NCBI RefSeq assembly: GCF_003602235.1
Contig: NZ_QZVS01000077.1
Span: forward strand, 1-64,000
Direction of reading: 5' to 3'
Source of the DNA: Cryobacterium melibiosiphilum
Lineage (GTDB): Bacteria > Actinomycetota > Actinomycetes > Actinomycetales > Microbacteriaceae
Length of the DNA: 64,000 nt
Positions 1-64,000 of this stretch are shown piece by piece (positions within the stretch are counted from its first letter, which is position 1; every line of letters starts with the position of its first letter). The notes under the pieces were generated by a model. It did not search any database, was not told where the DNA came from, and saw only the letters and a program-made list of their open reading frames with translations. The translations under genes were made by a program, and so were the position numbers.

Positions 1-26
1 GACCGGTACTAATAAGCCGATAATTT
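1..26 (+). rRNA. 23S rRNA, 3' end (partial)
   Basis: The first bases match the conserved 3' tail of bacterial 23S rRNA (GACCGGTACTAATA then AGCCGATAA). Most of the gene lies before the window. The 3' boundary is approximate, because the tail pairs with the unseen 5' end. About 130 bp of AT-richer spacer separates it from the 5S gene, as in a normal 16S-23S-5S operon. No tRNA was seen in that spacer. Confidence 0.75.
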
Positions 27-155
27 GATAACACTACAGTTTGAATAAGCTGCATGCGTCCACTATGTGGTTCTCGATGTACGGTCGAGAACAACGCTCA
101 CCTCAGGTGAGCTCTATAACTAAAAAATATAGGTTCGAAACAAGCATCAACAATT

Positions 156-275
156 GTTTCGGCGGCTATAGCAAGAGGGAAACGCCCGGTCACATTCCGA
201 ACCCGGAAGCTAAGACTCTTTGCGCCGATGGTACTGCAGGGGGGACCCTGTGGGAGAGTAGGACACCGCCGGACT
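156..275 (+). rRNA. rrf: 5S rRNA
   Basis: About 120 nt with 5S hallmarks: a terminal helix formed by TTCGGCGG near 158 and CCGCCGGA near 266, the loop-A/helix-III stretch CATTCCGAACCCGGAAG, and the 3' part GATGGTACTGCA followed by GGGAGAGTAGGACACCG. It follows the 23S tail in the usual order. Ends are good to a few bases. Confidence 0.9.
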
Positions 276-290
276 TAACTTAGAATAATC

Positions 291-322
291 AGGAAAGCCA
301 CCCCTCACGGGGTGGCTTTCCT
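291..322 (+). terminator. First rRNA operon terminator hairpin
   Basis: A perfect 14-bp stem, AGGAAAGCCACCCC (291-304) against GGGGTGGCTTTCCT (309-322), with loop TCAC. It lies 15 bp past the 5S end and is the first of two tandem hairpins, as expected for strong termination of an rRNA operon. Confidence 0.85.
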
Positions 323-328
323 GCGTTA

Positions 329-354
329 AGGCCACCCGCACGGGTGGCCTTTTC
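329..354 (+). terminator. Second rRNA operon terminator hairpin
   Basis: Stem AGGCCACCC (329-337) and GGGTGGCCT (342-350), loop GCAC, followed by a T run. It is a classic intrinsic terminator backing up the hairpin at 291-322, and it shares the core GCCACCC with it. Confidence 0.85.
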
Positions 355-405
355 TGGTTTAAGGCCGACCCGCGTGCGGCCCGTCAGAGGGGATAGACTT
401 TTCCG

Positions 406-1041
406 GTGAACGCCCAACGCCCCTCTTCTGCCACCCTGCGTGGACGCTTCGTGCAACTCCAACGACTCGGCTCCGACGCCATGCCTGAGCTCTACAAGGC
501 CATCGGCAAGCCCGCCGTCTTTGCTCACGGCTACGGCGGTGGGCCGGCGGCCCTGCGCACCGACGTCGACCGCTTCACGACCTGGGCGGACACGTATTTT
601 CAGTGGGAGGGCATGCCCTACGCCGTACGGCTGCTGGGCGGGCCGAACGACGGCGACCTCGTGGGAACAACCACTCTGGGTGACATCGACCTCGTCAACG
701 AGTCCGCGCACCTCGGCTGGACCGCCTATGACCCCCGCGTCTGGGGAACGGCCGTCAACGCCGAGACCAAGCTCCTGCTGCTCGGGGCCGCTTTCGACAG
801 CGGCTTCGGCCGGGTCAAGATTCAAGCGGATGCCATGAACGAGCGCTCGCGTGCGGCGATCCTCGGCATCGGGGCGACCTTCGAGGGCGTTCTGCGCCGT
901 GACCGTCCGCGCGCCGACGGCACCTGGCGTGACACCGCTGTCTACTCAATCCTGCGCGAGGAATGGCCGACCGTGCAGGCCGGACTGCAGACCCGACTCG
1001 ACGCGTTCCAGGGGCGTTCGGTGTCCTATCGCTCTCGCTGA
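406..1041 (+). CDS. GNAT family N-acetyltransferase (RimJ/RimL type)
   Basis: A 211-residue protein of the acetyltransf_3 type, which moves an acetyl group from acetyl-CoA to an amine. The fold signature is visible in the second half: the strand HLGWTAYDP, a helix leading to VNAETKLLLLGAAFD, then VKIQADAMNERSRAAILGIGATFEGVLRR, where the N-x-R-S motif typical of RimJ-like enzymes sits near residue 145. Length fits the family. The start is GTG 406, with a purine-rich AGAGGGGAT about 12 bases upstream. It is the first gene after the rRNA terminators. Substrate cannot be inferred; protein N-termini, antibiotics and small amines are all acetylated by relatives. Confidence 0.85.
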   Translation: MNAQRPSSATLRGRFVQLQRLGSDAMPELYKAIGKPAVFAHGYGGGPAALRTDVDRFTTWADTYFQWEGMPYAVRLLGGPNDGDLVGTTTLGDIDLVNESAHLGWTAYDPRVWGTAVNAETKLLLLGAAFDSGFGRVKIQADAMNERSRAAILGIGATFEGVLRRDRPRADGTWRDTAVYSILREEWPTVQAGLQTRLDAFQGRSVSYRSR

Positions 1042-1099
1042 CGCGGGGGCAGACGTCACGCGAGCCCCGCGGCCGCTCATCGCGCTCCAGTTCCTCGGC

Positions 1100-2047
1100 A
1101 TGGGCCTCGTCTGGGGCGCCAGCTTCCTGTTCATGAAGATCGCGCTCGACGGAGTGAGTTTCGGCCAGGTGGCTTGGTCGCGGCTGGTGCTGGGCGGCCT
1201 GACGCTTGGGATCATTGTCGCGGTCTCGCGCCCGCGCGTGGCCAGCGGGCCCGTGTTGCCGCGCGAAGCATTCGTCTGGCTGCACTTTCTGGTCATTGCG
1301 GTGACCGGATGTGTGCTGCCACACCTGCTCTTCGCCTGGGCCGAGCAGTACGTGTCGTCGGGGCTCGCCAGCATCTACAACGCAGTGACGCCCATCATGA
1401 CCGCGCTGATGGCCACGCTGGCCTTTCGGGTGGAGCGCCTCGCCCGGGTGCAGGTGCTGGGGGTGCTCGTAGGCATCATCGGGGTCGTCGTCATCATCGC
1501 GCCGTGGCAATACTCCGAGCTCACCGGTGATTTATGGGGCCAGCTGGCCTGCCTCGGCGCCGCCGTCAGCTACGGCTTCACTTTCGGCTACACGCGCCGG
1601 TTCTTGAGCGGACGCCCGATCGCCGGCGCCACCTTCGCCTTCATGAACATCGGCATCGGCGGGGCGATCATGCTGGCGCTGACGCCGGTGCTGGCCTGGA
1701 CGCCGGTCGAGCTCACTCTGCCCATCGTGCTGTGCCTCGTAACACTGGGGGCCCTCGGCACGGGGCTCGCGTACATCTGGCACATCAACGTGCTGCGGGC
1801 CTGGGGCCCCACGACGACGTCGACCGTCACCTACGTCACCCCGGTGGTCGGCGTGACCCTCGGGGTGCTGGTGCTCGCCGAGACGTTCTCCTGGCATGAA
1901 CCGACCGGGGCACTGCTGGTGCTCGGGGGCATCCTCCTGACCCAGCGGAGGCTTCGCACCCGACTGCGCCGAGACCCGGCGGATATTGCACCCAGCGGGC
2001 ATGCATTATCGTCGAAGCATGGCCGTACAGGAAGAATTGCCCGCTGA
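1100..2047 (+). CDS. EamA/DMT family transporter
   Basis: A drug/metabolite-superfamily permease with about ten hydrophobic segments arranged as two EamA repeats (roughly residues 1-135 and 155-290). The first repeat opens GLVWGASFLFMKIAL and the second carries LGTGLAYIWHINVLRAWGPTTTS and a C-terminal GGILLTQRRLRTR, all usual for this family. Substrate is unknown. The first in-frame ATG (1100) is used, but it falls inside transmembrane segment 1, and the frame is open upstream with no good GTG between 902 and 1100. The true start may therefore be a non-canonical codon just after the GNAT stop at 1041. The 3' end overlaps the chorismate mutase gene by about 29 bp. Confidence 0.75.
   Translation: MGLVWGASFLFMKIALDGVSFGQVAWSRLVLGGLTLGIIVAVSRPRVASGPVLPREAFVWLHFLVIAVTGCVLPHLLFAWAEQYVSSGLASIYNAVTPIMTALMATLAFRVERLARVQVLGVLVGIIGVVVIIAPWQYSELTGDLWGQLACLGAAVSYGFTFGYTRRFLSGRPIAGATFAFMNIGIGGAIMLALTPVLAWTPVELTLPIVLCLVTLGALGTGLAYIWHINVLRAWGPTTTSTVTYVTPVVGVTLGVLVLAETFSWHEPTGALLVLGGILLTQRRLRTRLRRDPADIAPSGHALSSKHGRTGRIAR
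1986..2012 (+). promoter_or_regulatory. Possible leaderless promoter for chorismate mutase
   Basis: TTGCAC (1986-1991) and TATCGT (2007-2012), spacing 15. The last T of the -10 lies seven bases before the ATG at 2019, so transcription would start on the start codon itself. The spacer is short, so the -35 assignment is weak. The -10/ATG geometry matches several other genes in this window. Confidence 0.35.
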
Positions 2048-2357
2048 CGCGGGGCAGGACGCGATTGACCAGCTGCACAGCATCCGCGAGAGCATCGACA
2101 ATATCGATGCGGCGCTGATCCACCTCCTTGCGGAACGGTTCAAATTCACCCAGGGCGTCGGCCGGCTGAAGGCGGCGCACGGCCTGCCGCCCGCCGATCC
2201 CGCCCGGGAACTGATGCAGATCGAACGCCTGCGGGCACTGGCCATTGAGGCCCACCTCGACCCCGCCTTCGCGGAGAAGTTCCTGAACTTCGTCATCGCG
2301 GAGGTCATCCACCACCACGTGCAGATCGCCGGCGGTCAGACCGCTTCCGGCGCGTAG
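2019..2357 (+). CDS. Chorismate mutase, AroQ type
   Basis: A 112-residue all-helical chorismate mutase (chorismate to prephenate, toward Phe and Tyr). Recognisable elements are RESIDNIDAALIHLLAERF (helix 1 with the active-site Arg), VGRLKAAHGLPPADPAR (the loop with catalytic Lys and Arg) and FLNFVIAEVIHHH at the end of the last helix. It is a stand-alone protein with no prephenate dehydratase or DAHP synthase fused. ATG 2019 is chosen because upstream in-frame starts lie inside the EamA coding end and because a TATCGT -10-like motif sits at leaderless distance. There is no clear Shine-Dalgarno. The next gene is an SDR 13 bp downstream. Confidence 0.85.
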   Translation: MAVQEELPADAGQDAIDQLHSIRESIDNIDAALIHLLAERFKFTQGVGRLKAAHGLPPADPARELMQIERLRALAIEAHLDPAFAEKFLNFVIAEVIHHHVQIAGGQTASGA

Positions 2358-2370
2358 GCCCGGCTCGCGC

Positions 2371-3294
2371 ATGGGCTGGAACCCGCGACACCTGCCCGCG
2401 CAACCCGGCAGAACCTTCGTCGTCACCGGCGCCAACGCGGGCCTTGGGTATTTCACGAGCGAGCAACTGGCGTCCACCGGAGCGCAGGTCATCCTCGCCT
2501 GCCGCAATGACGCGCGGGCGCAGAACGCGGCGACCCGCATTCGGGAACGGGTGCCCGGGGCATCCGTCTCGACGATGCTGTTGGACGTGTCTGACCTGCA
2601 GTCCGTGCGCACCGCGAGTGAGACTCTTCGCGCACTGCCCCGGCTCGATGGGCTGATCCTCAACGCCGGAATCGTGCACCCGTCGGCGGACCGTCAGGTG
2701 AGCCTCGACGGCAATGAGCTGATCCTGGCCACGAACTTCCTCGGACATTTCGCTCTCACCGCGGGCACGCTCATGGCCCTGCGCCGCACTCCCGGTAGTC
2801 GGGTGGTGTCACTCGGGTCGGTGATCTCCCGAATCATGGATTCGTCCCTGGACGATCTGCAGTTGGCCACGACGTACAACGGGTGGAAGGCCTACGCCCA
2901 GTCGAAGATCGCCATGCAGGTGTTCGGATTCGAACTCGACCGACGTTTGCGCGCCAACGGCGCCGGCATGGTGCAGTCGGTCGTCGCGCACCCGGGATAC
3001 TCTATTTCCGGGCTCACCCCCACCGTTGACGGGATCAACGAGATCACACCGGTCAAGCGTGTGATCGACGGAGTGCAGCTTCTGGTGGGCGCTCAGAGTA
3101 AGGAGCGCGGCGCGTGGCCGACGGTGCGCGCGGCGCTCGATGCGGATGCCCGCGGCGGGGACTATTTCGGCCCGCGCTTTCTCACCCGCGGGGCGCCGAC
3201 CCGCCAACCGGCCACGGCCACCTCACGTGACCGCGGCGTCGCCACACGCCTGTGGGAGCGCGCCGAGACGCTGATCGGCGAACCCTTTCTCTAA
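2371..3294 (+). CDS. Short-chain dehydrogenase/reductase
   Basis: A 307-residue SDR of the retinol-dehydrogenase/protochlorophyllide-reductase-like group. The cofactor motif TGANAGLG is at residues 19-26, followed by ACRN, which suggests NADPH preference. Next come LDVSDLQSV, the structural LILNAG, catalytic Ser near 150 (SLGSV) and YAQSK with Tyr 175 and Lys 179. The substrate is not predictable. It is longer than classical SDRs because of a C-terminal extension rich in Arg and Ala. It lies 13 bp after chorismate mutase in the same direction and ends at a hairpin shared with convergent purL. Confidence 0.85.
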   Translation: MGWNPRHLPAQPGRTFVVTGANAGLGYFTSEQLASTGAQVILACRNDARAQNAATRIRERVPGASVSTMLLDVSDLQSVRTASETLRALPRLDGLILNAGIVHPSADRQVSLDGNELILATNFLGHFALTAGTLMALRRTPGSRVVSLGSVISRIMDSSLDDLQLATTYNGWKAYAQSKIAMQVFGFELDRRLRANGAGMVQSVVAHPGYSISGLTPTVDGINEITPVKRVIDGVQLLVGAQSKERGAWPTVRAALDADARGGDYFGPRFLTRGAPTRQPATATSRDRGVATRLWERAETLIGEPFL

Positions 3295-3308
3295 GCGGCA
3301 GCAGAACC

Positions 3309-3337
3309 GGCTGGCGGGGCCGGTGGCCCCGCCAGCC
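3309..3337. terminator. Bidirectional terminator between SDR and purL
   Basis: A perfect 13-bp GC-only-plus-T/A stem, GGCTGGCGGGGCC (3309-3321) and GGCCCCGCCAGCC (3325-3337), with a 3-nt loop GGT. It fills the 45-bp gap between the two converging stop codons and so could serve both genes. There is no T run. Confidence 0.75.
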
Positions 3338-3339
3338 GA

Positions 3340-5646
3340 TCAGGCGAAGGCGGCCGGCAGGGTTGAGCGGTGGCGCGCCTGCAGGTCGGCCAGGTCGACC
3401 GAGAACACGTCCTGAATGTCCAGGGCGTGCAGGGTGGCATCCGTCACGCCGATGCGCAGCACCGGGTACTCGCGGCCCTTGCAGAGGCCGAGGAACTTCA
3501 CGTCGTCTTCGCGGGGAACGCTCACGATGACGCGGCCGGCCGATTCACTGAACAGGGCGACGGATGCGTCCACGCCGTCCCGCTCGCAGATCTCGCTCAG
3601 CCAGACCCGCGCGCCGACACCGAAGCGCATGACGGCTTCGGCGAGGGCCTGGGCGAGCCCGCCCTCGCTGAGGTCGTGGGCGCTGTCGACGAGGGCTTCC
3701 TTCGATGCGGCGTGCAGCAGGCCGCCAAGGGCGACCTCACGCTTCAGGTCCACGGCCGGCGGGCGTCCGCCGAGGTGGTTGTGCACGACGCCGGCCCAGG
3801 CCGATCCGTCGAGCTCTTCGGCGGTGGTGCCGAGTAGGTAGATGTTGTGTCCGTCGTCCTGCCAGCCACTCGGGGTGCGGCGTCCGACGTCGTCGATCAC
3901 GCCGAGCACGGCCACGACCGGGGTCGGGTGGATCGGCTGGGTGCCGGTCTGGTTGTAGAACGACACATTGCCGCCCGTGACCGGGATCTCCATTTCGAGG
4001 CATCCGTCGGCGAGGGCCGTGACGGCCTCACGGAACTGCCACATGACCTCGGGGTTCTCGGGAGAGCCGAAGTTGAGGCAGTCGCTGATGCCGACCGGAA
4101 CCGCACCGGTCGCGGCGACGTTGCGGTAGGCCTCGGCGAGGGCGAGCTGGGCGCCCACGTACGGGTCGAGCTGGCAGTAGCGCCCGTTCGCGTCGGTCGC
4201 GATGGCGAAACCGAGCCCACTTTCTTCGTCGACACGGATCATGCCACCGTCGTCGGGGAAGGCGAGGGCGGTGTTGCCGCCGACGTAGTGGTCGTACTGG
4301 TCTGTGATCCAGCTCGGGTCGGCGAGGTTCGGCGAGCCGAGCAGGTCGAGGAACTGGCTGCGCAGGGTCTCACCGTCGAGCGCGCGGGGCAGAACGGACG
4401 CGGTGTCGGCCTGCAGGGCGTCGATCCAGGTCGGGTAGGCGACCGGGCGCTCGTAGACCGGGCCGTCGATCGCGACGGTGCGCGGGTCGACGTTGACGAT
4501 CTCTTCGCCGTTCCAGTCGATGATCAGGCGGCCGGAGTCGGTGACCTCGCCGAGCACACTGGTCTCCACGTCCCACTTGTCGGTGACCGCGAGGAAACCG
4601 GCGAGCTTCTCGGGGGTGACGACCGCCATCATCCGCTCCTGGCTTTCGCTCATCAGGATTTCTTCGGCGGTGAGGGTCGGGTCGCGCAGAAGTACGTTTT
4701 CGAGCTGGATGTACATGCCGCCGTCGCCGTTCGACGCCAGCTCGCTCGTCGCGCAGCTGATGCCGGCGGCGCCGAGGTCCTGGATTCCTTCGACGAGCTT
4801 GCCCTGGAACAGTTCAAGGCAGCACTCGATGAGTACCTTCTCGGCGAAGGGGTCGCCGACCTGCACGGCGGGGCGCTTGGTCGGGCCGCCGGCGCTGAAG
4901 GTGTCGGAGGCGAGGATCGACGCGCCGCCGATGCCGTCGCCGCCGGTGCGGGCACCGAAGAGCACGACCTTGTTGCCCACGCCGCGGGCGTTGGCCAGGT
5001 GCAGGTCTTCGTGGCGCATGACGCCGACCGAGAGGGCGTTGACGAGCGGGTTGCCCTGGTAGACGGCGTCGAAATAGGTCTCGCCGCCGATGTTGGGCAG
5101 GCCCAGGCAGTTGCCGTAGAAGCTGATGCCGCTCACGGCGCCGTGCACGACCCGGGCGGTGTCGGGGTCGTTGATGTCACCGAAGCGCAGGGCATCCATG
5201 ACGGCGACCGGGCGGGCGCCCATCGAGATGATGTCGCGCACGATGCCGCCGACGCCGGTCGCGGCACCCTGGAACGGCTCAATGTAGGAGGGGTGGTTGT
5301 GCGACTCGATCTTGAAGGTGACGGCCCAGCCCTCACCGACGTCGAGCACGCCGGCATTCTCGCCCATGCCGACCATCAGGTTCTTCTTCATGGCGGGGGT
5401 GACCTTGTCGCCGAACTGGCGCAGGTACATCTTCGAGCTCTTATAGGAGCAGTGCTCGCTCCACATCACCGAGTACATGGCGAGCTCGCCACTTGTGGGG
5501 CGGCGGCCCAGAATCTCGCGAATCTGTGCGTACTCGTCGGCCTTGAGCCCGAGCGCGCCGTAGGGCTGCTCTTTCTCGGGCGTCGCCGCGGCATTCGAGA
5601 CGGTGTCCGCGATGCCGCGGGAGGGTGTGGTGGAAACAGCGGTCAC
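3340..5646 (-). CDS. purL: Phosphoribosylformylglycinamidine synthase subunit PurL
   Basis: The 768-residue FGAM synthetase catalytic subunit of the small (Bacillus) type, which works with PurQ and PurS: FGAR + Gln + ATP to FGAM. Seen are [34 protein letters not shown] at the N-terminus (interrupted here only by family variation), [10 protein letters not shown] in the ATP/FGAR site, [18 protein letters not shown] and [15 protein letters not shown], and [14 protein letters not shown] in the second half. Length is normal and the start is ATG 5646. It is transcribed away from its partners purQ and purS, which lie 17 kb further on in the same orientation, so the three subunits are not in one operon here. 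Confidence 0.97.
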
Positions 5647-5755
5647 GTGGCGTTCTCCCAGATATAGCGGATGCTTGACCCGCCCAGTCTACCTGTAGCC
5701 CCTCCGCACGGTTCGGCCGGTGGGTGCCGGGTGCAGACTGCACCTGGCTACCGTT

Positions 5756-7567
5756 TCACGAGTATTTAGGGTCCACTGGTCGGCGATAACGTCGATTGCG
5801 GCTCTGCGGCGGCGCCGTCGGGGTGATGGCGCCTTGCTCAATGAGTACACGCAGGCGCGGACGGAGCGAATTGGTGCTGCTGTGGGTTGCGTCGACCAAC
5901 TCATGGATGTTGAGCTCGTTTTCCTGACCGAGGGCAGCAAGAATTCGTTCATCGAGGCTGCGATCGGGAAAGCTGCCCGGTGGGGACATTTCATCCGCGA
6001 ACAATGTGTTTTCGTTCACCTCGGCGGCGACTAGTCGTGGCCCCGGCCGATACGGGCCGCCGGGTTGCGCGGGAAAGCGAAGCCAGTCATCGGCAACTAG
6101 CGTTCGCAAGACCACTCGGGCGTCCGCAGAATCCATTCCGAATTGGGCACGGAGGAGCTGATCTTCGACGTCGTATCCTCGATGTACCAGAGCCAAAGTT
6201 CGCTGTGCGTCGGGATCAAGCGAGCCCGCCCCAATTGCGGACAGCCACGTTGACATCTCTGGATTGAGCAGGCCATGTCGATCGAGCGTGACGGTCATGC
6301 TCGTTGACGTGGCGGTGAAGCGCGGTGCGGGGAGTCCCATCCCGCCCAGAGCCCCGGCCATGCGCAGAATTCCGGAACCAGCGTTCTCGCACACCGTCTC
6401 GTCGCGGTCGGGGAAAGGGACCTCGGTGAGCAGGCTCGCGAGGATTTGGTTGCGGGACCGAGAGTTGCCGTCGAATAGATCGACAACACGGCGGCCGCCC
6501 CAGATGCCGCCCGGGCTCCACACCTCCAACCGGTCTGGATAGATTTCCACCCGTACCTGGTCGCCGACCGCGAAACCGCTGTAGTCACGGTGAGTCAGAG
6601 CGTTGGCGATCGCTTCACGCACGGCGTCCACCGGGATTTCGGGTTCGTCGGATGCGCCGGCGCCCCGAGAAACGCGCCGTACCTTGAGGTTGCTCAGAAC
6701 TGCGCGCACGGCATCGTCGACCATCACCGGGATCGAGCCTTCGATCACCTGACGGTCCAACATGCGAACCTGCCCGACGATGTCCGCTTTGCTGCGGCCG
6801 GGGTAGGCCGCAAAGGTGATCATGAGTTGGGGAAAGAACTGTTGCGGGTAGGTCCCCAGAGTGAGCAGGCCAGCGAGTGTCAGAGTGACGCCGTCGGATG
6901 CGACCACGTTGTGCCGCTGCAGAATATCGGCGGTGCTCGTGAGCCCCGCGAACGAACGGGGCCGGGTCCTGCGGAGTCGGGCGATGTACCGCTCGACCAG
7001 TGCAGAATCCAGATCGGCGATCGTGGTGCCGTCGACGAGTGCACTGTCTTCGCGCGGTTGGCCGCGGTCCGAGGTGAGGAGGAAGATCGCGTAGGTGCTC
7101 ATTCGGCGGTCCCCGTCACCGACCCGCTCGTAGGTGCCGGCTTCTACTCCCTGGGTGGTGACGTACGACGGTTTTCTGTCGGCGGGGAGCTCAGCAACAT
7201 CCACGATGACGACCTGTGCGCCATCAACCTCGGCTATATCGATCGTGCCGATGGGACGGGGTGTTACCGGGCCAGCGGGTTCTTGCGGGCCTCGAGGTCG
7301 GAAAGCGTCAGAGATTGCATCACGAATACGAGTCGCGTCGAATCCCTCAGCGGGCTCGAATCCCTCATCTTCTGCGAGCCCGAGAATGATCAGTCCGCCG
7401 CCGTGGTTACTGAAGGCGCTCACCGTCGGCCACAAGCTCTTCGGGAGCTCGCGAACCGCGGCCTTCACCTCAATTTGTCTCAGGTCGGTCCCAGCGCGGC
7501 GGACACCCCGGATGACCTCGCTCAGGGATCCCTGACTTGTCTTCACTTGATCCTCACTTGCTGTCAC
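5756..7567 (-). CDS. AlbA_2 (Schlafen-like) domain protein with GHKL-like C-terminal region
   Basis: A 603-residue protein. The N-terminal AlbA_2 domain (about residues 25-150) is shown by RQIEVKAAVRELPKSLW and SAFSNHGGGLIILGL, the usual nucleic-acid-binding signature. The middle has VDAVREAIANALTHRDYSG and DRLEVWSPGG (near residues 310-350), the conserved ATPase-like block of COG2865 regulators. The end (about 550-590) looks like a winged helix, NELNIHELVDATHSS. Relatives are called transcriptional regulators or defence-associated proteins, but no target is proved. Base composition is less GC-rich than its neighbours, which hints at transfer. The GTG 7567 start overlaps a tandem repeat (7565-7586). 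An internal GTG at 7546 is an alternative start. Confidence 0.8.
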   Translation of the reverse strand: MTASEDQVKTSQGSLSEVIRGVRRAGTDLRQIEVKAAVRELPKSLWPTVSAFSNHGGGLIILGLAEDEGFEPAEGFDATRIRDAISDAFRPRGPQEPAGPVTPRPIGTIDIAEVDGAQVVIVDVAELPADRKPSYVTTQGVEAGTYERVGDGDRRMSTYAIFLLTSDRGQPREDSALVDGTTIADLDSALVERYIARLRRTRPRSFAGLTSTADILQRHNVVASDGVTLTLAGLLTLGTYPQQFFPQLMITFAAYPGRSKADIVGQVRMLDRQVIEGSIPVMVDDAVRAVLSNLKVRRVSRGAGASDEPEIPVDAVREAIANALTHRDYSGFAVGDQVRVEIYPDRLEVWSPGGIWGGRRVVDLFDGNSRSRNQILASLLTEVPFPDRDETVCENAGSGILRMAGALGGMGLPAPRFTATSTSMTVTLDRHGLLNPEMSTWLSAIGAGSLDPDAQRTLALVHRGYDVEDQLLRAQFGMDSADARVVLRTLVADDWLRFPAQPGGPYRPGPRLVAAEVNENTLFADEMSPPGSFPDRSLDERILAALGQENELNIHELVDATHSSTNSLRPRLRVLIEQGAITPTAPPQSRNRRYRRPVDPKYS

Positions 7568-7586
7568 TATAGCTTCACTATAGCTT
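7565..7586 (-). repeat. Tandem 11-bp repeat over the start of the AlbA_2 gene
   Basis: CACTATAGCTT occurs twice head to tail on the plus strand (7565-7575 and 7576-7586), followed by CACTGTGG. Read on the gene strand this gives GTGAAGCTATAG twice, each TAG sharing its G with the next GTG, the last GTG being the gene's start. Each unit also supplies a TATAGT hexamer that could act as -10. Just upstream are more GTGA/TCAC words (7600-7617) that could be operator half-sites. Confidence 0.7.
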
Positions 7587-7718
7587 CACTGTGGTTGTCA
7601 GTGAGGTGACAAGTGAGGCCAAAGTGATGACTCGAACGACGCGAAGCCGTGATTGACAGTGTCGGTGTCGGAGCTGCGTAGGGCCAGGCGACAGCAGGTT
7701 GCGGCACGTTGCGCGCTC

Positions 7719-8405
7719 TCAAGGAGCGAGCTGCGGCCGGTCGAGGTGCGGGCGGTAGCCCTGTTCGGTCGCCCACGGCAGCCAGTTCGTTGGCGGCCAG
7801 GTGCCATCACGCAGCTGCGGGTGGTTGGGGTGACGGTGAAGCGCCCAGAGTGCGAAGACCAGTTCGGCCCATTCTGACGTGAGCCGCCAAGTGACCGGAC
7901 CCTCGGTGGATCTGGCCTGCATGATCACCACGTTGAAGGCGACGACCTGCATAAGGTCGACCGCCTCCCAGCGCCAGCGAAACAGCCCCTGCCTGGTGTG
8001 GATGTAGAAGCCTCCGGTGGTGACGAAGAGTGTGCCACCGAACAGCGATCGCCAGGCCTCCTGCGCGTCTGCCGCGGCCTGATTGCGGCGGGAGGCGTTG
8101 CCGGCCGCGCTGGCCGCGAGCGTTCCCGCCGCCAGCGCGAGTCCGAATGCGCCGGTGCCCCAGACGAATGTTGACGACCGGTTATAGGAGCCGTCGCCGG
8201 CGGCATGGAATGAGTCGACAAACAGGTTGCCTGCCGTAACGGCAACTTCGCCGTCGGTCAGCGGGAATAGCGTGTCGATGCGGTGCTGAGGAACATGGCC
8301 GTTCACCGTGTCGAAGACGATGTGGCAGGTGGTCCAGAGCGCCGTGTCGGCGGGCAGCCACACGCGATTTTGTGGGTCGGCAGCGCCCTTCGGGGGAGGA
8401 ATCAC
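7719..8405 (-). CDS. Hypothetical protein
   Basis: About 228 residues; not assigned to a known family. There is a Gly/Ala-rich hydrophobic segment (VWGTGAFGLALAAGTLAASAAG) after a His-rich first third, then a Trp-rich C-terminal half with WRWEAVDLMQVVAFNVVI and WAELVFALWALHRHPNHPQL, a pattern also seen in actinobacterial proteins of unknown function. The GTG at 8405 is the first usable start after the ligase stop, and there is no clear ribosome site. Three GGTCTC hexamers (8424-8441) lie just upstream. It may be cotranscribed with the acyl-CoA ligase gene that ends 52 bp before it. Confidence 0.6.
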   Translation of the reverse strand: MIPPPKGAADPQNRVWLPADTALWTTCHIVFDTVNGHVPQHRIDTLFPLTDGEVAVTAGNLFVDSFHAAGDGSYNRSSTFVWGTGAFGLALAAGTLAASAAGNASRRNQAAADAQEAWRSLFGGTLFVTTGGFYIHTRQGLFRWRWEAVDLMQVVAFNVVIMQARSTEGPVTWRLTSEWAELVFALWALHRHPNHPQLRDGTWPPTNWLPWATEQGYRPHLDRPQLAP

Positions 8406-8457
8406 ACTCGAGAGTAGCGTGGCGGTCTCGGTCTCGGTCTCGGGATAGCCACCCCAT

Positions 8458-10035
8458 TCAGAGACGGGCGCGCAGGTCCTTGCGCAGGATCTTGCCCGAC
8501 GCCGACTTCGGGATGACGTCGATGAACTCGACCACACGCACCTTCTTGTGCGGAGCGACCCGTTCGGCGACCCAGGCGATGACGATCTCGCCGGTGATGC
8601 CGGCATCCGCTACCGCCACGATGTAGGCCTTCGGGATCTCCTGGCCGTCGTCGTCGTTGATGCCGATCACGGCGGCATCGTTCACGTGCGGGTGGGTGAG
8701 CAGCAGCGCCTCGAGCTCAGCCGGCGCGATCTGGTAGCCCTTGTACTTGATGAGCTCCTTGCTGCGATCGACGATCTTCACGACGCCCTCCGCGCTGACC
8801 GTGGCGACGTCGCCGGTGTGCAGAAAACCGTCGGAATCGATGGTCTCCCGGGTGGCCTCGTCGTTGTTCAGGTAGCCGAGCATCACGTTCGGGCCGCGCA
8901 CGAGCAGCTCGCCGGGGTCGCTGACACCGGACGCCGGCACGGTGATCTCGTCGCCGGTCTCGAGCGACACGAGCTTGCACTCCATATTCGGAATGGTCAC
9001 GCCCACGGAGTCGCGCGAGATTTCGGGGGCGTCCTGCGGAATCAGGTGGGACACCGGGCTGGCTTCGGTCATGCCGTAGCCCTGCAGCATGCGGCAGCCC
9101 AGCCGTTCGGCGACGGCCGTCGCGAGGGCGCCGTCGAGCGGCGCCGCCCCCGAGAGAATCGTGTGCACGCTGGAGAGGTCATAATCGGCGACGAGCGGAT
9201 GCTTCGCGAGGGCGACCGCAACCGGCGGCGCAATGAACACATACGAGCAGCGTTCGTCCTGGATGATGCGCAGAAACTCGGCGAGGTCGAACTTCGGCAT
9301 GGTCACGAGGCGAGCCCGCTGCTTGAACGCGAGGTTCAGCAGCACGGTCATGCCGTAGATGTGGAAGAACGGCAGCAGCGCGAGCACCCGGTCGTCGGGC
9401 ACGACGTTGATCAGCCCGCGGGCCTGCTGCACGTTGGCGACCAGGTTGCGGTGGCTGAGCATGACGCCCTTGGGCCGCCCGGTGGTGCCCGAGGAATACG
9501 GCAGCACGGCCACGTGGGTTGCCGGGTCGATCGCGGGCGCGTCGACGAGCGGTTCGGCGAGCAGCAGGTCGGCCATCGACGGATGCCCCACGGCCCCGTC
9601 GAGCACGATGAGGTGGCTGTCGTCGAAACCCACCGTCTGGGCGGCCTCGCGGGCCCCGCCGAGCAACGGTGACACGGTGACCAGCCAGGTCGCGCCGGCG
9701 TCGTCGAGCTGGCGCTGGATCTCGCCGGCCGTATAGAGGGAGTTGATGGTCGTGACAGTGATGCCCGCGCGCAGCAGCCCGTGGAAGACGCTCGTGAACG
9801 CCGGAATGTTCGGGCAGAGCAGGGCCACGACGGTTCCGGGCCCGGCGCCGCGGGCGGCGAACGCGCCGGCGACGCGGTTGATCTGGTCGAGCAAGGTGCG
9901 GTAGGTCATGGCCGCGCCAGTCGCGCCGTCGACGACCGCGACCCGGTCGACGTCCGCCGGGCTGAGGTCGCCGAACAGGTAGTCGTAAATGCTGGCGTCG
10001 GGAATCTCGACGGGGGAATACGGGCTGGTGAACAC
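8458..10035 (-). CDS. AMP-binding acyl-CoA synthetase / 4-coumarate-CoA ligase-like
   Basis: A 525-residue ANL-superfamily enzyme that activates a carboxylic acid as acyl-AMP and then acyl-CoA. Motifs in order: YSSGTTGRPKG (P-loop-like A3), GYGMTE (A5), LHTGDVA (A7), KIVDRSKELIKYKGYQIAPAE (A8 hinge) and PKSASGKILRKDLR with the catalytic Lys near the C-terminus (A10). The start is GTG 10035, which has a strong AAAGGAGAT five bases before it; upstream in-frame codons lack this. Sequence style matches the 4-coumarate:CoA ligase group, but the acid is not determinable and medium- or long-chain fatty acids are possible. Confidence 0.9.
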   Translation of the reverse strand: MFTSPYSPVEIPDASIYDYLFGDLSPADVDRVAVVDGATGAAMTYRTLLDQINRVAGAFAARGAGPGTVVALLCPNIPAFTSVFHGLLRAGITVTTINSLYTAGEIQRQLDDAGATWLVTVSPLLGGAREAAQTVGFDDSHLIVLDGAVGHPSMADLLLAEPLVDAPAIDPATHVAVLPYSSGTTGRPKGVMLSHRNLVANVQQARGLINVVPDDRVLALLPFFHIYGMTVLLNLAFKQRARLVTMPKFDLAEFLRIIQDERCSYVFIAPPVAVALAKHPLVADYDLSSVHTILSGAAPLDGALATAVAERLGCRMLQGYGMTEASPVSHLIPQDAPEISRDSVGVTIPNMECKLVSLETGDEITVPASGVSDPGELLVRGPNVMLGYLNNDEATRETIDSDGFLHTGDVATVSAEGVVKIVDRSKELIKYKGYQIAPAELEALLLTHPHVNDAAVIGINDDDGQEIPKAYIVAVADAGITGEIVIAWVAERVAPHKKVRVVEFIDVIPKSASGKILRKDLRARL

Positions 10036-10216
10036 GCAAAATCTCCTTTGATTTCGGTCACGCTTCGGGGCGTGTCCACACACTAGCCCACGCCCCCGAC
10101 AGTTGATCGACCGTCGTTTACCTCCCGGACACCCGAACGGGGGCTGCCGTTGAGGTCGGATCCCTAGCCTGAATTTCGACCGCGCCCGGACCGGGCGTGG
10201 AACGAAAGGTTGTCAC

Positions 10217-11158
10217 GTGGTATTCAGCCCCTCCGCTCGATTCCGTACGGCGTTCGCCGCCGGCGCCGCTGTGCTCCTCACCGCGGGCCTCGCCTCGTGC
10301 GCCGCGACGACCGACGACGCCGCAACAGAGCTGGACGGCGCGAGCGACGTGAGCTACGCCGTCGACGAGAACACCCTCGTGTTCGGCGTCGTGCCCGACG
10401 CGGTGGACACCCAGACCAACTACCAGCCGCTCATGGACTACCTCTCCCAGGAGACCGGCAAGACCGTGGAATACCACGAGTCCACCGACTACGCGGCGCT
10501 CATCGAAGCGGCCATCGCCGGCAAGGTCGACGTGGGATCGTTCTCCGGTTTCACGTACCTCACCGCACTCAACAACGGTGCCGAGATCACCCCGATCTCC
10601 TCCATCGTCACGGTCGAGGGCGAGGCCGCCGGGTACTACTCGCAGGCCATCGTGCCCGCGGACAGCGACATCACCTCGCTCGACGAGTTCGCCGGCAAGA
10701 AGGTCTGCTTCGTCGACCCCTCGTCGACGTCGGGTTACCTGTTCCCGTCGTACAACCTGCTCGAGGCCGGCGTCGACCCGGTCGAAGACGTGACCCCGGT
10801 CTTCGCCGGCAAGCACGACGTGAGCGTGCAGAAGGTCTCCGAAAACCGTGAGTGCGAGGTGGGCTTTGCCGAGGACAGCGAAGTGACCAAGAACCCGGGC
10901 GTGAAGGTCATCGCCGAGACCATGGTTCCCGGCGCCCCCATCGTGATGAGCGACGCTTTGCCCGCCGAGCTGAAAACCCAGCTCACCGAGCTGCTCGGTG
11001 AGGTGACCGTCGACGACATCATCGCCGCCGGCATCGAGGGCGCCGACTCCGAGTCGTTCCGCATGGTCTTCCTGGCCACCGAGCCCGTCGACGACGCGTA
11101 CTACGACACCATCCGGGACATCTGCGTGAAGACCGAAGCCGCACAGTGCGAGAGCTAA
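10217..11158 (+). CDS. phnD: Phosphonate/phosphite ABC transporter, substrate-binding lipoprotein
   Basis: A 313-residue lipoprotein that captures phosphonate outside the membrane. The signal peptide ends in lipobox LASC with Cys 28. The mature part has the PhnD signature NYQPLMDYLSQETGK, STDYAALIEAAIAGKVDVGSFSG and DITSLDEFAGKKVCFVDPSSTSG with phosphonate-contacting Ser/Thr residues, then GYLFPSYNLLEAG. The start is GTG 10217 with GAAAGG eight bases upstream. First gene of a five-gene run; the next GTG overlaps its last codons. A CGCCCGG/CCGGGCG hairpin sits in the leader (10183-10197). No PHO-box-like direct repeat was recognised in the 180 bp upstream. Confidence 0.93.
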   Translation: MVFSPSARFRTAFAAGAAVLLTAGLASCAATTDDAATELDGASDVSYAVDENTLVFGVVPDAVDTQTNYQPLMDYLSQETGKTVEYHESTDYAALIEAAIAGKVDVGSFSGFTYLTALNNGAEITPISSIVTVEGEAAGYYSQAIVPADSDITSLDEFAGKKVCFVDPSSTSGYLFPSYNLLEAGVDPVEDVTPVFAGKHDVSVQKVSENRECEVGFAEDSEVTKNPGVKVIAETMVPGAPIVMSDALPAELKTQLTELLGEVTVDDIIAAGIEGADSESFRMVFLATEPVDDAYYDTIRDICVKTEAAQCES

Positions 11159-12024
11159 GCTCCGAAACGAACACGGCGACGGATGCTGCGGCATCCGTCA
11201 TCGAGGTCGCGAACGTCACGAAGACCTTCGGTGACACCGTCGCCCTGAACGGTGCCTCGCTGAGCGTGCGGCGCGGCGAGATCGTGGTGCTGCTCGGGCT
11301 GTCCGGTTCAGGCAAGAGCACCCTGCTGCGCCACCTCGACGGCCTCGAAGAACCCGACAGCGGCACGGTCACCGTGCTCGGCGAGCCAGTCTCGACCCTG
11401 GCCGGAAAACGCCTGCGGGCACTGCGCGGTCGGGTCGGCTTCATCTTTCAGCAGTTCGAGCTCGTGCCCTCGCTGACCGTGCTCGAAAACGTGCTGACCG
11501 GGGCGCTCGCCCGGGTGAGCGGCCCCCGGCTCGGGCTCTGGGGCTACAACCGAGCGCTGCGGCTCGCCGCGCTCGGCCACCTCGACCGGGTCGGCCTGCT
11601 CGCGCAGGCTTACCAACGCGCCGACACCCTGTCGGGCGGGCAGCAGCAGCGCGTGGGCATCGCCCGGGCGTTGATGCAGAATCCCGAGATTCTGCTCGCC
11701 GACGAACCGGTCGCCTCCCTCGACCCGGAATCGAGCGACCAGGTCATGGCCCTCATCCGCGAGATCGCGATGGACCAGGGCCTGACCGTGGTGTGCAGCC
11801 TGCACCAGGTCGACCTCGCCCTGTCCTGGGGCGACCGCATCGTGGGCCTGCGGCACGGCGAAGTCGTGCTCGACACCCCCGCCGCGGGCCTCAGCAAGGC
11901 CGCGGTCATGGAGATCTACGGCCGCGTCGCCACGACGACGGCCGAGCTGGATGCCATCGCGACCGAACTCGAATCCGCGCGCGCCACCGATCTCATCGGC
12001 GCCACCGCGGAGTCCGCTCGATGA
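11146..12024 (+). CDS. phnC: Phosphonate ABC transporter ATP-binding protein
   Basis: A 292-residue ABC ATPase powering phosphonate import. Walker A GLSGSGKST is at residues 51-59, the Q-loop FIFQQFELVPSLTVLENVLTGAL is characteristic of PhnC, the signature LSGGQQQR is near residue 160, and Walker B ILLADEP with the D-loop SLDP and switch His (SLHQVDLA) follow. The start is GTG 11146, inside the last 13 bp of phnD. It overlaps the permease gene by four bases (ATGA at 12021), so translation is coupled on both sides. The N-terminal 15 residues are poorly conserved in style. Confidence 0.93.
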   Translation: MRELSSETNTATDAAASVIEVANVTKTFGDTVALNGASLSVRRGEIVVLLGLSGSGKSTLLRHLDGLEEPDSGTVTVLGEPVSTLAGKRLRALRGRVGFIFQQFELVPSLTVLENVLTGALARVSGPRLGLWGYNRALRLAALGHLDRVGLLAQAYQRADTLSGGQQQRVGIARALMQNPEILLADEPVASLDPESSDQVMALIREIAMDQGLTVVCSLHQVDLALSWGDRIVGLRHGEVVLDTPAAGLSKAAVMEIYGRVATTTAELDAIATELESARATDLIGATAESAR

Positions 12025-13811
12025 CCCTCACCGCAGCGCGACCCCGCGCGGCCGCGCGGTCGGGCCGTCCGTCTGGCGGCGCCGGTGACCGCGGCACCCT
12101 CGAGGCGCGGGCGCCGCGGCGTCGCCTCTCGCCCGAGAAGATCGCCGCCGGGCTGACCCTCGTCGCGCTCGTGGTGGCATCCGTCGTCTCGCTCGTCAGC
12201 ATCGACATCTCGATTCCGCAGATGATCGAGAGCTGGGGCAACGCCCAGAACTTCTTCGAGCGGGTCGGGGTGATCAGCTTTCCTGAACCCGGCGACCTGC
12301 TCTACCTGACCGCCCTTACCGTGGGCCTCGTGCTCTGCGGCACCCTCTTCGCCGCGTTTTTCTCGGTGCCGATCGCCTTCCTCGCCGCCGCCAACACGAC
12401 GCCCGGCCGCGGCTGGATGGTCGCCGGCCGCTTTGCCGGGGTGTTCTTTCGCGCAGTGCCCGACGTGGTGCTCGCCATGGTCTTCGTGCTGATGTTCTCG
12501 CTCGGGTCGCTGCCGGGAATCCTCGCCATCGGCATCCACTCGATCGGCATGATCAGCAAGATGTTCGCCGACGCGATCGAGCAGATCGACGAGGGCCCTC
12601 GCCTGGCCATTCGCGCGGCCGGCGGCACCACCTTGCAGGAGTTCACCTCGGGGATTCTGCCGCAGGTGCTGCCCTCGTGGGTGGCGACCGTTCTGCACCG
12701 TAACGACATCAACCTGCGCGGCTCGGTGATTCTCGGCTATGTCGGCGTGGTCGGCCTCGGGCTCGAGATGTCGTACGCGTTCAAATCGCTCGATTACTCG
12801 CTCGGCCTCGGCATCGCGCTCATCATCTTCGCGCTGTGCGTGGTCATGGAGATCGTCTCGAGCGTCGTGCGCACCGCCATGCTCGGCTTCGCACCGACGC
12901 GTCGCAGCCTCGGCGATCGACTGCTCCGTCGCCTCGGAATGCGCGGGCGCCGCGTCGACCCGGCTGACACCTCGGCCGCGTCGGCCGCGCTGGCCCGCAA
13001 GATGAGCCGAGCGGATGCCCGCACCGCCGCCCTCCGCCGCCCCTGGGACGCCGCCCGCCGCCGCAATACGGTGTGGGGCTGGGCCGCCGGCCTCGTCATC
13101 ATCGGCAGTGTGCTCATCTCCGATATCCAGTGGGGCGACTTCGTGACCTTCTGGGGCTACCTGCCCGAAACCGCCGCAAAATTCTGGCCACCGAGCTTCG
13201 GCAGCTACGACGCGCCGACCATGATCGCGGCGATGGGGGAGACGATCGCGATCGCGCTCGCCGCGACGATCCTCACGATCATCGCGTCGATCGTGATCGG
13301 CTCGCTCGCCGCCCGCAACGTGGCGCCGAGCCCGCGGGTGCGCAGCGGAATGCGCCTGGTCCTGGTGTCGATCCGCGGCATTCCGGAGATCATCCTCGCG
13401 ATCGTGCTGATCGTCGTGACCGGCCTCGGAACCCAGGCCGGCACGATCGCCCTGGCGATCGGCGGCATCGGCCTGCTCGGCAAGCTGCTGGCCGATTCGC
13501 TTGAAGAGGTGAAGCCCGGACCAGAGCAGGCGCTGACCGCCGCCGGCGCGAGCCGGCTGCAGGTCTACGCCGGAGCCACTGCACCGCAGGGCATGAAAGC
13601 CCTGATCGGGCACAGCTTCTACATGCTTGACACCAACATTAGGGCGGCGACGATCCTCGGGCTCGTGGGCGGCGGCGGAGTCGGGTACTTTCTGCTCAAC
13701 GCCGGCCAGGGGTCACGTTATGACCTCGTGACGACGATCGTCGTGATGATCCTCGTCACGGTTCTCGTGGTCGAAGCGCTCGCGATGTGGATGCGCCGGG
13801 TGTTCCGATGA
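12021..13811 (+). CDS. phnE: Phosphonate ABC transporter permease, fused PhnE1-PhnE2
   Basis: One 596-residue polypeptide holding two complete binding-protein-dependent permease domains. The first is about residues 40-310 (coupling-helix region AIEQIDEGPRLAIRAAGGTTLQEF) and the second about 350-590 (LEEVKPGPEQALTAAGASRLQVY). They are joined by an Arg/Ala-rich, probably cytoplasmic linker near residues 295-345 (GDRLLRRLGMRGRRVDP). Most systems use two separate PhnE chains or a homodimer, so the fusion fixes a 1:1 heterodimer. ATG 12021 overlaps the phnC stop as ATGA, and the stop overlaps the next start the same way. The cytoplasmic N-terminus is unusually Arg-rich. Confidence 0.92.
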   Translation: MTLTAARPRAAARSGRPSGGAGDRGTLEARAPRRRLSPEKIAAGLTLVALVVASVVSLVSIDISIPQMIESWGNAQNFFERVGVISFPEPGDLLYLTALTVGLVLCGTLFAAFFSVPIAFLAAANTTPGRGWMVAGRFAGVFFRAVPDVVLAMVFVLMFSLGSLPGILAIGIHSIGMISKMFADAIEQIDEGPRLAIRAAGGTTLQEFTSGILPQVLPSWVATVLHRNDINLRGSVILGYVGVVGLGLEMSYAFKSLDYSLGLGIALIIFALCVVMEIVSSVVRTAMLGFAPTRRSLGDRLLRRLGMRGRRVDPADTSAASAALARKMSRADARTAALRRPWDAARRRNTVWGWAAGLVIIGSVLISDIQWGDFVTFWGYLPETAAKFWPPSFGSYDAPTMIAAMGETIAIALAATILTIIASIVIGSLAARNVAPSPRVRSGMRLVLVSIRGIPEIILAIVLIVVTGLGTQAGTIALAIGGIGLLGKLLADSLEEVKPGPEQALTAAGASRLQVYAGATAPQGMKALIGHSFYMLDTNIRAATILGLVGGGGVGYFLLNAGQGSRYDLVTTIVVMILVTVLVVEALAMWMRRVFR

Positions 13812-15022
13812 GTGCTGTGGCTGCCAGCGCGTTCGACGTCGTGGTGGTCGGTTCGGGCATCGTGGGCCTCGGCCACGCGCTCGCCGCGAGTGATCGCGGG
13901 CTGAGCGTCGTGGTGGTGGACCGCGCGGCGACGCTCGCCGGGGCATCCGTACGCAATTTCGGCCACCTGTGCTTCACCCCGCAAGCCGGACTTGCCCGCG
14001 AGTTCGCGGCTCTCTCGCGGCCGCTCTGGCTGCGCCTGGCGACGGATGCCGGACTCTGGCTGCGCGAATCCGGCACCCTGGTCGTCGCCCGCCACGCCGA
14101 CGAGTTGCGCGTGCTCGAAGAGGTCGCCGCCGAACGCGGTGGCGACTCAGCCTTCACGGGCGACCTCGGCCGCGACGTGGCCGGGCGCCCCGAAATCGAA
14201 TTACTGGACCGTGCCGAGCTGGAGTCCCGGGCGCCGGTCGGCCCCGGAACCGCCGTGGGCGGCGCCTTTCTGCCGGCCGACCTGCAGGTCAACCCGCGGC
14301 AGGCCGGCGCGGCGCTCGCCGGGTACCTGGCCGGGCGTGGCGTGGAGTTTCGCTACCGCACCGCCGTCACCGGTGTGCGCGCAGGAGTCGTCGAGACGAC
14401 CCGCGGCCGCATCGACGCGGGCACGGTGATCGTGGCCGTCAACCACGACATCGACCAGCTCTATCCCGAGGTCGCCGAGCGCGTCGGCATCCTTCGTTGC
14501 GGGCTCGACATGCTGCGCGTCGACGCGAGCCTGCGGGCGCCGCTGGTGGCGCCGCTGCTCACCGGCTGGTCGCTGCTGCGTTATGCCGCCTTTGCCGGGA
14601 CGCCGTCGGCCGCGGGCCTGCGGGAACGGCTGCACCGGGAGCATCCGCAGCTCGCCGCCCTGGATCTGAACCAGATGTACACGCAGCTGCCGGGCGGCAG
14701 CCTGATCGTGGGGGACACCCACTATCGCGGTGATGCCGTGTCGCCGTTCCAGGCCGAGGGTGCCTCCGAAACCCTGCTCGACCTGACGGCGGAGCTGTTC
14801 GCGGTGCCGCGGCCGCGGGTGATCGAACGCTGGCAGGGCGTCTATGCCTCCGGGCCCAACGATTTTCTCATCGAAGAGCCGGAACCGGGCGTGCACCTCG
14901 TCGCCGCGACCACCGGCATCGGCATGACGACCGGACTCGGGCTCGCCGAGAGTGTCGTCGCCGGGTTTTATGCTTCCGCTCAATCCGCACCACTCGCACA
15001 CCCCACGAAAGGCACATCATGA
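13808..15022 (+). CDS. FAD-dependent oxidoreductase of phosphonate catabolism (TIGR03364-like)
   Basis: A 404-residue flavoprotein of the D-amino-acid/glycine-oxidase (DAO) fold. It has FDVVVVGSGIVGLGHALAAS with the dinucleotide loop GSGIVG at residues 15-20, VVVVDRAA (the acidic end of beta-2), and ASVRNFGHLC, a substrate-side stretch typical of this subfamily. The C-terminal GIGMTTGLGLAESV is the FAD-closing motif. Members next to phosphonate transporters are linked to oxidation of 2-aminoethylphosphonate or its N-methyl forms to phosphonoacetaldehyde; that function here is inferred from family and context. It overlaps both neighbours by ATGA. Confidence 0.85.
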   Translation: MSAVAASAFDVVVVGSGIVGLGHALAASDRGLSVVVVDRAATLAGASVRNFGHLCFTPQAGLAREFAALSRPLWLRLATDAGLWLRESGTLVVARHADELRVLEEVAAERGGDSAFTGDLGRDVAGRPEIELLDRAELESRAPVGPGTAVGGAFLPADLQVNPRQAGAALAGYLAGRGVEFRYRTAVTGVRAGVVETTRGRIDAGTVIVAVNHDIDQLYPEVAERVGILRCGLDMLRVDASLRAPLVAPLLTGWSLLRYAAFAGTPSAAGLRERLHREHPQLAALDLNQMYTQLPGGSLIVGDTHYRGDAVSPFQAEGASETLLDLTAELFAVPRPRVIERWQGVYASGPNDFLIEEPEPGVHLVAATTGIGMTTGLGLAESVVAGFYASAQSAPLAHPTKGTS

Positions 15023-15807
15023 CCATTAGTGACGGAACCTTCATCGCCGACGACGCCGCGGCCGAGGCAGTCTTCGACGGCCAGGCCGAGCTCGAAGACT
15101 ACGACGAAGAGTTCGAAGAGCTCGACGTCGAACTCGTCGTGCTCGACATGGCCGGCACGACCGTGCGCGATGACGGACTCGTCGAGCGGGCTTTCGTGGT
15201 CGCCGCCCGCGCCGTGGGCCTCGCGACGACCGATGACGCCCTCGAGGCCGCGCTCGACTATGTGCGCGAGACCATGGGCCAGTCCAAGATCCAGGTCTTC
15301 CGGGCCCTGACCGAGAACGAAGACGTCGCCAACGCCGCGAACGTGGCTTTCGAGGCGGCTTACCTCGAGCTCGTGATCGAGGCCGGGGTGACCGCGATCG
15401 ACGGCGCCGAAGACCTCTTTCGGGAGCTGCGCGACTACGGCGTGAAGATCGCGCTGACGACCGGGTTCTCCCGTGCCACCCAGGATGCCCTGCTCGACGC
15501 CCTCGGCTGGGCCGATCTGATCGACCTCACCCTGTGCCCCGGCGACGCCGGCCGCGGCCGCCCGTTCCCTGACCTCAACCTCACGGCGCTGCTGCGCACC
15601 GGCGCCACGAGTGTCAGCGGCATGGTCGTCGTCGGCGACACGGCGAGCGATATGCTCGCCGGGGTCAACGCCGGAGCCGGCCTCGTGGTCGGCGTGCTGA
15701 GCGGCACCCACGACGAGGAGACCCTCGAAGACGCGGGCGCCGACGTGATCATCGACAGCATCGCCGACCTCGCCGAACTGCTCGGCCTGCGCGACGACGA
15801 GGAGTAG
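15019..15807 (+). CDS. HAD hydrolase, phosphonoacetaldehyde hydrolase-like
   Basis: A 262-residue HAD enzyme. After an acidic 35-residue leader (LEDYDEEFEELDVELVV) comes the catalytic loop LDMAGTT with nucleophile Asp 43, the form used by phosphonatase, then the cap sequence MGQSKIQVFRALTE. Lys 90 in this cap aligns by eye with the Schiff-base lysine of PhnX (MG-x-x-KI-x-x-x-RALTE). Motif II is LTTGFSR and motif IV VVVGDTASDM. Expected reaction: phosphonoacetaldehyde to acetaldehyde plus phosphate, which would complete the pathway started by the upstream FAD enzyme. Relatives are often annotated only as PhnX-like. The acidic N-terminal leader is not part of the HAD core. Confidence 0.85.
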   Translation: MTISDGTFIADDAAAEAVFDGQAELEDYDEEFEELDVELVVLDMAGTTVRDDGLVERAFVVAARAVGLATTDDALEAALDYVRETMGQSKIQVFRALTENEDVANAANVAFEAAYLELVIEAGVTAIDGAEDLFRELRDYGVKIALTTGFSRATQDALLDALGWADLIDLTLCPGDAGRGRPFPDLNLTALLRTGATSVSGMVVVGDTASDMLAGVNAGAGLVVGVLSGTHDEETLEDAGADVIIDSIADLAELLGLRDDEE

Positions 15808-15837
15808 CCCCGGAGTCGGGCCGGGGCGGCAGGTGGG

Positions 15838-15905
15838 CTCGCGGCACTTATTACGTCTGGCGGCACTCGTTCCATCGAGTGCCGCCAGACCGAACGAGTG
15901 CCGCG
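15838..15905. repeat. Nested intergenic inverted repeat after the phn operon
   Basis: The inner perfect 15-bp stem GTCTGGCGGCACTCG (15855-15869) pairs with 15876-15890 across a 6-nt loop TTCCAT. An outer pair TCGCGGCACT (15838-15847) and AGTGCCGCGA (15896-15905) repeats the word CGGCACT, so the element holds four copies of it. It could terminate the phn transcript but has no T run. It resembles in design the other intergenic palindromes of this window, with its own stem sequence. Confidence 0.75.
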
Positions 15906-15957
15906 ACCGCCAGGCCGCGGTTGACCGGGCTGGCCCCGCGGCTCAATCTGCGGTTGC

Positions 15958-16422
15958 ATGGTGAGCATGCTCGCTGAAATCCTGACCACGATCACCGCGG
16001 TCGGCGCCGCCGTCATGGGCGGGGTCTTCCTCGCTTTCTCGGTGATGGTGATGCCGGCGCTGCGGCGCAGGCCCGCGGCCGACGCGATCGGCGTGATGCA
16101 GCAGATCAATGTCGCGGCGGTGCGCCCGCTGTTCCTGGCCGTGCTCTTTGGAACGGCCGCGGCATCCGTCGCCCTGATTGTGGGCCAGATTCTCGATCCG
16201 GCAGCGGATGCCGCCCAGCGGCTGGTCGGCTCCGCCCTCTACCTGGCCAGCGTGGCGGTGACGATCGGTTTCCACGTGCCGCGCAACAACGCGCTGGCAC
16301 GGCTGGACCCGAACGCCGCGGAATCAGACGCGGCCTGGACGACATTCGCGGCCCAGTGGACCGCCGGCAACCACGTTCGGGCGTTGCTCGGGGTCGCGGC
16401 GGCGGTGACGCTACTGCTTTAG
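15958..16422 (+). CDS. DUF1772 (anthrone oxygenase-like) membrane protein
   Basis: A 154-residue protein with four predicted membrane segments, including MGGVFLAFSVMVMPALRR (segment 1, with the conserved polar turn after it), ALFGTAAASVALIVGQIL-like segment 2, LVGSALYLASVAVTIGFHVPRNNALA and a C-terminal VRALLGVAAAVTLLL. The HVPRNNALA motif and the WTAGNHVR near the end are the usual DUF1772 marks. Function in bacteria is not established. ATG 15958 is used, with a second start 3 and 12 bases on. Its stop overlaps by 4 bp the stop of the convergent DUF3817 gene. Confidence 0.8.
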   Translation: MVSMLAEILTTITAVGAAVMGGVFLAFSVMVMPALRRRPAADAIGVMQQINVAAVRPLFLAVLFGTAAASVALIVGQILDPAADAAQRLVGSALYLASVAVTIGFHVPRNNALARLDPNAAESDAAWTTFAAQWTAGNHVRALLGVAAAVTLLL

Positions 16423-16877
16423 GCGCCGCCGGGCGGCCCCAGAGTCAGCAGCACGGCCATCACGGCGCCGAGTCCGATCACCAGCACGGCCGCAAAGAGC
16501 ACCGGGCGCACGAGCATCCAGCGGAGCAGCGCGCTCACACGGGTGTGGTCGCGGGGGTCGTCGGTGCGCGTTCGGCGCCAGTCGCCGTCGAGGTGGCCGT
16601 TCTTCTCGAGTCCCCGGTCGAGGGGAATCGTGCCGAACGGCACGATCGAGGTGGCCACGGCGATAGCCGTGAGCTTCGGCCCCCAGTGCTGGTTCACACC
16701 GACCAGCAGCGCCGTCATGGCGAACGCGATGAAGACGAGCCCGTGCAGAAATCCGCCGACCTGCACGCCGAGCTCGCCGACCTGCAGCACGTATTTGCCG
16801 AGCATTCCGGCGATCAGCAGCGCCCAGGTGATGGCCTCGGCGATGGCTACGGATCGAAACAGCAGGCGGGGGGACAT
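16419..16877 (-). CDS. DUF3817 integral membrane protein
   Basis: A 152-residue protein with three or four hydrophobic helices. It begins MSPRLLFRSVAIAEAITWALLIAGMLGKYV and includes GGFLHGLVFIAFAMTALLVGVNQHW, the conserved His-containing core of DUF3817, then IVPFGTIPLDRGLEKNG. It is widespread in actinobacteria with no known activity. The ATG at 16877 is the first start after which similarity-like sequence begins; the frame extends further upstream without family character. It is divergent from the TetR gene at 17010, and the two share an intergenic region with a clear operator-like palindrome. Confidence 0.8.
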   Translation of the reverse strand: MSPRLLFRSVAIAEAITWALLIAGMLGKYVLQVGELGVQVGGFLHGLVFIAFAMTALLVGVNQHWGPKLTAIAVATSIVPFGTIPLDRGLEKNGHLDGDWRRTRTDDPRDHTRVSALLRWMLVRPVLFAAVLVIGLGAVMAVLLTLGPPGGA

Positions 16878-16952
16878 TGACCCATGCTCGCAGCCGAATC
16901 TGGGCAAGTCCCCGTCTGCACGCGGCGCGAGTCTGGACGTTCGCCGATAATC

Positions 16953-16999
16953 TTGCACGACTGTAAGTTTGCAGTTGTGCAATTACGCAGTGATTGCAA
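16953..16999. promoter_or_regulatory. TetR operator candidate
   Basis: Inverted repeat TTGCACGACTG (16953-16963) and CAGTTGTGCAA (16972-16982), one mismatch in 11, with an 8-bp spacer. A third half-site CAGTGATTGCAA follows at 16988-16999. It sits in the divergent region between DUF3817 and the TetR gene, 10-57 bp before the TetR start, the expected place for autoregulation. Confidence 0.7.
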
Positions 17000-17009
17000 G
17001 AATTGGGAG

Positions 17010-17669
17010 ATGATCACGGATCCCACGCTCGGCCTGCGCGACCGAAAGCGCCTCGAAACGCGCGCCCGGCTCGAAGAGGCCGCCGTCACGCTGGTGCTGC
17101 GCGACGGCCTCGAGCAGACCACCGTCGACGCCATCAGCGATCTCGCTGACGTCTCGCCGCGCACGTTCTTCAACTATTTCGACAGTAAAGACAGCGCGAT
17201 CCTCGGGCTGCGCGAGATCGAGATCACCGTTGCCATGCTCGCGGAGACCATCGACCGCGCTGCGGCCGACGGGCTCGTCGACGCGGTTGTGCACCTGATC
17301 CTCGAGGTCATGGGCGCCCCGCTCACCCGGTCGACCATCAAGGAAGACCGGATGGAAATCGTGCGGCGTCACCCGCACCTCCTCGCCGGCCAGCTCGCGC
17401 AGTTCACCCAGATCGCGGCGCAACTCACCGAGGCCGTGCAGGTTCTGCTCGCCCGGGACCCGCGTTACGCGGGCCAGGGCGACGCCGATCGGGCGGCGTC
17501 CGCTGACCTGGTGCTGTCGCTCTGCGGTGGGGCCGTGCGCGCCGCGGTGAAGGAATGGGCGGCGGATGCCGCCGCCGTCAGAGCCCGCTTCGACACCGAG
17601 AGCACCAGCACAAGACTTGAACTTCGAGCAATTTCGCTCACCAGAGAGGTACTAGAAAAACTCAAATGA
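17010..17669 (+). CDS. TetR family regulator (likely repressor of the adjacent MFS exporter)
   Basis: A 219-residue protein. The N-terminal helix-turn-helix (about residues 15-60) reads ARLEEAAVTLVLRDGLEQTT, DAISDLADVSPRTFFNYFDSKDSAIL, a textbook TetR DNA-binding domain. The C-terminal ligand domain is not assignable. ATG 17010 is chosen because the sequence before it (to 16884) shows no domain and covers the operator-like repeat. GGGAG directly abuts the ATG, so ribosome spacing is poor. The gene overlaps the exporter start by ATGA (17666), giving one transcript and coupled translation, so the regulator very likely controls both. Confidence 0.88.
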   Translation: MITDPTLGLRDRKRLETRARLEEAAVTLVLRDGLEQTTVDAISDLADVSPRTFFNYFDSKDSAILGLREIEITVAMLAETIDRAAADGLVDAVVHLILEVMGAPLTRSTIKEDRMEIVRRHPHLLAGQLAQFTQIAAQLTEAVQVLLARDPRYAGQGDADRAASADLVLSLCGGAVRAAVKEWAADAAAVRARFDTESTSTRLELRAISLTREVLEKLK

Positions 17670-19348
17670 CCACCACACTCAACCGGGATGCCGCCCCCGC
17701 GTCGGCCCCCGCGGCCGCCGACCCGGGTGCCAAGCGCGGCATCCTGCTCGTCTTCGCCGGCCTCATGGTCACCATGCTGCTCGCCTCGCTCGACCAGACC
17801 ATTTTCAGCACCGCCCTGCCCACAATCGTCGGCGAGCTCAACGGCGTCGACCACATGCTCTGGGTCACCACGGCGTACATCCTCGCCTCCACGATCATGC
17901 TGCCGGTCTACGGCAAGCTCGGCGACCTGATCGGCCGCAAGGGCCTGTTCATCGGCGCGATCAGCATCTTCATTCTCGGCTCCGTCATCGGCGGCCTCGC
18001 GCCCGACATGACCTGGCTGATCATCGGCCGGGCCGTGCAGGGCCTCGGCGGCGGTGGCCTGATGATCCTCTCGCAGGCAATCATCGCCGACGTCGTTCCC
18101 GCCCGGGAACGTGGCAAGTACATGGGCATCATGGGCGGCGTGTTCGCGCTGTCGTCCGTGGCCGGTCCGCTGCTCGGCGGCTGGTTCACCGAGGGCATCG
18201 GCTGGCGCTGGGCGTTCTGGATGAACATCCCCCTCGGCGCGCTCGCCATCATCACGGCGGTCTTCTTCCTCCGGCTGCCCAAGGTCGACCACGCCAAGCC
18301 CACGCTCGACGTTGCCGGCATGGGCCTGCTCGCCCTCGCCTCGACCGGCCTCGTGCTCACCACGACCTGGGGCGGCACCACCTACGCCTGGGATTCCCTG
18401 CTCATCATCTCCCTGATCATCGGCACGATCGTCACCGCCGTGGCCTTCATCATGGTCGAGCGTCGCGCCGCCGAGCCGATCATGCCGCTGCACCTGTTCC
18501 GCGACCGCAACTTCACCCTCACCACGATCGCCGGGCTCATCACCGGCATCGCGATGTTCGGCGCCCTCGCCTACCTGCCGACCTACCTGCAGATGGTCAC
18601 CGGCGCGAACGCCACCGAGGCCGGGTTCCTGATGATCCCGATGATGGCCGCGCTGCTCATCAGCTCCATCGGCTCCGGCTGGCTGGTGTCCAAATTCGGC
18701 CGGTACAAGTGGATGCCCATCCTCGGCACGGTCATCGTGGCCGTCGCCCTGGTGCTGCTCTCGACCATGACGCCCACCCTCGAGACCTGGGTTCTCTGCA
18801 GCTATCTCGCCCTGATGGGTCTCGGACTCGGCCTCAGCATGCAGATTCTGATCCTGATCGTGCAGAACAGCTTCCCGAACTCCGAGGTCGGAACGGCGAC
18901 CGCGTCGAACAACTACTTCCGCCAGATCGGTGCCTCGATCGGATCCGCCGTGGTCGGCAGCCTGTTCGCCGCCCGCCTCACCGAACTGCTCACCGAGCGG
19001 ATGCCCGCCGGTGCCGCCGGTGGCGGCGACGCGAACTCCTTCACCCCGGCCATCGTGCAGGGCCTTCCGGATGCCGCCCGCCAGATCGTGATCAGCGGGT
19101 ACAACGACGCCCTCACGCCGGTGTTCCTCTACATGGTGCCGCTCGTGATCGTGGCCGTCATCCTGCTCTGCTTCGTGACGGAGAAGCCGCTCGCCACCAC
19201 CATCGAGCGCGACGGCGTGCCCGAAACCCGTGCGGTCGACGGCAACAGCAGCGTGCACCTGGCCGGTGCCGAGAAAGCGGATGCCGCCGCCTCTTCGGCC
19301 GCAGGCCCCACAGCATCCGCTGCCCCGGCTCACACGACCGCGGGCTAG
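17666..19348 (+). CDS. DHA2 family MFS multidrug transporter
   Basis: A 560-residue, 14-helix proton antiporter of the EmrB/QacA group. Marks are LLASLDQTIFSTALPTIVGELNG (TM1, motif D1 with the membrane Asp), GKLGDLIGRKGLF (motif A after TM2), VQGLGGGGLMILSQAIIADVVPARERG (motif B), GPLLGGWFTEGIGWRWAFWMNIPLG (motif C of exporters) and ASNNYFRQIGASIGSAVVGSLF late in the protein. It probably expels cationic or amphiphilic toxic compounds. The C-terminal 60 residues are an Ala-rich cytoplasmic tail. It is coupled to the upstream TetR gene and ends before a G-U-containing hairpin. Confidence 0.93.
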   Translation: MTTTLNRDAAPASAPAAADPGAKRGILLVFAGLMVTMLLASLDQTIFSTALPTIVGELNGVDHMLWVTTAYILASTIMLPVYGKLGDLIGRKGLFIGAISIFILGSVIGGLAPDMTWLIIGRAVQGLGGGGLMILSQAIIADVVPARERGKYMGIMGGVFALSSVAGPLLGGWFTEGIGWRWAFWMNIPLGALAIITAVFFLRLPKVDHAKPTLDVAGMGLLALASTGLVLTTTWGGTTYAWDSLLIISLIIGTIVTAVAFIMVERRAAEPIMPLHLFRDRNFTLTTIAGLITGIAMFGALAYLPTYLQMVTGANATEAGFLMIPMMAALLISSIGSGWLVSKFGRYKWMPILGTVIVAVALVLLSTMTPTLETWVLCSYLALMGLGLGLSMQILILIVQNSFPNSEVGTATASNNYFRQIGASIGSAVVGSLFAARLTELLTERMPAGAAGGGDANSFTPAIVQGLPDAARQIVISGYNDALTPVFLYMVPLVIVAVILLCFVTEKPLATTIERDGVPETRAVDGNSSVHLAGAEKADAAASSAAGPTASAAPAHTTAG

Positions 19349-19366
19349 GTACCCAGCGTCGACAGC

Positions 19367-19400
19367 TGCTCGTGTGCCTGCCACCGCAGGCGCACGAGCA
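19367..19400. repeat. Intergenic inverted repeat after the MFS gene
   Basis: TGCTCGTGTGCCTGC (19367-19381) pairs with GCAGGCGCACGAGCA (19386-19400) with one G-U-type mismatch and a 4-nt loop. It is probably a terminator for the exporter gene. The word TGCTCGTGCGCC recurs many times in the array at 27580-27795. Confidence 0.7.
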
Positions 19401-19414
19401 CCTGACGGCGCTGC

Positions 19415-19420
19415 TAGCGT
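19415..19420 (+). promoter_or_regulatory. -10 box of a leaderless transcript (leader peptide + EamA)
   Basis: TAGCGT, whose last T is seven bases before the ATG at 19427, the geometry of leaderless actinobacterial promoters. No convincing -35 is present; the region where it would lie is the hairpin arm ending at 19400. Confidence 0.45.
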
Positions 19421-19426
19421 GACACC

Positions 19427-19471
19427 ATGCGTGCATCCCGTTCACAGGCCCGATCCGGCGGTGCCCGGTGA
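19427..19471 (+). CDS. Putative 14-residue leader peptide upstream of EamA transporter
   Basis: ATG at 19427 opens a frame of 14 codons (MRASRSQARSGGAR) whose TGA (19469-19471) overlaps the GTG start of the transporter as GTGA. The peptide is strongly basic, with four Arg. A -10-like TAGCGT lies at leaderless distance. The arrangement would couple transporter translation to translation of the peptide. It may also be chance in GC-rich DNA; no homology is claimed. Confidence 0.4.
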   Translation: MRASRSQARSGGAR

Positions 19472-20370
19472 TCGGCGTCATCCTCGCGCTGACCTCGGCC
19501 GCGGCCTACGGCGTCAGCGACTTTCTCGGCGGGCTCGCCTCGCGGCGGGTGGCCGCCCTGCGGGTCATCCTGGTCTCGTATCCGCTGTCTGCGGTGATCG
19601 TCACCGTGCTCGCGGTGGTCGTCGGCGGCACGCCCTCCTGGCACGCGATGCTGTTCGGGGCGGCCTCGGGGCTCGCCCTGGCGCTGGCGATGTGGTGGTT
19701 CTACATCGCGCTCGCCGAGGGCCCGATGAGCGTCGTGTCGCCGATGACGGCGGTGCTCGTGGCCGGCATCCCGGTCATCGTCGGCGTGGCCCTGGGGGAG
19801 CGGCCGTCGGTCATCTCGTTCGTCGGGGTGGGCCTCGCGATCGTCGCCGTGCTGCTGGTCAGTCGTGAGCCGACGGATGCCGCGCCCGGCACTGACCCCG
19901 CGATCCCCGGCATGCTGGCGCCGGGCCACGTCGCTCTCGCTCCAGCCCCGCGCTTCACCCGGCGCGTGGCCTGGTTCACGATCGGCTCCGGCACCTTCTT
20001 CGCGCTCGCGTTCATCTTCGTGCACCAGATCGAGGCCGGCACCGGGCTGTGGCCGCTGGTCGCGTCGCGGGGCGTCGCATCCGTCATCGTGATTGCCGTG
20101 GCCGTCGCGACCCGACAGCATGGCCTGCTGCCGCGCGGCATTGTGGGCATTGCCGTGATCATTGCGCTGCTCGATGTGACCGCGAACGTGACGATGCTCT
20201 ACGCCTTCCAGGGCGGCCTGCTCTCTCTGGTCAGCGTGCTGATCGCGCTGTACCCGGCGGTGACCGTGCTGCTCGCGGTGCTCGTCCTGAAGGAGCGCGT
20301 CGGCCGTCTGCAGGTCGCCGGGATGGGCCTCGCTCTGGCGGCGATCGCGGCGATCGCCATCAACGGCTGA
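19468..20370 (+). CDS. EamA/DMT family transporter
   Basis: A 300-residue ten-helix transporter with two EamA halves. It begins with LALTSAAAYGVSDFLGGLASRR, a form seen in the actinobacterial group where helix 1 is followed by a GG turn. The first half ends LLVSREPTD, a 35-residue polar loop follows, and the second half starts FTIGSGTFFALAFIFVHQIEAG. The final helices carry LIALYPAVTVLLAVLVLKERVGRLQVAGMGLALAA, the usual EamA end with the acidic KERV turn. Substrate unknown. The GTG start is defined by overlap with the 14-codon leader; there is no Shine-Dalgarno of its own except GGCGGTG in the leader codons. Confidence 0.85.
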   Translation: MIGVILALTSAAAYGVSDFLGGLASRRVAALRVILVSYPLSAVIVTVLAVVVGGTPSWHAMLFGAASGLALALAMWWFYIALAEGPMSVVSPMTAVLVAGIPVIVGVALGERPSVISFVGVGLAIVAVLLVSREPTDAAPGTDPAIPGMLAPGHVALAPAPRFTRRVAWFTIGSGTFFALAFIFVHQIEAGTGLWPLVASRGVASVIVIAVAVATRQHGLLPRGIVGIAVIIALLDVTANVTMLYAFQGGLLSLVSVLIALYPAVTVLLAVLVLKERVGRLQVAGMGLALAAIAAIAING

Positions 20371-20479
20371 AACTCAGAAAAAAAATGTGTCGCCGGTGTC
20401 CTATCGGGCGGGGCCCGTTCGTTCCTAAAGTAGATCCATCATTCGATGGATCCCCACGAAAAACCGTGAAGGAGCAATC

Positions 20480-20902
20480 ATGCCCAGCTATGTCGCACTG
20501 ATCTACACGCCCGACGTCGATTGGAGTGCCCCCGAGTACGCCGGCGAAATGGCCGAATACGGCGCCTTTGGCGAAGCGGCCGCGAGCGTCATTCGTGGCG
20601 GCGCGGCGCTGTACCACACCCCCACCGCGACGACCGTGCGAGTCACCGGCGGCAAGGGCGGCGATGTCGTGCTCAGTGACGGCCCCTACGCCGAGACCAA
20701 GGAGGCGCTGACCGGGTTCTACCTGCTCGAGTGCACCGACCTCGACGAGGCGATCAGGGTCGCGGCCATGATCCCCGGGGCCTGGAGCGGCGCCGTCGAG
20801 GTGCGCCCGGCGCTGCCGATGACCGCGCCGCCGGAATCAGCAACGGCCGCGGAGGCGCCCGCGCACTCCTCGGACGCACGCCCGACGTCGGTCACCACCT
20901 GA
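20480..20902 (+). CDS. YCII-related (DGPF domain) protein
   Basis: A 140-residue protein. The YCII/DGPF domain (residues 1-115) has MPSYVALIYTPDVDW at the start, GGAALYHTPTATTVR in the middle and the signature SDGPYAETKEALTGFYLLEC, followed by DEAIRVAAMIPGAW. DGPF proteins are encoded next to ECF42 sigma factors, as here, and are regarded as their partners or targets; the biochemical role is unknown. It has a good GAAGGAG eight bases before ATG 20480. A 30-residue Pro/Ala/Thr tail is not part of the domain. The sigma gene starts one base after its stop. Confidence 0.9.
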   Translation: MPSYVALIYTPDVDWSAPEYAGEMAEYGAFGEAAASVIRGGAALYHTPTATTVRVTGGKGGDVVLSDGPYAETKEALTGFYLLECTDLDEAIRVAAMIPGAWSGAVEVRPALPMTAPPESATAAEAPAHSSDARPTSVTT

Positions 20903-20903
20903 G

Positions 20904-22184
20904 GTGAATGACCCCGGCGGCGACCCGGCAGTCCCGCCCGCCCCGCACCTCGGCGAGCCCACGGCTCCGGTCGAGGTGCGGGGGCTCGCCGAGGTGCTGC
21001 GGCGCGAGCGGCGGCAGGTGCTCGCCTCGCTCACCCGGCTCACCGGCAACCTCGACCTCGCCGAAGACGCCGTGCAGGAGGCATCGATCATCGCCCTCGC
21101 GACCTGGCCGCGCACCGGCCTGCCGCCGAACCCGCGCGCGTGGCTGATCGTCGCCGCCAAACACCGGGCGATCGACGAGCTGCGCCGCGAGGCCGCCCGG
21201 CCCGGCAAGGAAAAGGAGGCGATCACCCTGGCCCTGCACCAAGCCCCCGACGACTTTCCGGTCGGGGTGCTGCGCGACGACCAGTTGCGCCTGATCTTCA
21301 CCTGCTGCCACCCCGCGCTCGCGCCCGAGGCCCAGGTCGCGCTGAGCCTGCGTGTGCTCTGCGGCCTCAGCGTCGCCGAGGTCGCCGGGCTGCTGCTGGT
21401 GCCGGAGGCGACCATGTCCAAACGCCTGACGCGGGCGCGCGGCAAGATCGCGGCCGCGGGCATCCGCTACCGGGTGCCCGATGCGGCCGAGCTGCCCGAG
21501 CGGATGCGCCAGGTCGCCACGACCGTGTTTCTGCTGTTCACCGAGGGGTACGCCTCGCGCTCCGCCGGCCTGCACGAACGGCGCCAGCTCGCCGAGGAGG
21601 CCGTGCGGCTCGGCCGGTTGCTCGTGGCGCTGCTGCCGGGAGAGGCCGTGCTCGAGGGGCTGCTCGCGACGATGCTGCTGCAGCACTCCCGCCGGGAGGC
21701 CCGTTTCGACGCCGCCGGGGACATCGTGCTGCTCGCCGACCAAGACCGTGCCCGGTGGGATCGGGCGCTCGCCGCCGAGGGCGTGACCCGGGCGGCCGAG
21801 GCCATTCGCCTGAGCAGCGTCGTGCCCGAACGGTTCGCGGTCGTCGCGGCGATCGCCGCCTGCCACGCCCTCGCAGCGGATGCCGCCGCCACCGACTGGC
21901 GCTCCATCGTCGCCTGGTACGACGTGCTGGTTGTGCTGGATCCGAGTCCCGTCGTGCGACTCAACCGGGCCGCGGCCGTCGCCGAGAGCGGGGAGGCGGC
22001 GCTCGCGCTCGCCGAGGTGGAGGCGCTGACGGGGCTGGAGGGGTACTTCTGGTGGCACGCGAGCCGCGCGGAACTGTTGCGGCGGCTCGGGCGGCGGGAG
22101 GAGGCATCCGCTGCCGCGGTCGTCGCCGCGGGCCTCACCGAGAGCGCCGCCCAGCGCCGCCTGCTGGCCCGCCGCTACCCCTAG
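20904..22184 (+). CDS. ECF42-type RNA polymerase sigma factor with C-terminal extension
   Basis: A 426-residue sigma factor. Sigma-2 (about 25-95) contains RRERRQVLASLTRLTGNLDLAEDAVQEA and the -10-recognising part RAWLIVAAKHRAIDELRRE. Sigma-4 (about 130-195) has LRVLCGLSVAEVAGLLLVPEATMSKRLTRARGKI. The remaining 230 residues form a helical TPR-like extension with VFLLFTEGY and AIRLSSVVPE, and a late VRLNRAAAVAESGEAALAL. This extension and the DGPF gene upstream define group ECF42, which has no classical anti-sigma factor. GTG 20904 follows the DGPF stop directly with GAGGTG, so the two are coupled. Confidence 0.92.
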   Translation: MNDPGGDPAVPPAPHLGEPTAPVEVRGLAEVLRRERRQVLASLTRLTGNLDLAEDAVQEASIIALATWPRTGLPPNPRAWLIVAAKHRAIDELRREAARPGKEKEAITLALHQAPDDFPVGVLRDDQLRLIFTCCHPALAPEAQVALSLRVLCGLSVAEVAGLLLVPEATMSKRLTRARGKIAAAGIRYRVPDAAELPERMRQVATTVFLLFTEGYASRSAGLHERRQLAEEAVRLGRLLVALLPGEAVLEGLLATMLLQHSRREARFDAAGDIVLLADQDRARWDRALAAEGVTRAAEAIRLSSVVPERFAVVAAIAACHALAADAAATDWRSIVAWYDVLVVLDPSPVVRLNRAAAVAESGEAALALAEVEALTGLEGYFWWHASRAELLRRLGRREEASAAAVVAAGLTESAAQRRLLARRYP

Positions 22185-22260
22185 CGGGATAAGTCAGGGG
22201 CGCCAGGGACGAGGGTCGGTGGCTTTCGGGATGTCCTACCTGGCCGCCGGAGTGCCCGGC

Positions 22261-22397
22261 GCGAGTGGGCGCACATGGCCCCATGGCTGACGCGAGTGGG
22301 CGCAAATGGCCCCATGGGTCGCCTTCAAGGGGCGATATGCGCCCACTCGCGAAGCTAGCGTGGACCTCATGGGGCGATCGATATGCGCCCACTCGCG
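22261..22397. repeat. Four-unit modular inverted repeat between ECF42 and purQ
   Basis: Units: plus 22261-22285 and 22291-22316 (GCGAGTGGGCGCA then ATGGCCCCATG); minus 22326-22351 and 22368-22397 (GGGGCGAT then ATGCGCCCACTCGCG). The inner two units pair as one long hairpin whose tip (GCCCC, ATGGGTCGCCTTCAA, GGGGC) closely matches the tips of the arrays at 37.9 and 50.9 kb, though the stem sequence is different. The 236-bp gap between the converging genes holds nothing else that I can see. Confidence 0.9.
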
Positions 22398-22420
22398 CCG
22401 CGAGCGTCCTGCGAGGGGCG

Positions 22421-23116
22421 CTACGCGGTGACGAGGGTGCGGGCGATGACCGAGGTGAAGAACGTGAGGCCGTCGACCCCGCTCGACATGGCCTCGGCGG
22501 TGTCGGGGCCGAACCCGGCCTCGACGGCGTGCTCGGGGTGCGGCATGAGGCCCACGACGTTGCCGCGAGCGTTGGTGACGCCGGCGATGTCGTTCTGGGA
22601 CCCGTTCGGGTTGCCGAGGTAACGGGCGATGATGCGGCCCTCACCCTCGAGGCGTGCGAGGGTCTCGGCGGAGGCCATGAAGGAGCCTTCGCCGTTCTTC
22701 AGCGGGATGGTGATCTCCTGGTTGGACGTGAAACCGGTCGTCCAGTCGCTCGTCACGTTCTCGATGCGCAGACTCTGGTCGCGGCAGATGAACCGGCCCT
22801 GTTCGTTGCGGATCAGGCCGCCCTCGAGCAGGTGCGCCTCGGTCAGCATCTGGAAGCCGTTGCAGATTCCGAGCACGGGCATGCCGCCGTTGGCTGCGTC
22901 GATGACCTCGGCCATGATCGGCGAGAGGCTCGCGATCGCACCGGCGCGCAGGTAGTCGCCGTAGCTGAATCCGCCCGGCAGCACGAGGGCGTCGACGCCG
23001 TGCAGGTCGTGCTCGCCGTGCCAGAGGGCGACGGGCTCGGCGCCGGCGAGGCGGATCGCGCGCTGGGCATCCCGGTCGTCGAGCGATCCGGGAAAGGTGA
23101 CGACGCCGATGCGCAC
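22421..23116 (-). CDS. purQ: Phosphoribosylformylglycinamidine synthase subunit PurQ
   Basis: The 231-residue glutaminase subunit of FGAM synthetase. It is a class I amidotransferase with [17 protein letters not shown] at the start, [17 protein letters not shown], nucleophilic Cys in [14 protein letters not shown], and the His-Glu pair in [11 protein letters not shown]. It feeds ammonia to PurL. The GTG start shares one base with the purS stop (TAGTG on the gene strand), so the two are coupled. Confidence 0.96.
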
Positions 23117-23382
23117 TAGTTGACCGCCGCGGCAGTCTCGACGACGTGGATTCCCACGACGTCTTCGATCACGGAGTTGGAGAGCACGCTGTCGGCGAGC
23201 TCGGCGACGGCGGCGAGGGCCGCGGCATCCGCCGGACCGTCGACGGTGATTTCGAAACGCTTGCCGACGCGCACGGCACTGAACTGGGTCTGGCCCAGGC
23301 GGCCGAGGGCGCGGGCGACAGCCTTGCCCTGCGGGTCCAGCAGCTCGGCCTTGGGCATAACTTCAACGACGATTACAGACAC
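23116..23382 (-). CDS. purS: Phosphoribosylformylglycinamidine synthase subunit PurS
   Basis: An 88-residue small subunit that docks PurQ on Pur[41 protein letters not shown] is the family core and is complete here, and VVETAAAVN ends the chain. GTG 23382 has GGAG at normal spacing. Nothing in the 80 bp upstream toward kynU identifies its promoter. Confidence 0.95.
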
Positions 23383-23461
23383 GGTGCACTCCAGAAAGGC
23401 TCGAGGTGGATTCCCTGATTCTACAGGTCTGCGTTTCTCCAGGTCTGCGTTCGCTGTCTGT

Positions 23462-24760
23462 TCAGGCCGCTCCGCCGCTCTGCCCGATCAGGATGCCGCG
23501 CAGCACGTCCCGAATCGCGGCGACTCCTTCGTAGGTCTCCACGAAGCTCGTGCTGAGCGGAGCCATCCCGATGCGCAGGCCGTCGGGCGCCCGAAAGTCG
23601 GGGATCACGTCGTTCGCCCACAGAATCGTGGTCACCTGCCGCATCGCCGGGTGGTTGATCGTGACGTGCCCGCCGCGGTGGGTGCTTTCCCGGGGTGAGG
23701 CGACGGTGACGCCCATCGGCGCGAGCCAGTCGTCGACCAGGGTGAGGGCGAATTCGGTCAGCGCGACCGACTTGGCGCGCACCTCGGCGATCGTCGCCTG
23801 CTCGATCATGGCAATCGTGTCCTGCATCGCGAGCATGCCCACCACCGCGGGCGTGCCGCTCATGAAGCGACGGATGCCCGTGGCCGGCACGTATCCCGGC
23901 CCCATCAGGAAAATATCCTTGGTTCCCATCCAGCCCTGGATCGGCTGCGCCAGCACGTCCTGCAGGTCGCGGTGCACATACCCGAAGGCCGGAGCGCCCG
24001 GCCCGCCGCTGAGGTACTTGTAGGAGCAGCCGACGGCGAGGTCCACGTCGCAGAGGTCGAGCTCGACTGGAACCGAACCGACGGAGTGGCTGAGGTCCCA
24101 GAGCACGAGGGCGTCCTGGGTGTGGGCGACCCGGGTGATCGTCTTCATGTCGGCGAGAAAACCGGAGCGATAGGCGACGTGGCTGAGCAGCACGAGGGCG
24201 GTGTTCGGGCCTACGACCGCGCGCACCTGCTCCGGCGTGACGCCCGCCGCGGGATCGCTGGTAATCCAGCGCAGGGTGAGGCCGCGTTCGGCGGCGATGC
24301 CCTCGAGGATGTACCGGTCGGTGGGGAAATTGTCGCTGTCGAGCACGATCTCGGTGCGTCCGGGGCGGGCATCCACGGCGGCGCGGGCGAGCTTGTAGAG
24401 CAGCACGGTCGTGGAATCGCCGACGAAGACCTGCCCGGGCCCGGCGCCGAGCGCCGCCCGGCCGAGGTCGTCACCGATGCGCAGCGGCAGCTCCATCCAT
24501 TCGTCGTCCCAGCCGCGGATCAGCCGGGTGCCCCACGCCCCGGTGATGAACGCGGCGATGCGCTCGGCGGCCGCCGTGGTCGGGCGGCCGAGGGAGTTGC
24601 CATCGAGGTAGGCGATTGGGTTGGGAAGCGGTGCTGACGGGTCGTCGCTCTCGGCCCTGGTGCCGATGAAGCGCGCGCGGTAGTGCCCGAGCCCGTCGAT
24701 GCGGTCCTGTCGACGGGCGAACGCGAGGTGACTGTCGGTGAGCGGGGCGGTCGGGGTCAT
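23462..24760 (-). CDS. kynU: Kynureninase
   Basis: A 432-residue PLP enzyme cleaving L-kynurenine to anthranilate and alanine. The fold-type I signature is complete: YLDGNSLGRPT at the N-terminus, VFVGDSTTVLLYKL (phosphate binding), LVLWDLSHSVGSVPVEL with the PLP Asp, and CSYKYLSGGPGAPAF carrying the Schiff-base Lys. FMSGTPAVVGM and RIGMAPLSTSFVETYEGV close the active site. ATG 24760 overlaps the amidohydrolase stop by 4 bp. It is the last gene of a three-gene operon, so the probable output is anthranilate plus Ala rather than quinolinate; no kynurenine monooxygenase is present here. Confidence 0.96.
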   Translation of the reverse strand: MTPTAPLTDSHLAFARRQDRIDGLGHYRARFIGTRAESDDPSAPLPNPIAYLDGNSLGRPTTAAAERIAAFITGAWGTRLIRGWDDEWMELPLRIGDDLGRAALGAGPGQVFVGDSTTVLLYKLARAAVDARPGRTEIVLDSDNFPTDRYILEGIAAERGLTLRWITSDPAAGVTPEQVRAVVGPNTALVLLSHVAYRSGFLADMKTITRVAHTQDALVLWDLSHSVGSVPVELDLCDVDLAVGCSYKYLSGGPGAPAFGYVHRDLQDVLAQPIQGWMGTKDIFLMGPGYVPATGIRRFMSGTPAVVGMLAMQDTIAMIEQATIAEVRAKSVALTEFALTLVDDWLAPMGVTVASPRESTHRGGHVTINHPAMRQVTTILWANDVIPDFRAPDGLRIGMAPLSTSFVETYEGVAAIRDVLRGILIGQSGGAA

Positions 24761-25713
24761 CGGAGAGCCTCTCGGGCGGCGGGGGTGGCAGGGCTGGACA
24801 GTGTTGTGGGGATGGGCAGGGGGCCGGCAACGCTGCGGGCGGTGCCGAGCCAGTCGGTGAAAGCCTGCGGCTCGGCAGGCTGTGGGCCGATGAGTCGAGT
24901 GTGGCGCACGGCCGGGCCCCAGTCGATGCCGAGCGCTGGTTCTGCGCCCCCGGCGCCGTCGGTGAGGGCCGCGATCACGGCATCCGGTGACAAACCGGCG
25001 GTCAGCAGCGCACGGATCTCCCGCGGATTGACCCCGACGGGCAACGGCCCGTTGCCGAGGTCGGTGCCGTAGAGCACCCGACCGCCCCGGGCATGAAAGC
25101 GGCGCAGGTTGTCGACCGCCGCGTCGAACTCACGGGCCGGGCGGCCCCAGCCGTGGATGTCGAGGGTGCTGATCCAGGTCAGGCGGGCTGCCATCGCGCC
25201 GATCAGATCGTCGCCCAGCCGCTCGCTGAACGGCGTGTGTGCGAACGCGTCGACGCCGGCCTCGAACGCGCGCTGGGCCTGGCCGTGGCCCTGCGCGTGC
25301 ACGACCACGGCGACCCCCTGAGTATGGGCGTGGGCGACGATCGCGGCGAGCACCGTGTCGGAGAAGACCGGTCCGGCATCCGAATTCAGGGTGATTTTCA
25401 CCACGGATGCGCCGCCCGCGAGCTGCAGATCGACCGCGGCTGTCGCATCCGTCGCTCCGGCAGTGCTGGTGACCTGGAAGACGCTGCCGGGCGGTGCCCA
25501 GGGCGCCCGGCTCGGGTAACCACCCGGGGCGGTGAGCAGTTGCCCGGCACCGCGGATCACGGGTGAAGGCCCCACGCCCGCGCCGAGCGGCCAGCCGCCG
25601 AGGTCGAGCACCCGGCTGATGCCGCCGGCCAGCAGCGCGGCCGGACCGGCCGCATCCGTCAGGGCCAGGTGAACGTGGGCGTCGAGGAACCCCGGCAGCG
25701 CGGTGTCGGTCAT
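24757..25713 (-). CDS. Metal-dependent amidohydrolase, candidate N-formylkynurenine formamidase
   Basis: A 318-residue TIM-barrel amidohydrolase with a full metal-ligand set by eye: H13-x-H15 in DAHVHL, Lys 106 in VVKITL, His 139 in VVVHAQGH, His 159 in FAHTPFS and Asp 218 in YGTDLG. It overlaps kynA and kynU by 4 bp at each end. The pathway between those two enzymes needs hydrolysis of the formamide of N-formylkynurenine, and neither a KynB-type cyclase-like nor an alpha/beta-hydrolase formamidase is encoded nearby. The formamidase role is therefore inferred from context; the family itself (imidazolonepropionase-like) hydrolyses many amides. Confidence 0.8.
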
Positions 25714-26564
25714 GACCCGATTTCGGTGCGCACCGCGAACAATTCGGGAAAGAAGGTGAGTTCGAGGGCCTTCTGCAGAAAAGCAGCGCCACTGGATCCG
25801 CCGGTGCCGTGCTTCATGCCGATGATGCGCTGCACGGTTTTCAGGTGCCGAAAACGCCAGAGCTGAAAGTTGTCCTCGAGGTCGACGAGCTCCTCGCAGG
25901 CCTCGTAGGCGGCCCAGTTCGTGTCGGCGTGCTCGTAGATGCCCCGGAACGTCTGCACCAGTTCGGGGTGCAGCACCCAGGCCTCGGTCACGTCACGCTC
26001 GAGTACCTCGGTCGGTACCGTATAGCCGACCCGGTCCAGGTAGCGGAGGAACTCGTCGTAGAGGCTCGGGGCCTCGAGCATCTCGGTGAGCAGGGCGTGG
26101 GCATCCGGGTCGGACTCGAACACGCTGAGCATGCGCCGATTTTTGTTGCCGAGCGCGAACTCCACGGCCCGGTACTGGTACGACTGGAATCCGCTGGAAT
26201 TGCCGAGAAAGCCGCGAAACTGGGCGTATTCGGTGGGCGTGAGCGTCGCGAGCACCGACCACTGCTCGGTCAGGGTGCGCTGGATGTGCTTGACCCGGGC
26301 GATGCGTTTCAGAGCCGGGGCGAGGTCGTCGCGGCGCAGCGATTGCGTCGCCGCACGTAGCTCGTGCAGCACCAGTTTGAGCCAGAGCTCGGTGGTCTGG
26401 TGTTGGATGATGAAGAGCAGCTCGTCATGGTGCTCCGGTTCCCTGACCGGTTTCTGGGCACCGAGCAGGGTGTCGAGGTCGAGGTAGGTGCCGTAGCTCA
26501 TCCGCTCCCGAAAATCGGTCACGATCTCTGGATCGAACTCCCGCGTGTTGTTCTCGACCGGCAC
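25710..26564 (-). CDS. kynA: Tryptophan 2,3-dioxygenase
   Basis: A 284-residue haem enzyme opening the indole ring of Trp to N-formylkynurenine. Conserved stretches are [43 protein letters not shown] (distal pocket with the substrate His), [24 protein letters not shown] and [24 protein letters not shown] (proximal His and the carboxylate-binding loop). Length matches bacterial TDO. The start is GTG 26564 with AGGAAACGGAG upstream; sequence further upstream in the same frame is not TDO-like. First gene of the kyn operon, divergent from a TetR gene with 234 bp between. Confidence 0.96.
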
Positions 26565-26749
26565 GAGTGCTCCGTTTCCTGTGGCTGGCCCGCGCGTCAC
26601 GGCATGGGTCCTGCTCTGAATTCTGCGGGCTGCCGCGCTCGGGCGCAACACGGTGCCCGCCAAATCTGACGCCCGGGGTGTCCGTGTGCGGCGACACGCG
26701 GGGGGCCGAAAACTATTCCGTGAATCTGGGCGCGTGATACCACGAATCA

Positions 26750-26791
26750 CGGAGGTTTCCCTCCGAGTGACCCAGACACGGCACCTAGAAT
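26750..26791. promoter_or_regulatory. Palindrome and -10 box between kynA and TetR
   Basis: CGGAGG (26750-26755) and CCTCCG (26760-26765) form a perfect palindrome around TTTC. The nearby CGTGATACCACG (26733-26744) is a second short dyad. TAGAAT at 26786-26791 lies eight bases before the TetR ATG and is a good -10. The dyads are plausible operators for the TetR regulator, and the 234-bp region has no other gene. Confidence 0.45.
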
Positions 26792-26798
26792 CAACTCC

Positions 26799-27497
26799 AT
26801 GACTTCGTCCGCACGCGCTCCCCAGGACCGGCCGCAACCCCGGCGCCGCGATGCGCGGCAGAACCGGGAGCGCCTGCTCACCGAGGCCCGGGCCCTGATC
26901 GCCGTCAATGGCGTCGACGCTTCGCTCGAGGAAATCGCCCGTCGCGCCGAGGTGGGCGTGGCCACGCTGTACCGCAACTTCCCGACCCGCGACGACCTCG
27001 TGCGGGCCCTCTACGAGCTCGCCCTCGCCGAACTCGCCGCCGTGCAGGACGAAATCACGGCAGCCGACACCGCGTGGGACGGCGTGGTCATCTACGCCGA
27101 ACGCGTTGCCGAATGGCTCGTCGCCGACCCATCGCTGCCGCCGATCGTGAAGCGGATGTCCAGCCTCGACCCGGGCGCCCGGCCCGCCACCGACTTCGAG
27201 TCCGTCATCGCGGCGCTCGTGGCGCAGGCGAAGAAAGACGGCGCGCTGCGCGCCGACGTCGACGCGGCGGACATCGCCGTGTTGGTCACGATGGTCGGTT
27301 CGCTCGGCGGCCTCGGAAACGGCTACGCGGGCCAGTGGCGCCGCCAGCTCAGTATCGTGCTCGACGGCCTGCGCGCCGCCGACAAGCCGCGCACGAAACT
27401 GCCCGGCCGCCCGCTCAAGGGCAAGGAGTTCCAGGCCACCGTCTACGGCCTGACCCGCCGCGCCAAGCGCGCCGCCCGAGGCCCCGCCAAGTCCTGA
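26799..27497 (+). CDS. TetR family regulator, candidate regulator of the kyn operon
   Basis: A 232-residue regulator. The helix-turn-helix (about 20-65) reads [50 protein letters not shown], which is unambiguous. The C-terminal domain has [15 protein letters not shown] and ends in a basic tail rich in Lys/Arg ([16 protein letters not shown]) that may add DNA affinity. ATG 26799 sits behind TAGAAT at near-leaderless distance with no Shine-Dalgarno. It is divergent from kynA, which makes the kyn genes its most likely target; ligand unknown. Confidence 0.88.
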
Positions 27498-27579
27498 CCC
27501 GCTCCAGCGGCCGCCCGCTTCGACCGTCACACGGCTGCGCGGCTCCCGGTCGTTGATGCGCCCACAGGCGGTGGCTCCG

Positions 27580-27795
27580 GCCGTCGTGCGCCTCAAAGCT
27601 GCTGACGCGCCTCAAACTTGCCGGCCGTCGTGCGCCTCAAAGGTGCTCGTGCGCCGCAAACTTGCACTCCAGAATGCTCATGCGCCCGAAAGCTGCTCGT
27701 GCGCCTGGCAGGCCACGCGCACGAGCAGTTTTCGGCGCATGAAGGTACCGGGGTGCCGCTTTTGCCTGCACGAGCAGCTTTCGGCGCACGAGCGG
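27580..27795. repeat. Degenerate 21-bp repeat array between TetR and VOC genes
   Basis: Plus-strand units built on TCGTGCGCCTCAAAGC start near 27582, 27603, 27624 and 27645 (period 21), then less regularly near 27676 and 27697. Inverted copies (GCACGAGCAG then TTTCGGCGCA) follow near 27719 and 27769. Some adjacent units can fold, for instance GCTCGTGCGC near 27696 with GCGCACGAGC near 27717. The 456-bp gap between the converging genes contains no plausible coding sequence. It shares the word TGCTCGTGCGCC with the hairpin at 19367. Confidence 0.8.
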
Positions 27796-27920
27796 CCCGA
27801 GCGCCGGCGGCTGGTGCTGGCCCCGACGAACTGACGTCGTGCGCACAATCACGTTTGGGGGCCTAGCCGCACCGGCACCGGCAGCCACACCGAAACGTCG
27901 CCGAACCGAAACGCTGGCGC

Positions 27921-27962
27921 GGCGGTCAGTGCGCGGCGGTCAGTGCGCGGCGGTCAGTGCGC
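27921..27962. repeat. Three 14-bp tandem repeats at the VOC gene 3' end
   Basis: GGCGGTCAGTGCGC is repeated exactly at 27921, 27935 and 27949. The third copy contains the stop codon of the VOC gene (27954-27956), so the last codons and stop have been duplicated past the gene. Slippage or unequal exchange is the simple cause. Confidence 0.9.
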
Positions 27963-28832
27963 GGCGCGTACGAGGATGCGGTTCGCCCACGGGTCGTCGA
28001 AGCCGAGGGTCTGCCCGTCGTGACGGGTCTCGACGCCGTAGTGGGACATCCGCTCGCTGAGGGCGCCGATGTCACCGGTGCCGGGCACCACGATGCTGAC
28101 CTCGCCGAGGCCGAGCGCCAGACGGCGGCGACCGGCACCCTGGCTCTGCCAGGTGTTCATGGCCATGTGGTGGTGGTACCCGCCGGCCGAGACGAACAGG
28201 GCGCTGGGCCCGAAGTTCGCGGTGGCCTCGAAGCCGAGGCGGTTCACGTAGAACTCGCGGGCGCTCGCCACATCGCCGACCGAGAGGTGGATGTGGCCGA
28301 CGACCGCGGGGCCGTGGGTCGGGTCTGCAGCGCTCGCCTCGGTCAGGTGCTCGCCGATGAAGGCGTTCGGATCGAGGGCCAGGGTCGCCATTTCGACCTG
28401 GCCGTGGGTCCAGCTCCACAGGGTGCGGTCGCGGTCCCAGTACAGCTCGATGCCGTTGCCCTCGGGGTCTGTGAAGTAAAAGGCCTGGCTGACCAGGTGA
28501 TCGGCGCTGCCCGTGAAGGTGCCCGGATGCTTCGTACCGACCGAGTAGACGGCTTTCGCGAGCTCGGTCTGCGTCTCGAACAGGATGGCCGTGTGAAAGA
28601 GTCCGGCCGAGCGGGGTTCGGCGGCCGCGAGCTCGGGAGCGTGCTGCAGGATCACGATCGGTGTCGTGCCGCGGCCGAGCACCGCGACCGGGCCGATGTG
28701 GCTGATGAGGTCGAGGGTCACCGCGTCGCGGTAGTACGCGATGAGGGTGTCGAGGTTGCCAGCGCGCAGGGTCACGGCGCCCATGTTCGTGTCGGCGGCG
28801 AGCAGGTCTTTTCGAGTGGTGGTCACGGTCAT
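27954..28832 (-). CDS. VOC family dioxygenase-like protein, two-domain (CatE-like)
   Basis: A 292-residue protein with two vicinal-oxygen-chelate modules (about 12-130 and 165-280). Metal-ligand-like positions are His in LFHTAILF, Glu in GNGIELYWDRD, and His in VGHIHLSVGDVASAREFYVNRLGF. DHLVSQAFYFTDPEGNGIELY and GGYHHHMAMNTWQS resemble catechol-2,3-dioxygenase-type enzymes (CatE/YfiE), usually annotated as ring-cleavage or glyoxalase-like. Substrate not known. ATG 28832 lies after 87 bp of frame without domain character. The 3' end runs into a 14-bp tandem repeat. Confidence 0.85.
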   Translation of the reverse strand: MTVTTTRKDLLAADTNMGAVTLRAGNLDTLIAYYRDAVTLDLISHIGPVAVLGRGTTPIVILQHAPELAAAEPRSAGLFHTAILFETQTELAKAVYSVGTKHPGTFTGSADHLVSQAFYFTDPEGNGIELYWDRDRTLWSWTHGQVEMATLALDPNAFIGEHLTEASAADPTHGPAVVGHIHLSVGDVASAREFYVNRLGFEATANFGPSALFVSAGGYHHHMAMNTWQSQGAGRRRLALGLGEVSIVVPGTGDIGALSERMSHYGVETRHDGQTLGFDDPWANRILVRAAH

Positions 28833-28941
28833 GTCAACGGATGCCGCACCCCCGGTATTCCGCCGTGCCGGCACGGAGCTGCCCCCCGTTTGACCGGGTG
28901 GGCGGCCCGGCCGTGGCACAGCCCTGAGCCGTCGTGCGGGA

Positions 28942-29319
28942 TCAGTCCTCGTGCAACTGGATCAGGTTGCCGCATCCGTCGTCGAAGACGGCTGTGGTGC
29001 CCGAGAAGTCGGTGGTCGGAGCGCTCGTGAACCGCACGCCGAGGGCGCGCAGGCGGTCGTATTCGGCCTGCACGTCGGGGGTGCCGAACACGATGGCGGG
29101 GATTCCGAGGCGGTGCAGGCCGCTCTGGTAGGTCTTGGCGACCTTGGTGTCGCTGGGCTCCAGCAGCAGCCCGGGGCCGTTTGGATCGCCCTGGGCCTGC
29201 ACGATGTAGAGCGCGTGCTCGGGCACGCGCATGAGCTCGACGAAGCCGAGCATCTCGGTGTAGAACGTGAACGCGGCGGAAGGATCGTCAACGTGAACGC
29301 TGCACATCTTGATTCTCAT
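28942..29319 (-). CDS. VOC family protein, single domain
   Basis: A 125-residue glyoxalase/bleomycin-resistance-like protein: MRIKMCSVHVDDPSAAFTFYTEMLGFVE at the N-terminus, LLLEPSD, and VFDDGCGNLIQLHED at the end, which supplies the C-terminal Glu-type ligand position. Family roles include isomerases, epimerases and thiol transferases; the activity here is unknown. ATG 29319 lies behind TACTGT (gene strand) at near-leaderless spacing and without a ribosome site. It is transcribed toward the larger VOC gene 110 bp away, so cotranscription is possible. Confidence 0.85.
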   Translation of the reverse strand: MRIKMCSVHVDDPSAAFTFYTEMLGFVELMRVPEHALYIVQAQGDPNGPGLLLEPSDTKVAKTYQSGLHRLGIPAIVFGTPDVQAEYDRLRALGVRFTSAPTTDFSGTTAVFDDGCGNLIQLHED

Positions 29320-29413
29320 GATCCCGACAGTACCCGGCGCCACCGACATCCGTCATTCAGCACGGGCTGCCCCGACATTCGGGGACATTCGCGCCGTCGG
29401 GGCGGCGGGGCGT

Positions 29414-30352
29414 TTACGCGGCGGTCAGACGCTCGAGCAGCTCGCGGTACCGGGCCGCGGTCTGCTCCACGATCTCGGGCGGCAACAGCGGCGGGGTGCC
29501 GGTCTCGTCCCAGTGGGCGGCGAGCCAGTTGCGCACGATCTGCTTGTCGAAGCTTTCCATGCGTTCTTCCGGGGTCGCCGCGTTCTGCCAGCGGGCGAGG
29601 TCCCAGTAGCGGCTCGAGTCACTCGTGAGCACCTCGTCGGCGAGGGTCGTGATGCCGGTCTGCCGGTTCGCGCCGAACTCGAACTTGGTGTCGGCGAGAA
29701 TCACGCCGGCGGCCTCGGCGATCGTCGACGCCGTGCGGTACAGCGCGAGCGACAGGTCGCGGAGTTCTGCCGCGACGGCAGGGCCGACGAGTTCGACGGT
29801 GCGTTCGAAGCTGATGTTCTCGTCGTGCTGGCCCATCGGGGCTTTCCATGCGGGCGTGTAGATCGGCTCGGGCAGTCGGTCGCCGTTCTGCAGCCCGGCC
29901 GGCAGGGCAATGCCGCAGACGGACTGCGAGACGAGGTACTCCTTGTAGCCGGAGCCGGTGAGGTACCCGCGCACGACGCACTCGATCGGGAACATGTCGA
30001 GCATGGAGCAGAGCAGCGCTCGCCCGGCGACCTCGGCCGGGATCAGGCCGCGCACGGTGTCGCCGACGAGTTCGTGGTCGGCGATGAGGTGGTTGGGCAC
30101 GTCGGTGAGACGGTCGAACCACCACAGGCTCAGGGTCGTGAGCAGCTCGCCTTTGCCCGGGATTCCCGGCTCGAGCACGTGGTCGAACGCGCTGACCCGG
30201 TCGCTGGCGACCACGAGCACCCGGGAGGCGGTCGCGAGGTCGGCCGGGGCATCCGCTGCCTGCACGTAGAGGTCGCGCACCTTGCCCGAATAGACGGGCG
30301 TCCACCCGTCGAGGGCGATGGATGCGGGGGACGCGTACTCAGATTGGCTCAC
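29414..30352 (-). CDS. purC: Phosphoribosylaminoimidazole-succinocarboxamide synthase
   Basis: A 312-residue SAICAR synthetase (CAIR + Asp + ATP). Present are YSGKVRDLY (ATP loop), VVASDRVSAFDHVL, ECVVRGYLTGSGYKEY, PIYTPAWKA and ILADTKFEFG (metal/ATP Glu-Asp), all in the usual order for the longer, yeast-like form common in actinobacteria. GTG 30352 is preferred because GGGAG lies nine bases before it; an in-frame ATG at 30370 is the alternative. It shares its direction with purD upstream, with a palindrome between them. Confidence 0.95.
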   Translation of the reverse strand: MSQSEYASPASIALDGWTPVYSGKVRDLYVQAADAPADLATASRVLVVASDRVSAFDHVLEPGIPGKGELLTTLSLWWFDRLTDVPNHLIADHELVGDTVRGLIPAEVAGRALLCSMLDMFPIECVVRGYLTGSGYKEYLVSQSVCGIALPAGLQNGDRLPEPIYTPAWKAPMGQHDENISFERTVELVGPAVAAELRDLSLALYRTASTIAEAAGVILADTKFEFGANRQTGITTLADEVLTSDSSRYWDLARWQNAATPEERMESFDKQIVRNWLAAHWDETGTPPLLPPEIVEQTAARYRELLERLTAA

Positions 30353-30378
30353 CCGTTCATTCTCCCGCATCCGCACCC

Positions 30379-30461
30379 GGCATAACTCCTGCTGAAGTCT
30401 GAGCGCCGACGCAATCACGGGCGTGTTCGGGCGCTCGGCAGCAGAGAGCAGGAGTTATGCC
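30379..30461. repeat. Long inverted repeat between purD and purC
   Basis: Perfect 15-bp arms, GGCATAACTCCTGCT (30379-30393) and AGCAGGAGTTATGCC (30447-30461), enclose 53 nt with an inner stem GAGCGCC (30401-30407)/GGCGCTC (30430-30436). It lies after the purD stop and just before purC on the same strand, where it could end or attenuate the transcript. Stem sequence is unlike the other palindromes. Confidence 0.8.
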
Positions 30462-30496
30462 GTTCTGACTCGCCCCCGAACACCCGAACCCGGGAA

Positions 30497-31762
30497 TCAG
30501 GCGACGCGGGCCGCGATGTCGGTGCGAAACTGCGAGCCGGCGAGGGTGATCTGGTCCACGGCTTCGTAGGCGCGGTCGCGGGCCTCGCCGAAGTCGGCGC
30601 CGACGGCGACCACGCTCAGCACCCGGCCGCCGGTTGACACGAGTGCGCCGCCCTGCACGGCGGTCGCCGCGTGGGCGATCGTGACCCCGTCAACGGCGGA
30701 TGCCTCGGCCAGCCCGGTGATCTCGCGCCCGGTTTGCGGGGTGCCCGGGTAGTTCTCACTGGCGAGAACGACCGTCACGGCCACGTCGGAGGAGAACTGC
30801 GGCCAGGGCAGGGCCGCGAGTGCGCCGGTCGAGGCCGCGAGCAGCAGGCCCGAGAGCGGGGTGACCAGGCGCGGCAGCACGACCTGCGTCTCCGGGTCGC
30901 CGAACCGCGCGTTGAACTCGATGACCCGGATGCCGTCGGTGGTCAGGATGAGCCCGCAATAGAGCAGTCCGACGAACGGGGTGCCCTCCTTCGCGAGCTG
31001 CGCGATCGTCGGGGTGGCGACGGTCTCGATGATCTCGGTGATGAAGGCCTGCTCAGAGCCGAATTCGGTGTCGAGCCAGGGCAGTGGGGAGTAGGCGCCC
31101 ATGCCGCCGGTGTTCGGTCCGGCGTCGTTGTTGCCGAGGCGCTTGTAGTCCTGGGCGGGGGAGAGCGGGCGCACGGTCTCGCCGTCGCTGAGCAGAAACA
31201 GCGAGATCTCCTGGCCGTCGAGGAACTCCTCGATCAGCACGCTGCCGTGTTCGAGCCAGAACACCGTGTGATCGATCGCTGCGGCGCGGTCCTCGGTGAC
31301 CAGCACGCCCTTGCCGGCGGCGAGGCCGTCGGCCTTCACGACATAGGGGGCGCCGAACTCGTCGAGGGCCGCTTCGGCCTCGGCCAGGGTGCCGGCCCGC
31401 ACGGCGCGGCCGGTGGGCACGCCGGCCTCGTGCATGATGCGCTTGGCGAAGGTCTTGCTTCCTTCGAGGGCGGCGGCGGCCTTGCTCGGGCCGAACACCG
31501 GAATGCCGCGTTCCCGCAGCGCGTCGGCGACGCCGGCGACGAGGGGCGCCTCCGGGCCGATCACGACGAGGTCCATCGCGTGCTCGATCGCGTACGCGGT
31601 CACGACGACCGGGTCGTTCGCGTCGAGCGGCACGACGGGTACGTTTCCGGCGATGCCGGCGTTGCCGGGGGCCGCGGTGATCGCGTGCCCGGGGCTCTCG
31701 CGCAGCAGGGCGGTGATGATGGCGTGCTCGCGGGCACCGGATCCGAGTACAAGAATTCTCAC
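30497..31762 (-). CDS. purD: Phosphoribosylamine-glycine ligase
   Basis: A 421-residue GAR synthetase of the ATP-grasp fold (PRA + Gly + ATP). It starts RILVLGSGAREHAI, then APGNAGIAGNV, GPEAPLVAGVADALRERGIPVFGPSK, and the grasp core FAKRIMHEAGVPTGRAVRAG, PYVVKADGLAAGKGVLV, followed by SLFLLSDGETV and NARFGDPETQVVLPRL at the metal site. GTG 31762 is the start. Length is normal. The SCP-like gene begins 73 bp away in the opposite direction. Confidence 0.97.
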   Translation of the reverse strand: MRILVLGSGAREHAIITALLRESPGHAITAAPGNAGIAGNVPVVPLDANDPVVVTAYAIEHAMDLVVIGPEAPLVAGVADALRERGIPVFGPSKAAAALEGSKTFAKRIMHEAGVPTGRAVRAGTLAEAEAALDEFGAPYVVKADGLAAGKGVLVTEDRAAAIDHTVFWLEHGSVLIEEFLDGQEISLFLLSDGETVRPLSPAQDYKRLGNNDAGPNTGGMGAYSPLPWLDTEFGSEQAFITEIIETVATPTIAQLAKEGTPFVGLLYCGLILTTDGIRVIEFNARFGDPETQVVLPRLVTPLSGLLLAASTGALAALPWPQFSSDVAVTVVLASENYPGTPQTGREITGLAEASAVDGVTIAHAATAVQGGALVSTGGRVLSVVAVGADFGEARDRAYEAVDQITLAGSQFRTDIAARVA

Positions 31763-31835
31763 CGGTTCAGGTTACCGGATGCCGCGGCCCCCCTTCGAGG
31801 CCGCGCGGTGGCTCGCGATCGGGCAGACTTGATCC

Positions 31836-32201
31836 ATGGCACGAGCACGAATTGACGACGGCGCGGGCACGGTGGCCGTGCGCGCGGCGCTCGCCGACGG
31901 GAAAAACGCGAGCCGAGACATCCGTGCGCAGGCGGTGCGGTACACCCTGCAGCTGCTCGCCGAGCAGGCCGAGGGCAACACGCTCGAGGTGCGCGTGCCG
32001 CCCTTCGGCGCCACCCAGTGCATGGCCGGACCCCGCCACACCCGCGGCACCCCGCCGAACGTCGTCGAAACGGATGCCGACACCTGGCTGGCCCTGGCCA
32101 CCGGCGCCCTGACCTGGGCCGACGGGGTCGCAACCGGCGCGATCCACGCCTCGGGGCAGCGCGCCGACCTCACCGGGCTCGTGCCCGTGCTGCCGCTCTA
32201 G
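31836..32201 (+). CDS. Sterol carrier (SCP2-like) family protein
   Basis: A 121-residue protein resembling the small actinobacterial sterol-carrier-family proteins. Features are VRYTLQLLAEQAEGNTLEVRVPPFGATQC, TPPNVVETDADTWLALATGALTWADGVATGAI and the C-terminal ASGQRADLTGLVPVLPL. The central DTWLALATG block is the usual SCP2 lipid-pocket strand. Ligand unknown. Members of this group often sit beside purD, as here. ATG 31836 has no strong ribosome site. Confidence 0.75.
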   Translation: MARARIDDGAGTVAVRAALADGKNASRDIRAQAVRYTLQLLAEQAEGNTLEVRVPPFGATQCMAGPRHTRGTPPNVVETDADTWLALATGALTWADGVATGAIHASGQRADLTGLVPVLPL

Positions 32202-32342
32202 CGCTGCCACTCCACCAGGCGTGTCGCTTCAGCGCGCCTAATTCGTGGATATAACCCCTGTCGTTCATGTGGTGGACACCCGGTAAACCCCCGGTATCCC
32301 TAGCGTGGGGTCGCCCTGCCCCACGATCGAAGGCCAGCCTCC

Positions 32343-35300
32343 GTGCAGATTTCGCGCCACGCCACCCGTCACACCCCGCTCGCCGCGGGGCTCGTCCTGC
32401 TGCTGGCGCTCGCCGCCGCCGCGGCGGCCCCGATATCGTCGGCGCGGGCCGCCACGGAACCGGCGGCGACGGATGCCTTCCCCCTCGTGGTCACGGAGAT
32501 CACCCCCGACGTCGTCGGCTACGACAACTTCGAGTTCTTCGAGGTCACCAACACGACCGATGTCGACATCGACCTGACCGCCGCCGGCATCGGGCTGAGC
32601 TACATTTTCGCCGACTCCGATGACCGTGCCAAGGACGTGCCCTTCACCGTCCCGGCGGACACGGTCATCGCCGCCGGCGATTCCACCGTGTTCTGGGTCG
32701 ACTACACCTCCGGCAACGTGGACACGTCGGTCGTCACCGAGAACGACTTCCGCGCCCACTTCGCCGAGGTCGGGGCTCCCGCCGCGGACTACCCGCTCGT
32801 GCGGGTCACCGGCCAGGCGGGCCTGGCGAACTCCGGTGGGCGCGGCATCCGAATCACCGACGCCACGAACGCTTCGATCGGCTGGGCCTACTACCCGAGC
32901 GGGTCGGTCGGTGTCGACGCGAGCGCGCACTTCGCCGCTCCGACGGATGCGTCCGCCCGCTCACTGACTCTGGTGCAGTCCCAGGGCGCCCCGACCCCCG
33001 GCGACGCAAGCCCGGTCACGGAGTCGACCCCGACCGCGACGCCGTCGCCCACCCCAACCGCCACGCCGACCGCCCCGTCGCTCATGGTCACCGAGATCAC
33101 GCCCGACAACGCCGGCTACGACAACTTCGAGTTCTTCGAGGTCACGAACACCACGAACGCCGACATCGACCTCACCACCGCGGGCATCGGCCTGAACTAC
33201 ATCTACGCCGACTCCGACAGCCGGGTGACCGACGTGCCCTTCACCGTCCCGGCGAACACCGTCATCGCCGCTGGCGACTCCACGGTGTTCTGGCTCGACT
33301 ACTCCACCGGCACGGTCGACACGCAGGCCTTCACCGAAGCCGACTTCCGCGCGCACTTCGCCAGCGCCGAGACACCGTCAAACAGCTACCCGGTCGTGCG
33401 CGTCACCGGCCAGCCCGGAATGGCCAACGGCGGCGACCGCGGCGTGCGCATCGTCGACGCGGCATCTGCCAGCATCAGCTGGTCGTTCTACCCGGCCGGG
33501 TCGGTGGCGACCGACGCGAGCGCCCACTTCGGCGCTCCCACCGACGGGCTGTCGGCCGCGCTGATCCGGAGCCAGGGCGTACCGACTCCCGGCGACGCCG
33601 ACCCGGTCATGACCGACCCGGCACCGACCAGCACGCCCACCGCCGAGCCCACCTCGACTCCGATCCCCACCGCCACGGCCACCCCCGACCCGACCACGGT
33701 CACCGCGCCGCTGCAGATCACCGAGATCACCCCCGACACCACCAACGTCGGCACCGGCGACGGCTTCGAGTTCATCGAGGTCTACAACGCGACCTCCGCG
33801 CCGGTGGACTTCAGCGACTACACGCTGAACTACCTCTACCCGCTCGCCGACCTCACCAACAGCTCGACCCTGCGTTGGCCGGCCGTGCCCGCTGACGTCG
33901 TCATTCCGGCCGGCGACACCCTCGTCTTCTGGGTCAAGAACGGCCAGAACGACGACCTCACCGGCGCCGACTTCAACGCCCAGTTCGGCTCCGACCTCAC
34001 CCTCGGCACCGATCTCGTCGAGGTCTTCGTCGGAGGCCTGGCCAACGGGGCTGCGCGCGGCATCGAGATCATCAGCAACACCGGATTCAGCGTCAACACC
34101 GCCTACTACAACCTCGAGGGCGTCAAGGATGTCACCGCCAACCTCGGCATCCAGTACGGCGCCGACCCGGCCAACCCTGCCCGCCAGGTGAAGCTCGGCG
34201 CGATCGCGGCCAACCCCGGCCTGGTCTTCGCCGAGCAGGTGCCCGCCGGCCTCATGATCGTCGCCGACGACACCACCGAGCCGGTCATCACCGACCACAC
34301 CGTCGACGAGATCGATTCCACGCAGAACTTCGTGCTCTCCGCCACGGTCACCGACGACGTGCAGGCCCGAACCGTGACCCTGCACCTGAAGAGCAACCTC
34401 GACACCGATTACCTCGAGCTGAACATCGCGACGGATGGCGCCGACGGCTACCAGCACATCCTCCAGTCCGTCGACCTCACCGGTAAAAGCTGGTACGAGT
34501 ACTACTTCTCGGCCACCGACGGTCACAACCCGACCACGACTCCCGTGACCCGGGTCGCGCTCACCGGCGTGGACACCTCCCCGGTGCGCCTGAACGTCGA
34601 GGATGACCAGTACCTCGCCGGCCCCAGCACGCTGTCGGCGGCCGGCGACGCCTATCCGTCCGGCCTCACGCTGAACGTGGATGGGACATCCGTCGCCACG
34701 ACACCCCGGCTGGAGAGCGAGCCGCAGTTCGTGTTCGAGGCCACCGCCGTCGACACCTACTTCAAGAACGGCGTGCTCGTCGGCGACGACATTCTGCAGA
34801 TCTTCGACGACGGCATCTACGAGGGCTGGGACACCATCGCCACCCCGGTACCCCTCGGCTACGTGCACGACGGCCAGGACCTCGTGGTCAGCATCTACGC
34901 CGGCACCAAGGTCGCCCCCGAAATCGACCTCGACGAGAACAATGACGACTTCCAGGTGCGCAACCTGCGCCTCGTTCTGCCCGACGGCCGCACCCTCGCC
35001 CCGGTCGGCTACTCCGACCCGACGCTCGCGCTCAGCATGGGCGACAGCGCCGGCAAGCTCGACTTCTACGACGCCCACTTCACCATTCCGGCGGATGCCT
35101 ACACCGCCGTCGAACACGTCTGGGACACCACGCTCACCGCCGACGGCACCCACACGGTCGGTGCCGGCAACGGCTCGAGCGAGGTGACCCGGCAGGTCAT
35201 CGTCGACAACCTCGCACCGACCATCACGACCGACGTCGAAGAACGCCTCTACCAGGGTGAGTTCATGATCGACGGCGAGGCGACGGATGCCGGCGCCGGC

Positions 35301-37592
35301 CTCGACTCCCTCACCGCGACCCTCGACGGCCGCGCCATCGAACTGCCCTATGCGACCTCCTCGATCCAACTGGCCGACGGCGAACACACCTTCGTGCTCA
35401 CCGCGCGGGACCTGATCGGCAACGAATCGACGACCACAACGGTCTTCTCGACCCCGGTCGAAGAGCCCGGCAACGAGCTCATCACCCCGCTCGACGGCAC
35501 CGAGATCGCGGTCGACGACGGTGGCACCGAGCTCACGGCCCGAGCGACCGACCCGACCGGCGACGCTCTCACGGTGACCCTGAACGAGGGCGACCGCATC
35601 ACCGCCGGCGACGAGCCGGTGCGCGAATACTCCGGCGTGACCGGCACCGCGAACAGCCTGGATCGCCCCGAGAAGCAGCTGCTCTCGGCCGAGCAGGTCA
35701 CGTCGATGGCACGCCTCGACGACGTCACCGAGACGGTCTCCTCCGACGAGGCGTTCCCGTACCAGCTGTTCGAAGTGGATGTCCCGGCCGACTCCGGCGA
35801 CGATTTCACGGCCCGGGTGCGTTGGGACGGCACCGCGAACGCCGACGCGAAGGTGCTGCTGTACGTGCAGAACCACACGACCGGAGCCTGGGAGGAATTC
35901 GACCGGCAGGTGACGATCGGCGAGGGTGCCACCGATTTGACCCTTGACGCGATGGTGCCCGCCGCGGGCCACGTGGCCAACGGGGTCATCACGGTGCTGA
36001 TCCAGCACTCGGAGGGCTTCGCCGGCGCCAACCTGTCGGACCGCACCAGCACCCTGCCGGCCAACAACGTGAACGACACCGCGCGGTCGAGCTACGACTT
36101 CACCCTCGGCTGGGAGTCCGACACGCAGTACTACAACGACTCGTATTACCAGCGCCAGCTCGACATCCACGACTACCTGCTCGAGCAGCGCGAGGCGATC
36201 AACCTGCAGTACCTGTTCCACACCGGCGATATCGTCGACAACCACTACGAGACCCGCCAGTGGGAGAACGCGGATGCCGCGTACACGATGCTCGACGAGG
36301 TCGCCCTGCCCTACGGGGTGCTCGCCGGCAACCACGACGTGGGCCACAAGGAGATCGACTACGCGCCATACAGCGCCTGGTTCGGGGACGCTCGCTATGA
36401 CGCCAACCCGTGGTTCGGCGGCAGCTTCGAGGACAACCGCGGCCATTACGACCTGATCACGGCCGGTGGCAACGACTTTCTCATGCTCTACATGGGCTGG
36501 GCGCCCACGCAGGACGGCATCGACTGGCTCAACGAGGTGCTCGAGCAGTATCCCGAGCGCACCGCGATCCTCAACCTGCACGAGTACATGCTGACCACCG
36601 GCGGCCTGGGCGAGATTCCGCAGCAGATCTACGACGAGGTCATCACCCCCAACGCCAACGTCGCGATGGTCTTCTCCGGCCACTACCACGACGCCTACAC
36701 CCGGGTCGATGGCTTCGACGACGACGGCGACGGGGTCGATGACCGTCAGGTCTACCAGATGCTCTTCGACTACCAGGGCCTGCCCGAGGGCGGCCAGTCG
36801 TTCCTGCGGCTGCTGCAGTTCGACAATGAGACCGAGCAGATCGGCGTGCGCACCTATTCGCCCTACCTCGACGCCTACAATTCCGAGGACCCGTCGCTGG
36901 AAGACGAGCACCAGGACTTCACCGTTCCGTACGCCGCTTTCGGCCTGACGCCCACGGTCAAGACCCTGGCGACGGATGCCTTCACCGTCGATATCCTGAC
37001 GACCACCCAGATCGCCGCCTTCGAGAATGTCGAGAGCGGCACCGAGGTCACCGCGGCCTGGAACCCGGGGGTCGGCACCCACGGCTGGTACGCGTTCAGC
37101 GAGGACCCGTACGGCGCGACCGCGTTCTCCGAGGTGCGCCGACTCACCGTCGCGGCGGCCGTGGTGCCCGAGGTGGAGGTGCCGGTCGAGGTGCCCGCGG
37201 TTGAGGTGCCCGCCGAGGTGCCGGCCGAGGTTCCGGGAACGGGAGCCGCGGCATCCGCTGCCGCCGGCTCGAACCGCCCCGCGACGCCCCGCGGGCCGGC
37301 CACGGGGTCCGGCGCCCTGAGCGCTGCCGCGGTCGCGGCTGCTGAGGCGCTCGCCGACACCGCCGCTGTCGAGGCCGCTGAGGCTGAGGAGGGTGAAGAA
37401 AGCGCCAATTCTGAAGACTCCACCGATTCGAGTGGCCCGGGTGATTCCGAGTCGACGGATGCCGCGCTCGACACCGTCGACAGCGTCGGCGGCCTCGGTG
37501 GCTGGGCGATCGCGCTCATCACCCTCGCGGTGCTGGCCGGGCTCGCGCTCGCCGTCGCCGCGGTGCGGATGGTCAAGGCCCGACGACTCTGA
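32343..37592 (+). CDS. Very large secreted lamin-tail / metallophosphoesterase protein with C-terminal membrane anchor
   Basis: A 1749-residue exported protein. Signal peptide about 1-37 (LLLALAAAAAAPISSARA). Three lamin-tail-like (LTD) domains begin near 48, 247 and 457, each opening EITPD; the first two are near copies joined by Pro/Thr linkers. A long beta-rich middle (about 650-1240) follows. The calcineurin-like phosphoesterase (about 1250-1500) has SDTQYYN, HTGDIVDN, GNHDVGH, NLHEY and SGHYHDAY, the complete dimetal set. A Pro/Val/Glu and Ala-rich stalk leads to a single membrane helix (about 1716-1740, WAIALITLAVLAGLALAVAAV) and a short basic tail. The likely role is surface phosphoester hydrolysis, perhaps phosphate release from nucleotides or teichoic-type polymers; the substrate is inferred only. 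GTG 32343 follows GAAGG. Confidence 0.9.
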   Translation: MQISRHATRHTPLAAGLVLLLALAAAAAAPISSARAATEPAATDAFPLVVTEITPDVVGYDNFEFFEVTNTTDVDIDLTAAGIGLSYIFADSDDRAKDVPFTVPADTVIAAGDSTVFWVDYTSGNVDTSVVTENDFRAHFAEVGAPAADYPLVRVTGQAGLANSGGRGIRITDATNASIGWAYYPSGSVGVDASAHFAAPTDASARSLTLVQSQGAPTPGDASPVTESTPTATPSPTPTATPTAPSLMVTEITPDNAGYDNFEFFEVTNTTNADIDLTTAGIGLNYIYADSDSRVTDVPFTVPANTVIAAGDSTVFWLDYSTGTVDTQAFTEADFRAHFASAETPSNSYPVVRVTGQPGMANGGDRGVRIVDAASASISWSFYPAGSVATDASAHFGAPTDGLSAALIRSQGVPTPGDADPVMTDPAPTSTPTAEPTSTPIPTATATPDPTTVTAPLQITEITPDTTNVGTGDGFEFIEVYNATSAPVDFSDYTLNYLYPLADLTNSSTLRWPAVPADVVIPAGDTLVFWVKNGQNDDLTGADFNAQFGSDLTLGTDLVEVFVGGLANGAARGIEIISNTGFSVNTAYYNLEGVKDVTANLGIQYGADPANPARQVKLGAIAANPGLVFAEQVPAGLMIVADDTTEPVITDHTVDEIDSTQNFVLSATVTDDVQARTVTLHLKSNLDTDYLELNIATDGADGYQHILQSVDLTGKSWYEYYFSATDGHNPTTTPVTRVALTGVDTSPVRLNVEDDQYLAGPSTLSAAGDAYPSGLTLNVDGTSVATTPRLESEPQFVFEATAVDTYFKNGVLVGDDILQIFDDGIYEGWDTIATPVPLGYVHDGQDLVVSIYAGTKVAPEIDLDENNDDFQVRNLRLVLPDGRTLAPVGYSDPTLALSMGDSAGKLDFYDAHFTIPADAYTAVEHVWDTTLTADGTHTVGAGNGSSEVTRQVIVDNLAPTITTDVEERLYQGEFMIDGEATDAGAGLDSLTATLDGRAIELPYATSSIQLADGEHTFVLTARDLIGNESTTTTVFSTPVEEPGNELITPLDGTEIAVDDGGTELTARATDPTGDALTVTLNEGDRITAGDEPVREYSGVTGTANSLDRPEKQLLSAEQVTSMARLDDVTETVSSDEAFPYQLFEVDVPADSGDDFTARVRWDGTANADAKVLLYVQNHTTGAWEEFDRQVTIGEGATDLTLDAMVPAAGHVANGVITVLIQHSEGFAGANLSDRTSTLPANNVNDTARSSYDFTLGWESDTQYYNDSYYQRQLDIHDYLLEQREAINLQYLFHTGDIVDNHYETRQWENADAAYTMLDEVALPYGVLAGNHDVGHKEIDYAPYSAWFGDARYDANPWFGGSFEDNRGHYDLITAGGNDFLMLYMGWAPTQDGIDWLNEVLEQYPERTAILNLHEYMLTTGGLGEIPQQIYDEVITPNANVAMVFSGHYHDAYTRVDGFDDDGDGVDDRQVYQMLFDYQGLPEGGQSFLRLLQFDNETEQIGVRTYSPYLDAYNSEDPSLEDEHQDFTVPYAAFGLTPTVKTLATDAFTVDILTTTQIAAFENVESGTEVTAAWNPGVGTHGWYAFSEDPYGATAFSEVRRLTVAAAVVPEVEVPVEVPAVEVPAEVPAEVPGTGAAASAAAGSNRPATPRGPATGSGALSAAAVAAAEALADTAAVEAAEAEEGEESANSEDSTDSSGPGDSESTDAALDTVDSVGGLGGWAIALITLAVLAGLALAVAAVRMVKARRL

Positions 37593-37733
37593 TCGGGGCG
37601 GGTCAGCGTTCGAGAGTGTGTGGGGTGTGGGGTGTGGGGTGCTCGGAGAACGGCACAGTGCGCCAACGATGATGCCTCGGGTCGGTTGGGCTGTCGGCCC
37701 ACCTCCGCGGTCGTCGGGGAGCACCCGACGCGC

Positions 37734-38046
37734 GCGAAGTGTCACAGGTGGCCCCTTGAGCCGAATATCGCCCCGTGAAGTGTCAGAGAATGCCCCTGGG
37801 GTCGTGACTCTGCCGGCGAAACTGCCGCGGTGGGCCCGTCGTGCCAGGGATCGCCCCGCGAAGTGTCACAGATGGCCCCTTGGGCCGACAATCGGCCCGT
37901 GAAGTGTCAAAGAATGCCCCATGAATTCGATTCAAGGGGCGTTCTTTGACACTTCGTGCGCGCCATGGGGCCATCTCTGACACTTCGCGACGGCGATGGG
38001 GCCATCTGTGACACCTCGCGCACGAAGTGTCACAGATGGCCCCTTG
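37734..38046. repeat. Eight-unit mosaic repeat array (3' of the phosphoesterase gene)
   Basis: Units of about 22-26 bp, consensus GAAGTGTCASAGAWTGCCCC. Plus copies at 37734-37758, 37775-37796, 37858-37882, 37899-37923 and 38022-38046; minus copies at 37933-37959, 37964-37989 and 37995-38020. Copies 4/5 form a hairpin with a 15-nt loop (ATGAATTCGATTCAA), copies 7/8 one with a tight loop CGCA. The piece 37797-37857 looks like worn copies. It lies between the convergent phosphoesterase and ribokinase genes; nothing else is seen in this 594-bp gap except the 8-bp repeat that follows. Confidence 0.92.
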
Positions 38047-38080
38047 CCCCCGAATTCCGGCCTGCACGGCGACCATCATG

Positions 38081-38144
38081 GTCCTTGCGTCCTTGCGTCC
38101 TTGCGTCCTTGCGTCCTTGCGTCCTTGTGTCCTTGTGTCCTTGC
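38081..38144. repeat. Eight tandem copies of an 8-bp unit
   Basis: GTCCTTGC is repeated eight times without gaps (two copies read GTCCTTGT). It is a minisatellite-like run in non-coding DNA between the mosaic array and the ribokinase gene, a likely site of length variation. Confidence 0.95.
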
Positions 38145-38186
38145 GCCCGTAACCCGTGTCGAGCGCCCGCCGGGGGTCGCGAAAAA

Positions 38187-39107
38187 TCAGGCGAGGATCG
38201 CGGCGACCTCCGCGAGGATCGGCAGCGACACAGTGGCTCCGGGCCGGGTGACGGTCAGTGAGGCCGCGACGGTCGCCCAGCGCACGGCATCCACCATCGC
38301 GTCGGGAGAGACCAGGCCCGAGGCCGCGGCATCCGTCGCCGCCAGCCGCGCCACGAGGGCTCCCACGAAGCTGTCCCCGGCGGCGGTCGTGTCGACCGCG
38401 ATCGCCGGACGTGCCGGCGCGAGGCCGAGCACCTCGCCGTCGAACGCGACGATGGCCCCCTCCGCGCCGAGGGTGACGATCGCCCAGGTCTTGTCGGCGC
38501 TGAGCAGCTCGGCGGCGCGGGCGGCATCCGCTTCGCCGGTCAGCGCGGCCGCCTCGAGCTGGTTGGGCACCACAAGGTCGACGGATGCGAGGAATCCCGC
38601 CGGCAACACCACCACCGGCGCCGGGGTCAGCACCGAGAACACCCCGTTCGCCCGGGCGACCGTGATCGCCTCCGTGAGCACGGCGACCGGCAGCTCGCAC
38701 TGCATCACCAGAAACCCCGCCGCGCCGATCGTCGCCCGCTGCGCCGCCGACAGCGCCGTCACGGTCGCGTTCGCGCCCGACACCACAACGATCGAGTTCT
38801 CGCCGGCATCCGTCACGCTGATGTGCGCGGTGCCGGTCGGCTCCGCGCTCTCAGCCAGCCCCTCTGAGCGGATGCCCTCACCCGCGACGAGCGCGCGCAG
38901 CTGGGCCCCGTAGGCATCCGCTCCGACCGCGCCGAGAAACGCAACCGTGGCACCCTGGCGCGCCGCGGCGACCGCCTGGTTCAGTCCCTTGCCGCCCGGG
39001 ACGGTCGTGAAACTGTGGCCGAAGATGGTCTCGCCCGGTTCGGGCAGACGAGCCTGACGCACGACGAGGTCCATGTTGGCGCTGCCGAGCACGGCGATAG
39101 TAGTCAT
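38187..39107 (-). CDS. Ribokinase / PfkB family sugar kinase
   Basis: A 306-residue PfkB kinase, most like ribokinase (D-ribose to ribose-5-phosphate). The N-terminal TTIAVLGSANMDLVV and VPGGKGLNQAVAAARQGA (substrate GG-x-G loop) and the C-terminal VDTTAAGDSFVGALVARLA (anion hole and catalytic Asp in AAGDS) are clear. No ribose transporter is adjacent, so other pentoses or nucleosides are possible. ATG 39107 is the start. The 3' end lies about 40 bp from the 8-bp tandem repeat. Confidence 0.88.
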   Translation of the reverse strand: MTTIAVLGSANMDLVVRQARLPEPGETIFGHSFTTVPGGKGLNQAVAAARQGATVAFLGAVGADAYGAQLRALVAGEGIRSEGLAESAEPTGTAHISVTDAGENSIVVVSGANATVTALSAAQRATIGAAGFLVMQCELPVAVLTEAITVARANGVFSVLTPAPVVVLPAGFLASVDLVVPNQLEAAALTGEADAARAAELLSADKTWAIVTLGAEGAIVAFDGEVLGLAPARPAIAVDTTAAGDSFVGALVARLAATDAAASGLVSPDAMVDAVRWATVAASLTVTRPGATVSLPILAEVAAILA

Positions 39108-39147
39108 CGCTCCAGTCTGCCAGCGCCCGCCCCGCCATCCATTCCGC

Positions 39148-39202
39148 GAAAGCGGGTCAATCGTCGATGAGTCACAGCCAGAACGACGATTCACCCGCTT
39201 TC
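39148..39202. repeat. Inverted repeat in the divergent ribokinase / membrane-protein region
   Basis: GAAAGCGGGTCAATCGTCG (39148-39166) pairs with 39184-39202 with one mismatch in 19, across a 17-nt loop. Unlike most palindromes here it lies between two gene starts (39107 minus, 39241 plus), so it may be an operator rather than a 3' element. Confidence 0.8.
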
Positions 39203-39240
39203 ACGGGGATGGACGCGGCCGCACGTGGGAGAATGGGCGG

Positions 39241-39639
39241 GTGAGCCTCTCCGAACCTCAGCCAGACCCGCAGCGCCCGCAGGATCCTCGGGACAGTACG
39301 CAACCCGACGCCCAGCCCGAGCCCCGCGACGAGACCGTCATCGGCACGGTTACCGGCACCCTGCACCGCGCCCCGCGCTACACGAACTTCATGATCCTCG
39401 GGGCGATCCTCGGGGTGCTGTCCGCGCTGGTCCTCACGGTGATCTTTCCCGAGAACGCCGAGTTCAGCCGGGCCCAGGTCTTCGGCTTCCTGCTGCTCGC
39501 CGGTGTCGCCGGCGGGGTGGCCCTCGGAAGCGTCATTGCGCTCATTCTCGACAAGGTGGTAGGTCGGCGAACCACCACCGTGGTCGCCGATAGACTGGGC
39601 CGCAGCGAGTCACGCGCCGATGAGGCGCCGGGCAGTTAG
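39241..39639 (+). CDS. Small membrane protein upstream of purF
   Basis: A 132-residue protein, not assigned to a characterised family. A Pro/Gln/Asp-rich cytoplasmic N-terminus (about 1-45) is followed by two membrane helices (NFMILGAILGVLSALVLTVIF and VFGFLLLAGVAGGVALGSVIALIL) and a short basic/acidic tail. Similar two-helix proteins precede purF in other actinobacteria. GTG 39241 has GGGAGA at nine bases. It is 78 bp before purF in the same direction. Confidence 0.75.
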   Translation: MSLSEPQPDPQRPQDPRDSTQPDAQPEPRDETVIGTVTGTLHRAPRYTNFMILGAILGVLSALVLTVIFPENAEFSRAQVFGFLLLAGVAGGVALGSVIALILDKVVGRRTTTVVADRLGRSESRADEAPGS

Positions 39640-39717
39640 TCCGACCCGGGTGCAGCCGCGACGAGTGCATCCGACACCCGCACGATCAACAACAACGAGA
39701 TACAAAGGGGCTGCGGC

Positions 39718-41349
39718 TTGCCCGGTGGCGACGGACTGTTAAATCACGATCTTCTTCCCAACGAGAAAGGCCCACAGGATGCCTGTGGGGTCTTCGGCGT
39801 CTGGGCTCCCGGCGAAGAGGTGGCGAAGCTCAGCTACTTCGGCCTCTACGCCCTGCAACACCGCGGCCAGGAATCCGCCGGCATCGCCACGAGCGATGGC
39901 AGCAAGATCCTCATCTACAAGGACATGGGCCTCGTCTCCCAGGTCTTCAACGAAGCCTCGCTGAGCACGCTCCTCGGGCACATCGCCGTCGGGCACACCC
40001 GCTATTCCACGACCGGGTCGTCGAGCTGGCAGAACGCCCAGCCCACCCTCGGCCGCACGTCGAGCGGCACCGTCGCGCTCGGCCACAACGGCAACCTCAC
40101 CAACACCGCCGAGCTGCTGCAGCTCGTGCACGAGCGTTACCCGCAGGCCGACGGCGAGCTGGCCCGCGGCAACACGACCGACACCGCGGTGATCACGGCG
40201 CTGCTGATCGGCGACCTCGACCACACCCTGGAAGCCACCGCGATGGAGGTGCTGCCGCGCCTGCGCGGCGCCTTCTGCCTCGCCTTCATGGACGAAACCA
40301 CCCTCTACGCGGCCCGCGACCCCCAGGGCGTGCGGCCGCTCGTGCTCGGCCGCCTCGAACGAGGCTGGGTCGTCGCTTCTGAGACCGCCGCCCTCGACAT
40401 CGTCGGCGCGAGCTTCGTGCGTGAGGTTGAACCCGGCGAGCTCATCACGATCGACGAAGACGGACTGCGCAGCCAGCGCTTCGCCCCCGCCGAGCCCAAG
40501 GGCTGCGTCTTCGAATACGTCTACCTCGCCCGGCCCGACACCACCATCGCCGGTCGGGGCGTGCATGAAGCCCGCGTCGAAATGGGCCGCAAGCTCGCCG
40601 CCGAGTACCCCGTCGAAGCCGACCTCGTCATTCCGACCCCTGAGTCGGGCACACCGGCCGCGATCGGCTACGCCCAGGCGTCCGGTATTCCGTTCGGACA
40701 GGGCCTGGTGAAGAACTCGTACGTGGGGCGCACCTTCATCGCGCCGTCGCAGACGATTCGGCAGCGCGGCATCCGCCTGAAGCTCAACCCGCTCAAAGAG
40801 GTCATCAAGGGCAAACGGCTGATCGTCGTCGACGACTCGATCGTGCGCGGCAATACCCAGCGTGCCCTCGTGAGCATGCTGCGGGAGGCCGGCGCCGCCG
40901 AGGTGCACGTGCGCATCTCGAGCCCGCCGATCACCTGGCCCTGCTTCTACGGCATCGACTTCGCCAGCCGTGCTGAACTGATCGCGACCGGCCTCGAGGT
41001 CGACGAGGTACGCCAGTCCATCGGTGCCGACTCGCTCGGCTACCTGAGCGAAGACGGCATGATCGCCGCGACCGAGCAGCCGCGCGAGCGGCTCTGCACC
41101 GCCTGCTTCACCGGCGTCTACCCGATCGCCCTGCCCGAGTCGCAGCACCTCGGCAAGAATCTGCTCGAGCGCCAGCCCGCACAGCCGTCATCGAACGGAT
41201 GCGACCCTGGCCCCGACGCGGACCTCGAAGCCGTTCTCGAACCGGCGTCGACGCGTGAGAATGCCCTGGCCGCACTCGGCCAAACACCGCTGATTCACAC
41301 CCCGATGGTGCCAGCGGCACCCTTCGGAGATCCGGGAAGACAAGAATGA
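39718..41349 (+). CDS. purF: Amidophosphoribosyltransferase
   Basis: A 543-residue enzyme of the first committed purine step (PRPP + Gln to phosphoribosylamine). The catalytic Cys is residue 23 in DACGVFGVW, preceded by a 22-residue propeptide normally cleaved off. Then come YALQHRGQESAGIA, RGNTTDTAV and, in the PRTase half, VDDSIVRGNTQRALVSMLREAGA (PRPP loop). Cysteines of a possible Fe-S cluster (PITWPCFYGID, LCTACFTG) are present, so the clustered type is likely. TTG 39718 is chosen as start because AAAGGGG lies seven bases upstream. The stop overlaps purM by ATGA. Confidence 0.96.
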   Translation: MPGGDGLLNHDLLPNEKGPQDACGVFGVWAPGEEVAKLSYFGLYALQHRGQESAGIATSDGSKILIYKDMGLVSQVFNEASLSTLLGHIAVGHTRYSTTGSSSWQNAQPTLGRTSSGTVALGHNGNLTNTAELLQLVHERYPQADGELARGNTTDTAVITALLIGDLDHTLEATAMEVLPRLRGAFCLAFMDETTLYAARDPQGVRPLVLGRLERGWVVASETAALDIVGASFVREVEPGELITIDEDGLRSQRFAPAEPKGCVFEYVYLARPDTTIAGRGVHEARVEMGRKLAAEYPVEADLVIPTPESGTPAAIGYAQASGIPFGQGLVKNSYVGRTFIAPSQTIRQRGIRLKLNPLKEVIKGKRLIVVDDSIVRGNTQRALVSMLREAGAAEVHVRISSPPITWPCFYGIDFASRAELIATGLEVDEVRQSIGADSLGYLSEDGMIAATEQPRERLCTACFTGVYPIALPESQHLGKNLLERQPAQPSSNGCDPGPDADLEAVLEPASTRENALAALGQTPLIHTPMVPAAPFGDPGRQE

Positions 41350-42449
41350 GCAACGCCTCCTACGCCGCCGCCGGTGTTGACACCGCGGCCGGCGACCTCG
41401 CCGTAAGCCTGATGAAGGCCGCCGTCTCGAACACCCACGGCCCCGAGGTGCTCGGCGGCTTCGGCGGCTTCGCCGGCCTGTACGACGTGAGCTTTCTCAC
41501 CAAGTTCCGGCGTCCCCTGCTGGCCACGTCGACGGATGGCGTGGGTACGAAGGTCGCCATCGCGCAGGCCATCGACAAGCACGACACGATCGGCCAGGAC
41601 CTGGTGGGCATGGTGGTCGACGACATCATCGTCGTCGGCGCCCGCCCGCTGTTCATGACCGACTACATCGCCTGCGGCAAGGTCGTTCCCGAGCGCATCG
41701 CGGACATCGTCGCCGGCATCGCCCGCGCCTGCTCGGCCACCGGAACCGCCCTCGTCGGCGGTGAGACCGCCGAGCACCCCGGGCTGCTCGGCCCCGACGA
41801 CTACGACGTGGCCGGCGCGGCCACCGGTGTCGTCGAAGCCGACCAGGTGCTCGGCGCCGAACGGGTCGTCTCCGGTGACGTCGTCATCGCCCTCGCCTCG
41901 TCGGGACTGCACTCCAACGGCTACTCCCTGGTGCGCAGCATCCTGCGCACCAACGGCGTCGAGTTCACCGACCGCTCCGATGACCTCGGCGGCATCGTCG
42001 GCGAGGTGCTGCTGGAGCCGACTCGCCTCTACACGGGCCCGCTGCTCGACGTGTTGAACGACCCCGAACTGGCGGGGGCCGTGCACTCCCTCAGCCACGT
42101 CACCGGCGGCGGCATCGCGGCGAACCTCGCGCGCGTGCTTCCCCTCGGCTCCTGGGTCGACGTCGACCGCTCGACCTGGTCGCCCGCCCCGGTCTTCCGG
42201 GTGCTCAGCGACATGGCCGGCTCCTCACTCGAAAGCTCGGAGGGAACCTGGAACCTCGGAATCGGCATGTTCGCGGTCGTGGATGCGGCATCCGCGTCAT
42301 CGGTGATCGCTCGCCTCGCCGGCAGCGGCATCAACGCCTGGGTCACCGGCCGGGTGTCGATGTCGCCGCGCGACTTCACCGGCTTCGAGCAGGGCGCCAA
42401 GGGCGTCAACGGCGGCGCCGTGCGCCTCGTCGGCGGATACGCCGCCTGA
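41346..42449 (+). CDS. purM: Phosphoribosylformylglycinamidine cyclo-ligase
   Basis: A 367-residue AIR synthetase (FGAM + ATP to AIR), of the PurM/PurL fold. It has SYAAAGVDTAAGDLAVSLMK, PLLATSTDGVGTKVAIAQ, LVGMVVDDIIVVGARPLFMTDYIACGK and LVGGETAEHPGLL, then SHVTGGGIAANLARVLP. All main motifs are intact. ATG 41346 overlaps the purF stop, so the pair is coupled. It ends at a bidirectional terminator facing DUF3073. Confidence 0.97.
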   Translation: MSNASYAAAGVDTAAGDLAVSLMKAAVSNTHGPEVLGGFGGFAGLYDVSFLTKFRRPLLATSTDGVGTKVAIAQAIDKHDTIGQDLVGMVVDDIIVVGARPLFMTDYIACGKVVPERIADIVAGIARACSATGTALVGGETAEHPGLLGPDDYDVAGAATGVVEADQVLGAERVVSGDVVIALASSGLHSNGYSLVRSILRTNGVEFTDRSDDLGGIVGEVLLEPTRLYTGPLLDVLNDPELAGAVHSLSHVTGGGIAANLARVLPLGSWVDVDRSTWSPAPVFRVLSDMAGSSLESSEGTWNLGIGMFAVVDAASASSVIARLAGSGINAWVTGRVSMSPRDFTGFEQGAKGVNGGAVRLVGGYAA

Positions 42450-42480
42450 CCCTCGGGCCGCCTGCGAGCAGGCAACAAAA

Positions 42481-42522
42481 AACCCCGTGCGGCGCCGGTT
42501 CTGGTCGGGCCCACGGGGTTTT
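42481..42522. terminator. Bidirectional terminator between purM and DUF3073
   Basis: AACCCCGTG (42481-42489) pairs with CACGGGGTT (42512-42520). An A run precedes and a T run follows, so the hairpin can work on both strands. An inner GC-rich pairing (GGCGCC region) may extend the stem. Confidence 0.85.
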
Positions 42523-42566
42523 GCTGTGTGCGGTCTTGCTGTGGTGCTTCAGGCGGTGATGCTGGG

Positions 42567-42857
42567 CTACGCGCGGCGCTGCTCGTCTTCGCTGGCGTAC
42601 TGATCGGTGGCGTAGTGATCGACATAGCGTTCGTCTTCGTCGCTCTCGTCGTCAGCGGCCTCGTTCTTCGCCGCCTCAGCCTTCTCGGCCTTCTCTTTTT
42701 CGTACTCAGGCCACTTGGCCAAATCTTCGTCGAGGCGCGGGTCAGCCGGATGCCCGGTGAGCTCGCGTTCGAGCGCGTTGTAGTTGGTGTCCGGGCTGAA
42801 GTATTTCAGCTCACGAGCCACCTTGGTGTGTTTTGCTTTTTGACGGCCGCGCCCCAT
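42567..42857 (-). CDS. DUF3073 protein
   Basis: A 96-residue actinobacterial protein of unknown function. The N-terminal MGRGRQKAKHTKVARELKYFSPDTNYNALERELTG is the conserved DUF3073 block; the C-terminal half is a highly charged, probably disordered or coiled Lys/Glu/Asp tail (EKEKAEKAEAAKNEAADDESDEDE). Its position facing purM is conserved in actinobacteria. A GGGGG run in the upstream 10 bases could act in translation start. Confidence 0.9.
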   Translation of the reverse strand: MGRGRQKAKHTKVARELKYFSPDTNYNALERELTGHPADPRLDEDLAKWPEYEKEKAEKAEAAKNEAADDESDEDERYVDHYATDQYASEDEQRRA

Positions 42858-43003
42858 GCGTGACCCCCTTTACGATGCCAGGCCGGGTGAGCCAGAGTCT
42901 CCCGGGAGTTGCCGAACGGAATGGAAAAACTAGAGGCCAGTTTAGCATGGCCGAACGAACGGCTTGCTGACCCGCCTCTCAGGCGTACCTGGGGAGAGGG
43001 GTT

Positions 43004-43141
43004 GTGCTGCCGAGCGATGCGAGTGCGCCTGTAGTGATCATCGGAGCAGGGCAGGCGGGCCTCCCCGTAGCCTACTATTCGCGCAGCTCCGGTTTGGTCG
43101 TCGGGTGCGAATTCGGAGCAACTCAGCGCGTGAGCAGGTAA
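43004..43141 (+). pseudogene. 5' remnant of an FAD/NAD-binding oxidoreductase gene
   Basis: A GTG at 43004, behind GGGGAG, opens 45 codons: VLPSDASAPVVIIGAGQAGLP, then VAYYSRSSGLVVG and an unrelated end. The part VVIIGAGQAGLPVAYY is the Rossmann dinucleotide loop that begins CzcO-type flavin monooxygenases, which are normally 350 residues or more. The frame then runs into the 3' end of the convergent crcB gene and stops. So the start and first 30 codons survive and the rest was lost, most likely by deletion. Confidence 0.65.
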
Positions 43142-43506
43142 CCGAGGGTGCAGACACCCGCGCCAAGGGCCAGCGTCAGGCCCGCATTGAGCAGCGCCGA
43201 ACGCCACCGGCCGCGGCTGACCAGTTCGATCGTCTCGACGCTCCAGGTGCTGAACGTCGTGAGGCCGCCGCACACCCCGGTCAGCAGCACCAGCTGCAGG
43301 TCCGCCGAGATCGCGGCGCGTTCGGCCAAGCCGAGCACCACGCCGCCGAGCGCCGAGCCGACCACGTTCACGACCAGCACACCCCCGGCCAGCCGTCCGC
43401 GCCCACCCCACACGTGCCTAACCGGCCAGGCCCGCGAGACCAGGTAGCGGATGACGGTGGCTGCGCCCCCGCAGGCGACCACGCTCAGGACGACCCACAC
43501 GCTCAT
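43123..43506 (-). CDS. crcB: Fluoride ion channel CrcB (second copy)
   Basis: A 127-residue four-helix Fluc channel protein exporting fluoride. It shows GGAATVIRYLVSRAWP at the N-terminus, VLVVNVVGSALGGVVLGL with the pore Asn, and GVCGGLTTFSTWSVETIEL, the GG-x-TTFST motif of the family. ATG 43506 overlaps the stop of the upstream crcB by 4 bp, and the pair probably forms a heterodimer, as in other actinobacteria. No fluoride riboswitch was recognised upstream of either gene. Confidence 0.92.
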   Translation of the reverse strand: MSVWVVLSVVACGGAATVIRYLVSRAWPVRHVWGGRGRLAGGVLVVNVVGSALGGVVLGLAERAAISADLQLVLLTGVCGGLTTFSTWSVETIELVSRGRWRSALLNAGLTLALGAGVCTLGYLLTR

Positions 43507-43907
43507 GCGATGTCCCGACGCCGGGTGAGTCGCTCGTCGAAAAGTCGGCCGAGCCAGAGCCCGAGCGCCGCGGCGGCGAAGCCGAGCACGACGGACGCGG
43601 CGAGATAGCCGACGGCGAGCGTCCACAGCCCGGCCGCGCCCTGGGCGACGAGCGACACCATCACCGCCGAGAATGTCGTGAAGGAGCCAAGCACTCCCGG
43701 GCCGAGCGCGACCTTGAGCCAGGCCGGCACGGCTGGCCGGGTCCACAGCCCGCCGACCAGCCACCCGAGCGCGGCGGCGCCGAGCACATTGACGAGCAGC
43801 GTGCCGGTCGGAAACTGGTCGGTCGTGTGCGGCACGGCGACGTCGGCGGCGAAACGCAGGCTGGTGCCCAGCACTCCGCCGAGGAAGGCGGCCAGGATCA
43901 GCCGCAC
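43503..43907 (-). CDS. crcB: Fluoride ion channel CrcB (first copy)
   Basis: A 134-residue Fluc paralogue: LAAFLGGVLGTSLRFAADVAVP, TLLVNVLGAAALGWLVGGL and GPGVLGSFTTFSAVMVSLVAQG. The TTFS motif is kept but the preceding GG is GS, unlike its partner at 43123, which fits a two-gene channel with distinct subunits. GTG 43907 follows the APC permease stop by 3 bp, so permease and channel genes may share a transcript. Confidence 0.92.
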   Translation of the reverse strand: MRLILAAFLGGVLGTSLRFAADVAVPHTTDQFPTGTLLVNVLGAAALGWLVGGLWTRPAVPAWLKVALGPGVLGSFTTFSAVMVSLVAQGAAGLWTLAVGYLAASVVLGFAAAALGLWLGRLFDERLTRRRDIA

Positions 43908-43910
43908 GGG

Positions 43911-46055
43911 TTACCGGCGTTTGCGGCGCCGCGACGCCTTCGGGGTCGAGCGGTTCGACGGGGCGCCTACGACGGGGCTGCCGTTCTTGACGACCTTGTT
44001 GACCACGTTGATGACCCCGGTGCCGAGCGGCGCGAGGGACTTGCGGGGAACCGGGCGGGAGCGTACGGGCTCGCCGCGGCGGTCTTGGCCGGGGATCGGG
44101 CGGGACCGGCGCCCGTAGATGAGCTCGGAAGAGTCGAGCAGCCACGGCACGAGGGCGATCGTCACGCCGTGCACCATCATCAGCTTCTGGCGCAACCGGC
44201 GGGCCTTGTGGTTGTGCAGCAGGCCTTCCCACCAGTGCCCCACGATGTAGATCGGCGTGTAAACGGTGACGACCTCGGAGCCGTGGTCTTCGCGGCGGTC
44301 ACGAATGTAGCTGATCAGCGGATGGCTGATGTCCCGGTACGGGCTCGCGACGATGCGCAGCGGCACCTGGATGTTCTGCTTCACCCAGGCCCGTTTCAGC
44401 TCCTTGGTTTCGACGTCATCGATGGACACGTGCACGGCCTCGAGGCTCACGTGGCGGGCGGCGATCGCGTAGTCGAGGGCCTTCAGCACGGGCTTCTGCA
44501 TCTTGCCGACCAGCACGATGGCGTGGTCGCCCTGCGAGCCGAAGGTCGTTATCGGGTCGACCTCGATCTCGCGGGCGACGTCACGGTAGTACCGGTTGAC
44601 GCCCATCATCAGCGCGAACAGGATCGGCATCATCAGGAAGACGAGCCAGGCGCCGTGGGTGAACTTCGTGACCGTGACGACGACCAGCACGACGCCGGTG
44701 AGCATCGCGCCGAAGGCGTTGATCGACAGGCTCGCGATGATCGAACCGCGGTTGGCGGGCTTGGTCTTCAGCAGGGTCAGCCAGTGCTTCACCATGCCGG
44801 TCTGGCCGAGCGTGAACGACACGAAGACACCGATGATGTACAGCTGGATCAGCACGGTGAGGTTGGCCTGGTAGACGACCATGATGACGATCGCGGCGAG
44901 GGCGAGCAGGATCACGCCGTTCGAGTAGATCAGGCGGTCGCCGCGGGTGCTGAGCGACTTCGGCGCGTACTGGTCGCGGGCGAGCACCGAGCCGAGCAGC
45001 GGGAACCCGTTGAACGCGGTGTTCGCCGCGAGCAGCAGCACGGCCGCGGTCGCCGCCTGCAGCACATAGAACATGATCGAGAAGTCCCCGAAAGTGGCGG
45101 CGGCGACCTGGGCGATGAGGCTGCGCTGCGGGTCGGTGGCGCATTCCGCCCAGCCGATCAGGTCACACGGTTTCTCCGCATAGTGCACCTGGGAGGCCAG
45201 GGCCAGGGCCGTCAGCCCGACGAACAGCACGATCGCGATGCCGCCCATCAGGGCGAGCGTGGTCTGGGCGTTCTTGACCTTCGGGTGCTGGAAGGCGGGG
45301 ACCCCGTTGGCGATGGCTTCCACGCCGGTCAGGGCGGAGCATCCGCTCGCAAACGATCGCAGCAACAGCAGGATGAACGCGGACTGGGCGAGGCTATGGC
45401 CCTCCACGTCGAAGCCGGCCGATTCGGCGGTCGGCGTGTCGCCGAGGGCCATGCGGGCGAGGCCGACGACGATCATCAGGGCGACGCTGCCGACGAAGAG
45501 GTAGGTGGGGAAGGCGAAGGCCTTGCTCGACTCGCGCACCCCGCGCAGGTTGGCGGCGGCGAGCAGGATGATGAAGACCACGGCGAGTTCGACGCGGAAC
45601 GGGTCGAGGCCGGGGATGGCGGAGATGATGTTGTCCACGCCGCTGGCGACGGACACGACGACGGTCATGACGTAGTCGACGAGCAGGGCGCTGGCGACGA
45701 TGAGGCCGGCCTTCTCGCCGAGGTTCTTGTGGGCGACCTCGTAGTCGCCGCCGCCGGAGGGGTAGGCCTTGATCAGCTGCCGATACGAGGCGACCACGAC
45801 CACCAGCAGCACCACGACGACCGCGGCGACCCAGGGCGCGAAGCTGAGGAAGGCGAGCCCACCGAGGGTGAGGATCATCAGCAGTTCTTGCGGGGCGTAG
45901 GCCACGCTCGAGAGCGGGTCGCTCGCGAAGATCGGCAGGGCGAGGTGTTTCGGCAGCAGCTGGCCCTCGAGGTGCTCGCTCGGAAGTGGATCGCCGATGA
46001 TCCATCGCTTCGGGGAGCGGCTCTCTGGGGTGGGGGGCAGCCCCTCTGGTGTCAC
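43911..46055 (-). CDS. APC superfamily permease with large cytoplasmic C-terminus
   Basis: A 714-residue transporter: twelve membrane helices (about 45-500), then a 190-residue soluble domain with HAIVLVGKMQKPVLKALDYAIAARHVSLEAVHVSIDD, a USP-like strand pattern, and a strongly basic tail. SSVAYAPQELLMIL, SGGGDYEVAHKNLGEKAGL and SCSALTGVEAIANGVPAF are typical of the actinobacterial group annotated as amino acid or potassium permeases; the substrate is uncertain. The GTG at 46055 is used because TAGTGT (46064-46069, gene strand) lies at near-leaderless distance and there is no Shine-Dalgarno; GTG 46067 is the alternative. Confidence 0.85.
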   Translation of the reverse strand: MTPEGLPPTPESRSPKRWIIGDPLPSEHLEGQLLPKHLALPIFASDPLSSVAYAPQELLMILTLGGLAFLSFAPWVAAVVVVLLVVVVASYRQLIKAYPSGGGDYEVAHKNLGEKAGLIVASALLVDYVMTVVVSVASGVDNIISAIPGLDPFRVELAVVFIILLAAANLRGVRESSKAFAFPTYLFVGSVALMIVVGLARMALGDTPTAESAGFDVEGHSLAQSAFILLLLRSFASGCSALTGVEAIANGVPAFQHPKVKNAQTTLALMGGIAIVLFVGLTALALASQVHYAEKPCDLIGWAECATDPQRSLIAQVAAATFGDFSIMFYVLQAATAAVLLLAANTAFNGFPLLGSVLARDQYAPKSLSTRGDRLIYSNGVILLALAAIVIMVVYQANLTVLIQLYIIGVFVSFTLGQTGMVKHWLTLLKTKPANRGSIIASLSINAFGAMLTGVVLVVVTVTKFTHGAWLVFLMMPILFALMMGVNRYYRDVAREIEVDPITTFGSQGDHAIVLVGKMQKPVLKALDYAIAARHVSLEAVHVSIDDVETKELKRAWVKQNIQVPLRIVASPYRDISHPLISYIRDRREDHGSEVVTVYTPIYIVGHWWEGLLHNHKARRLRQKLMMVHGVTIALVPWLLDSSELIYGRRSRPIPGQDRRGEPVRSRPVPRKSLAPLGTGVINVVNKVVKNGSPVVGAPSNRSTPKASRRRKRR

Positions 46056-46116
46056 GAGGGATGACACTACACCGTTGCCTCCCGGTGTCAAGTTTTCCGG
46101 GCGGCAGTCGATTTTT

Positions 46117-46176
46117 CGCGAGTGAGCACTTTGTGCAGTTCCCACGCTCGGGAAGTGCAAAAAGTGCTCACTCGCG
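46117..46176. repeat. 60-bp palindrome, family A copy 1
   Basis: CGCGAGTGAGCA (46117-46128) and TGCTCACTCGCG (46165-46176) flank a centre with TTCCCACGCTCGGGAA. Total length is exactly 60 bp, the same as the copies at 55859 and 56616. It lies between the PadR stop and the APC permease start, both on the minus strand. Confidence 0.92.
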
Positions 46177-46198
46177 GGGTTGTGCGGGCAGCGGATGC

Positions 46199-46807
46199 CT
46201 ACGGACGGGTCGCGAGGATGCTCGCGCGCACCGCGTCCAGCTGACTCCGCAGGTCCGTGACGACCTCGCCGGGCAGGCCCGGGCCGGCGGCCTGCGTGCG
46301 CAGGTCGGCACGCAGCTGGTGCCGGAACTCGTTGAGCACCAGGTCGGCCTCGCGCAAGGCCCGGGTCGAGGCGACGTGCGTGCCGGTGTCGGCGGGTGTC
46401 GGGCCGACGGAGGCATCCGCTTTCGTCTGCCGGGCGGCGCTCGCGAGGTCTGCCCGCAGGCCTTTCATCGCGGCGCTCACGCCACTGCGTACCTCGTCGG
46501 CCAGGCGCCGCACCGACTCGGTGACCTCGCTCTCGACGCGGCCGAGTTCACCCTCCCGGGCGAGCAGTTCCGTGCGCCCGGCGTCGGTGATCTCGTAGAC
46601 GGTCTTGCGGCCGTCGGCGGATTTGGTGACGAGTCCTTCTTCTTCGAGCTTGGCCAGACGGGGGTAGATGGTGCCGGCGCTCGGGCTGTAGGTGCCACCG
46701 AACCGGTCACTCAGCGCCTGGATCAGCTCGTAGCCGTGCCGCGGCTGCTCGGCGAGCAGGCTGAGCAGGTAGAGCCGCAGACTGCCGTGCGAGAAGACCG
46801 GGGTCAT
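46199..46807 (-). CDS. PadR family transcriptional regulator
   Basis: A 202-residue regulator. The winged helix (about 8-85) includes LRLYLLSLLAEQPRHGYELIQAL, GTIYPRLAKLEEEGLVTKS and KTVYEITDAGRTELL, a standard PadR domain. The second half is a long helical dimerisation part (RVESEVTESVRRLADEVRSGV). ATG 46807 overlaps the DUF4097 stop by ATGA. Twin palindromes before the operon are the probable binding sites, suggesting autorepression together with DUF4097, as in other PadR-DUF4097 pairs. Confidence 0.92.
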   Translation of the reverse strand: MTPVFSHGSLRLYLLSLLAEQPRHGYELIQALSDRFGGTYSPSAGTIYPRLAKLEEEGLVTKSADGRKTVYEITDAGRTELLAREGELGRVESEVTESVRRLADEVRSGVSAAMKGLRADLASAARQTKADASVGPTPADTGTHVASTRALREADLVLNEFRHQLRADLRTQAAGPGLPGEVVTDLRSQLDAVRASILATRP

Positions 46808-47670
46808 GATGCGGCCTCGCCGGGGGCACTGTGCGCGGACTCGGGGGCGGCATCCGGTCCTGCAGCGGCGGCCCGGCGCACGACCGAGATGTTGCCCGAG
46901 ACGGAGTTGGCGTTGAGCTCGAGGAAGGAGTTGTCGAGGCTGCCGGTGCTGCCCTGGTAGCCGCGGCCGAAGGTGGTGCGCACGGTCTGGTCGTCGAGCT
47001 GCAGGGTGCCGGCGACCGTGTTGAGCCGGTAGCGGGCGGCGACGCCGGCGCCGAGCCGTACGGTGAGGTTGCCCGAGACGGTGTTGGAGTTGACCTGGTC
47101 TGGGGTGCCCTCGAGGTCGAGGAAGGCATCGCTCGAGACGCCGTCGAGACCGAAACGACGGATGTTGCCGCTCGCCGTCACCTCGCCGGTCACCGTGTGC
47201 ACGCCGATGGAACCGACATGGTTGCGCACCGAGATCTCGCCGTTGACGGCGTTCAACTCGAGGTCACCGGTCACGTCGTCGATGACGAGGTCACCGGAGA
47301 CGGTGCTGAGCTTGGCGTCGTTGCGGAGGCCCGAGATGAGGGCATCCGCCGAGACGACGCCGAATTTCAGGGCGACGTCGCGGGGCACCATCAGGCTGAG
47401 ATCGGCCTGGGCTGTGCCGCGAAACGATCCGAAGACCTCGATGAAGTTGTCCCAGCGCAGCTGCGGGTGATCGATCTCGAGCACGTCGCCGTCCATCGAG
47501 ATCTTGAGGTCTTTGCCGGTGACGCTGTGCACCTCGATACGGGCGCCGGGCTCGTCGTGGCCGATCACGTCGATCTTGCCGCCGATGAGGCCGACTTTGA
47601 GCCCTCGAACGAGCTCAATGTCGATGATTTTGGTCTGCCCGGGGGCGACCAGCCATTTTTCCAGAGACAC
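46804..47670 (-). CDS. DUF4097 family beta-helix protein
   Basis: A 288-residue protein built from short beta repeats: DGDVLEIDHPQL, DLSLMVPRDVALKFG, then repeating VSGDLVIDDVTGDLELNAVNGEIS and TVSGNLTVRLGAG. This is the DUF4097/DUF4098 adhesin-like right-handed repeat fold, here without signal peptide or membrane helix, so it is probably cytosolic. Function unknown; such genes are coupled to PadR or PspC-type regulators. GTG 47670 has AGGA eleven bases upstream. Twin operators lie 30-75 bp before the start. Confidence 0.9.
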   Translation of the reverse strand: MSLEKWLVAPGQTKIIDIELVRGLKVGLIGGKIDVIGHDEPGARIEVHSVTGKDLKISMDGDVLEIDHPQLRWDNFIEVFGSFRGTAQADLSLMVPRDVALKFGVVSADALISGLRNDAKLSTVSGDLVIDDVTGDLELNAVNGEISVRNHVGSIGVHTVTGEVTASGNIRRFGLDGVSSDAFLDLEGTPDQVNSNTVSGNLTVRLGAGVAARYRLNTVAGTLQLDDQTVRTTFGRGYQGSTGSLDNSFLELNANSVSGNISVVRRAAAAGPDAAPESAHSAPGEAAS

Positions 47671-47701
47671 CGGGTGTCCTTCCCTGTTTGATCACACTCA
47701 T

Positions 47702-47743
47702 ACGCGATATATCGCGTCTTCTGGATAACACGATATATCGCGT
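47702..47743. promoter_or_regulatory. Twin PadR operator candidates
   Basis: ACGCGATATATCGCGT (47702-47717) is a perfect 16-bp palindrome; ACACGATATATCGCGT (47728-47743) is the same with one change. Centres are 26 bp apart, placing both on similar helix faces. They precede the DUF4097-padR operon by 30-75 bp. Confidence 0.8.
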
Positions 47744-47800
47744 TTCCGCGCGCGGCAAGGGTTCAGCCTGAGTGTTTCCCGGGATTCGTTTCGGCGGCCG

Positions 47801-48643
47801 TTAGCCGCCGAACACCGGAAAGATCGCGAGCCACTGCGGGTTGTGGGCGTGCACGAGTACGAGAAAAACGACCAGGTCGAAGAGCAGGTGAACACAAACG
47901 ACGTAGGTCAGCGACCGCGTGCGGGCGAAGGTGTACCCCTGCAGCAGTGCGAAGGGGAACGTCATGAGCGGACCCCAGCTCTGATAGCCGAGCTCCCACA
48001 GAAAAGAGGTGAAGATGACGGCCTGCAGCAGGTTCGCCTGCCAGTCCGGAAAATGCCTTCTCAGCAGGGCAAACGCCGTGCAGATGAAGAACAGTTCGTC
48101 CCAGATGCCGACGAAGCCGACCCCCACGAACAGACGGGCGAGTTCGTCGGGCGCGCTGATCGCCGGCCAGTTCAGGAAAGCGCCGCTGCCGATGAAATAG
48201 CTCGGCAGAATCAGGTAGCCGAGCAGCACCACCAGCGGCAGGTACCAGCGTTCCAGCGTGGTCCAGCGCTGCCCGGTGCGGATCGGAAACCGAATCGCGT
48301 GGTCCCGGTACAGGTAGCGCGAGAGCAGGTAGGGCACGAGCACCGAGAGCGTCAGCACCGTGCCCATCAGTGCGATGTTCGGGTAGTCGATGTTGGCTTC
48401 GAGTGAGATCGTGCTGATGATCAGCAGCCCGACGGCGAGCAGCAGCAGGTCTCGAAACAGGGCCCGGTTGACGAAGAAGGCAACGGCCACGGATACCGCC
48501 AGCAGCCCGTATCCGGGAATCGGCAGCTGCAGCGCGAAGATCAACACCGCGGAGGCCGAGAGCATCGCCGCCGGGATCAGTCCCGGGGACAGGCGCGGCT
48601 TTGTCGCGGTCGGCAGGGGGGAGTGTGTCGCGGAAGCGGCCAT
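47801..48643 (-). CDS. CPBP-like intramembrane protease homologue, catalytic motifs degenerate
   Basis: A 280-residue protein with about eight helices. The CPBP/CAAX region lies near 165-265. Motif 1, normally EE-x3-R, reads WDELFFIC; motif 2, normally F-x3-H, reads FTSFLWE and lacks His; motif 3 keeps His in VHLLFDLVVF. With one Glu and one His of the set left, proteolysis is doubtful and a binding or transport role is possible. ATG 48643 has no strong ribosome site. It is downstream of the operators but transcribed in the same direction as DUF4097, 130 bp before it. Confidence 0.75.
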   Translation of the reverse strand: MAASATHSPLPTATKPRLSPGLIPAAMLSASAVLIFALQLPIPGYGLLAVSVAVAFFVNRALFRDLLLLAVGLLIISTISLEANIDYPNIALMGTVLTLSVLVPYLLSRYLYRDHAIRFPIRTGQRWTTLERWYLPLVVLLGYLILPSYFIGSGAFLNWPAISAPDELARLFVGVGFVGIWDELFFICTAFALLRRHFPDWQANLLQAVIFTSFLWELGYQSWGPLMTFPFALLQGYTFARTRSLTYVVCVHLLFDLVVFLVLVHAHNPQWLAIFPVFGG

Positions 48644-48727
48644 GTTTCAGCCTAACAAGTTCGTCTGACAAGACTTTCGGACGGCGGCCGAAACCTGCGC
48701 GAGACATGCGACAGGTACATTCGGGGC

Positions 48728-49930
48728 ATGTCCCCCGACCTGATCTCCCCCGAACCGGCGACCCCCGACCTGCTCGACGTGCTCGACCCGATCGACCTGC
48801 TGCGCACCCTCATCGCAATCGACTCGGTCAACCCCGATCTCGTGCCCGGCGCTGCGGGCGAGGCGCGCATCGCCACCTGGTGCGCCGAGTGGCTGGCCGA
48901 GCGCGGCTTCGAGGTGCACCGGCTCGAGGAGCGCCCGGGCCGCCCGTCGATCGTCGGCGTCTTCCGCGGCACCGGCGCCGGCCGCTCCCTGATGCTCAAC
49001 GGCCACCTCGACACCGTCGGCGTCGCCACCTACACCGGCGACCCGTTCACGGCCGAAGAGCGGGACGGCAGGATCTTCGGCCGGGGGTCCTTCGACATGC
49101 TCGGCGGAGTCGCGGCGATCCTCGTGGCGGCGGCGCGGGCATCCGCCTCGGGGCCGGACGGCGCGCGGCTGGCCGGCGACGTGATCGTGACCCTCGTCGC
49201 CGACGAGGAGTTCGGCAGCCTCGGCACCGAAGAGGTGCTGCGGCATTTCCGAGCGGATGCCGCCATCATCGCCGAGCCGAGCGGACTCGAGCTCACGCTC
49301 GCGCACCGCGGCTTCGCCTGGTTCGAGCTCGAACTCGAGGGGGTCGCCGCCCACGGTTCGCAGCCCGAGCGCGGTGTCGACGCGATCCAGCACGCGGCAC
49401 TCGTGTTCACCGCCCTCGACGGCCTGCGCGACCGCCTCGAATCCACCGCGCCGCACCCCACCCTCGGGCACGGCACGGTGCGGGTCTCGATGATCTCCGG
49501 CGGCGACGATGCCGCCACCGTTGCGGCGGCCTGCACGCTGACCCTCGAACGACGGATGCTGCCCGGCGAGCCGCCGGAGCACGTCGAGGCCGAACTGCGC
49601 GAGCTGCTCGACGCCCTCGCCGCCACCGTGCCCGACTTCGCGTATCGGCTCGATCGTCTCGTCGCCCGCGCCGCCTTCGAAGCGGATGTCGCCTGGCCGA
49701 TCGTCGAGGCGCTGCAGTCGAGCGCGACTCGGGTGCTGGGCCGCGCGCCCGCGCACCGCGGTGAGCCCTTCTGGACGGATGCCGGCCTTATCCTCGAGGC
49801 GGGCATCCCGTGCCTGGTGTTCGGGGTCGACGGCGGCGGCGCCCACGCCGACGAGGAGTGGGCCGAGGTGGCGTCGGTGCGCCAGCTTGCAGCGACCCTC
49901 GAGGGCACCCTGCGCGACTTCTGCTCGTAA
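48728..49930 (+). CDS. M20 family metallopeptidase / deacylase (ArgE/DapE-like)
   Basis: A 400-residue di-zinc hydrolase. The ligands are seen as LNGHLDTVG (His 93, Asp 95), GRGSFDMLGG (Asp 123), ADEEFGS (Glu 160, catalytic; Glu 161), a Glu/Asp in AIIAEPSG, and His in GGGAHADEEW near the C-terminus. The central dimerisation domain begins GFAWFELELEGVAAHGSQPERGVDAI. Family members deacylate N-acetylornithine, succinyl-diaminopimelate or acyl-amino acids; the substrate is not decided. The ATG at 48728 lies seven bases after the -10-like TACATT, so the mRNA may be leaderless. Confidence 0.9.
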   Translation: MSPDLISPEPATPDLLDVLDPIDLLRTLIAIDSVNPDLVPGAAGEARIATWCAEWLAERGFEVHRLEERPGRPSIVGVFRGTGAGRSLMLNGHLDTVGVATYTGDPFTAEERDGRIFGRGSFDMLGGVAAILVAAARASASGPDGARLAGDVIVTLVADEEFGSLGTEEVLRHFRADAAIIAEPSGLELTLAHRGFAWFELELEGVAAHGSQPERGVDAIQHAALVFTALDGLRDRLESTAPHPTLGHGTVRVSMISGGDDAATVAAACTLTLERRMLPGEPPEHVEAELRELLDALAATVPDFAYRLDRLVARAAFEADVAWPIVEALQSSATRVLGRAPAHRGEPFWTDAGLILEAGIPCLVFGVDGGGAHADEEWAEVASVRQLAATLEGTLRDFCS

Positions 49931-49944
49931 GTTCGACCCGAGGC

Positions 49945-49975
49945 TTGACCTTGACGCTGGGTCAACCTCTAGCGT
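49945..49975 (+). promoter_or_regulatory. MerR-type promoter with 19-bp spacer
   Basis: -35 TTGACC (49945-49950) and -10 TAGCGT (49970-49975) are 19 bp apart, the overlong spacing that MerR regulators correct by DNA distortion. A dyad TTGACC/GGTCAA (49945-49965) lies between them. The -10 is eight bases before the ATG, so the transcript is leaderless or nearly so. Confidence 0.85.
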
Positions 49976-49982
49976 GAGTGTC

Positions 49983-50756
49983 ATGGAACACGCGAGCAGG
50001 GACTGGTCGATCCAGGACATCGCGCGCCTCGCGCACACGACGAGCCGCACGCTGCGGCACTACGACGCCGTCGGCCTGCTGCCGCCGAGTCGCATCGGCA
50101 GCAATGGATATCGCCACTACGACGAGCGCGCCCTCGTGCGGCTGCAGCGCATCCTGCTGCTGCGGCAGCTCGGCCTCGGCTTACCCGCGATCACAGAGGT
50201 GCTCGCGAGCGAGACCGACGAGGCCGTGGCGCTTGCCGCCCACCTCGCCTGGCTGCAGAGCGAACAGCACCGTCTCGACCGGCAGATCAGCGCGGTCGAG
50301 AACACCCTGAAAAATCTGAATGGAGGAAACCAGCTGATGGCAGAAAAAATGTTCGACGGCTTCGACCACACCCAATACAAGGACGAGGTCGAGCAGCGCT
50401 GGGGAGCGGATGCCTACTCCCGCAGCGATTCCTGGTGGCGCGGCATGTCCGCGGCCGAGAAAGCCGAGTGGAAGGAACGCTCAGCTTCGCTCGGCCGGGA
50501 CTGGCAGCAGGCGGCCGCGGCCGGCCTCGATCCGCTTGGCGACGCGGCCCAGGCGCTCGCCCAGCGGCAGTTCGACTGGCTGAGGGCGATCCCGGGCACC
50601 CCCGGCGGTGGGGCGGCCGGCCCACCCAAGCTCTACTTCACGGGCCTGGCCGAGATGTACGTTGCCGACGAGAGGTTCGCGGCAAACTATGGCGGGGCAT
50701 CCGGTGCCGCCTTCGTGCGCGACACGATGCTCGCCTTCGCCGAGCGCACCCTGTAG
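49983..50756 (+). CDS. MerR family regulator with TipAS ligand domain (TipA-like)
   Basis: A 257-residue protein. The MerR winged helix (about 8-75) reads WSIQDIARLAHTTSRTLRHYDAVGLLPPSRIGSNGYRHYDE; a coiled coil (80-115) follows, then the TipAS domain (about 120-255) with FDHTQYKDEVEQRWGADAY, WLRAIPG, LYFTGLAEMYVADERFAANYGG. TipA-type proteins bind thiopeptide and other peptide antibiotics and activate their own promoter. An internal ATG at 50337 behind AATGGAGG could give the short TipAS-only form, as in Streptomyces tipA. ATG 49983 fits the MerR promoter. Confidence 0.93.
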   Translation: MEHASRDWSIQDIARLAHTTSRTLRHYDAVGLLPPSRIGSNGYRHYDERALVRLQRILLLRQLGLGLPAITEVLASETDEAVALAAHLAWLQSEQHRLDRQISAVENTLKNLNGGNQLMAEKMFDGFDHTQYKDEVEQRWGADAYSRSDSWWRGMSAAEKAEWKERSASLGRDWQQAAAAGLDPLGDAAQALAQRQFDWLRAIPGTPGGGAAGPPKLYFTGLAEMYVADERFAANYGGASGAAFVRDTMLAFAERTL

Positions 50757-50813
50757 TTCGCGCCCGTCCGTGCTCCCGGCGCCGCAGGTCGCCCGGGGCG
50801 CTCAACCCCAGCT

Positions 50814-51056
50814 CATGGGGCCATCTATGACACTTCGCGCACGAGGTGTCAGAGATGGCCCCATAAGTCTCGTGAGGTGTCAGAGATGGCCCCATAGATC
50901 GACTTCAAGGGGCGTTCTCTGACACCTCACGGTGCGGTGACGGCAGTGATGGGGCGTTCTGTGACACTTCGCGCACGAGGTGTCAGAGAACGCCCCTTGA
51001 CCACCCCGCGACCGATGACGGACGCTCAACTATGGGGCCATCTCTGACACTTCGCG
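50814..51056. repeat. Seven-unit mosaic repeat array between tipA-like and yczE
   Basis: Same unit family as at 37.7-38.0 kb (GARGTGTCAGAGAWYGCCCC). Minus copies at 50814-50839, 50906-50930, 50948-50973 and 51031-51056; plus copies at 50842-50864, 50872-50895 and 50976-50999. Pairs 1/2 and 5/6 are hairpins with loop CGCA; pair 3/4 has a 15-nt loop ATAGATCGACTTCAA. The last copy lies inside the reading frame of the yczE remnant. It fills the gap between converging genes. Confidence 0.92.
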
Positions 51057-51686
51057 CGTCGGAATAGAGTCAGCGGGGTTGGTGGCGGTCTCGGACGCCG
51101 TCGTACTCAACGGTCCGGCTGCGGGCAGTGCCTGGGCAGCGGATGCCGGCCGCTTGATCGCGAAGAGTGGCATCGTCACGTTGACCATAGGACCGATGAG
51201 TACCGCGAAGAGCACCGTGCCGACGCCCACGTTGCCGCCGAGCGCCCAGCCGATCAGCAGCACAATGCCCTCCAGCCCGGTGCGCACGATCCAGATCTTC
51301 CACCCCGTGCGGCGGTGAAGCCCGGTCATCAGGCCGTCGCGCGGGCCCGGGCCGAAGTGCGCGCCGATGTAGAGGCCGGTCGCGATGGCGAGCACACTCA
51401 GTCCGACGGCGAAGAACACGATCCGCAGCGTGAGACCCTGACCGGTCGGAATCAGCCACAACCCCACGTCGGCCGCGACCCCCACGAGAATTGCATTGAG
51501 AATCGTGCCGATGCCCGGCTTCTGCTTGATCGGAATCCAGAGCAGCAGCACGACCGCGCTCGTGATGATGGTGATGACGCCGAATCCCCAGCCGGTGTGG
51601 TTGTCGATGCCCTGGGTGAGCACGTCCCACGGAGCCACGCCGATTTCGCCGCGCACGATCAGCGCAATGCCGATTCCGTACGCACG
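51030..51686 (-). pseudogene. yczE-type membrane protein, 5'-truncated
   Basis: About 219 codons of a YczE/YitT-like integral membrane protein: YGIGIALIVRGEIGVAPWDVLTQGI is the usual end of helix 1 and first loop, followed by four more helices (FGVITIITSAVVLLLWIP, GLTLRIVFFAVGLSVLAIATGLYIGAHFGPGPRDGLM). The start codon and first half of helix 1 are gone. The frame continues upstream only as antisense of the yczR remnant. The C-terminus (REVSEMAP and stop) is read from a mosaic repeat unit. It could restart at an internal GTG, but a working protein is unlikely. Confidence 0.75.
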
Positions 51687-51687
51687 T

Positions 51688-52227
51688 GAGGCCGCGGCCG
51701 TCGTCTCGATCGGGTCGGTCGGCAAATCCGTGTGGGGCGGCGTGCGGATCGGCTGGATCCGCGCCGAGTCGACGCTGATCCGCCGGTTGGTCGCGGCCCG
51801 TTCCGCGAACGACCTGGGCACCCCGGTGCTCGAGCAGTTGCTCGTGGCCCGGCTGCTGCCGGAGATGCCGCAGATTCTCGCCTACCGCTCCGAGCAGCTG
51901 CGCGCCGGGCGCGACCACCTCGAGCGCCTGCTCGCGGAACGGTTTCCCGACTGGACCGTGCCACACGTTGACGGCGGTATCACCGCCTGGGTGAACCTCG
52001 GGGAGCCGGTCAGTTCGCAGCTCGCGCTCGCCGCCCGCAACCACGGACTGCTCGTGACGGCCGGCCCACGGTTCGGCATCGACGGGGCCTTCGAACGTTT
52101 CATGCGCCTGCCGTTCAGCCCGAGCCCCGAGCAGTTGGACCGGGCCGTCGACGCGCTCGGCCTGGCCTGGACATCACTCGCGCGGCATCCGCTGCCCGAC
52201 ACCGGCTTTCTTGCCGACGTGGTCTAG
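51688..52227 (+). pseudogene. yczR-type MocR regulator, only the C-terminal 180 codons
   Basis: The C-terminal third of a MocR/PdxR regulator (aminotransferase-like domain): VVSIGSVGKSVWGGVRIGW with the PLP Lys codon at 51724, RLVAARSANDLGTPVLEQLLVARLLPEM, and LLVTAGPRFGIDGAFERFMRLPF, ending in a normal stop. The DNA-binding domain and about 250 residues of the aminotransferase domain are absent, and no start or promoter is present. In related bacteria yczR and yczE are divergent neighbours; here a deletion appears to have fused their interiors near 51680-51700. Confidence 0.75.
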
Positions 52228-52392
52228 TCGGATGTCGAGTTGGTGCGTGTTTTTGAAGCGGTGAGCGCGTCGAGGGTCGGCGCATCGATCACGTCGCGGG
52301 TCATGGCGACACCGTGCGCTGGCTGGGTCCGGGCTCGGGATTCCCAGCATGCAGGCCTCACTCCCCGGCGTTCGGACTGACAGACTGAGCGC

Positions 52393-55300
52393 GTGCATTT
52401 TCTCGCCGTGTTGAGCATGAAAAACCGGGCGCTCATCGCGCTTATCACCATCGTGGCCGCGGTGTTCGGCAGCCTCGCGCTGACGAGTCTGAAGCAGGAG
52501 CTCATTCCCTCGCTGCAGCTGCCGCAACTGCTGGTGTCGACGAGTTATCCGGGCGCGAGCCCCGAGGTCGTCAACGATGATGTGTCGACGCCGATCGAGA
52601 CCGCGATCCAGGGCCTCGAAGGACTCGAGACGACCACCACGACGAGCAGCACGAACTCCTCACTGGTCAGCGCCACGTTCACCTACGGCACCGACCTGGT
52701 CAAGGCCGAATCCCGCATGAGCCAGGCCATCAATCGCATCAAGGCAACCCTGCCCGAGGACCTCGACCCCCAGGTCATCAGCGGCAGCATTGACGACTTT
52801 CCGGTGATCAGCCTCGCGGTGGCCGGCGGCGACAACGCGACTCTCGCCGACGACCTGCGGCGCAGTGTGCTCGGCGACATTCGCGACGTTGACGGTGTGC
52901 GTGAGGCGGCCCTCGTCGGCGACGTCGGCCAGCGCGTCACGATCACCCCGAACGTCGACGAGCTCACCACTCGCGGCCTGTCCACGCAGGCGATTCGGGA
53001 TGCCCTGCAGCAGAACGGCTCGCTGATTCCGGCCGGCGCGATCACCGAGGGCGACACCACCCTGTCCGTGCAGGCCGGCAGCAAGCTCGGCTCCGTCGAC
53101 GAGATCGCGGCGCTGCCCGTGATCGCCACCTCGAGCGGTGCAACCGGCGGGGCGCAGGCGGCGGATGCGACGGGTTCCGCGGCTGCATCCGCCGCGGCCG
53201 CGGCGACCCCCGCCCTGACGACAATCGGTGACGTCGCCGCGGTCGCCCTCGGCGACAATCCCGTGCAGAGCGTGTCCCGGGTCAACGGCGAACCCGCGCT
53301 GACCATCGCGGTGACCAAGGTTCCCGCCGCGAACACGGTCGATGTCTCGACCGCCGTGCGCGATATCCTGCCCCGATTGGAGGACGCCGTCGCCGGCACG
53401 ACCTTCACCGTCGTCTTCGACCAGGCCCCCTTCATTCAGGAATCGATCGACGCCCTCACCCAGGAGGGCATTCTCGGCCTCATCTTCGCCGTGCTCGTGA
53501 TCCTGGTCTTCCTGCTGTCGGTGCGGGCGACGCTCGTCACGGCGATCTCCATCCCGACCTCGGTGCTGATCACCTTCGTCGGCCTGCAGGCCGTGGGCTA
53601 CTCGCTCAACATCCTCACCCTCGGCGCGCTGACGATTGCGATCGGCCGTGTCGTCGACGACTCGATCGTCGTGATCGAGAACATCAAACGCCACCTCGTG
53701 GCCGGCTCCGACCGGGCGCAGACCATCGTCGAGGCCGTGCGCGAGGTCGCCGGCGCGATCACCGCGTCGACCATCACGACGGTCACGGTGTTCCTGCCGA
53801 TCTCGTTTGTCGGCGGATCGACCGGGGAGCTGTTTCGCCCCTTCGCCCTGACCGTGACGATCGCGCTGCTCGCGTCACTGCTGGTGGCCCTCACGATCGT
53901 GCCGGTGCTGGCCTACTGGTTTCTGCGGGCGCCGAAGGCCGCCGGTGCCGGGTCGGCGAAGTCGCTGTCTCCCCGGGCCCTGGACAGGGCAGCCAAGGCC
54001 GATGCCGCGACCGCGACCGTCGCCGCCGCGGCGCTCGAGGCCGCCAATGCCGCTGCCGTGGCCGCAGCAGCAGCGGTCTCGGCCGCGTCGGCGGCTCGGA
54101 TCGCCGCAGCTGCCGTGGCGCCGGGCGGGTCGATGGTCGAGGCCGAACTCGCCGCCCAGCCCGCGGTGCCTGCGGCGACGCAGGGAACCCGGCACGGGGC
54201 ATCCGCCGCCGTCGACGAGAACCCCCGCCCGAACCCCGACCAGGCGCCCGAACTCGCCGAGAACCCCGGCCGCCTGCAGAAGGGCTACCTGCCGATCATC
54301 GGCTGGACCCTGCGCCATTCCGTCGCGACCCTCCTGATGGCAGTGCTCGTCCTGGGTGGCACGGTCGCCCTGCTGCCGTTCATGAAGGTGAACTTTCTCG
54401 GCTCGACCGGCCAGGATACCTTTCGGGTCAGCCAGGTGCTGCCGGTCGGCACCAGCCTCGCGGCGCAGGATGCGGCATCCGTCGCCGTCGACGAGACCCT
54501 GCGCGGCCTTGACGGCGTCAGTATCGTGCAGGTCTCGATCGGTGGCAGCAACCTGCAGAGCGCGTTTCGCGGCGGGGCGCCCTCGACGAGCACGGTCAGC
54601 TACTCCGTGACCACCGACGACAGCGCCGACGCGGATGCCGTGCAGGACCGTGCGCGCGCCGAGCTGGACGACCTCGAGGGCGCGGGCGAGATCACGATCG
54701 CGGCCTCCGACGGCTTCGGGTCGTCGTCGGACATCGAGATCAACGTGACCGCGCAGACGGATGCCGACCTGCAGGTCGCCGCCGACGACATCCTCGCCGC
54801 GGTATCAGGCCTCGACGCGATCGAGCAGAGCACCAGCAACCTCGCGGCGTCGCGGCCCTACCTCGCCGTGACCGTGGATCGCGCCGCCGCCGCGGAGGCC
54901 GGCCTGAGCGAACTCGCCCTCGGCACCCTCGTCTCGCAGGCGATGCAGCCCAGCGTGATCGGGTCGATCGTCATCGACGCGCGCTCGCTGTCGGTGTACC
55001 TGCAGACGGATGCCCCGCCCACCACGTCCGCCGAGCTCGCCGCCCTTCCCATCACCACCCGCACCGGCACCGTCGCCCTCGACACCCTGGCGACCGTCGC
55101 CCAGGTCGACGGGCCATCGAACCTCACCACGACGAAGGGGCTGCGCACCGCGACGGTCTCGGCGACGCCGAACAGTGACGACCTTGGCACCGCGAACGCT
55201 GAGATCACCGCGGCGCTCGACGACACCGACCTGCCGGCCGGCGCGACCGCCGAACTCGGCGGCGTCAGCGCCGACCAGACCGAGGCCTTCGAGCAGCTCG

Positions 55301-55839
55301 GAATCGCGATGCTCGTGGCGATCCTGATCGTCTACATCGTGATGGTCGCCACATTCCGGTCGCTGTTGCAGCCGCTGCTGCTGCTCGTATCGGTGCCGTT
55401 CGCGGCGACCGGTGCGATCGCGCTGCAGGTGATCACCGGTATCCCGCTCGGGGTGCCCTCGCTGATCGGCGTGCTGATGCTGATTGGAATCGTCGTCACG
55501 AACGCGATCGTGCTCGTCGACCTCGTCAACCAGTACCGGCGGCGCGGGCAATCGGTGCACGACGCGCTCGTCAACGGCGCGAGCCGGCGGCTACGTCCGA
55601 TCCTGATGACGGCGCTCGCCACGATCTTCGCCCTGCTGCCGATGGCGGTCGGCCTCACCGGGCAGGGCGGCTTCATCTCGCAGCCACTCGCGCTCGTGGT
55701 GATCGGCGGCCTGGTCTCCTCGACGCTGCTCACCCTCGTGGTGCTCCCGGTGCTGTACTACGTGGTGGAGTCCCCGCGCGAACGGCGCGCCGCTGCCCGC
55801 AGCCGCACGCACCCCGCATCCGCTACCCGCGCCATGTAG
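52393..55839 (+). CDS. Efflux RND (HAE1/AcrB-like) transporter permease
   Basis: An 1148-residue RND pump with the usual two-fold plan: a helix at 10-30, a large extracytoplasmic part starting YPGASPEVVNDDVSTPIE, the helix block with VVDDSIVVIENIKRH (the charged motif in TM4), then a second half starting LPIIGWTLRHSV and ending in a helix block. Unusual are Ala-rich insertions, SAAASAAAAATPALT near 255-275 and a 115-residue low-complexity cytoplasmic stretch (about 512-626). No adaptor or outer-membrane partner is near, as expected in a Gram-positive. Substrate unknown. GTG 52393 has no clear ribosome site. Confidence 0.9.
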   Translation: MHFLAVLSMKNRALIALITIVAAVFGSLALTSLKQELIPSLQLPQLLVSTSYPGASPEVVNDDVSTPIETAIQGLEGLETTTTTSSTNSSLVSATFTYGTDLVKAESRMSQAINRIKATLPEDLDPQVISGSIDDFPVISLAVAGGDNATLADDLRRSVLGDIRDVDGVREAALVGDVGQRVTITPNVDELTTRGLSTQAIRDALQQNGSLIPAGAITEGDTTLSVQAGSKLGSVDEIAALPVIATSSGATGGAQAADATGSAAASAAAAATPALTTIGDVAAVALGDNPVQSVSRVNGEPALTIAVTKVPAANTVDVSTAVRDILPRLEDAVAGTTFTVVFDQAPFIQESIDALTQEGILGLIFAVLVILVFLLSVRATLVTAISIPTSVLITFVGLQAVGYSLNILTLGALTIAIGRVVDDSIVVIENIKRHLVAGSDRAQTIVEAVREVAGAITASTITTVTVFLPISFVGGSTGELFRPFALTVTIALLASLLVALTIVPVLAYWFLRAPKAAGAGSAKSLSPRALDRAAKADAATATVAAAALEAANAAAVAAAAAVSAASAARIAAAAVAPGGSMVEAELAAQPAVPAATQGTRHGASAAVDENPRPNPDQAPELAENPGRLQKGYLPIIGWTLRHSVATLLMAVLVLGGTVALLPFMKVNFLGSTGQDTFRVSQVLPVGTSLAAQDAASVAVDETLRGLDGVSIVQVSIGGSNLQSAFRGGAPSTSTVSYSVTTDDSADADAVQDRARAELDDLEGAGEITIAASDGFGSSSDIEINVTAQTDADLQVAADDILAAVSGLDAIEQSTSNLAASRPYLAVTVDRAAAAEAGLSELALGTLVSQAMQPSVIGSIVIDARSLSVYLQTDAPPTTSAELAALPITTRTGTVALDTLATVAQVDGPSNLTTTKGLRTATVSATPNSDDLGTANAEITAALDDTDLPAGATAELGGVSADQTEAFEQLGIAMLVAILIVYIVMVATFRSLLQPLLLLVSVPFAATGAIALQVITGIPLGVPSLIGVLMLIGIVVTNAIVLVDLVNQYRRRGQSVHDALVNGASRRLRPILMTALATIFALLPMAVGLTGQGGFISQPLALVVIGGLVSSTLLTLVVLPVLYYVVESPRERRAAARSRTHPASATRAM

Positions 55840-55858
55840 CCGGTCTCGCGTGTGATTT

Positions 55859-55931
55859 CGCGAGTGAGCAGTTTTTGCACTTCCCGCGCCCGGGAAGTGC
55901 ACTTATTGCTCACTCGCGTTGCTCACTCGCG
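55859..55931. repeat. 60-bp palindrome, family A copy 2, with an extra half-site
   Basis: CGCGAGTGAGCA (55859-55870) and TGCTCACTCGCG (55907-55918) around TGCACTTCCC GCGC CGGGAAGTGCA. A second TTGCTCACTCGCG follows directly (55919-55931), and the stop codon of the lipoprotein gene (55923-55925) is inside it. Confidence 0.92.
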
Positions 55932-56573
55932 GGGAGTGGCGGTGAGCGGGCCCGCCCGCACGATCTCGGTGCTGAGGTCGTCGCATCCGTCGATCTCATT
56001 CGGCGTGGCAACGGTGCGCGACACATCCCAGTACGGCGGGGTCACGGCGAGCTCGGTGACCGGAACGATGGGGCAGTCGTAGACGCCGGCCTGCGAGAGG
56101 TGCAGCAGGCTGTAAGCGGATGCCCCCGGCGGCATCTCGACGACCCCTTCCGTCTGTCCCGACCCGGTGTCGCGCCCGGCCGCGGCGCCAATGCCCTGAC
56201 CCGAGCTCATGAGCTGCACCTGAGGGTACCCGGTCAGGGTGCATACGGTGTCGCTCGTGTTGGTCATCGACAAATTCCAATAAAACTGGCTCATGCCGCT
56301 GTCCATCGGCCGCGATTCGAGGGCGAAGGCGAGCTGGCCCGCGTCACACTCGCCGTTCGGGCCGATTTTCCAGGTGTCGGTGGACCCCGTGTTCGAGCCG
56401 GCCGGAGAGGAGGTGGGCGCCGGCGCGGGCGTCGAAGTGCTGCTGGGAGCCGGGGTGGGGGCCGCGGATGACGCTGCCGTCGTGCCCGGCGCTGCCGGCC
56501 CCGCGCAGCCCGCCAGCACCGCAATCGTCATGGCGCCCAGAAGAGAAGTCCCGATCGTGCGTATTTTCCCCAT
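55923..56573 (-). CDS. DUF4232 lipoprotein
   Basis: A 216-residue lipoprotein. The signal peptide TIGTSLLGAMTIAVLAGC ends at the lipid Cys; a Ser/Thr/Pro/Ala linker (about 25-65) follows. The DUF4232 domain (about 75-215) contains WNLSMTNTSDTVCTLTGYPQVQLMSSGQGIGAAAGRDTG, LLHLSQAGVYDCPIV and four Cys likely in disulfides. Function unknown; probably a wall- or membrane-facing domain. ATG 56573 is preferred to GTG 56588 because the signal peptide fits. The last residues PRE and the stop come from the repeat edge. Confidence 0.85.
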   Translation of the reverse strand: MGKIRTIGTSLLGAMTIAVLAGCAGPAAPGTTAASSAAPTPAPSSTSTPAPAPTSSPAGSNTGSTDTWKIGPNGECDAGQLAFALESRPMDSGMSQFYWNLSMTNTSDTVCTLTGYPQVQLMSSGQGIGAAAGRDTGSGQTEGVVEMPPGASAYSLLHLSQAGVYDCPIVPVTELAVTPPYWDVSRTVATPNEIDGCDDLSTEIVRAGPLTATPRE

Positions 56574-56615
56574 CCCCCACTCAACCACACCCGCGCCGCA
56601 CCGGCCGCAAACTTT

Positions 56616-56675
56616 CGCGAGTGAGCAATAAATGCACTTCCCACGCTCGGGAAGTGCATTTATTGCTCACTCGCG
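56616..56675. repeat. 60-bp palindrome, family A copy 3
   Basis: CGCGAGTGAGCA (56616-56627) and TGCTCACTCGCG (56664-56675); the inner arms ATAAATGCACTTCCC and GGGAAGTGCATTTAT are fully complementary, so almost the whole 60 bp is one perfect hairpin with loop ACGCTC. The stop codon of the M23 gene (56667-56669) is inside the right arm. Confidence 0.95.
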
Positions 56676-58343
56676 GGGGATGACCGAGGGTGCAGCCCCG
56701 GGCAAGCGGATGCCGCGGGACTCCATGAAGGGCGCCGCATCGACCCGAATCCCCCCGAGGCGCACCTCGAAGTGCAGGTGGCAGCCCGTGGAGGCGCCGG
56801 TGCTGCCGACCGCGGCGATCACCTGCCCGGCCGCGACCTGGTCCCCGACGGCCACGCGCGTCGACCCGGTCGCGACGTGGGCGTAGCCGGTGGCGACGCC
56901 GTCGCCGTGGTCGATCAGGATCCAATTTCCGTAACTACCGACCTCGCCGACCGCGGCGACAATGCCGGAGGTTGCCGCAGAGACGCCCGCGCCGCAGGCA
57001 GCTCCCAGATCGGTGCCATAGTGCACGGCGCTCACCCCGGCAAGCGGCCGGTCCGGTCGGGGGCCGTAGCCGCTCGTGACGCGGCCGACCGCGGGCAGCG
57101 CCCAGCCCTGATCGCTGAGCAGTCCGGCATCCGCTGCCGAGAGCAAGGAGGCGAGCGTGATGCCGGCGTTCAAGACACCGTCACTCGGGAAGAGTGCGGC
57201 GCTCAGGGAGAGTTCGGATCCGAGCGCCAACAGCCGGCCGCGGCTCGCATCGGCCTGGGCGGTGGCGTCGACCAGTCGCGCGGCCGCTGCGCTGACCACG
57301 TCCTGGTTCAGGGCGGCGGTGAGTCGGGCGTCTTGCTCGGCGAGGTCGTCGGCACGTTCCCGGTCGGCGACGACCCGTGCCCGCACGGTGGTGATGTTTT
57401 CGGTCAGGGTGTCCAGGCGTTCCAGCGCCCCGAGCCGGTAGAGCAGGTTGGCGTCGGCGTCTCCGTCGAGCAGGGCATCGACCGTGGCGGTACCGGATTT
57501 GCCCTGGGCCATCGCCCGAACCAGTGTCGCCAGAGAATTCTGCGAGGCCGTTGCCGTGCGGGCCGCGGAGCCGGCGAGTCGGTGGACGAGACCGTACTGG
57601 CTGACCGCCGTGTCGTAGTCCGCGCGCACGTCGGCGTCGGCGCGGGTCGCCACCTCCACCACGGCCAGCGCCGCGTCGTATTCGTCCAGGGCGGTCATGA
57701 TGCGCGCCGTTCGGGCCGCGGATGCCCGCTCCGCCTCCGCCGCGCGATCGGCGGCACTCTGCGCGGCACGCTCGGCAGCGACGATGGCCGCGCGCAACGT
57801 GAACTCGGCCGGCAGCTGCACGGCCTGAGGGATCGGGTCGGCCTGAGGCTCGAATGGTGCTGACGGGGCGGGGAGGGGCAGGATACTGGGCAGGATACGG
57901 GGGAGGCTCGGTGGAGTCGAAGTCGGGGACGGAGCCGGAGTTGGGGTTGGGGTCGGCGGAGGTAACGCTTCGCTTGCGGGCGTGGGCGTGGGCGTGGGCG
58001 TGGGCGTCGACGTAGGCGTAGGCGTAGGCGTAGGCGTAGGCGTAGGTGTAGGTGTCACCTCGGCGCCAGGGCCAGCGGACGGCTCAGGACTCGAAGGAGA
58101 AATCGGAGTAGAACTCGCAGTGGGCTCCGCTGTGGCTGTGGCTGTGGCTGTGGCTGTGGCTGTCGGGCCGGGCGCGGGTTCAGCGAGGGTCGCGTCACTG
58201 GCCGTGATTTCCGCGGCGCTCGCTGACATCATCCCGAGCGCGGGGCCGAACACCACCCCAAAAGCCAGCAACACCGCCAGTGCTTTCGCCCACGCAGCCG
58301 CCCGGGCCGGAGCAAGGCGACGAAAACTCAGTTTCGAGAGCAC
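56667..58343 (-). CDS. M23 family (LytM-type) peptidase with coiled coil and Pro-Thr-rich region
   Basis: About 558 residues. Signal sequence near 15-45 (AKALAVLLAFGVVFGPALGMMSASAA), then a low-complexity Ala/Thr and Pro/Thr region (about 50-165), a helical coiled coil (about 190-400; AAERAAQSAADRAAEAERASAARTARI), and a C-terminal M23 domain with VTSGYGPRPDRP, HYGTDLGAACGAGV, GYGNW-like SYGNWILIDHGDG and CHLHFEVRLGG. The zinc ligands H-x3-D and H-x-H are present, so the enzyme should cut peptidoglycan. GTG 58343 is chosen for its GGAG/GGGG context but GTG 58355 is possible. The end VIPRE and stop lie in a palindrome arm. Confidence 0.88.
   Translation of the reverse strand: MLSKLSFRRLAPARAAAWAKALAVLLAFGVVFGPALGMMSASAAEITASDATLAEPAPGPTATATATATATAEPTASSTPISPSSPEPSAGPGAEVTPTPTPTPTPTPTPTSTPTPTPTPTPASEALPPPTPTPTPAPSPTSTPPSLPRILPSILPLPAPSAPFEPQADPIPQAVQLPAEFTLRAAIVAAERAAQSAADRAAEAERASAARTARIMTALDEYDAALAVVEVATRADADVRADYDTAVSQYGLVHRLAGSAARTATASQNSLATLVRAMAQGKSGTATVDALLDGDADANLLYRLGALERLDTLTENITTVRARVVADRERADDLAEQDARLTAALNQDVVSAAAARLVDATAQADASRGRLLALGSELSLSAALFPSDGVLNAGITLASLLSAADAGLLSDQGWALPAVGRVTSGYGPRPDRPLAGVSAVHYGTDLGAACGAGVSAATSGIVAAVGEVGSYGNWILIDHGDGVATGYAHVATGSTRVAVGDQVAAGQVIAAVGSTGASTGCHLHFEVRLGGIRVDAAPFMESRGIRLPGAAPSVIPRE
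57981..58052. repeat. Hexanucleotide microsatellite encoding (Pro-Thr)n
   Basis: Twelve in-frame hexamers, CGTGGG x4, CGTCGA, CGTAGG x6, TGTAGG on the plus strand, encoding Pro-Thr pairs in the M23 peptidase. Hexamer gain or loss would change length without a frameshift. Confidence 0.92.
58131..58160. repeat. Hexanucleotide microsatellite encoding (Ala-Thr)n
   Basis: Five copies of TGTGGC, encoding Ala-Thr pairs in the same M23 peptidase, upstream of the (Pro-Thr) tract. A second in-frame, slippage-prone block. Confidence 0.92.
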
Positions 58344-58467
58344 TCGCAACCCCACTCCGTTGTGAACCGACTCGGCTGGGTCGGCGGCGACAGTATTGCA
58401 GTCGAAGTGCGGCCTCACAACCGCGACACGTCAGGTCGCCCCAAAACGGGGGTGAAGGCCGCGCGGG

Positions 58468-59610
58468 CTAGGCGCCGAGGTGTTGGTGCAGGAACGTCGC
58501 GACCCGGGAGCGCATCGCCTCGTCGAGGATTCCGATCGAGTGCAGCGCGCCGGGCACGGTCACCAGTTCATGGTCGATGTCGAGGTCGGCGAGGGCCTCC
58601 GCATAGTCCGTGGACTGCAGCAGGGGCACGTACTCTTCCTCGGACGTTCCGATGAATACGGGCGGGTCAGTGCGGTCGAGTGCATCAGCGACGGATGCCT
58701 CGGCCGCCGCGTCGCAGTCCTGCAGCGAGTCGCAGCCCACGTACTCCCGGGCAATCTGTTGCAGGCTGTCGCTCGCGCCGATCGAGACGAGCCCCTCGTA
58801 GGTGAGGTCGACGGGTCCGGAGAGTGCGGCAACCGCCGCGACGCGCGCCCCCTCGGTGAGTGACCCGGATCCGGTCGCGCCCAGTACGGCCGCAAGATTG
58901 GCGCCGGCGGAACCTCCGAACACGCCGATCCGATCGGGGTCGATGCCGTATTCCTCGGCGTTGTCCGCGCTGCGCATCCAGTTCACGGCCGCGGTCAGGT
59001 CGTCGAGTGCCGCCGGAAATACGACGTCGGGCACCAGTCGGTAGTTCACCGAATACGCGACGAAACCTTCGCTCGCGAGCCACTCGCAGACCGCACGCCA
59101 GTCGCTGTTGGCCTTGTCGCCGCGGGCCCAGCTGCCGCCGTGAATCGAGAGCACCGCGGGAAGCAGTTCCGCGCTCGCGTCGTCGTCACTCTCCGCATCG
59201 GTGTCGGTGTCGTCGCTCGCGGCCCCGGCGTTTGCGGGCTCGGTGGGCGTGGCCGGGGCATCCGTGGTCTCGGTCGGAGCGGTGCTGGCCGCGGCGGCCG
59301 GGACTGCGGTCGGGCTCGGCGTGGGCTGGGCGGGCGAACACACGTCGAGGGTGAGGGGTGTTCCGTCGAGCTCGGTGGCGTACTCCACATCTTCGTCGAC
59401 CCGCACGTCGCCGGCGGGCACGAAGGTGCGGATGCCGATAATCGCGGGGGTCAGCAGCTCGCTGGCCTCGTCGCTGCGGTCGTCGGGGCGCAGATCGGAG
59501 AGCTGGGTGTGAAAACCGGCCAACAGCATGGTCGCCACGATCGCGACGGCACCCACCACGAGCATGGTACGCAGGCGGTGCCGGCCCGAAGGGCGGGGGC
59601 GAGTGGTCAC
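58468..59610 (-). CDS. Membrane-anchored alpha/beta hydrolase (HSL/BD-FAE-like esterase)
   Basis: A 380-residue protein with one N-terminal helix (LRTMLVVGAVAIVATMLLAGF, about 13-33), a Pro/Ala/Thr and Asp/Glu-rich linker (about 90-145), and an alpha/beta-hydrolase domain. The oxyanion motif is IHGGSWARG, the nucleophile elbow FGGSAGANL, the acid probably Glu or Asp in FIGTSEEEYVPL, and His in ALHSIGIL. It probably hydrolyses an ester outside the cell; substrate unknown. GTG 59610 is used. Two Cys (VCSPAQ and the pair near YVGCDSLQDC) may form disulfides. Confidence 0.87.
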   Translation of the reverse strand: MTTRPRPSGRHRLRTMLVVGAVAIVATMLLAGFHTQLSDLRPDDRSDEASELLTPAIIGIRTFVPAGDVRVDEDVEYATELDGTPLTLDVCSPAQPTPSPTAVPAAAASTAPTETTDAPATPTEPANAGAASDDTDTDAESDDDASAELLPAVLSIHGGSWARGDKANSDWRAVCEWLASEGFVAYSVNYRLVPDVVFPAALDDLTAAVNWMRSADNAEEYGIDPDRIGVFGGSAGANLAAVLGATGSGSLTEGARVAAVAALSGPVDLTYEGLVSIGASDSLQQIAREYVGCDSLQDCDAAAEASVADALDRTDPPVFIGTSEEEYVPLLQSTDYAEALADLDIDHELVTVPGALHSIGILDEAMRSRVATFLHQHLGA

Positions 59611-59747
59611 GGATCTCCGGGGGCGAGCGGTCGGGCCGCTGGCGCTGCGGTGTGCCCTGAGAATACGCCCGCCGCTCGCCCGCGCCGAATCGCAGGCGAG
59701 CGCGACGACGAGCGTGCAACGCTCGGCCGAGCCTGACCCGGTCAGGC

Positions 59748-59870
59748 TTAGCCCTGGCGAGCCTTGGCGCGCGGGTTCAGCTTGTTGATCACGAACACCC
59801 GGCCGCGGCGGTGCACTACCTGGGATCCGGGCACCAGCTTGAGCCTTTTGAGCGAATTGCGAACCTTCAT
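59748..59870 (-). CDS. rpmJ: Ribosomal protein L36, zinc-independent paralogue
   Basis: A 40-residue L36 ([19 protein letters not shown], then [21 protein letters not shown]). The Cys and His that hold zinc in the standard form are replaced, so this is the C-minus type that replaces zinc-binding L36 when zinc is scarce. It lies back to back with a COG0523 GTPase gene across a Fur-type box, the usual Zur regulon arrangement. AAGGAGAC lies six bases upstream of ATG 59870. Confidence 0.95.
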
Positions 59871-59890
59871 CGTGTCTCCTTCGATTTCTT

Positions 59891-59909
59891 ATTGATAATC
59901 ACTATCAAT
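59891..59909. promoter_or_regulatory. Fur/Zur-type operator
   Basis: ATTGATA (59891-59897) and TATCAAT (59903-59909) form a perfect 7-bp dyad around ATCAC; the core GATAATCACTATC matches the Fur-family pattern. It lies 20 bp before the L36 start on one side and 13 bp before the GTPase start on the other, so one site can control both. Zur is the most likely protein, by the genes. Confidence 0.85.
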
Positions 59910-59922
59910 TAGGCTAGCAGGC

Positions 59923-61011
59923 ATGCAAACAGAAGATTTCCTCAGGGTCAATGTGGTGAGCGGCCTTCCCGGCGCGGGAAAGTCATCCGTCGCCCGTGCC
60001 CTGGGCGGCACCGCGATTCACCCGCGGGCGCTCATGCCCGATGATGCCGACACTCTGGCCGCCAGTCCCCTCGCCGCCGCGCCGTGGCAGGCCTGGCAGG
60101 GCAGCGCGGTGCCCGGCGTGCGCGAGGTCTTCGTCGAGGCTCATCCCTCGATCGGCCCGCTCGAAGTCGCGAGCTTTCTCGCCCCCGACCGCAATGAGCA
60201 GCGCGGCGCGGCCAGCGTGCGCCTCGGCGACCTCGTCACCGTGCTCGATGCCTCGCGTTTCTGGGAGGACCTGCAGAGCGACGCGAGCGACGGTTCGCTG
60301 CCCGTTCATGAGGCAGCGGATGTCGGCGCTTTCAACGATCCCGCCCCCTCCGACCGCACCCGAGGCGATGCGCTCATCGAGCAGATCGAGTGGGCGAGCG
60401 TCGTCGTGATTAACAAGAGCGACCTCGTGCGACGCGTGGAGTGTGGCGACATTCGCGACTTCGTGCGGCTGCTCAACCCCTCGAGTTTCATCGTCTTCGC
60501 CATTCACGGAGAGGGGGCCGCCGCGTCGTGGCCAGCGCCCCGGCGCGACATGCACGCCTGGCTGGCGCGCAGTCCCGGCTGGGTGCGCCAGTTGAACGGT
60601 GATGCGCTGCTCTCGCAGAGCCCGCAGGGACTCTCCTGTGTCGTCTACCGCGACGTGCGCCCCTTTCACCCGGCCCGGCTCGCGCACTTCTTCGCGAACC
60701 GTTCGGGGGAGTCCGGCGATATCCTGCGCTCGCGGGGGCTGTTCCGGCTCGCGTCCCGGCCGGGCGTCGTGGGGTCGTGGAGCAGTGTCGGCGGCACGAT
60801 CACCTTCGAGCCGACCGGCATGCTCACCAACGACCCCGATTCCCCCTGGGGGCAGGAGATCGCCTTCTTCGGCCGTAACCTCGACGTGAACCGACTCACC
60901 CGCAACCTCAACGAGTGCTTGCTGAACGACGCCGAGTTTCTGGCGGGGCCCACGCAGTGGTGCGCGACGCCGGATCCGTTCCCGGCCTGGGACCTGCAGC
61001 ACCGACACTGA
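59923..61011 (+). CDS. COG0523 family GTPase, without CxCC motif
   Basis: A 362-residue G3E-type GTPase of the metal-chaperone/zinc-homeostasis group. Walker A GLPGAGKSS is at residues 14-22, the guanine motif NKSD near 163, and the C-terminal CobW_C region has RPFHPARLAHFFANRSGESGDILRSRGLFRLASRP and SVGGTITFEPTG. The Cys-x-Cys-Cys zinc motif that follows beta-2 in most members is not seen; the corresponding part reads TAIHPRALMPDDADT. Metal transfer may then rely on other residues, or the protein has lost that role. It is divergent from L36 across a Zur-type box. Confidence 0.88.
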   Translation: MQTEDFLRVNVVSGLPGAGKSSVARALGGTAIHPRALMPDDADTLAASPLAAAPWQAWQGSAVPGVREVFVEAHPSIGPLEVASFLAPDRNEQRGAASVRLGDLVTVLDASRFWEDLQSDASDGSLPVHEAADVGAFNDPAPSDRTRGDALIEQIEWASVVVINKSDLVRRVECGDIRDFVRLLNPSSFIVFAIHGEGAAASWPAPRRDMHAWLARSPGWVRQLNGDALLSQSPQGLSCVVYRDVRPFHPARLAHFFANRSGESGDILRSRGLFRLASRPGVVGSWSSVGGTITFEPTGMLTNDPDSPWGQEIAFFGRNLDVNRLTRNLNECLLNDAEFLAGPTQWCATPDPFPAWDLQHRH

Positions 61012-61301
61012 TCCGGGCGGCACTGATTCAGACGGCATTGATCGGATTGCCACAATTTTGGCACCAAAGCGTGACATTGTGCCCGTTGTCCGGTAGCGTA
61101 AACAAGTCGGCTCTTGACACTGCGCTTTCTTCACGTGTGCGCAGATGGGTTTGTAAGTCAAGTTGGGCCGGTTTCCCAGTAATCCGCTGGTGAAAAATCA
61201 CTGTATGTGAACGGCCCCGGCCATAGACTGCCCGGGTTCTCAGATCGTCGCATGTGCGACGTTGTTCTGCCATGTACTGAACATAACCCAGGAACATTTC
61301 T
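61012..61301 (+). promoter_or_regulatory. Long leader region of the DEAD-box helicase gene
   Basis: 290 bp with no gene that I can support. A -10-like TAGCGT is at 61095-61100, leaving a leader of about 195 nt. GGGCCG (from 61164) can pair with CGGCCC (near 61210). TGCCACAATTTTGGCA (61049-61064) is a short palindrome just upstream of the likely start. AGGAAC gives a normal ribosome site. Long leaders are common for cold-induced helicases, so regulation at RNA level is possible. Confidence 0.45.
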
Positions 61302-63467
61302 ATGCCTCAGAGCAAGAATCCCGCCGTCGGCGGTAAGAATTACGACCCGAAGTACTCTGCAAAGGGCGCCCCGAACCGGGGTGGCTCGAACAATCAGGGC
61401 AGCAAGAGCCCCGGTCACCGCGGCTTCCGCGCTGACGAGGGTGCGCCCAAGAAGGCCCGCTGGAACGCCGATGAGCGTGCCGCGAAGGCAAACGATCGTC
61501 CCGCCTACGGAGACCGCCCCGCCTATGGCGCCGGCCGCTCCGAGCGCCCGGCGACCGGTGCCCGCACCGAGCGCCCCGCCTACAACAACGACCGTCCGGC
61601 CCGCTCGAACGACCGTCCCTCTTATGGTGACCGTAACAACAGTGCTCCCCGTGGCGACCGTCCGTCGTACGGCGACCGCAACGACCGTCCGGCCCGCTCG
61701 AACGACCGTCCCTCTTATGGTGACCGTAACAACAGTGCTCCCCGTGGCGACCGTCCGTCGTACGGCGACCGCAACGACCGTCCGGCCCGTTCCAACGACC
61801 GGCCCTCGTACGGTGACCGCGCCCCGCGCACGGACCGTCCTGCCTACAACAACGACCGCAACAACGAACGCCCGTCCTACGGCGACCGCAACAGCGCCCC
61901 GCGCACCGAGCGTCCGTCCTACGGCGACCGTGCCCCGCGCACCGAGCGCCCGGCCTACAACAACGACCGCCCGTCTTACGGCGACCGCAGCAGCGCGCCC
62001 CGCACCGAGCGTCCCTCGTACGGTGACCGCAGCGAGCGTCCCGCCCGCACCGAGCGTCCGTCCTACGGCGACCGCGCCGAGCGCGCTCCCCGCAGCTTTG
62101 AGGACCGCGCCCCGCGCCGTTCCAACGACGACCGCCCGCCCCGCCGCGATTTCGGTAACGACCGCCCCTCGCGTTCGGACGACGGCGACAGCAAGTTCTA
62201 CCCGAAGCGCAGCGAAAACGGCGCCAAGCCGACCTTCGCCGGTGGCGACGACGTCGTCCTTGAGCGCCTCGAAGCCATCGCGACGACGGCATCCGATGTC
62301 GTCGGCGTCACCTTCGGTGACCTGGGCCTCGGCGAGAACATCGTGCGTGAGCTCGCCGCCCTCGGCGCTCCGTCACCGTTCCCGATCCAGGCCGCCACGA
62401 TCCCCGACGTGCTCGCCGGCCGCGACGTGCTCGGCCGTGGCAAGACCGGTTCCGGCAAGACGATCGCCTTCGGCGCTCCGCTGGTCGAGAAGCTGATGGA
62501 GAACAACGGCGCCAAGGACCGCAAGATGGCCCGCAAGCCCCGCGCGCTCATCCTCGCCCCGACCCGTGAGCTCGCGCTGCAGATCGACCGTACCGTGCAG
62601 CCCATCGCCCGCAGCGTCGGCCTCTTCACCACCCAGATCTACGGCGGAGTGCCGCAGTACCGCCAGGTCAGCGCCCTCCAGCGCGGCGTGGACATCATCA
62701 TCGGCACCGCCGGCCGCATCGAAGACCTCATCGATCAGGGTCGCCTCGACCTGTCCGAAGTTGTCGTCACCGTGCTCGACGAGGCCGACTACATGTGCGA
62801 CCTCGGGTTCCTCGAGCCCGTGCAGCGCATCCTGCGTCAGACCAAGAAGGGCGGCCAGAAGCTGCTCTTCTCCGCCACCCTCGACAAGGGCGTCGCCTCG
62901 CTGGTCAAGGAATTCCTGACCAACCCGGCCGTGCACGAGGTCGCCGGTGAAGACCAGGCCTCCTCCACGATCGACCACCGCGTTCTCGTCATCGAGCACC
63001 GCGACAAGAGCCGCATCATCGAAGAGCTCGTCAACCGCGACGGCAAGACGCTCATCTTCAGCCGCACCCGTGCCTACGCCGAGCAGCTCGCCGAGCAGCT
63101 CGAAGACGCCGGCGTGAAGGCCACCAGCCTGCACGGTGACCTGAACCAGGCCCGCCGTACCCGCAACCTGCAGATGCTCACGAGCGGCCGGGTCAATGTT
63201 CTCGTCGCCACCGACGTCGCGGCTCGCGGAATCCACGTGGACGACATCGACCTGGTCATCCAGGCCGACGCGCCCGACGAGTACAAGACCTACCTGCACC
63301 GCTCGGGCCGTACGGGCCGCGCGGGCAAGACCGGAACCGTCGTCACGCTCATCCCGAAGCAGCGCAAGCGCCGCATGGACGAGCTGCTCGACCGTGCCGA
63401 GATCGAGGCCAGCTACATGTCGGCCGGCCCCGGTGATGCTGCCATCCAGGAGCTCGCCAACGTCTAA
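61302..63467 (+). CDS. DEAD-box RNA helicase with long repetitive disordered N-terminus
   Basis: A 721-residue helicase. Residues 1-310 are low in hydrophobics and rich in Arg, Asp, Tyr, Gly, Asn, Pro and Ser, made of RPSYGDR/RPAYNND repeats, and include a 31-residue unit repeated exactly. The core (about 335-700) has GKTGSGKT (near 381), PTRELALQ, GTAGRIEDL, VLDEADYM (near 493), LFSATL, LIFSRTRAYAEQLAEQL, DVAARGIHVDDIDLVI and HRSGRTGRAG (near 666). The likely role is RNA unwinding in ribosome assembly or decay, with the tail suited to RNA binding and phase separation. The end is just after the core; there is no C-terminal extension. ATG 61302 has AGGAAC. Confidence 0.93.
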   Translation: MPQSKNPAVGGKNYDPKYSAKGAPNRGGSNNQGSKSPGHRGFRADEGAPKKARWNADERAAKANDRPAYGDRPAYGAGRSERPATGARTERPAYNNDRPARSNDRPSYGDRNNSAPRGDRPSYGDRNDRPARSNDRPSYGDRNNSAPRGDRPSYGDRNDRPARSNDRPSYGDRAPRTDRPAYNNDRNNERPSYGDRNSAPRTERPSYGDRAPRTERPAYNNDRPSYGDRSSAPRTERPSYGDRSERPARTERPSYGDRAERAPRSFEDRAPRRSNDDRPPRRDFGNDRPSRSDDGDSKFYPKRSENGAKPTFAGGDDVVLERLEAIATTASDVVGVTFGDLGLGENIVRELAALGAPSPFPIQAATIPDVLAGRDVLGRGKTGSGKTIAFGAPLVEKLMENNGAKDRKMARKPRALILAPTRELALQIDRTVQPIARSVGLFTTQIYGGVPQYRQVSALQRGVDIIIGTAGRIEDLIDQGRLDLSEVVVTVLDEADYMCDLGFLEPVQRILRQTKKGGQKLLFSATLDKGVASLVKEFLTNPAVHEVAGEDQASSTIDHRVLVIEHRDKSRIIEELVNRDGKTLIFSRTRAYAEQLAEQLEDAGVKATSLHGDLNQARRTRNLQMLTSGRVNVLVATDVAARGIHVDDIDLVIQADAPDEYKTYLHRSGRTGRAGKTGTVVTLIPKQRKRRMDELLDRAEIEASYMSAGPGDAAIQELANV
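61588..61773 (+). repeat. Two tandem 93-bp units inside the helicase gene
   Basis: 61588-61680 and 61681-61773 are essentially identical, each encoding 31 residues that start NDRPARSNDRPSYGDR. A third, worn unit starts at 61774. In-frame recombination here would lengthen or shorten the disordered tail. Confidence 0.92.
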
Positions 63468-63482
63468 CTAGACGCGCACGCA

Positions 63483-63518
63483 CAACAGGGCACCCGCCGA
63501 TCGGCGGGTGCCCTGTTG
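63483..63518 (+). terminator. Perfect 18-bp hairpin after the helicase gene
   Basis: CAACAGGGCACCCGCCGA (63483-63500) is followed at once by its reverse complement (63501-63518), giving a long hairpin with only a minimal loop, 15 bp past the helicase stop. No T run. Confidence 0.8.
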
Positions 63519-63676
63519 TATGCCCGGCGCCTGCGGGTCCTCCCGAACTGGGGCCACGCGCAGGCTCGAACGCGCCTCGTGGCTATGTATTGCCACATAA
63601 ACTGGACGGGGCGAGCTCCGCTCCGCTCGTTGAGGCATGCTCGCATGACCGGCGCTGGCACAGATCAAAGGCAATC

Positions 63677-64000
63677 ATGGCGAACTTCTTCACCCGCATC
63701 CGCGAGGGCAGCATCGCGCTGGCCCTTACCGTTGCGGCCGTCCTGACCTTCGGGGCGCTCACGGCGGCTCCGGCCACGGCCGTGGGGGAGGATGCCGCGG
63801 CAACCACCACAGCGACGACCACCGAGAACCTGACAATCTCGGGCACGGTCACCGGCGAGACGCCGGATGGCATCGTTGCGGTCGCTGGAGCATACGTCTC
63901 CGTAAGCGATTCACAAGGGAGCGTGCCATCTGCAAGCGCAGTGACGGATAACGATGGTCGCTACGTGATCACTGGGCTAACCTCCGATATCGACTCTTTG
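63677..64000 (+). CDS. Secreted protein, N-terminal part (runs off the window)
   Basis: 108 codons visible, without a stop before the end. The start ATG 63677 follows AAAGG. A signal peptide (ALALTVAAVLTFGALTAAPATA, cut near residue 35) is followed by a Thr-rich linker and LTISGTVTGETPDGIVAVAGAYVSV, DNDGRYVITGL, the pattern of a carboxypeptidase-regulatory-like/CNA-B beta-sandwich repeat. It is probably the start of a larger surface protein; function cannot be judged. 63519-63676 before it shows only the short inverted repeat GCCACGCGC and GTGGC words; nothing firm. Confidence 0.75.
   Translation, partial: MANFFTRIREGSIALALTVAAVLTFGALTAAPATAVGEDAAATTTATTTENLTISGTVTGETPDGIVAVAGAYVSVSDSQGSVPSASAVTDNDGRYVITGLTSDIDSL

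What the first reader, a model, noticed from the sequence alone, without database searches (positions are those of the whole stretch)
24757..25713. Candidate new-type N-formylkynurenine formamidase
An amidohydrolase-superfamily gene overlaps kynA and kynU by 4 bp each. The step between TDO and kynureninase needs a formamidase, and the known types (KynB, alpha/beta-hydrolase, Drosophila-like) are absent here. All metal ligands are in place.
Basis: partly seen in the sequence, partly recalled or inferred. Interest (0 to 1): 0.7.

Follow-up and report, generated by a model that had tools for sequence, protein, structure and literature searches.

The report
Likely new-type kynurenine formamidase gene
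A small metal-dependent hydrolase gene wedged between two tryptophan-breakdown genes very probably performs the middle step of that pathway, with a protein fold that I did not find assigned to this reaction in the papers I could search.

Summary
Observation confirmed. [quoted passage not shown] The six metal ligands are kept in 109-110 of 110 aligned rows. AlphaFold2 gives a confident TIM barrel (pLDDT 92.7), nearest to solved Xaa-Arg/Xaa-Pro dipeptidases and ochratoxin hydrolases. Of 249 related genomes 73 have the gene: all 73 have KynU, 61 have TDO, and in 61 of 61 TDO lies directly upstream. None of the 61 has the alpha/beta hydrolase that sits in this operon in some relatives. The window's genome has no KynB-type (PF04199) protein. 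Linked copies form one clade with its own residues. Best reading: a further, non-homologous type of N-formylkynurenine formamidase. Activity is untested. Against: other alpha/beta hydrolases exist in the genome, 12 of 73 genomes lack TDO, and N-formylanthranilate is a rival substrate. Nine paper searches showed no characterised amidohydrolase-fold kynurenine formamidase; one paper proposed this role for another amidohydrolase, MymD/MyeD.

The parts
24757..25713 (-). Candidate N-formylkynurenine formamidase, amidohydrolase superfamily (PF01979), 318 aa
25710..26564 (-). kynA, tryptophan 2,3-dioxygenase (GTG start at 26564); its stop overlaps the candidate's start by 4 bp
   Evidence: TIGR03036 399.7 bits, over the cut-off
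23462..24760 (-). kynU, kynureninase; its start overlaps the candidate's stop by 4 bp
25669..25677 (-). H13-x-H15, metal ligands at the end of strand 1
   Evidence: each H in 109 of 110 rows, one gap; aligned with solved enzymes
25396..25398 (-). K106, presumed carboxylated bridging lysine
   Evidence: K in 110 of 110 rows; aligned with solved enzymes; carboxylation is inferred
25297..25299 (-). H139, metal ligand
   Evidence: H in 110 of 110 rows
25237..25239 (-). H159, metal ligand
   Evidence: H in 110 of 110 rows
25060..25062 (-). D218, metal ligand and presumed proton shuttle
   Evidence: D in 109 of 110 rows, one gap; aligned with an Asp of LlADH (9l6p) that reads Asn in the entry 9l2t
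26799..27497 (+). Divergent TetR-family regulator, possible regulator of the operon (not tested)
   Evidence: PF00440 6.4e-11

Best explanation
The gene encodes a cytosolic, metal-dependent (probably binuclear zinc) amidohydrolase-superfamily enzyme that hydrolyses N-formyl-L-kynurenine, made by the upstream TDO, to L-kynurenine and formate. Kynurenine then goes to the downstream kynureninase, which gives anthranilate and alanine. H13, H15, H139, H159, D218 and a carboxylated K106 hold two metals and a bridging hydroxide. The hydroxide attacks the formyl carbonyl and D218 passes a proton to the leaving aniline nitrogen. It is a further enzyme type, not homologous to KynB or to the alpha/beta-hydrolase type. 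Shown: gene order, conservation, predicted fold, ligand set, co-occurrence, and a distribution that avoids the operon alpha/beta hydrolase. Inferred: location, substrate, metals, mechanism.
For: Position and overlaps. In 249 family genomes: TDO in 86, candidate in 73, both in 61; in 61 of 61, from 23 genera, TDO is directly upstream on the same strand. 73 of 73 have KynU; 0 of 89 KynU-less genomes have the gene. In the 80 loci kept from the named genome collection TDO is found in 72 and KynU in 76, in Microbacteriaceae, Cellulomonadaceae, Promicromonosporaceae, Nocardiaceae, Pseudonocardiaceae and Micromonosporaceae. Substitution: the alpha/beta hydrolase of relatives' operons is in 0 of the 61 but in 7 of the 25 TDO-only genomes, beside TDO in 6 of those 7. 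No PF04199 in the own genome nor in 20 of the 61. The gene also stays with TDO where KynU is elsewhere (G559, G551) and with KynU where TDO is missing, as expected of the middle step. Linked copies lie on one side of a 100/99 branch, with residues differing from unlinked homologues: N110, G142, H187, F206, N229. Model pLDDT 92.7; the 17 best solved entries, Z 28.2 to 26.7, are named peptidases, prolidases, ochratoxin hydrolases or amidohydrolases. dN/dS 0.30 to 0.44 against three relatives, purifying.
Against: No assay. Six TDO-KynU loci show no formamidase gene of a type I could recognise nearby (L148, L150, L151, L154, L155, L160), so the step can be served from elsewhere, and 8 PF20434 matches exist in the window's genome. 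12 of 73 candidate-bearing genomes lack TDO at 1e-10; in 8 of them a methyltransferase lies within 5 kb of the gene. In 4 of the 12 (genus g35) KynU is not beside the gene either. In the class sample, G428 has the gene beside KynU but TDO on another contig. One TDO-less candidate genome (G150) also has the alpha/beta hydrolase. 41 of the 61 genomes have some PF04199 protein, not tested for being KynB. The protein's dN is 2.3 to 5.4 times that of TDO and KynU. Fisher p 1e-25 ignores phylogeny.
Confidence: 0.83

Rival explanations
1. It deformylates N-formylanthranilate: KynU acts first on N-formylkynurenine and this enzyme then frees anthranilate.
For: Always found with KynU (73 of 73), also where TDO is missing. 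Same chemistry, an aryl formamide.
Against: The usual order is TDO-candidate-KynU, and in G559 and G551 the gene stays with TDO while KynU is on another contig.
Confidence: 0.08
2. It is an N-acyl amino acid or dipeptide hydrolase of the Xaa-Pro/Xaa-Arg dipeptidase group that is merely co-transcribed; an unlinked alpha/beta hydrolase does the formamidase step.
For: Nearest solved enzymes include carboxypeptidases and prolidases; 8 PF20434 matches in the genome.
Against: 61 of 61 adjacency over 23 genera, strict tie to KynU, residues that separate linked from unlinked copies. The strongest own-genome PF20434 protein has an N-terminal hydrophobic segment and looks exported (my reading).
Confidence: 0.06
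3. In TDO-less genera the enzyme serves another pathway (methyltransferase-candidate-KynU cassette), and the N-formylkynurenine role is limited to TDO-linked copies. This is compatible with the best explanation for the window's gene.
For: A methyltransferase, 57-80% identical among loci, lies near the gene where TDO is missing (L074, L091, L092, L096, L163, L165); it is within 5 kb of the gene in 8 of 8 genomes of two such genera.
Against: Four further TDO-less genomes (G034, G109, G166, G217) have only 46-51% homologues far away, and no such gene is in L112 or L094. The alpha/beta hydrolase too sits beside KynU in three TDO-less genomes, G045, G132 and G171, so TDO-less formamidase-KynU pairs are not special to this enzyme; use of imported N-formylkynurenine would explain both.
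Confidence: 0.3

Closest known systems
KynB, bacterial kynurenine formamidase (cyclase family, PF04199)
   Same: Same proposed reaction; KynB has a binuclear zinc centre (PMC4243253, passages).
   Different: Different fold (PMC4243253 says this of KynB against the amidohydrolase superfamily); the candidate does not match PF04199 and the genome has no such protein.
Alpha/beta-hydrolase kynurenine formamidases (yeast and Drosophila KFase; the actinobacterial operon alpha/beta hydrolases seen here, PF20434, are presumed to be of this kind)
   Same: Same proposed reaction; such a hydrolase sits in TDO operons of some relatives.
   Different: Ser-His-Asp enzyme of another fold (PMC4243253, passages). 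Not found together with the candidate in any of the 61 TDO-bearing genomes; found together in one TDO-less genome, G150.
Xaa-Arg/Xaa-Pro dipeptidases 3mtw (Cc2672), 3be7, 2qs8 and ochratoxin amide hydrolases 8ihq (ADH3), 9l6p (LlADH), 4c5y
   Same: Same superfamily and metal ligand set; best folds (Z 28.2 to 26.8 for those listed; 9l6p is not in that list); profile E 1.9e-27 to 3.8e-15.
   Different: 19-24% identity; the candidate lacks the first 50 or more residues of these chains (its residue 1 aligns to their residue 50-99) and has its own residues at N110, G142, H187 and N229 against the unlinked homologues tested.
MymD/MyeD amidohydrolases of mycemycin clusters
   Same: Proposed in print to cleave N-formylkynurenine in clusters with TDO and KynU (PMC5867642, passages).
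   Different: MymD has 513 aa; the passages read show a gene deletion but no assay of that step. Condensing amidohydrolases close rings in benzoxazole clusters (PMC12118335, passages); whether MymD is one I did not test, nor did I compare its sequence.

Membership tests
Amidohydrolase superfamily, PF01979, binuclear type | Profile match over the curated cut-off | tested here: met
   38 bits against 25
Amidohydrolase superfamily, PF01979, binuclear type | HxH, Lys, His, His, Asp ligands in order | tested here: met
Amidohydrolase superfamily, PF01979, binuclear type | TIM-barrel fold | tested here: met
   Predicted model only: pLDDT 92.7; 278 residues aligned to 3be7, Z 28.2, rmsd 2.6
Amidohydrolase superfamily, PF01979, binuclear type | Two bound metals, carboxylated lysine | not testable with these tools
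   needs purified protein
Xaa-Pro dipeptidase (NCBIfam NF051886) | Score over the curated cut-off | tested here: not met
   54.7 bits against 500
KynB kynurenine formamidase (PF04199) | Profile match of the protein | tested here: not met
   no PF04199 match of the candidate at E up to 0.1
Alpha/beta-hydrolase kynurenine formamidase | Alpha/beta-hydrolase profile match | tested here: not met
   only two amidohydrolase families and a sub-threshold PBP_like_2 match at E up to 0.1
N-formylkynurenine formamidase (by function) | Encoded in a TDO/KynU operon | tested here: met
   co-transcription itself not tested
N-formylkynurenine formamidase (by function) | Hydrolyses N-formylkynurenine | not testable with these tools
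   no assay available

The most novel reading that the evidence does not exclude
A further, independently evolved fold family of N-formylkynurenine formamidases, derived from peptidase-like amide hydrolases and spread through actinobacterial kyn operons, which in TDO-less genera has been re-used with a dedicated methyltransferase and kynureninase in an undescribed pathway for kynurenine-type compounds.
Probability: 0.3. Interest if true: 0.7.

Novelty: new variant of a known kind. Interest (0 to 1): 0.55.

Why it matters
The formamidase step of this pathway is known to be served by two unrelated enzyme types (PMC4217691, passages). A further type would fill a gap in annotation: the window's protein fits no NCBIfam equivalog, so this step has no named enzyme in such operons. 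It would also be a clear case of non-homologous replacement, with related genomes carrying one or the other enzyme beside TDO, and it makes the recruitment of a peptidase-like amide hydrolase for a formanilide directly testable.

Tried and rejected
Rejected: chance neighbourhood (61 of 61 adjacency). In 4 of 4 such loci read, TDO-KynU is followed by a gene with an alpha/beta-hydrolase motif, confirmed as PF20434 in the two that I ran. I recall, from no call, that S. coelicolor SCO3644-SCO3646 were reported as formamidase, kynureninase and TDO (Zummo 2012; only its citation was seen). I could not check which family SCO3644 is in; a search for the three locus tags gave one paper, which I did not open.

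Weak or empty: xTGA overlap counts (57 of 69 and 66 of 76) have no background rate and I do not lean on them. The promoter and terminator scan found nothing. PF04199 is too broad to stand for KynB: 153 of 249 genomes have it. In the class sample 36 of 345 genomes matched; 16 are strong and all 16 have TDO, but 190 of the 206 genomes with TDO lack a strong match, so this is a minority enzyme. The other 20 matches are weaker (best E 3e-52 to 8e-21); in the 14 of them whose DNA I read, no TDO or KynU was found. A plasmid search gave one record, Embleya, not followed up.

Rows dropped: L113, L114, L137 and identical copies before the residue count; before the tree also L097, L065, L164, L140, L141, L099, L090. 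Three weak matches (G007, G203, G248) were left out of the 73 (76 of 249 matched at 1e-10).

Literature: nine searches ran; of long lists only the top rows were shown (20 of 286, 30 of 37, 15 of 29, 15 of 28). Passages, not whole papers, were seen of seven papers. Most subscription journals are not held. The structural list shows no KynB or alpha/beta hydrolase, which alone proves nothing.

Full report
What is there. The minus strand carries TDO (25710-26564), the candidate (24757-25713) and KynU (23462-24760), with a 4-bp ATGA overlap at each junction. TDO passes TIGR03036, KynU has the KYNU_C domain, and the candidate passes PF01979 but no NCBIfam equivalog. A TetR regulator starts divergently at 26799. 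The nearest named relative of the protein is in Cryobacterium frigoriphilum (76-78% identity).

How tightly the gene belongs to the pathway. In 249 genomes of the same family the candidate was found in 76 at 1e-10; I count the 73 strong ones. TDO was in 86 and KynU in 160. TDO and candidate: 61; TDO only: 25; candidate only: 12; neither: 151. In 61 of 61, from 23 genera, TDO lies directly upstream on the same strand, with 5 to 356 bases between the match ends. KynU is in 73 of 73 candidate-bearing genomes and in 86 of 86 with TDO; 0 of 89 genomes without KynU have the candidate. The Fisher test (p about 1e-25) does not correct for phylogeny. In the wider class sample of 345 genomes, 16 have a strong match and all 16 have TDO; in one of these, G428, the candidate is beside KynU and TDO is on another contig.

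Named genomes. TDO was found in 72 of these 80 loci and KynU in 76. Of the 8 without TDO, L063 and L065 begin at contig ends; the others are L074, L091, L092, L094, L096 and L112. Of the 4 without KynU, L067 and L108 end at contig ends; L063's contig has the same length as G170:C20, where a TDO fragment lies at the edge and KynU is on another contig; L074 has neither neighbour. L079 and L081 are two copies in one genome. In L088 the order is TDO-KynU-candidate.

What sits there elsewhere. I read 20 loci around TDO in genomes without a strong candidate match. Nine have an alpha/beta-hydrolase gene beside TDO or TDO-KynU: L156, L158, L159, L161, L162 and the large-genome loci L143 to L146 (Pfam run on seven of the nine, all PF20434 over the cut-off). 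Five of these proteins compared are related to each other (30-70% identity), and the one from L143 closely matches a solved 'carboxylesterase', 9x6a. A search with the L156 copy found it in 23 of 249 genomes: 0 of the 61 with TDO and candidate, and 7 of the 25 with TDO only, of which 6 have it beside TDO and one (G138) far away. It is also in one TDO-less candidate genome, G150, and stands beside KynU in three genomes without TDO, G045, G132 and G171. Against a simple either-or picture: L148, L150, L151, L154, L155 and L160 show TDO-KynU with neither type nearby, and the divergent TDOs of small genomes were not followed up.

Known types in the window's own genome. No PF04199 protein. No match to the L156 alpha/beta hydrolase at 1e-15. 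Eight PF20434 matches exist, so a scattered alpha/beta hydrolase with this activity cannot be excluded. The strongest is in this window (58468-59610) and begins with a hydrophobic segment, so it is probably exported (my reading of the sequence); a 98-residue stretch of it is 44% identical to the L156 hydrolase.

The protein. Fifteen rows, the window's included, share D11, H13, H15, K106, H139, H159 and D218 without exception. In 110 rows (93 linked to TDO or KynU, the window's included, and 17 not) each ligand is kept in 109 or 110, the exceptions being gaps. Linked and unlinked copies differ at N110 (N 74, H 19 of 93, against E 11 of 17), G142 (93 of 93, against 3 of 17), H187 (89 of 93, against 6 of 17), F206 (92 of 93, against 5 of 17) and N229 (85 of 93, against 3 of 17). 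Among the 17, L063 and L074 carry the linked pattern at these five and L164 nearly so. In a 104-row maximum-likelihood tree 91 rows, of which 2 are unlinked (L063, L074), lie on one side of a 100/99 branch and 13 unlinked rows on the other.

Structure. AlphaFold2 on 62 rows gives pLDDT 92.7, pTM 0.90. Best solved neighbours are an arginine carboxypeptidase (3be7, Z 28.2, rmsd 2.6, 278 aligned), Cc2672 (3mtw), a Xaa-Pro dipeptidase (2qs8) and, within 1.5 Z units, ochratoxin hydrolases. Profile alignments put the candidate's ligands on theirs; D218 falls on the Asp of LlADH (9l6p) that reads Asn in 9l2t. Two metals, a carboxylated lysine and a hydroxide nucleophile are inferred from the superfamily, not shown.

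Selection. Against L033, L035 and L044 the candidate has dN 0.15, 0.32, 0.36 with dS 0.50, 0.86, 0.81; TDO and KynU have dN 0.03 to 0.14 with dS 0.43 to 0.89. It is under purifying selection but its dN is 2.3 to 5.4 times that of its neighbours.

The TDO-less copies. Twelve genomes in three genera have the candidate and KynU but no TDO at 1e-10; in one genus (g35, 4 genomes) KynU is far from the candidate. In the other two genera (8 of 8 genomes) a methyltransferase 57-100% identical to the query lies within 5 kb of the candidate; of the 35 other genomes searched, 21 have 41-51% homologues elsewhere and 14 have none. Frigoribacterium L091, L092, L096 and Frondihabitans L074 show the same neighbour; L112 and L094 do not. 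Either these bacteria use N-formylkynurenine from outside, or the cassette does something else.

Literature. KynB and alpha/beta-hydrolase types are the two described in the passages read (PMC4243253; PMC4217691). PMC5867642 (passages) proposes a 513-aa amidohydrolase, MymD/MyeD, for this step in mycemycin clusters; the passages show a deletion of myeD but no assay of the step. No characterised amidohydrolase-fold kynurenine formamidase turned up in the listings; subscription journals are mostly not held.

Verdict. The finding stands. The candidate is very probably an N-formylkynurenine formamidase of a new enzyme type for this reaction, awaiting an assay.

Noticed in passing
L165:5996-6796, L091:3956-4735, L163:7303-8067, L074:5897-6670: A SAM methyltransferase (PF08241) lies near the candidate in loci that lack TDO; 57-74% identical among these four, and 79-80% between L091 and further copies in L092 and L096. 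Looks like a separate cassette.
   Followed up: partly
window 58468-59610 (-): Probably exported PF20434 alpha/beta hydrolase, the strongest such match in the window's genome.
   Followed up: partly
L148, L150, L151, L154, L155, L160: TDO-KynU pairs with no recognisable formamidase gene nearby.
   Followed up: partly
L178:6456-8543 (+): In G559, where the candidate pairs with TDO without KynU, a penicillin amidase-like gene (PF01804) stands divergently beside the pair.
   Followed up: no
window 26799-27497 (+): Divergent TetR-family regulator (SbtR-like C-terminal domain), possible regulator of the kyn operon.
   Followed up: no
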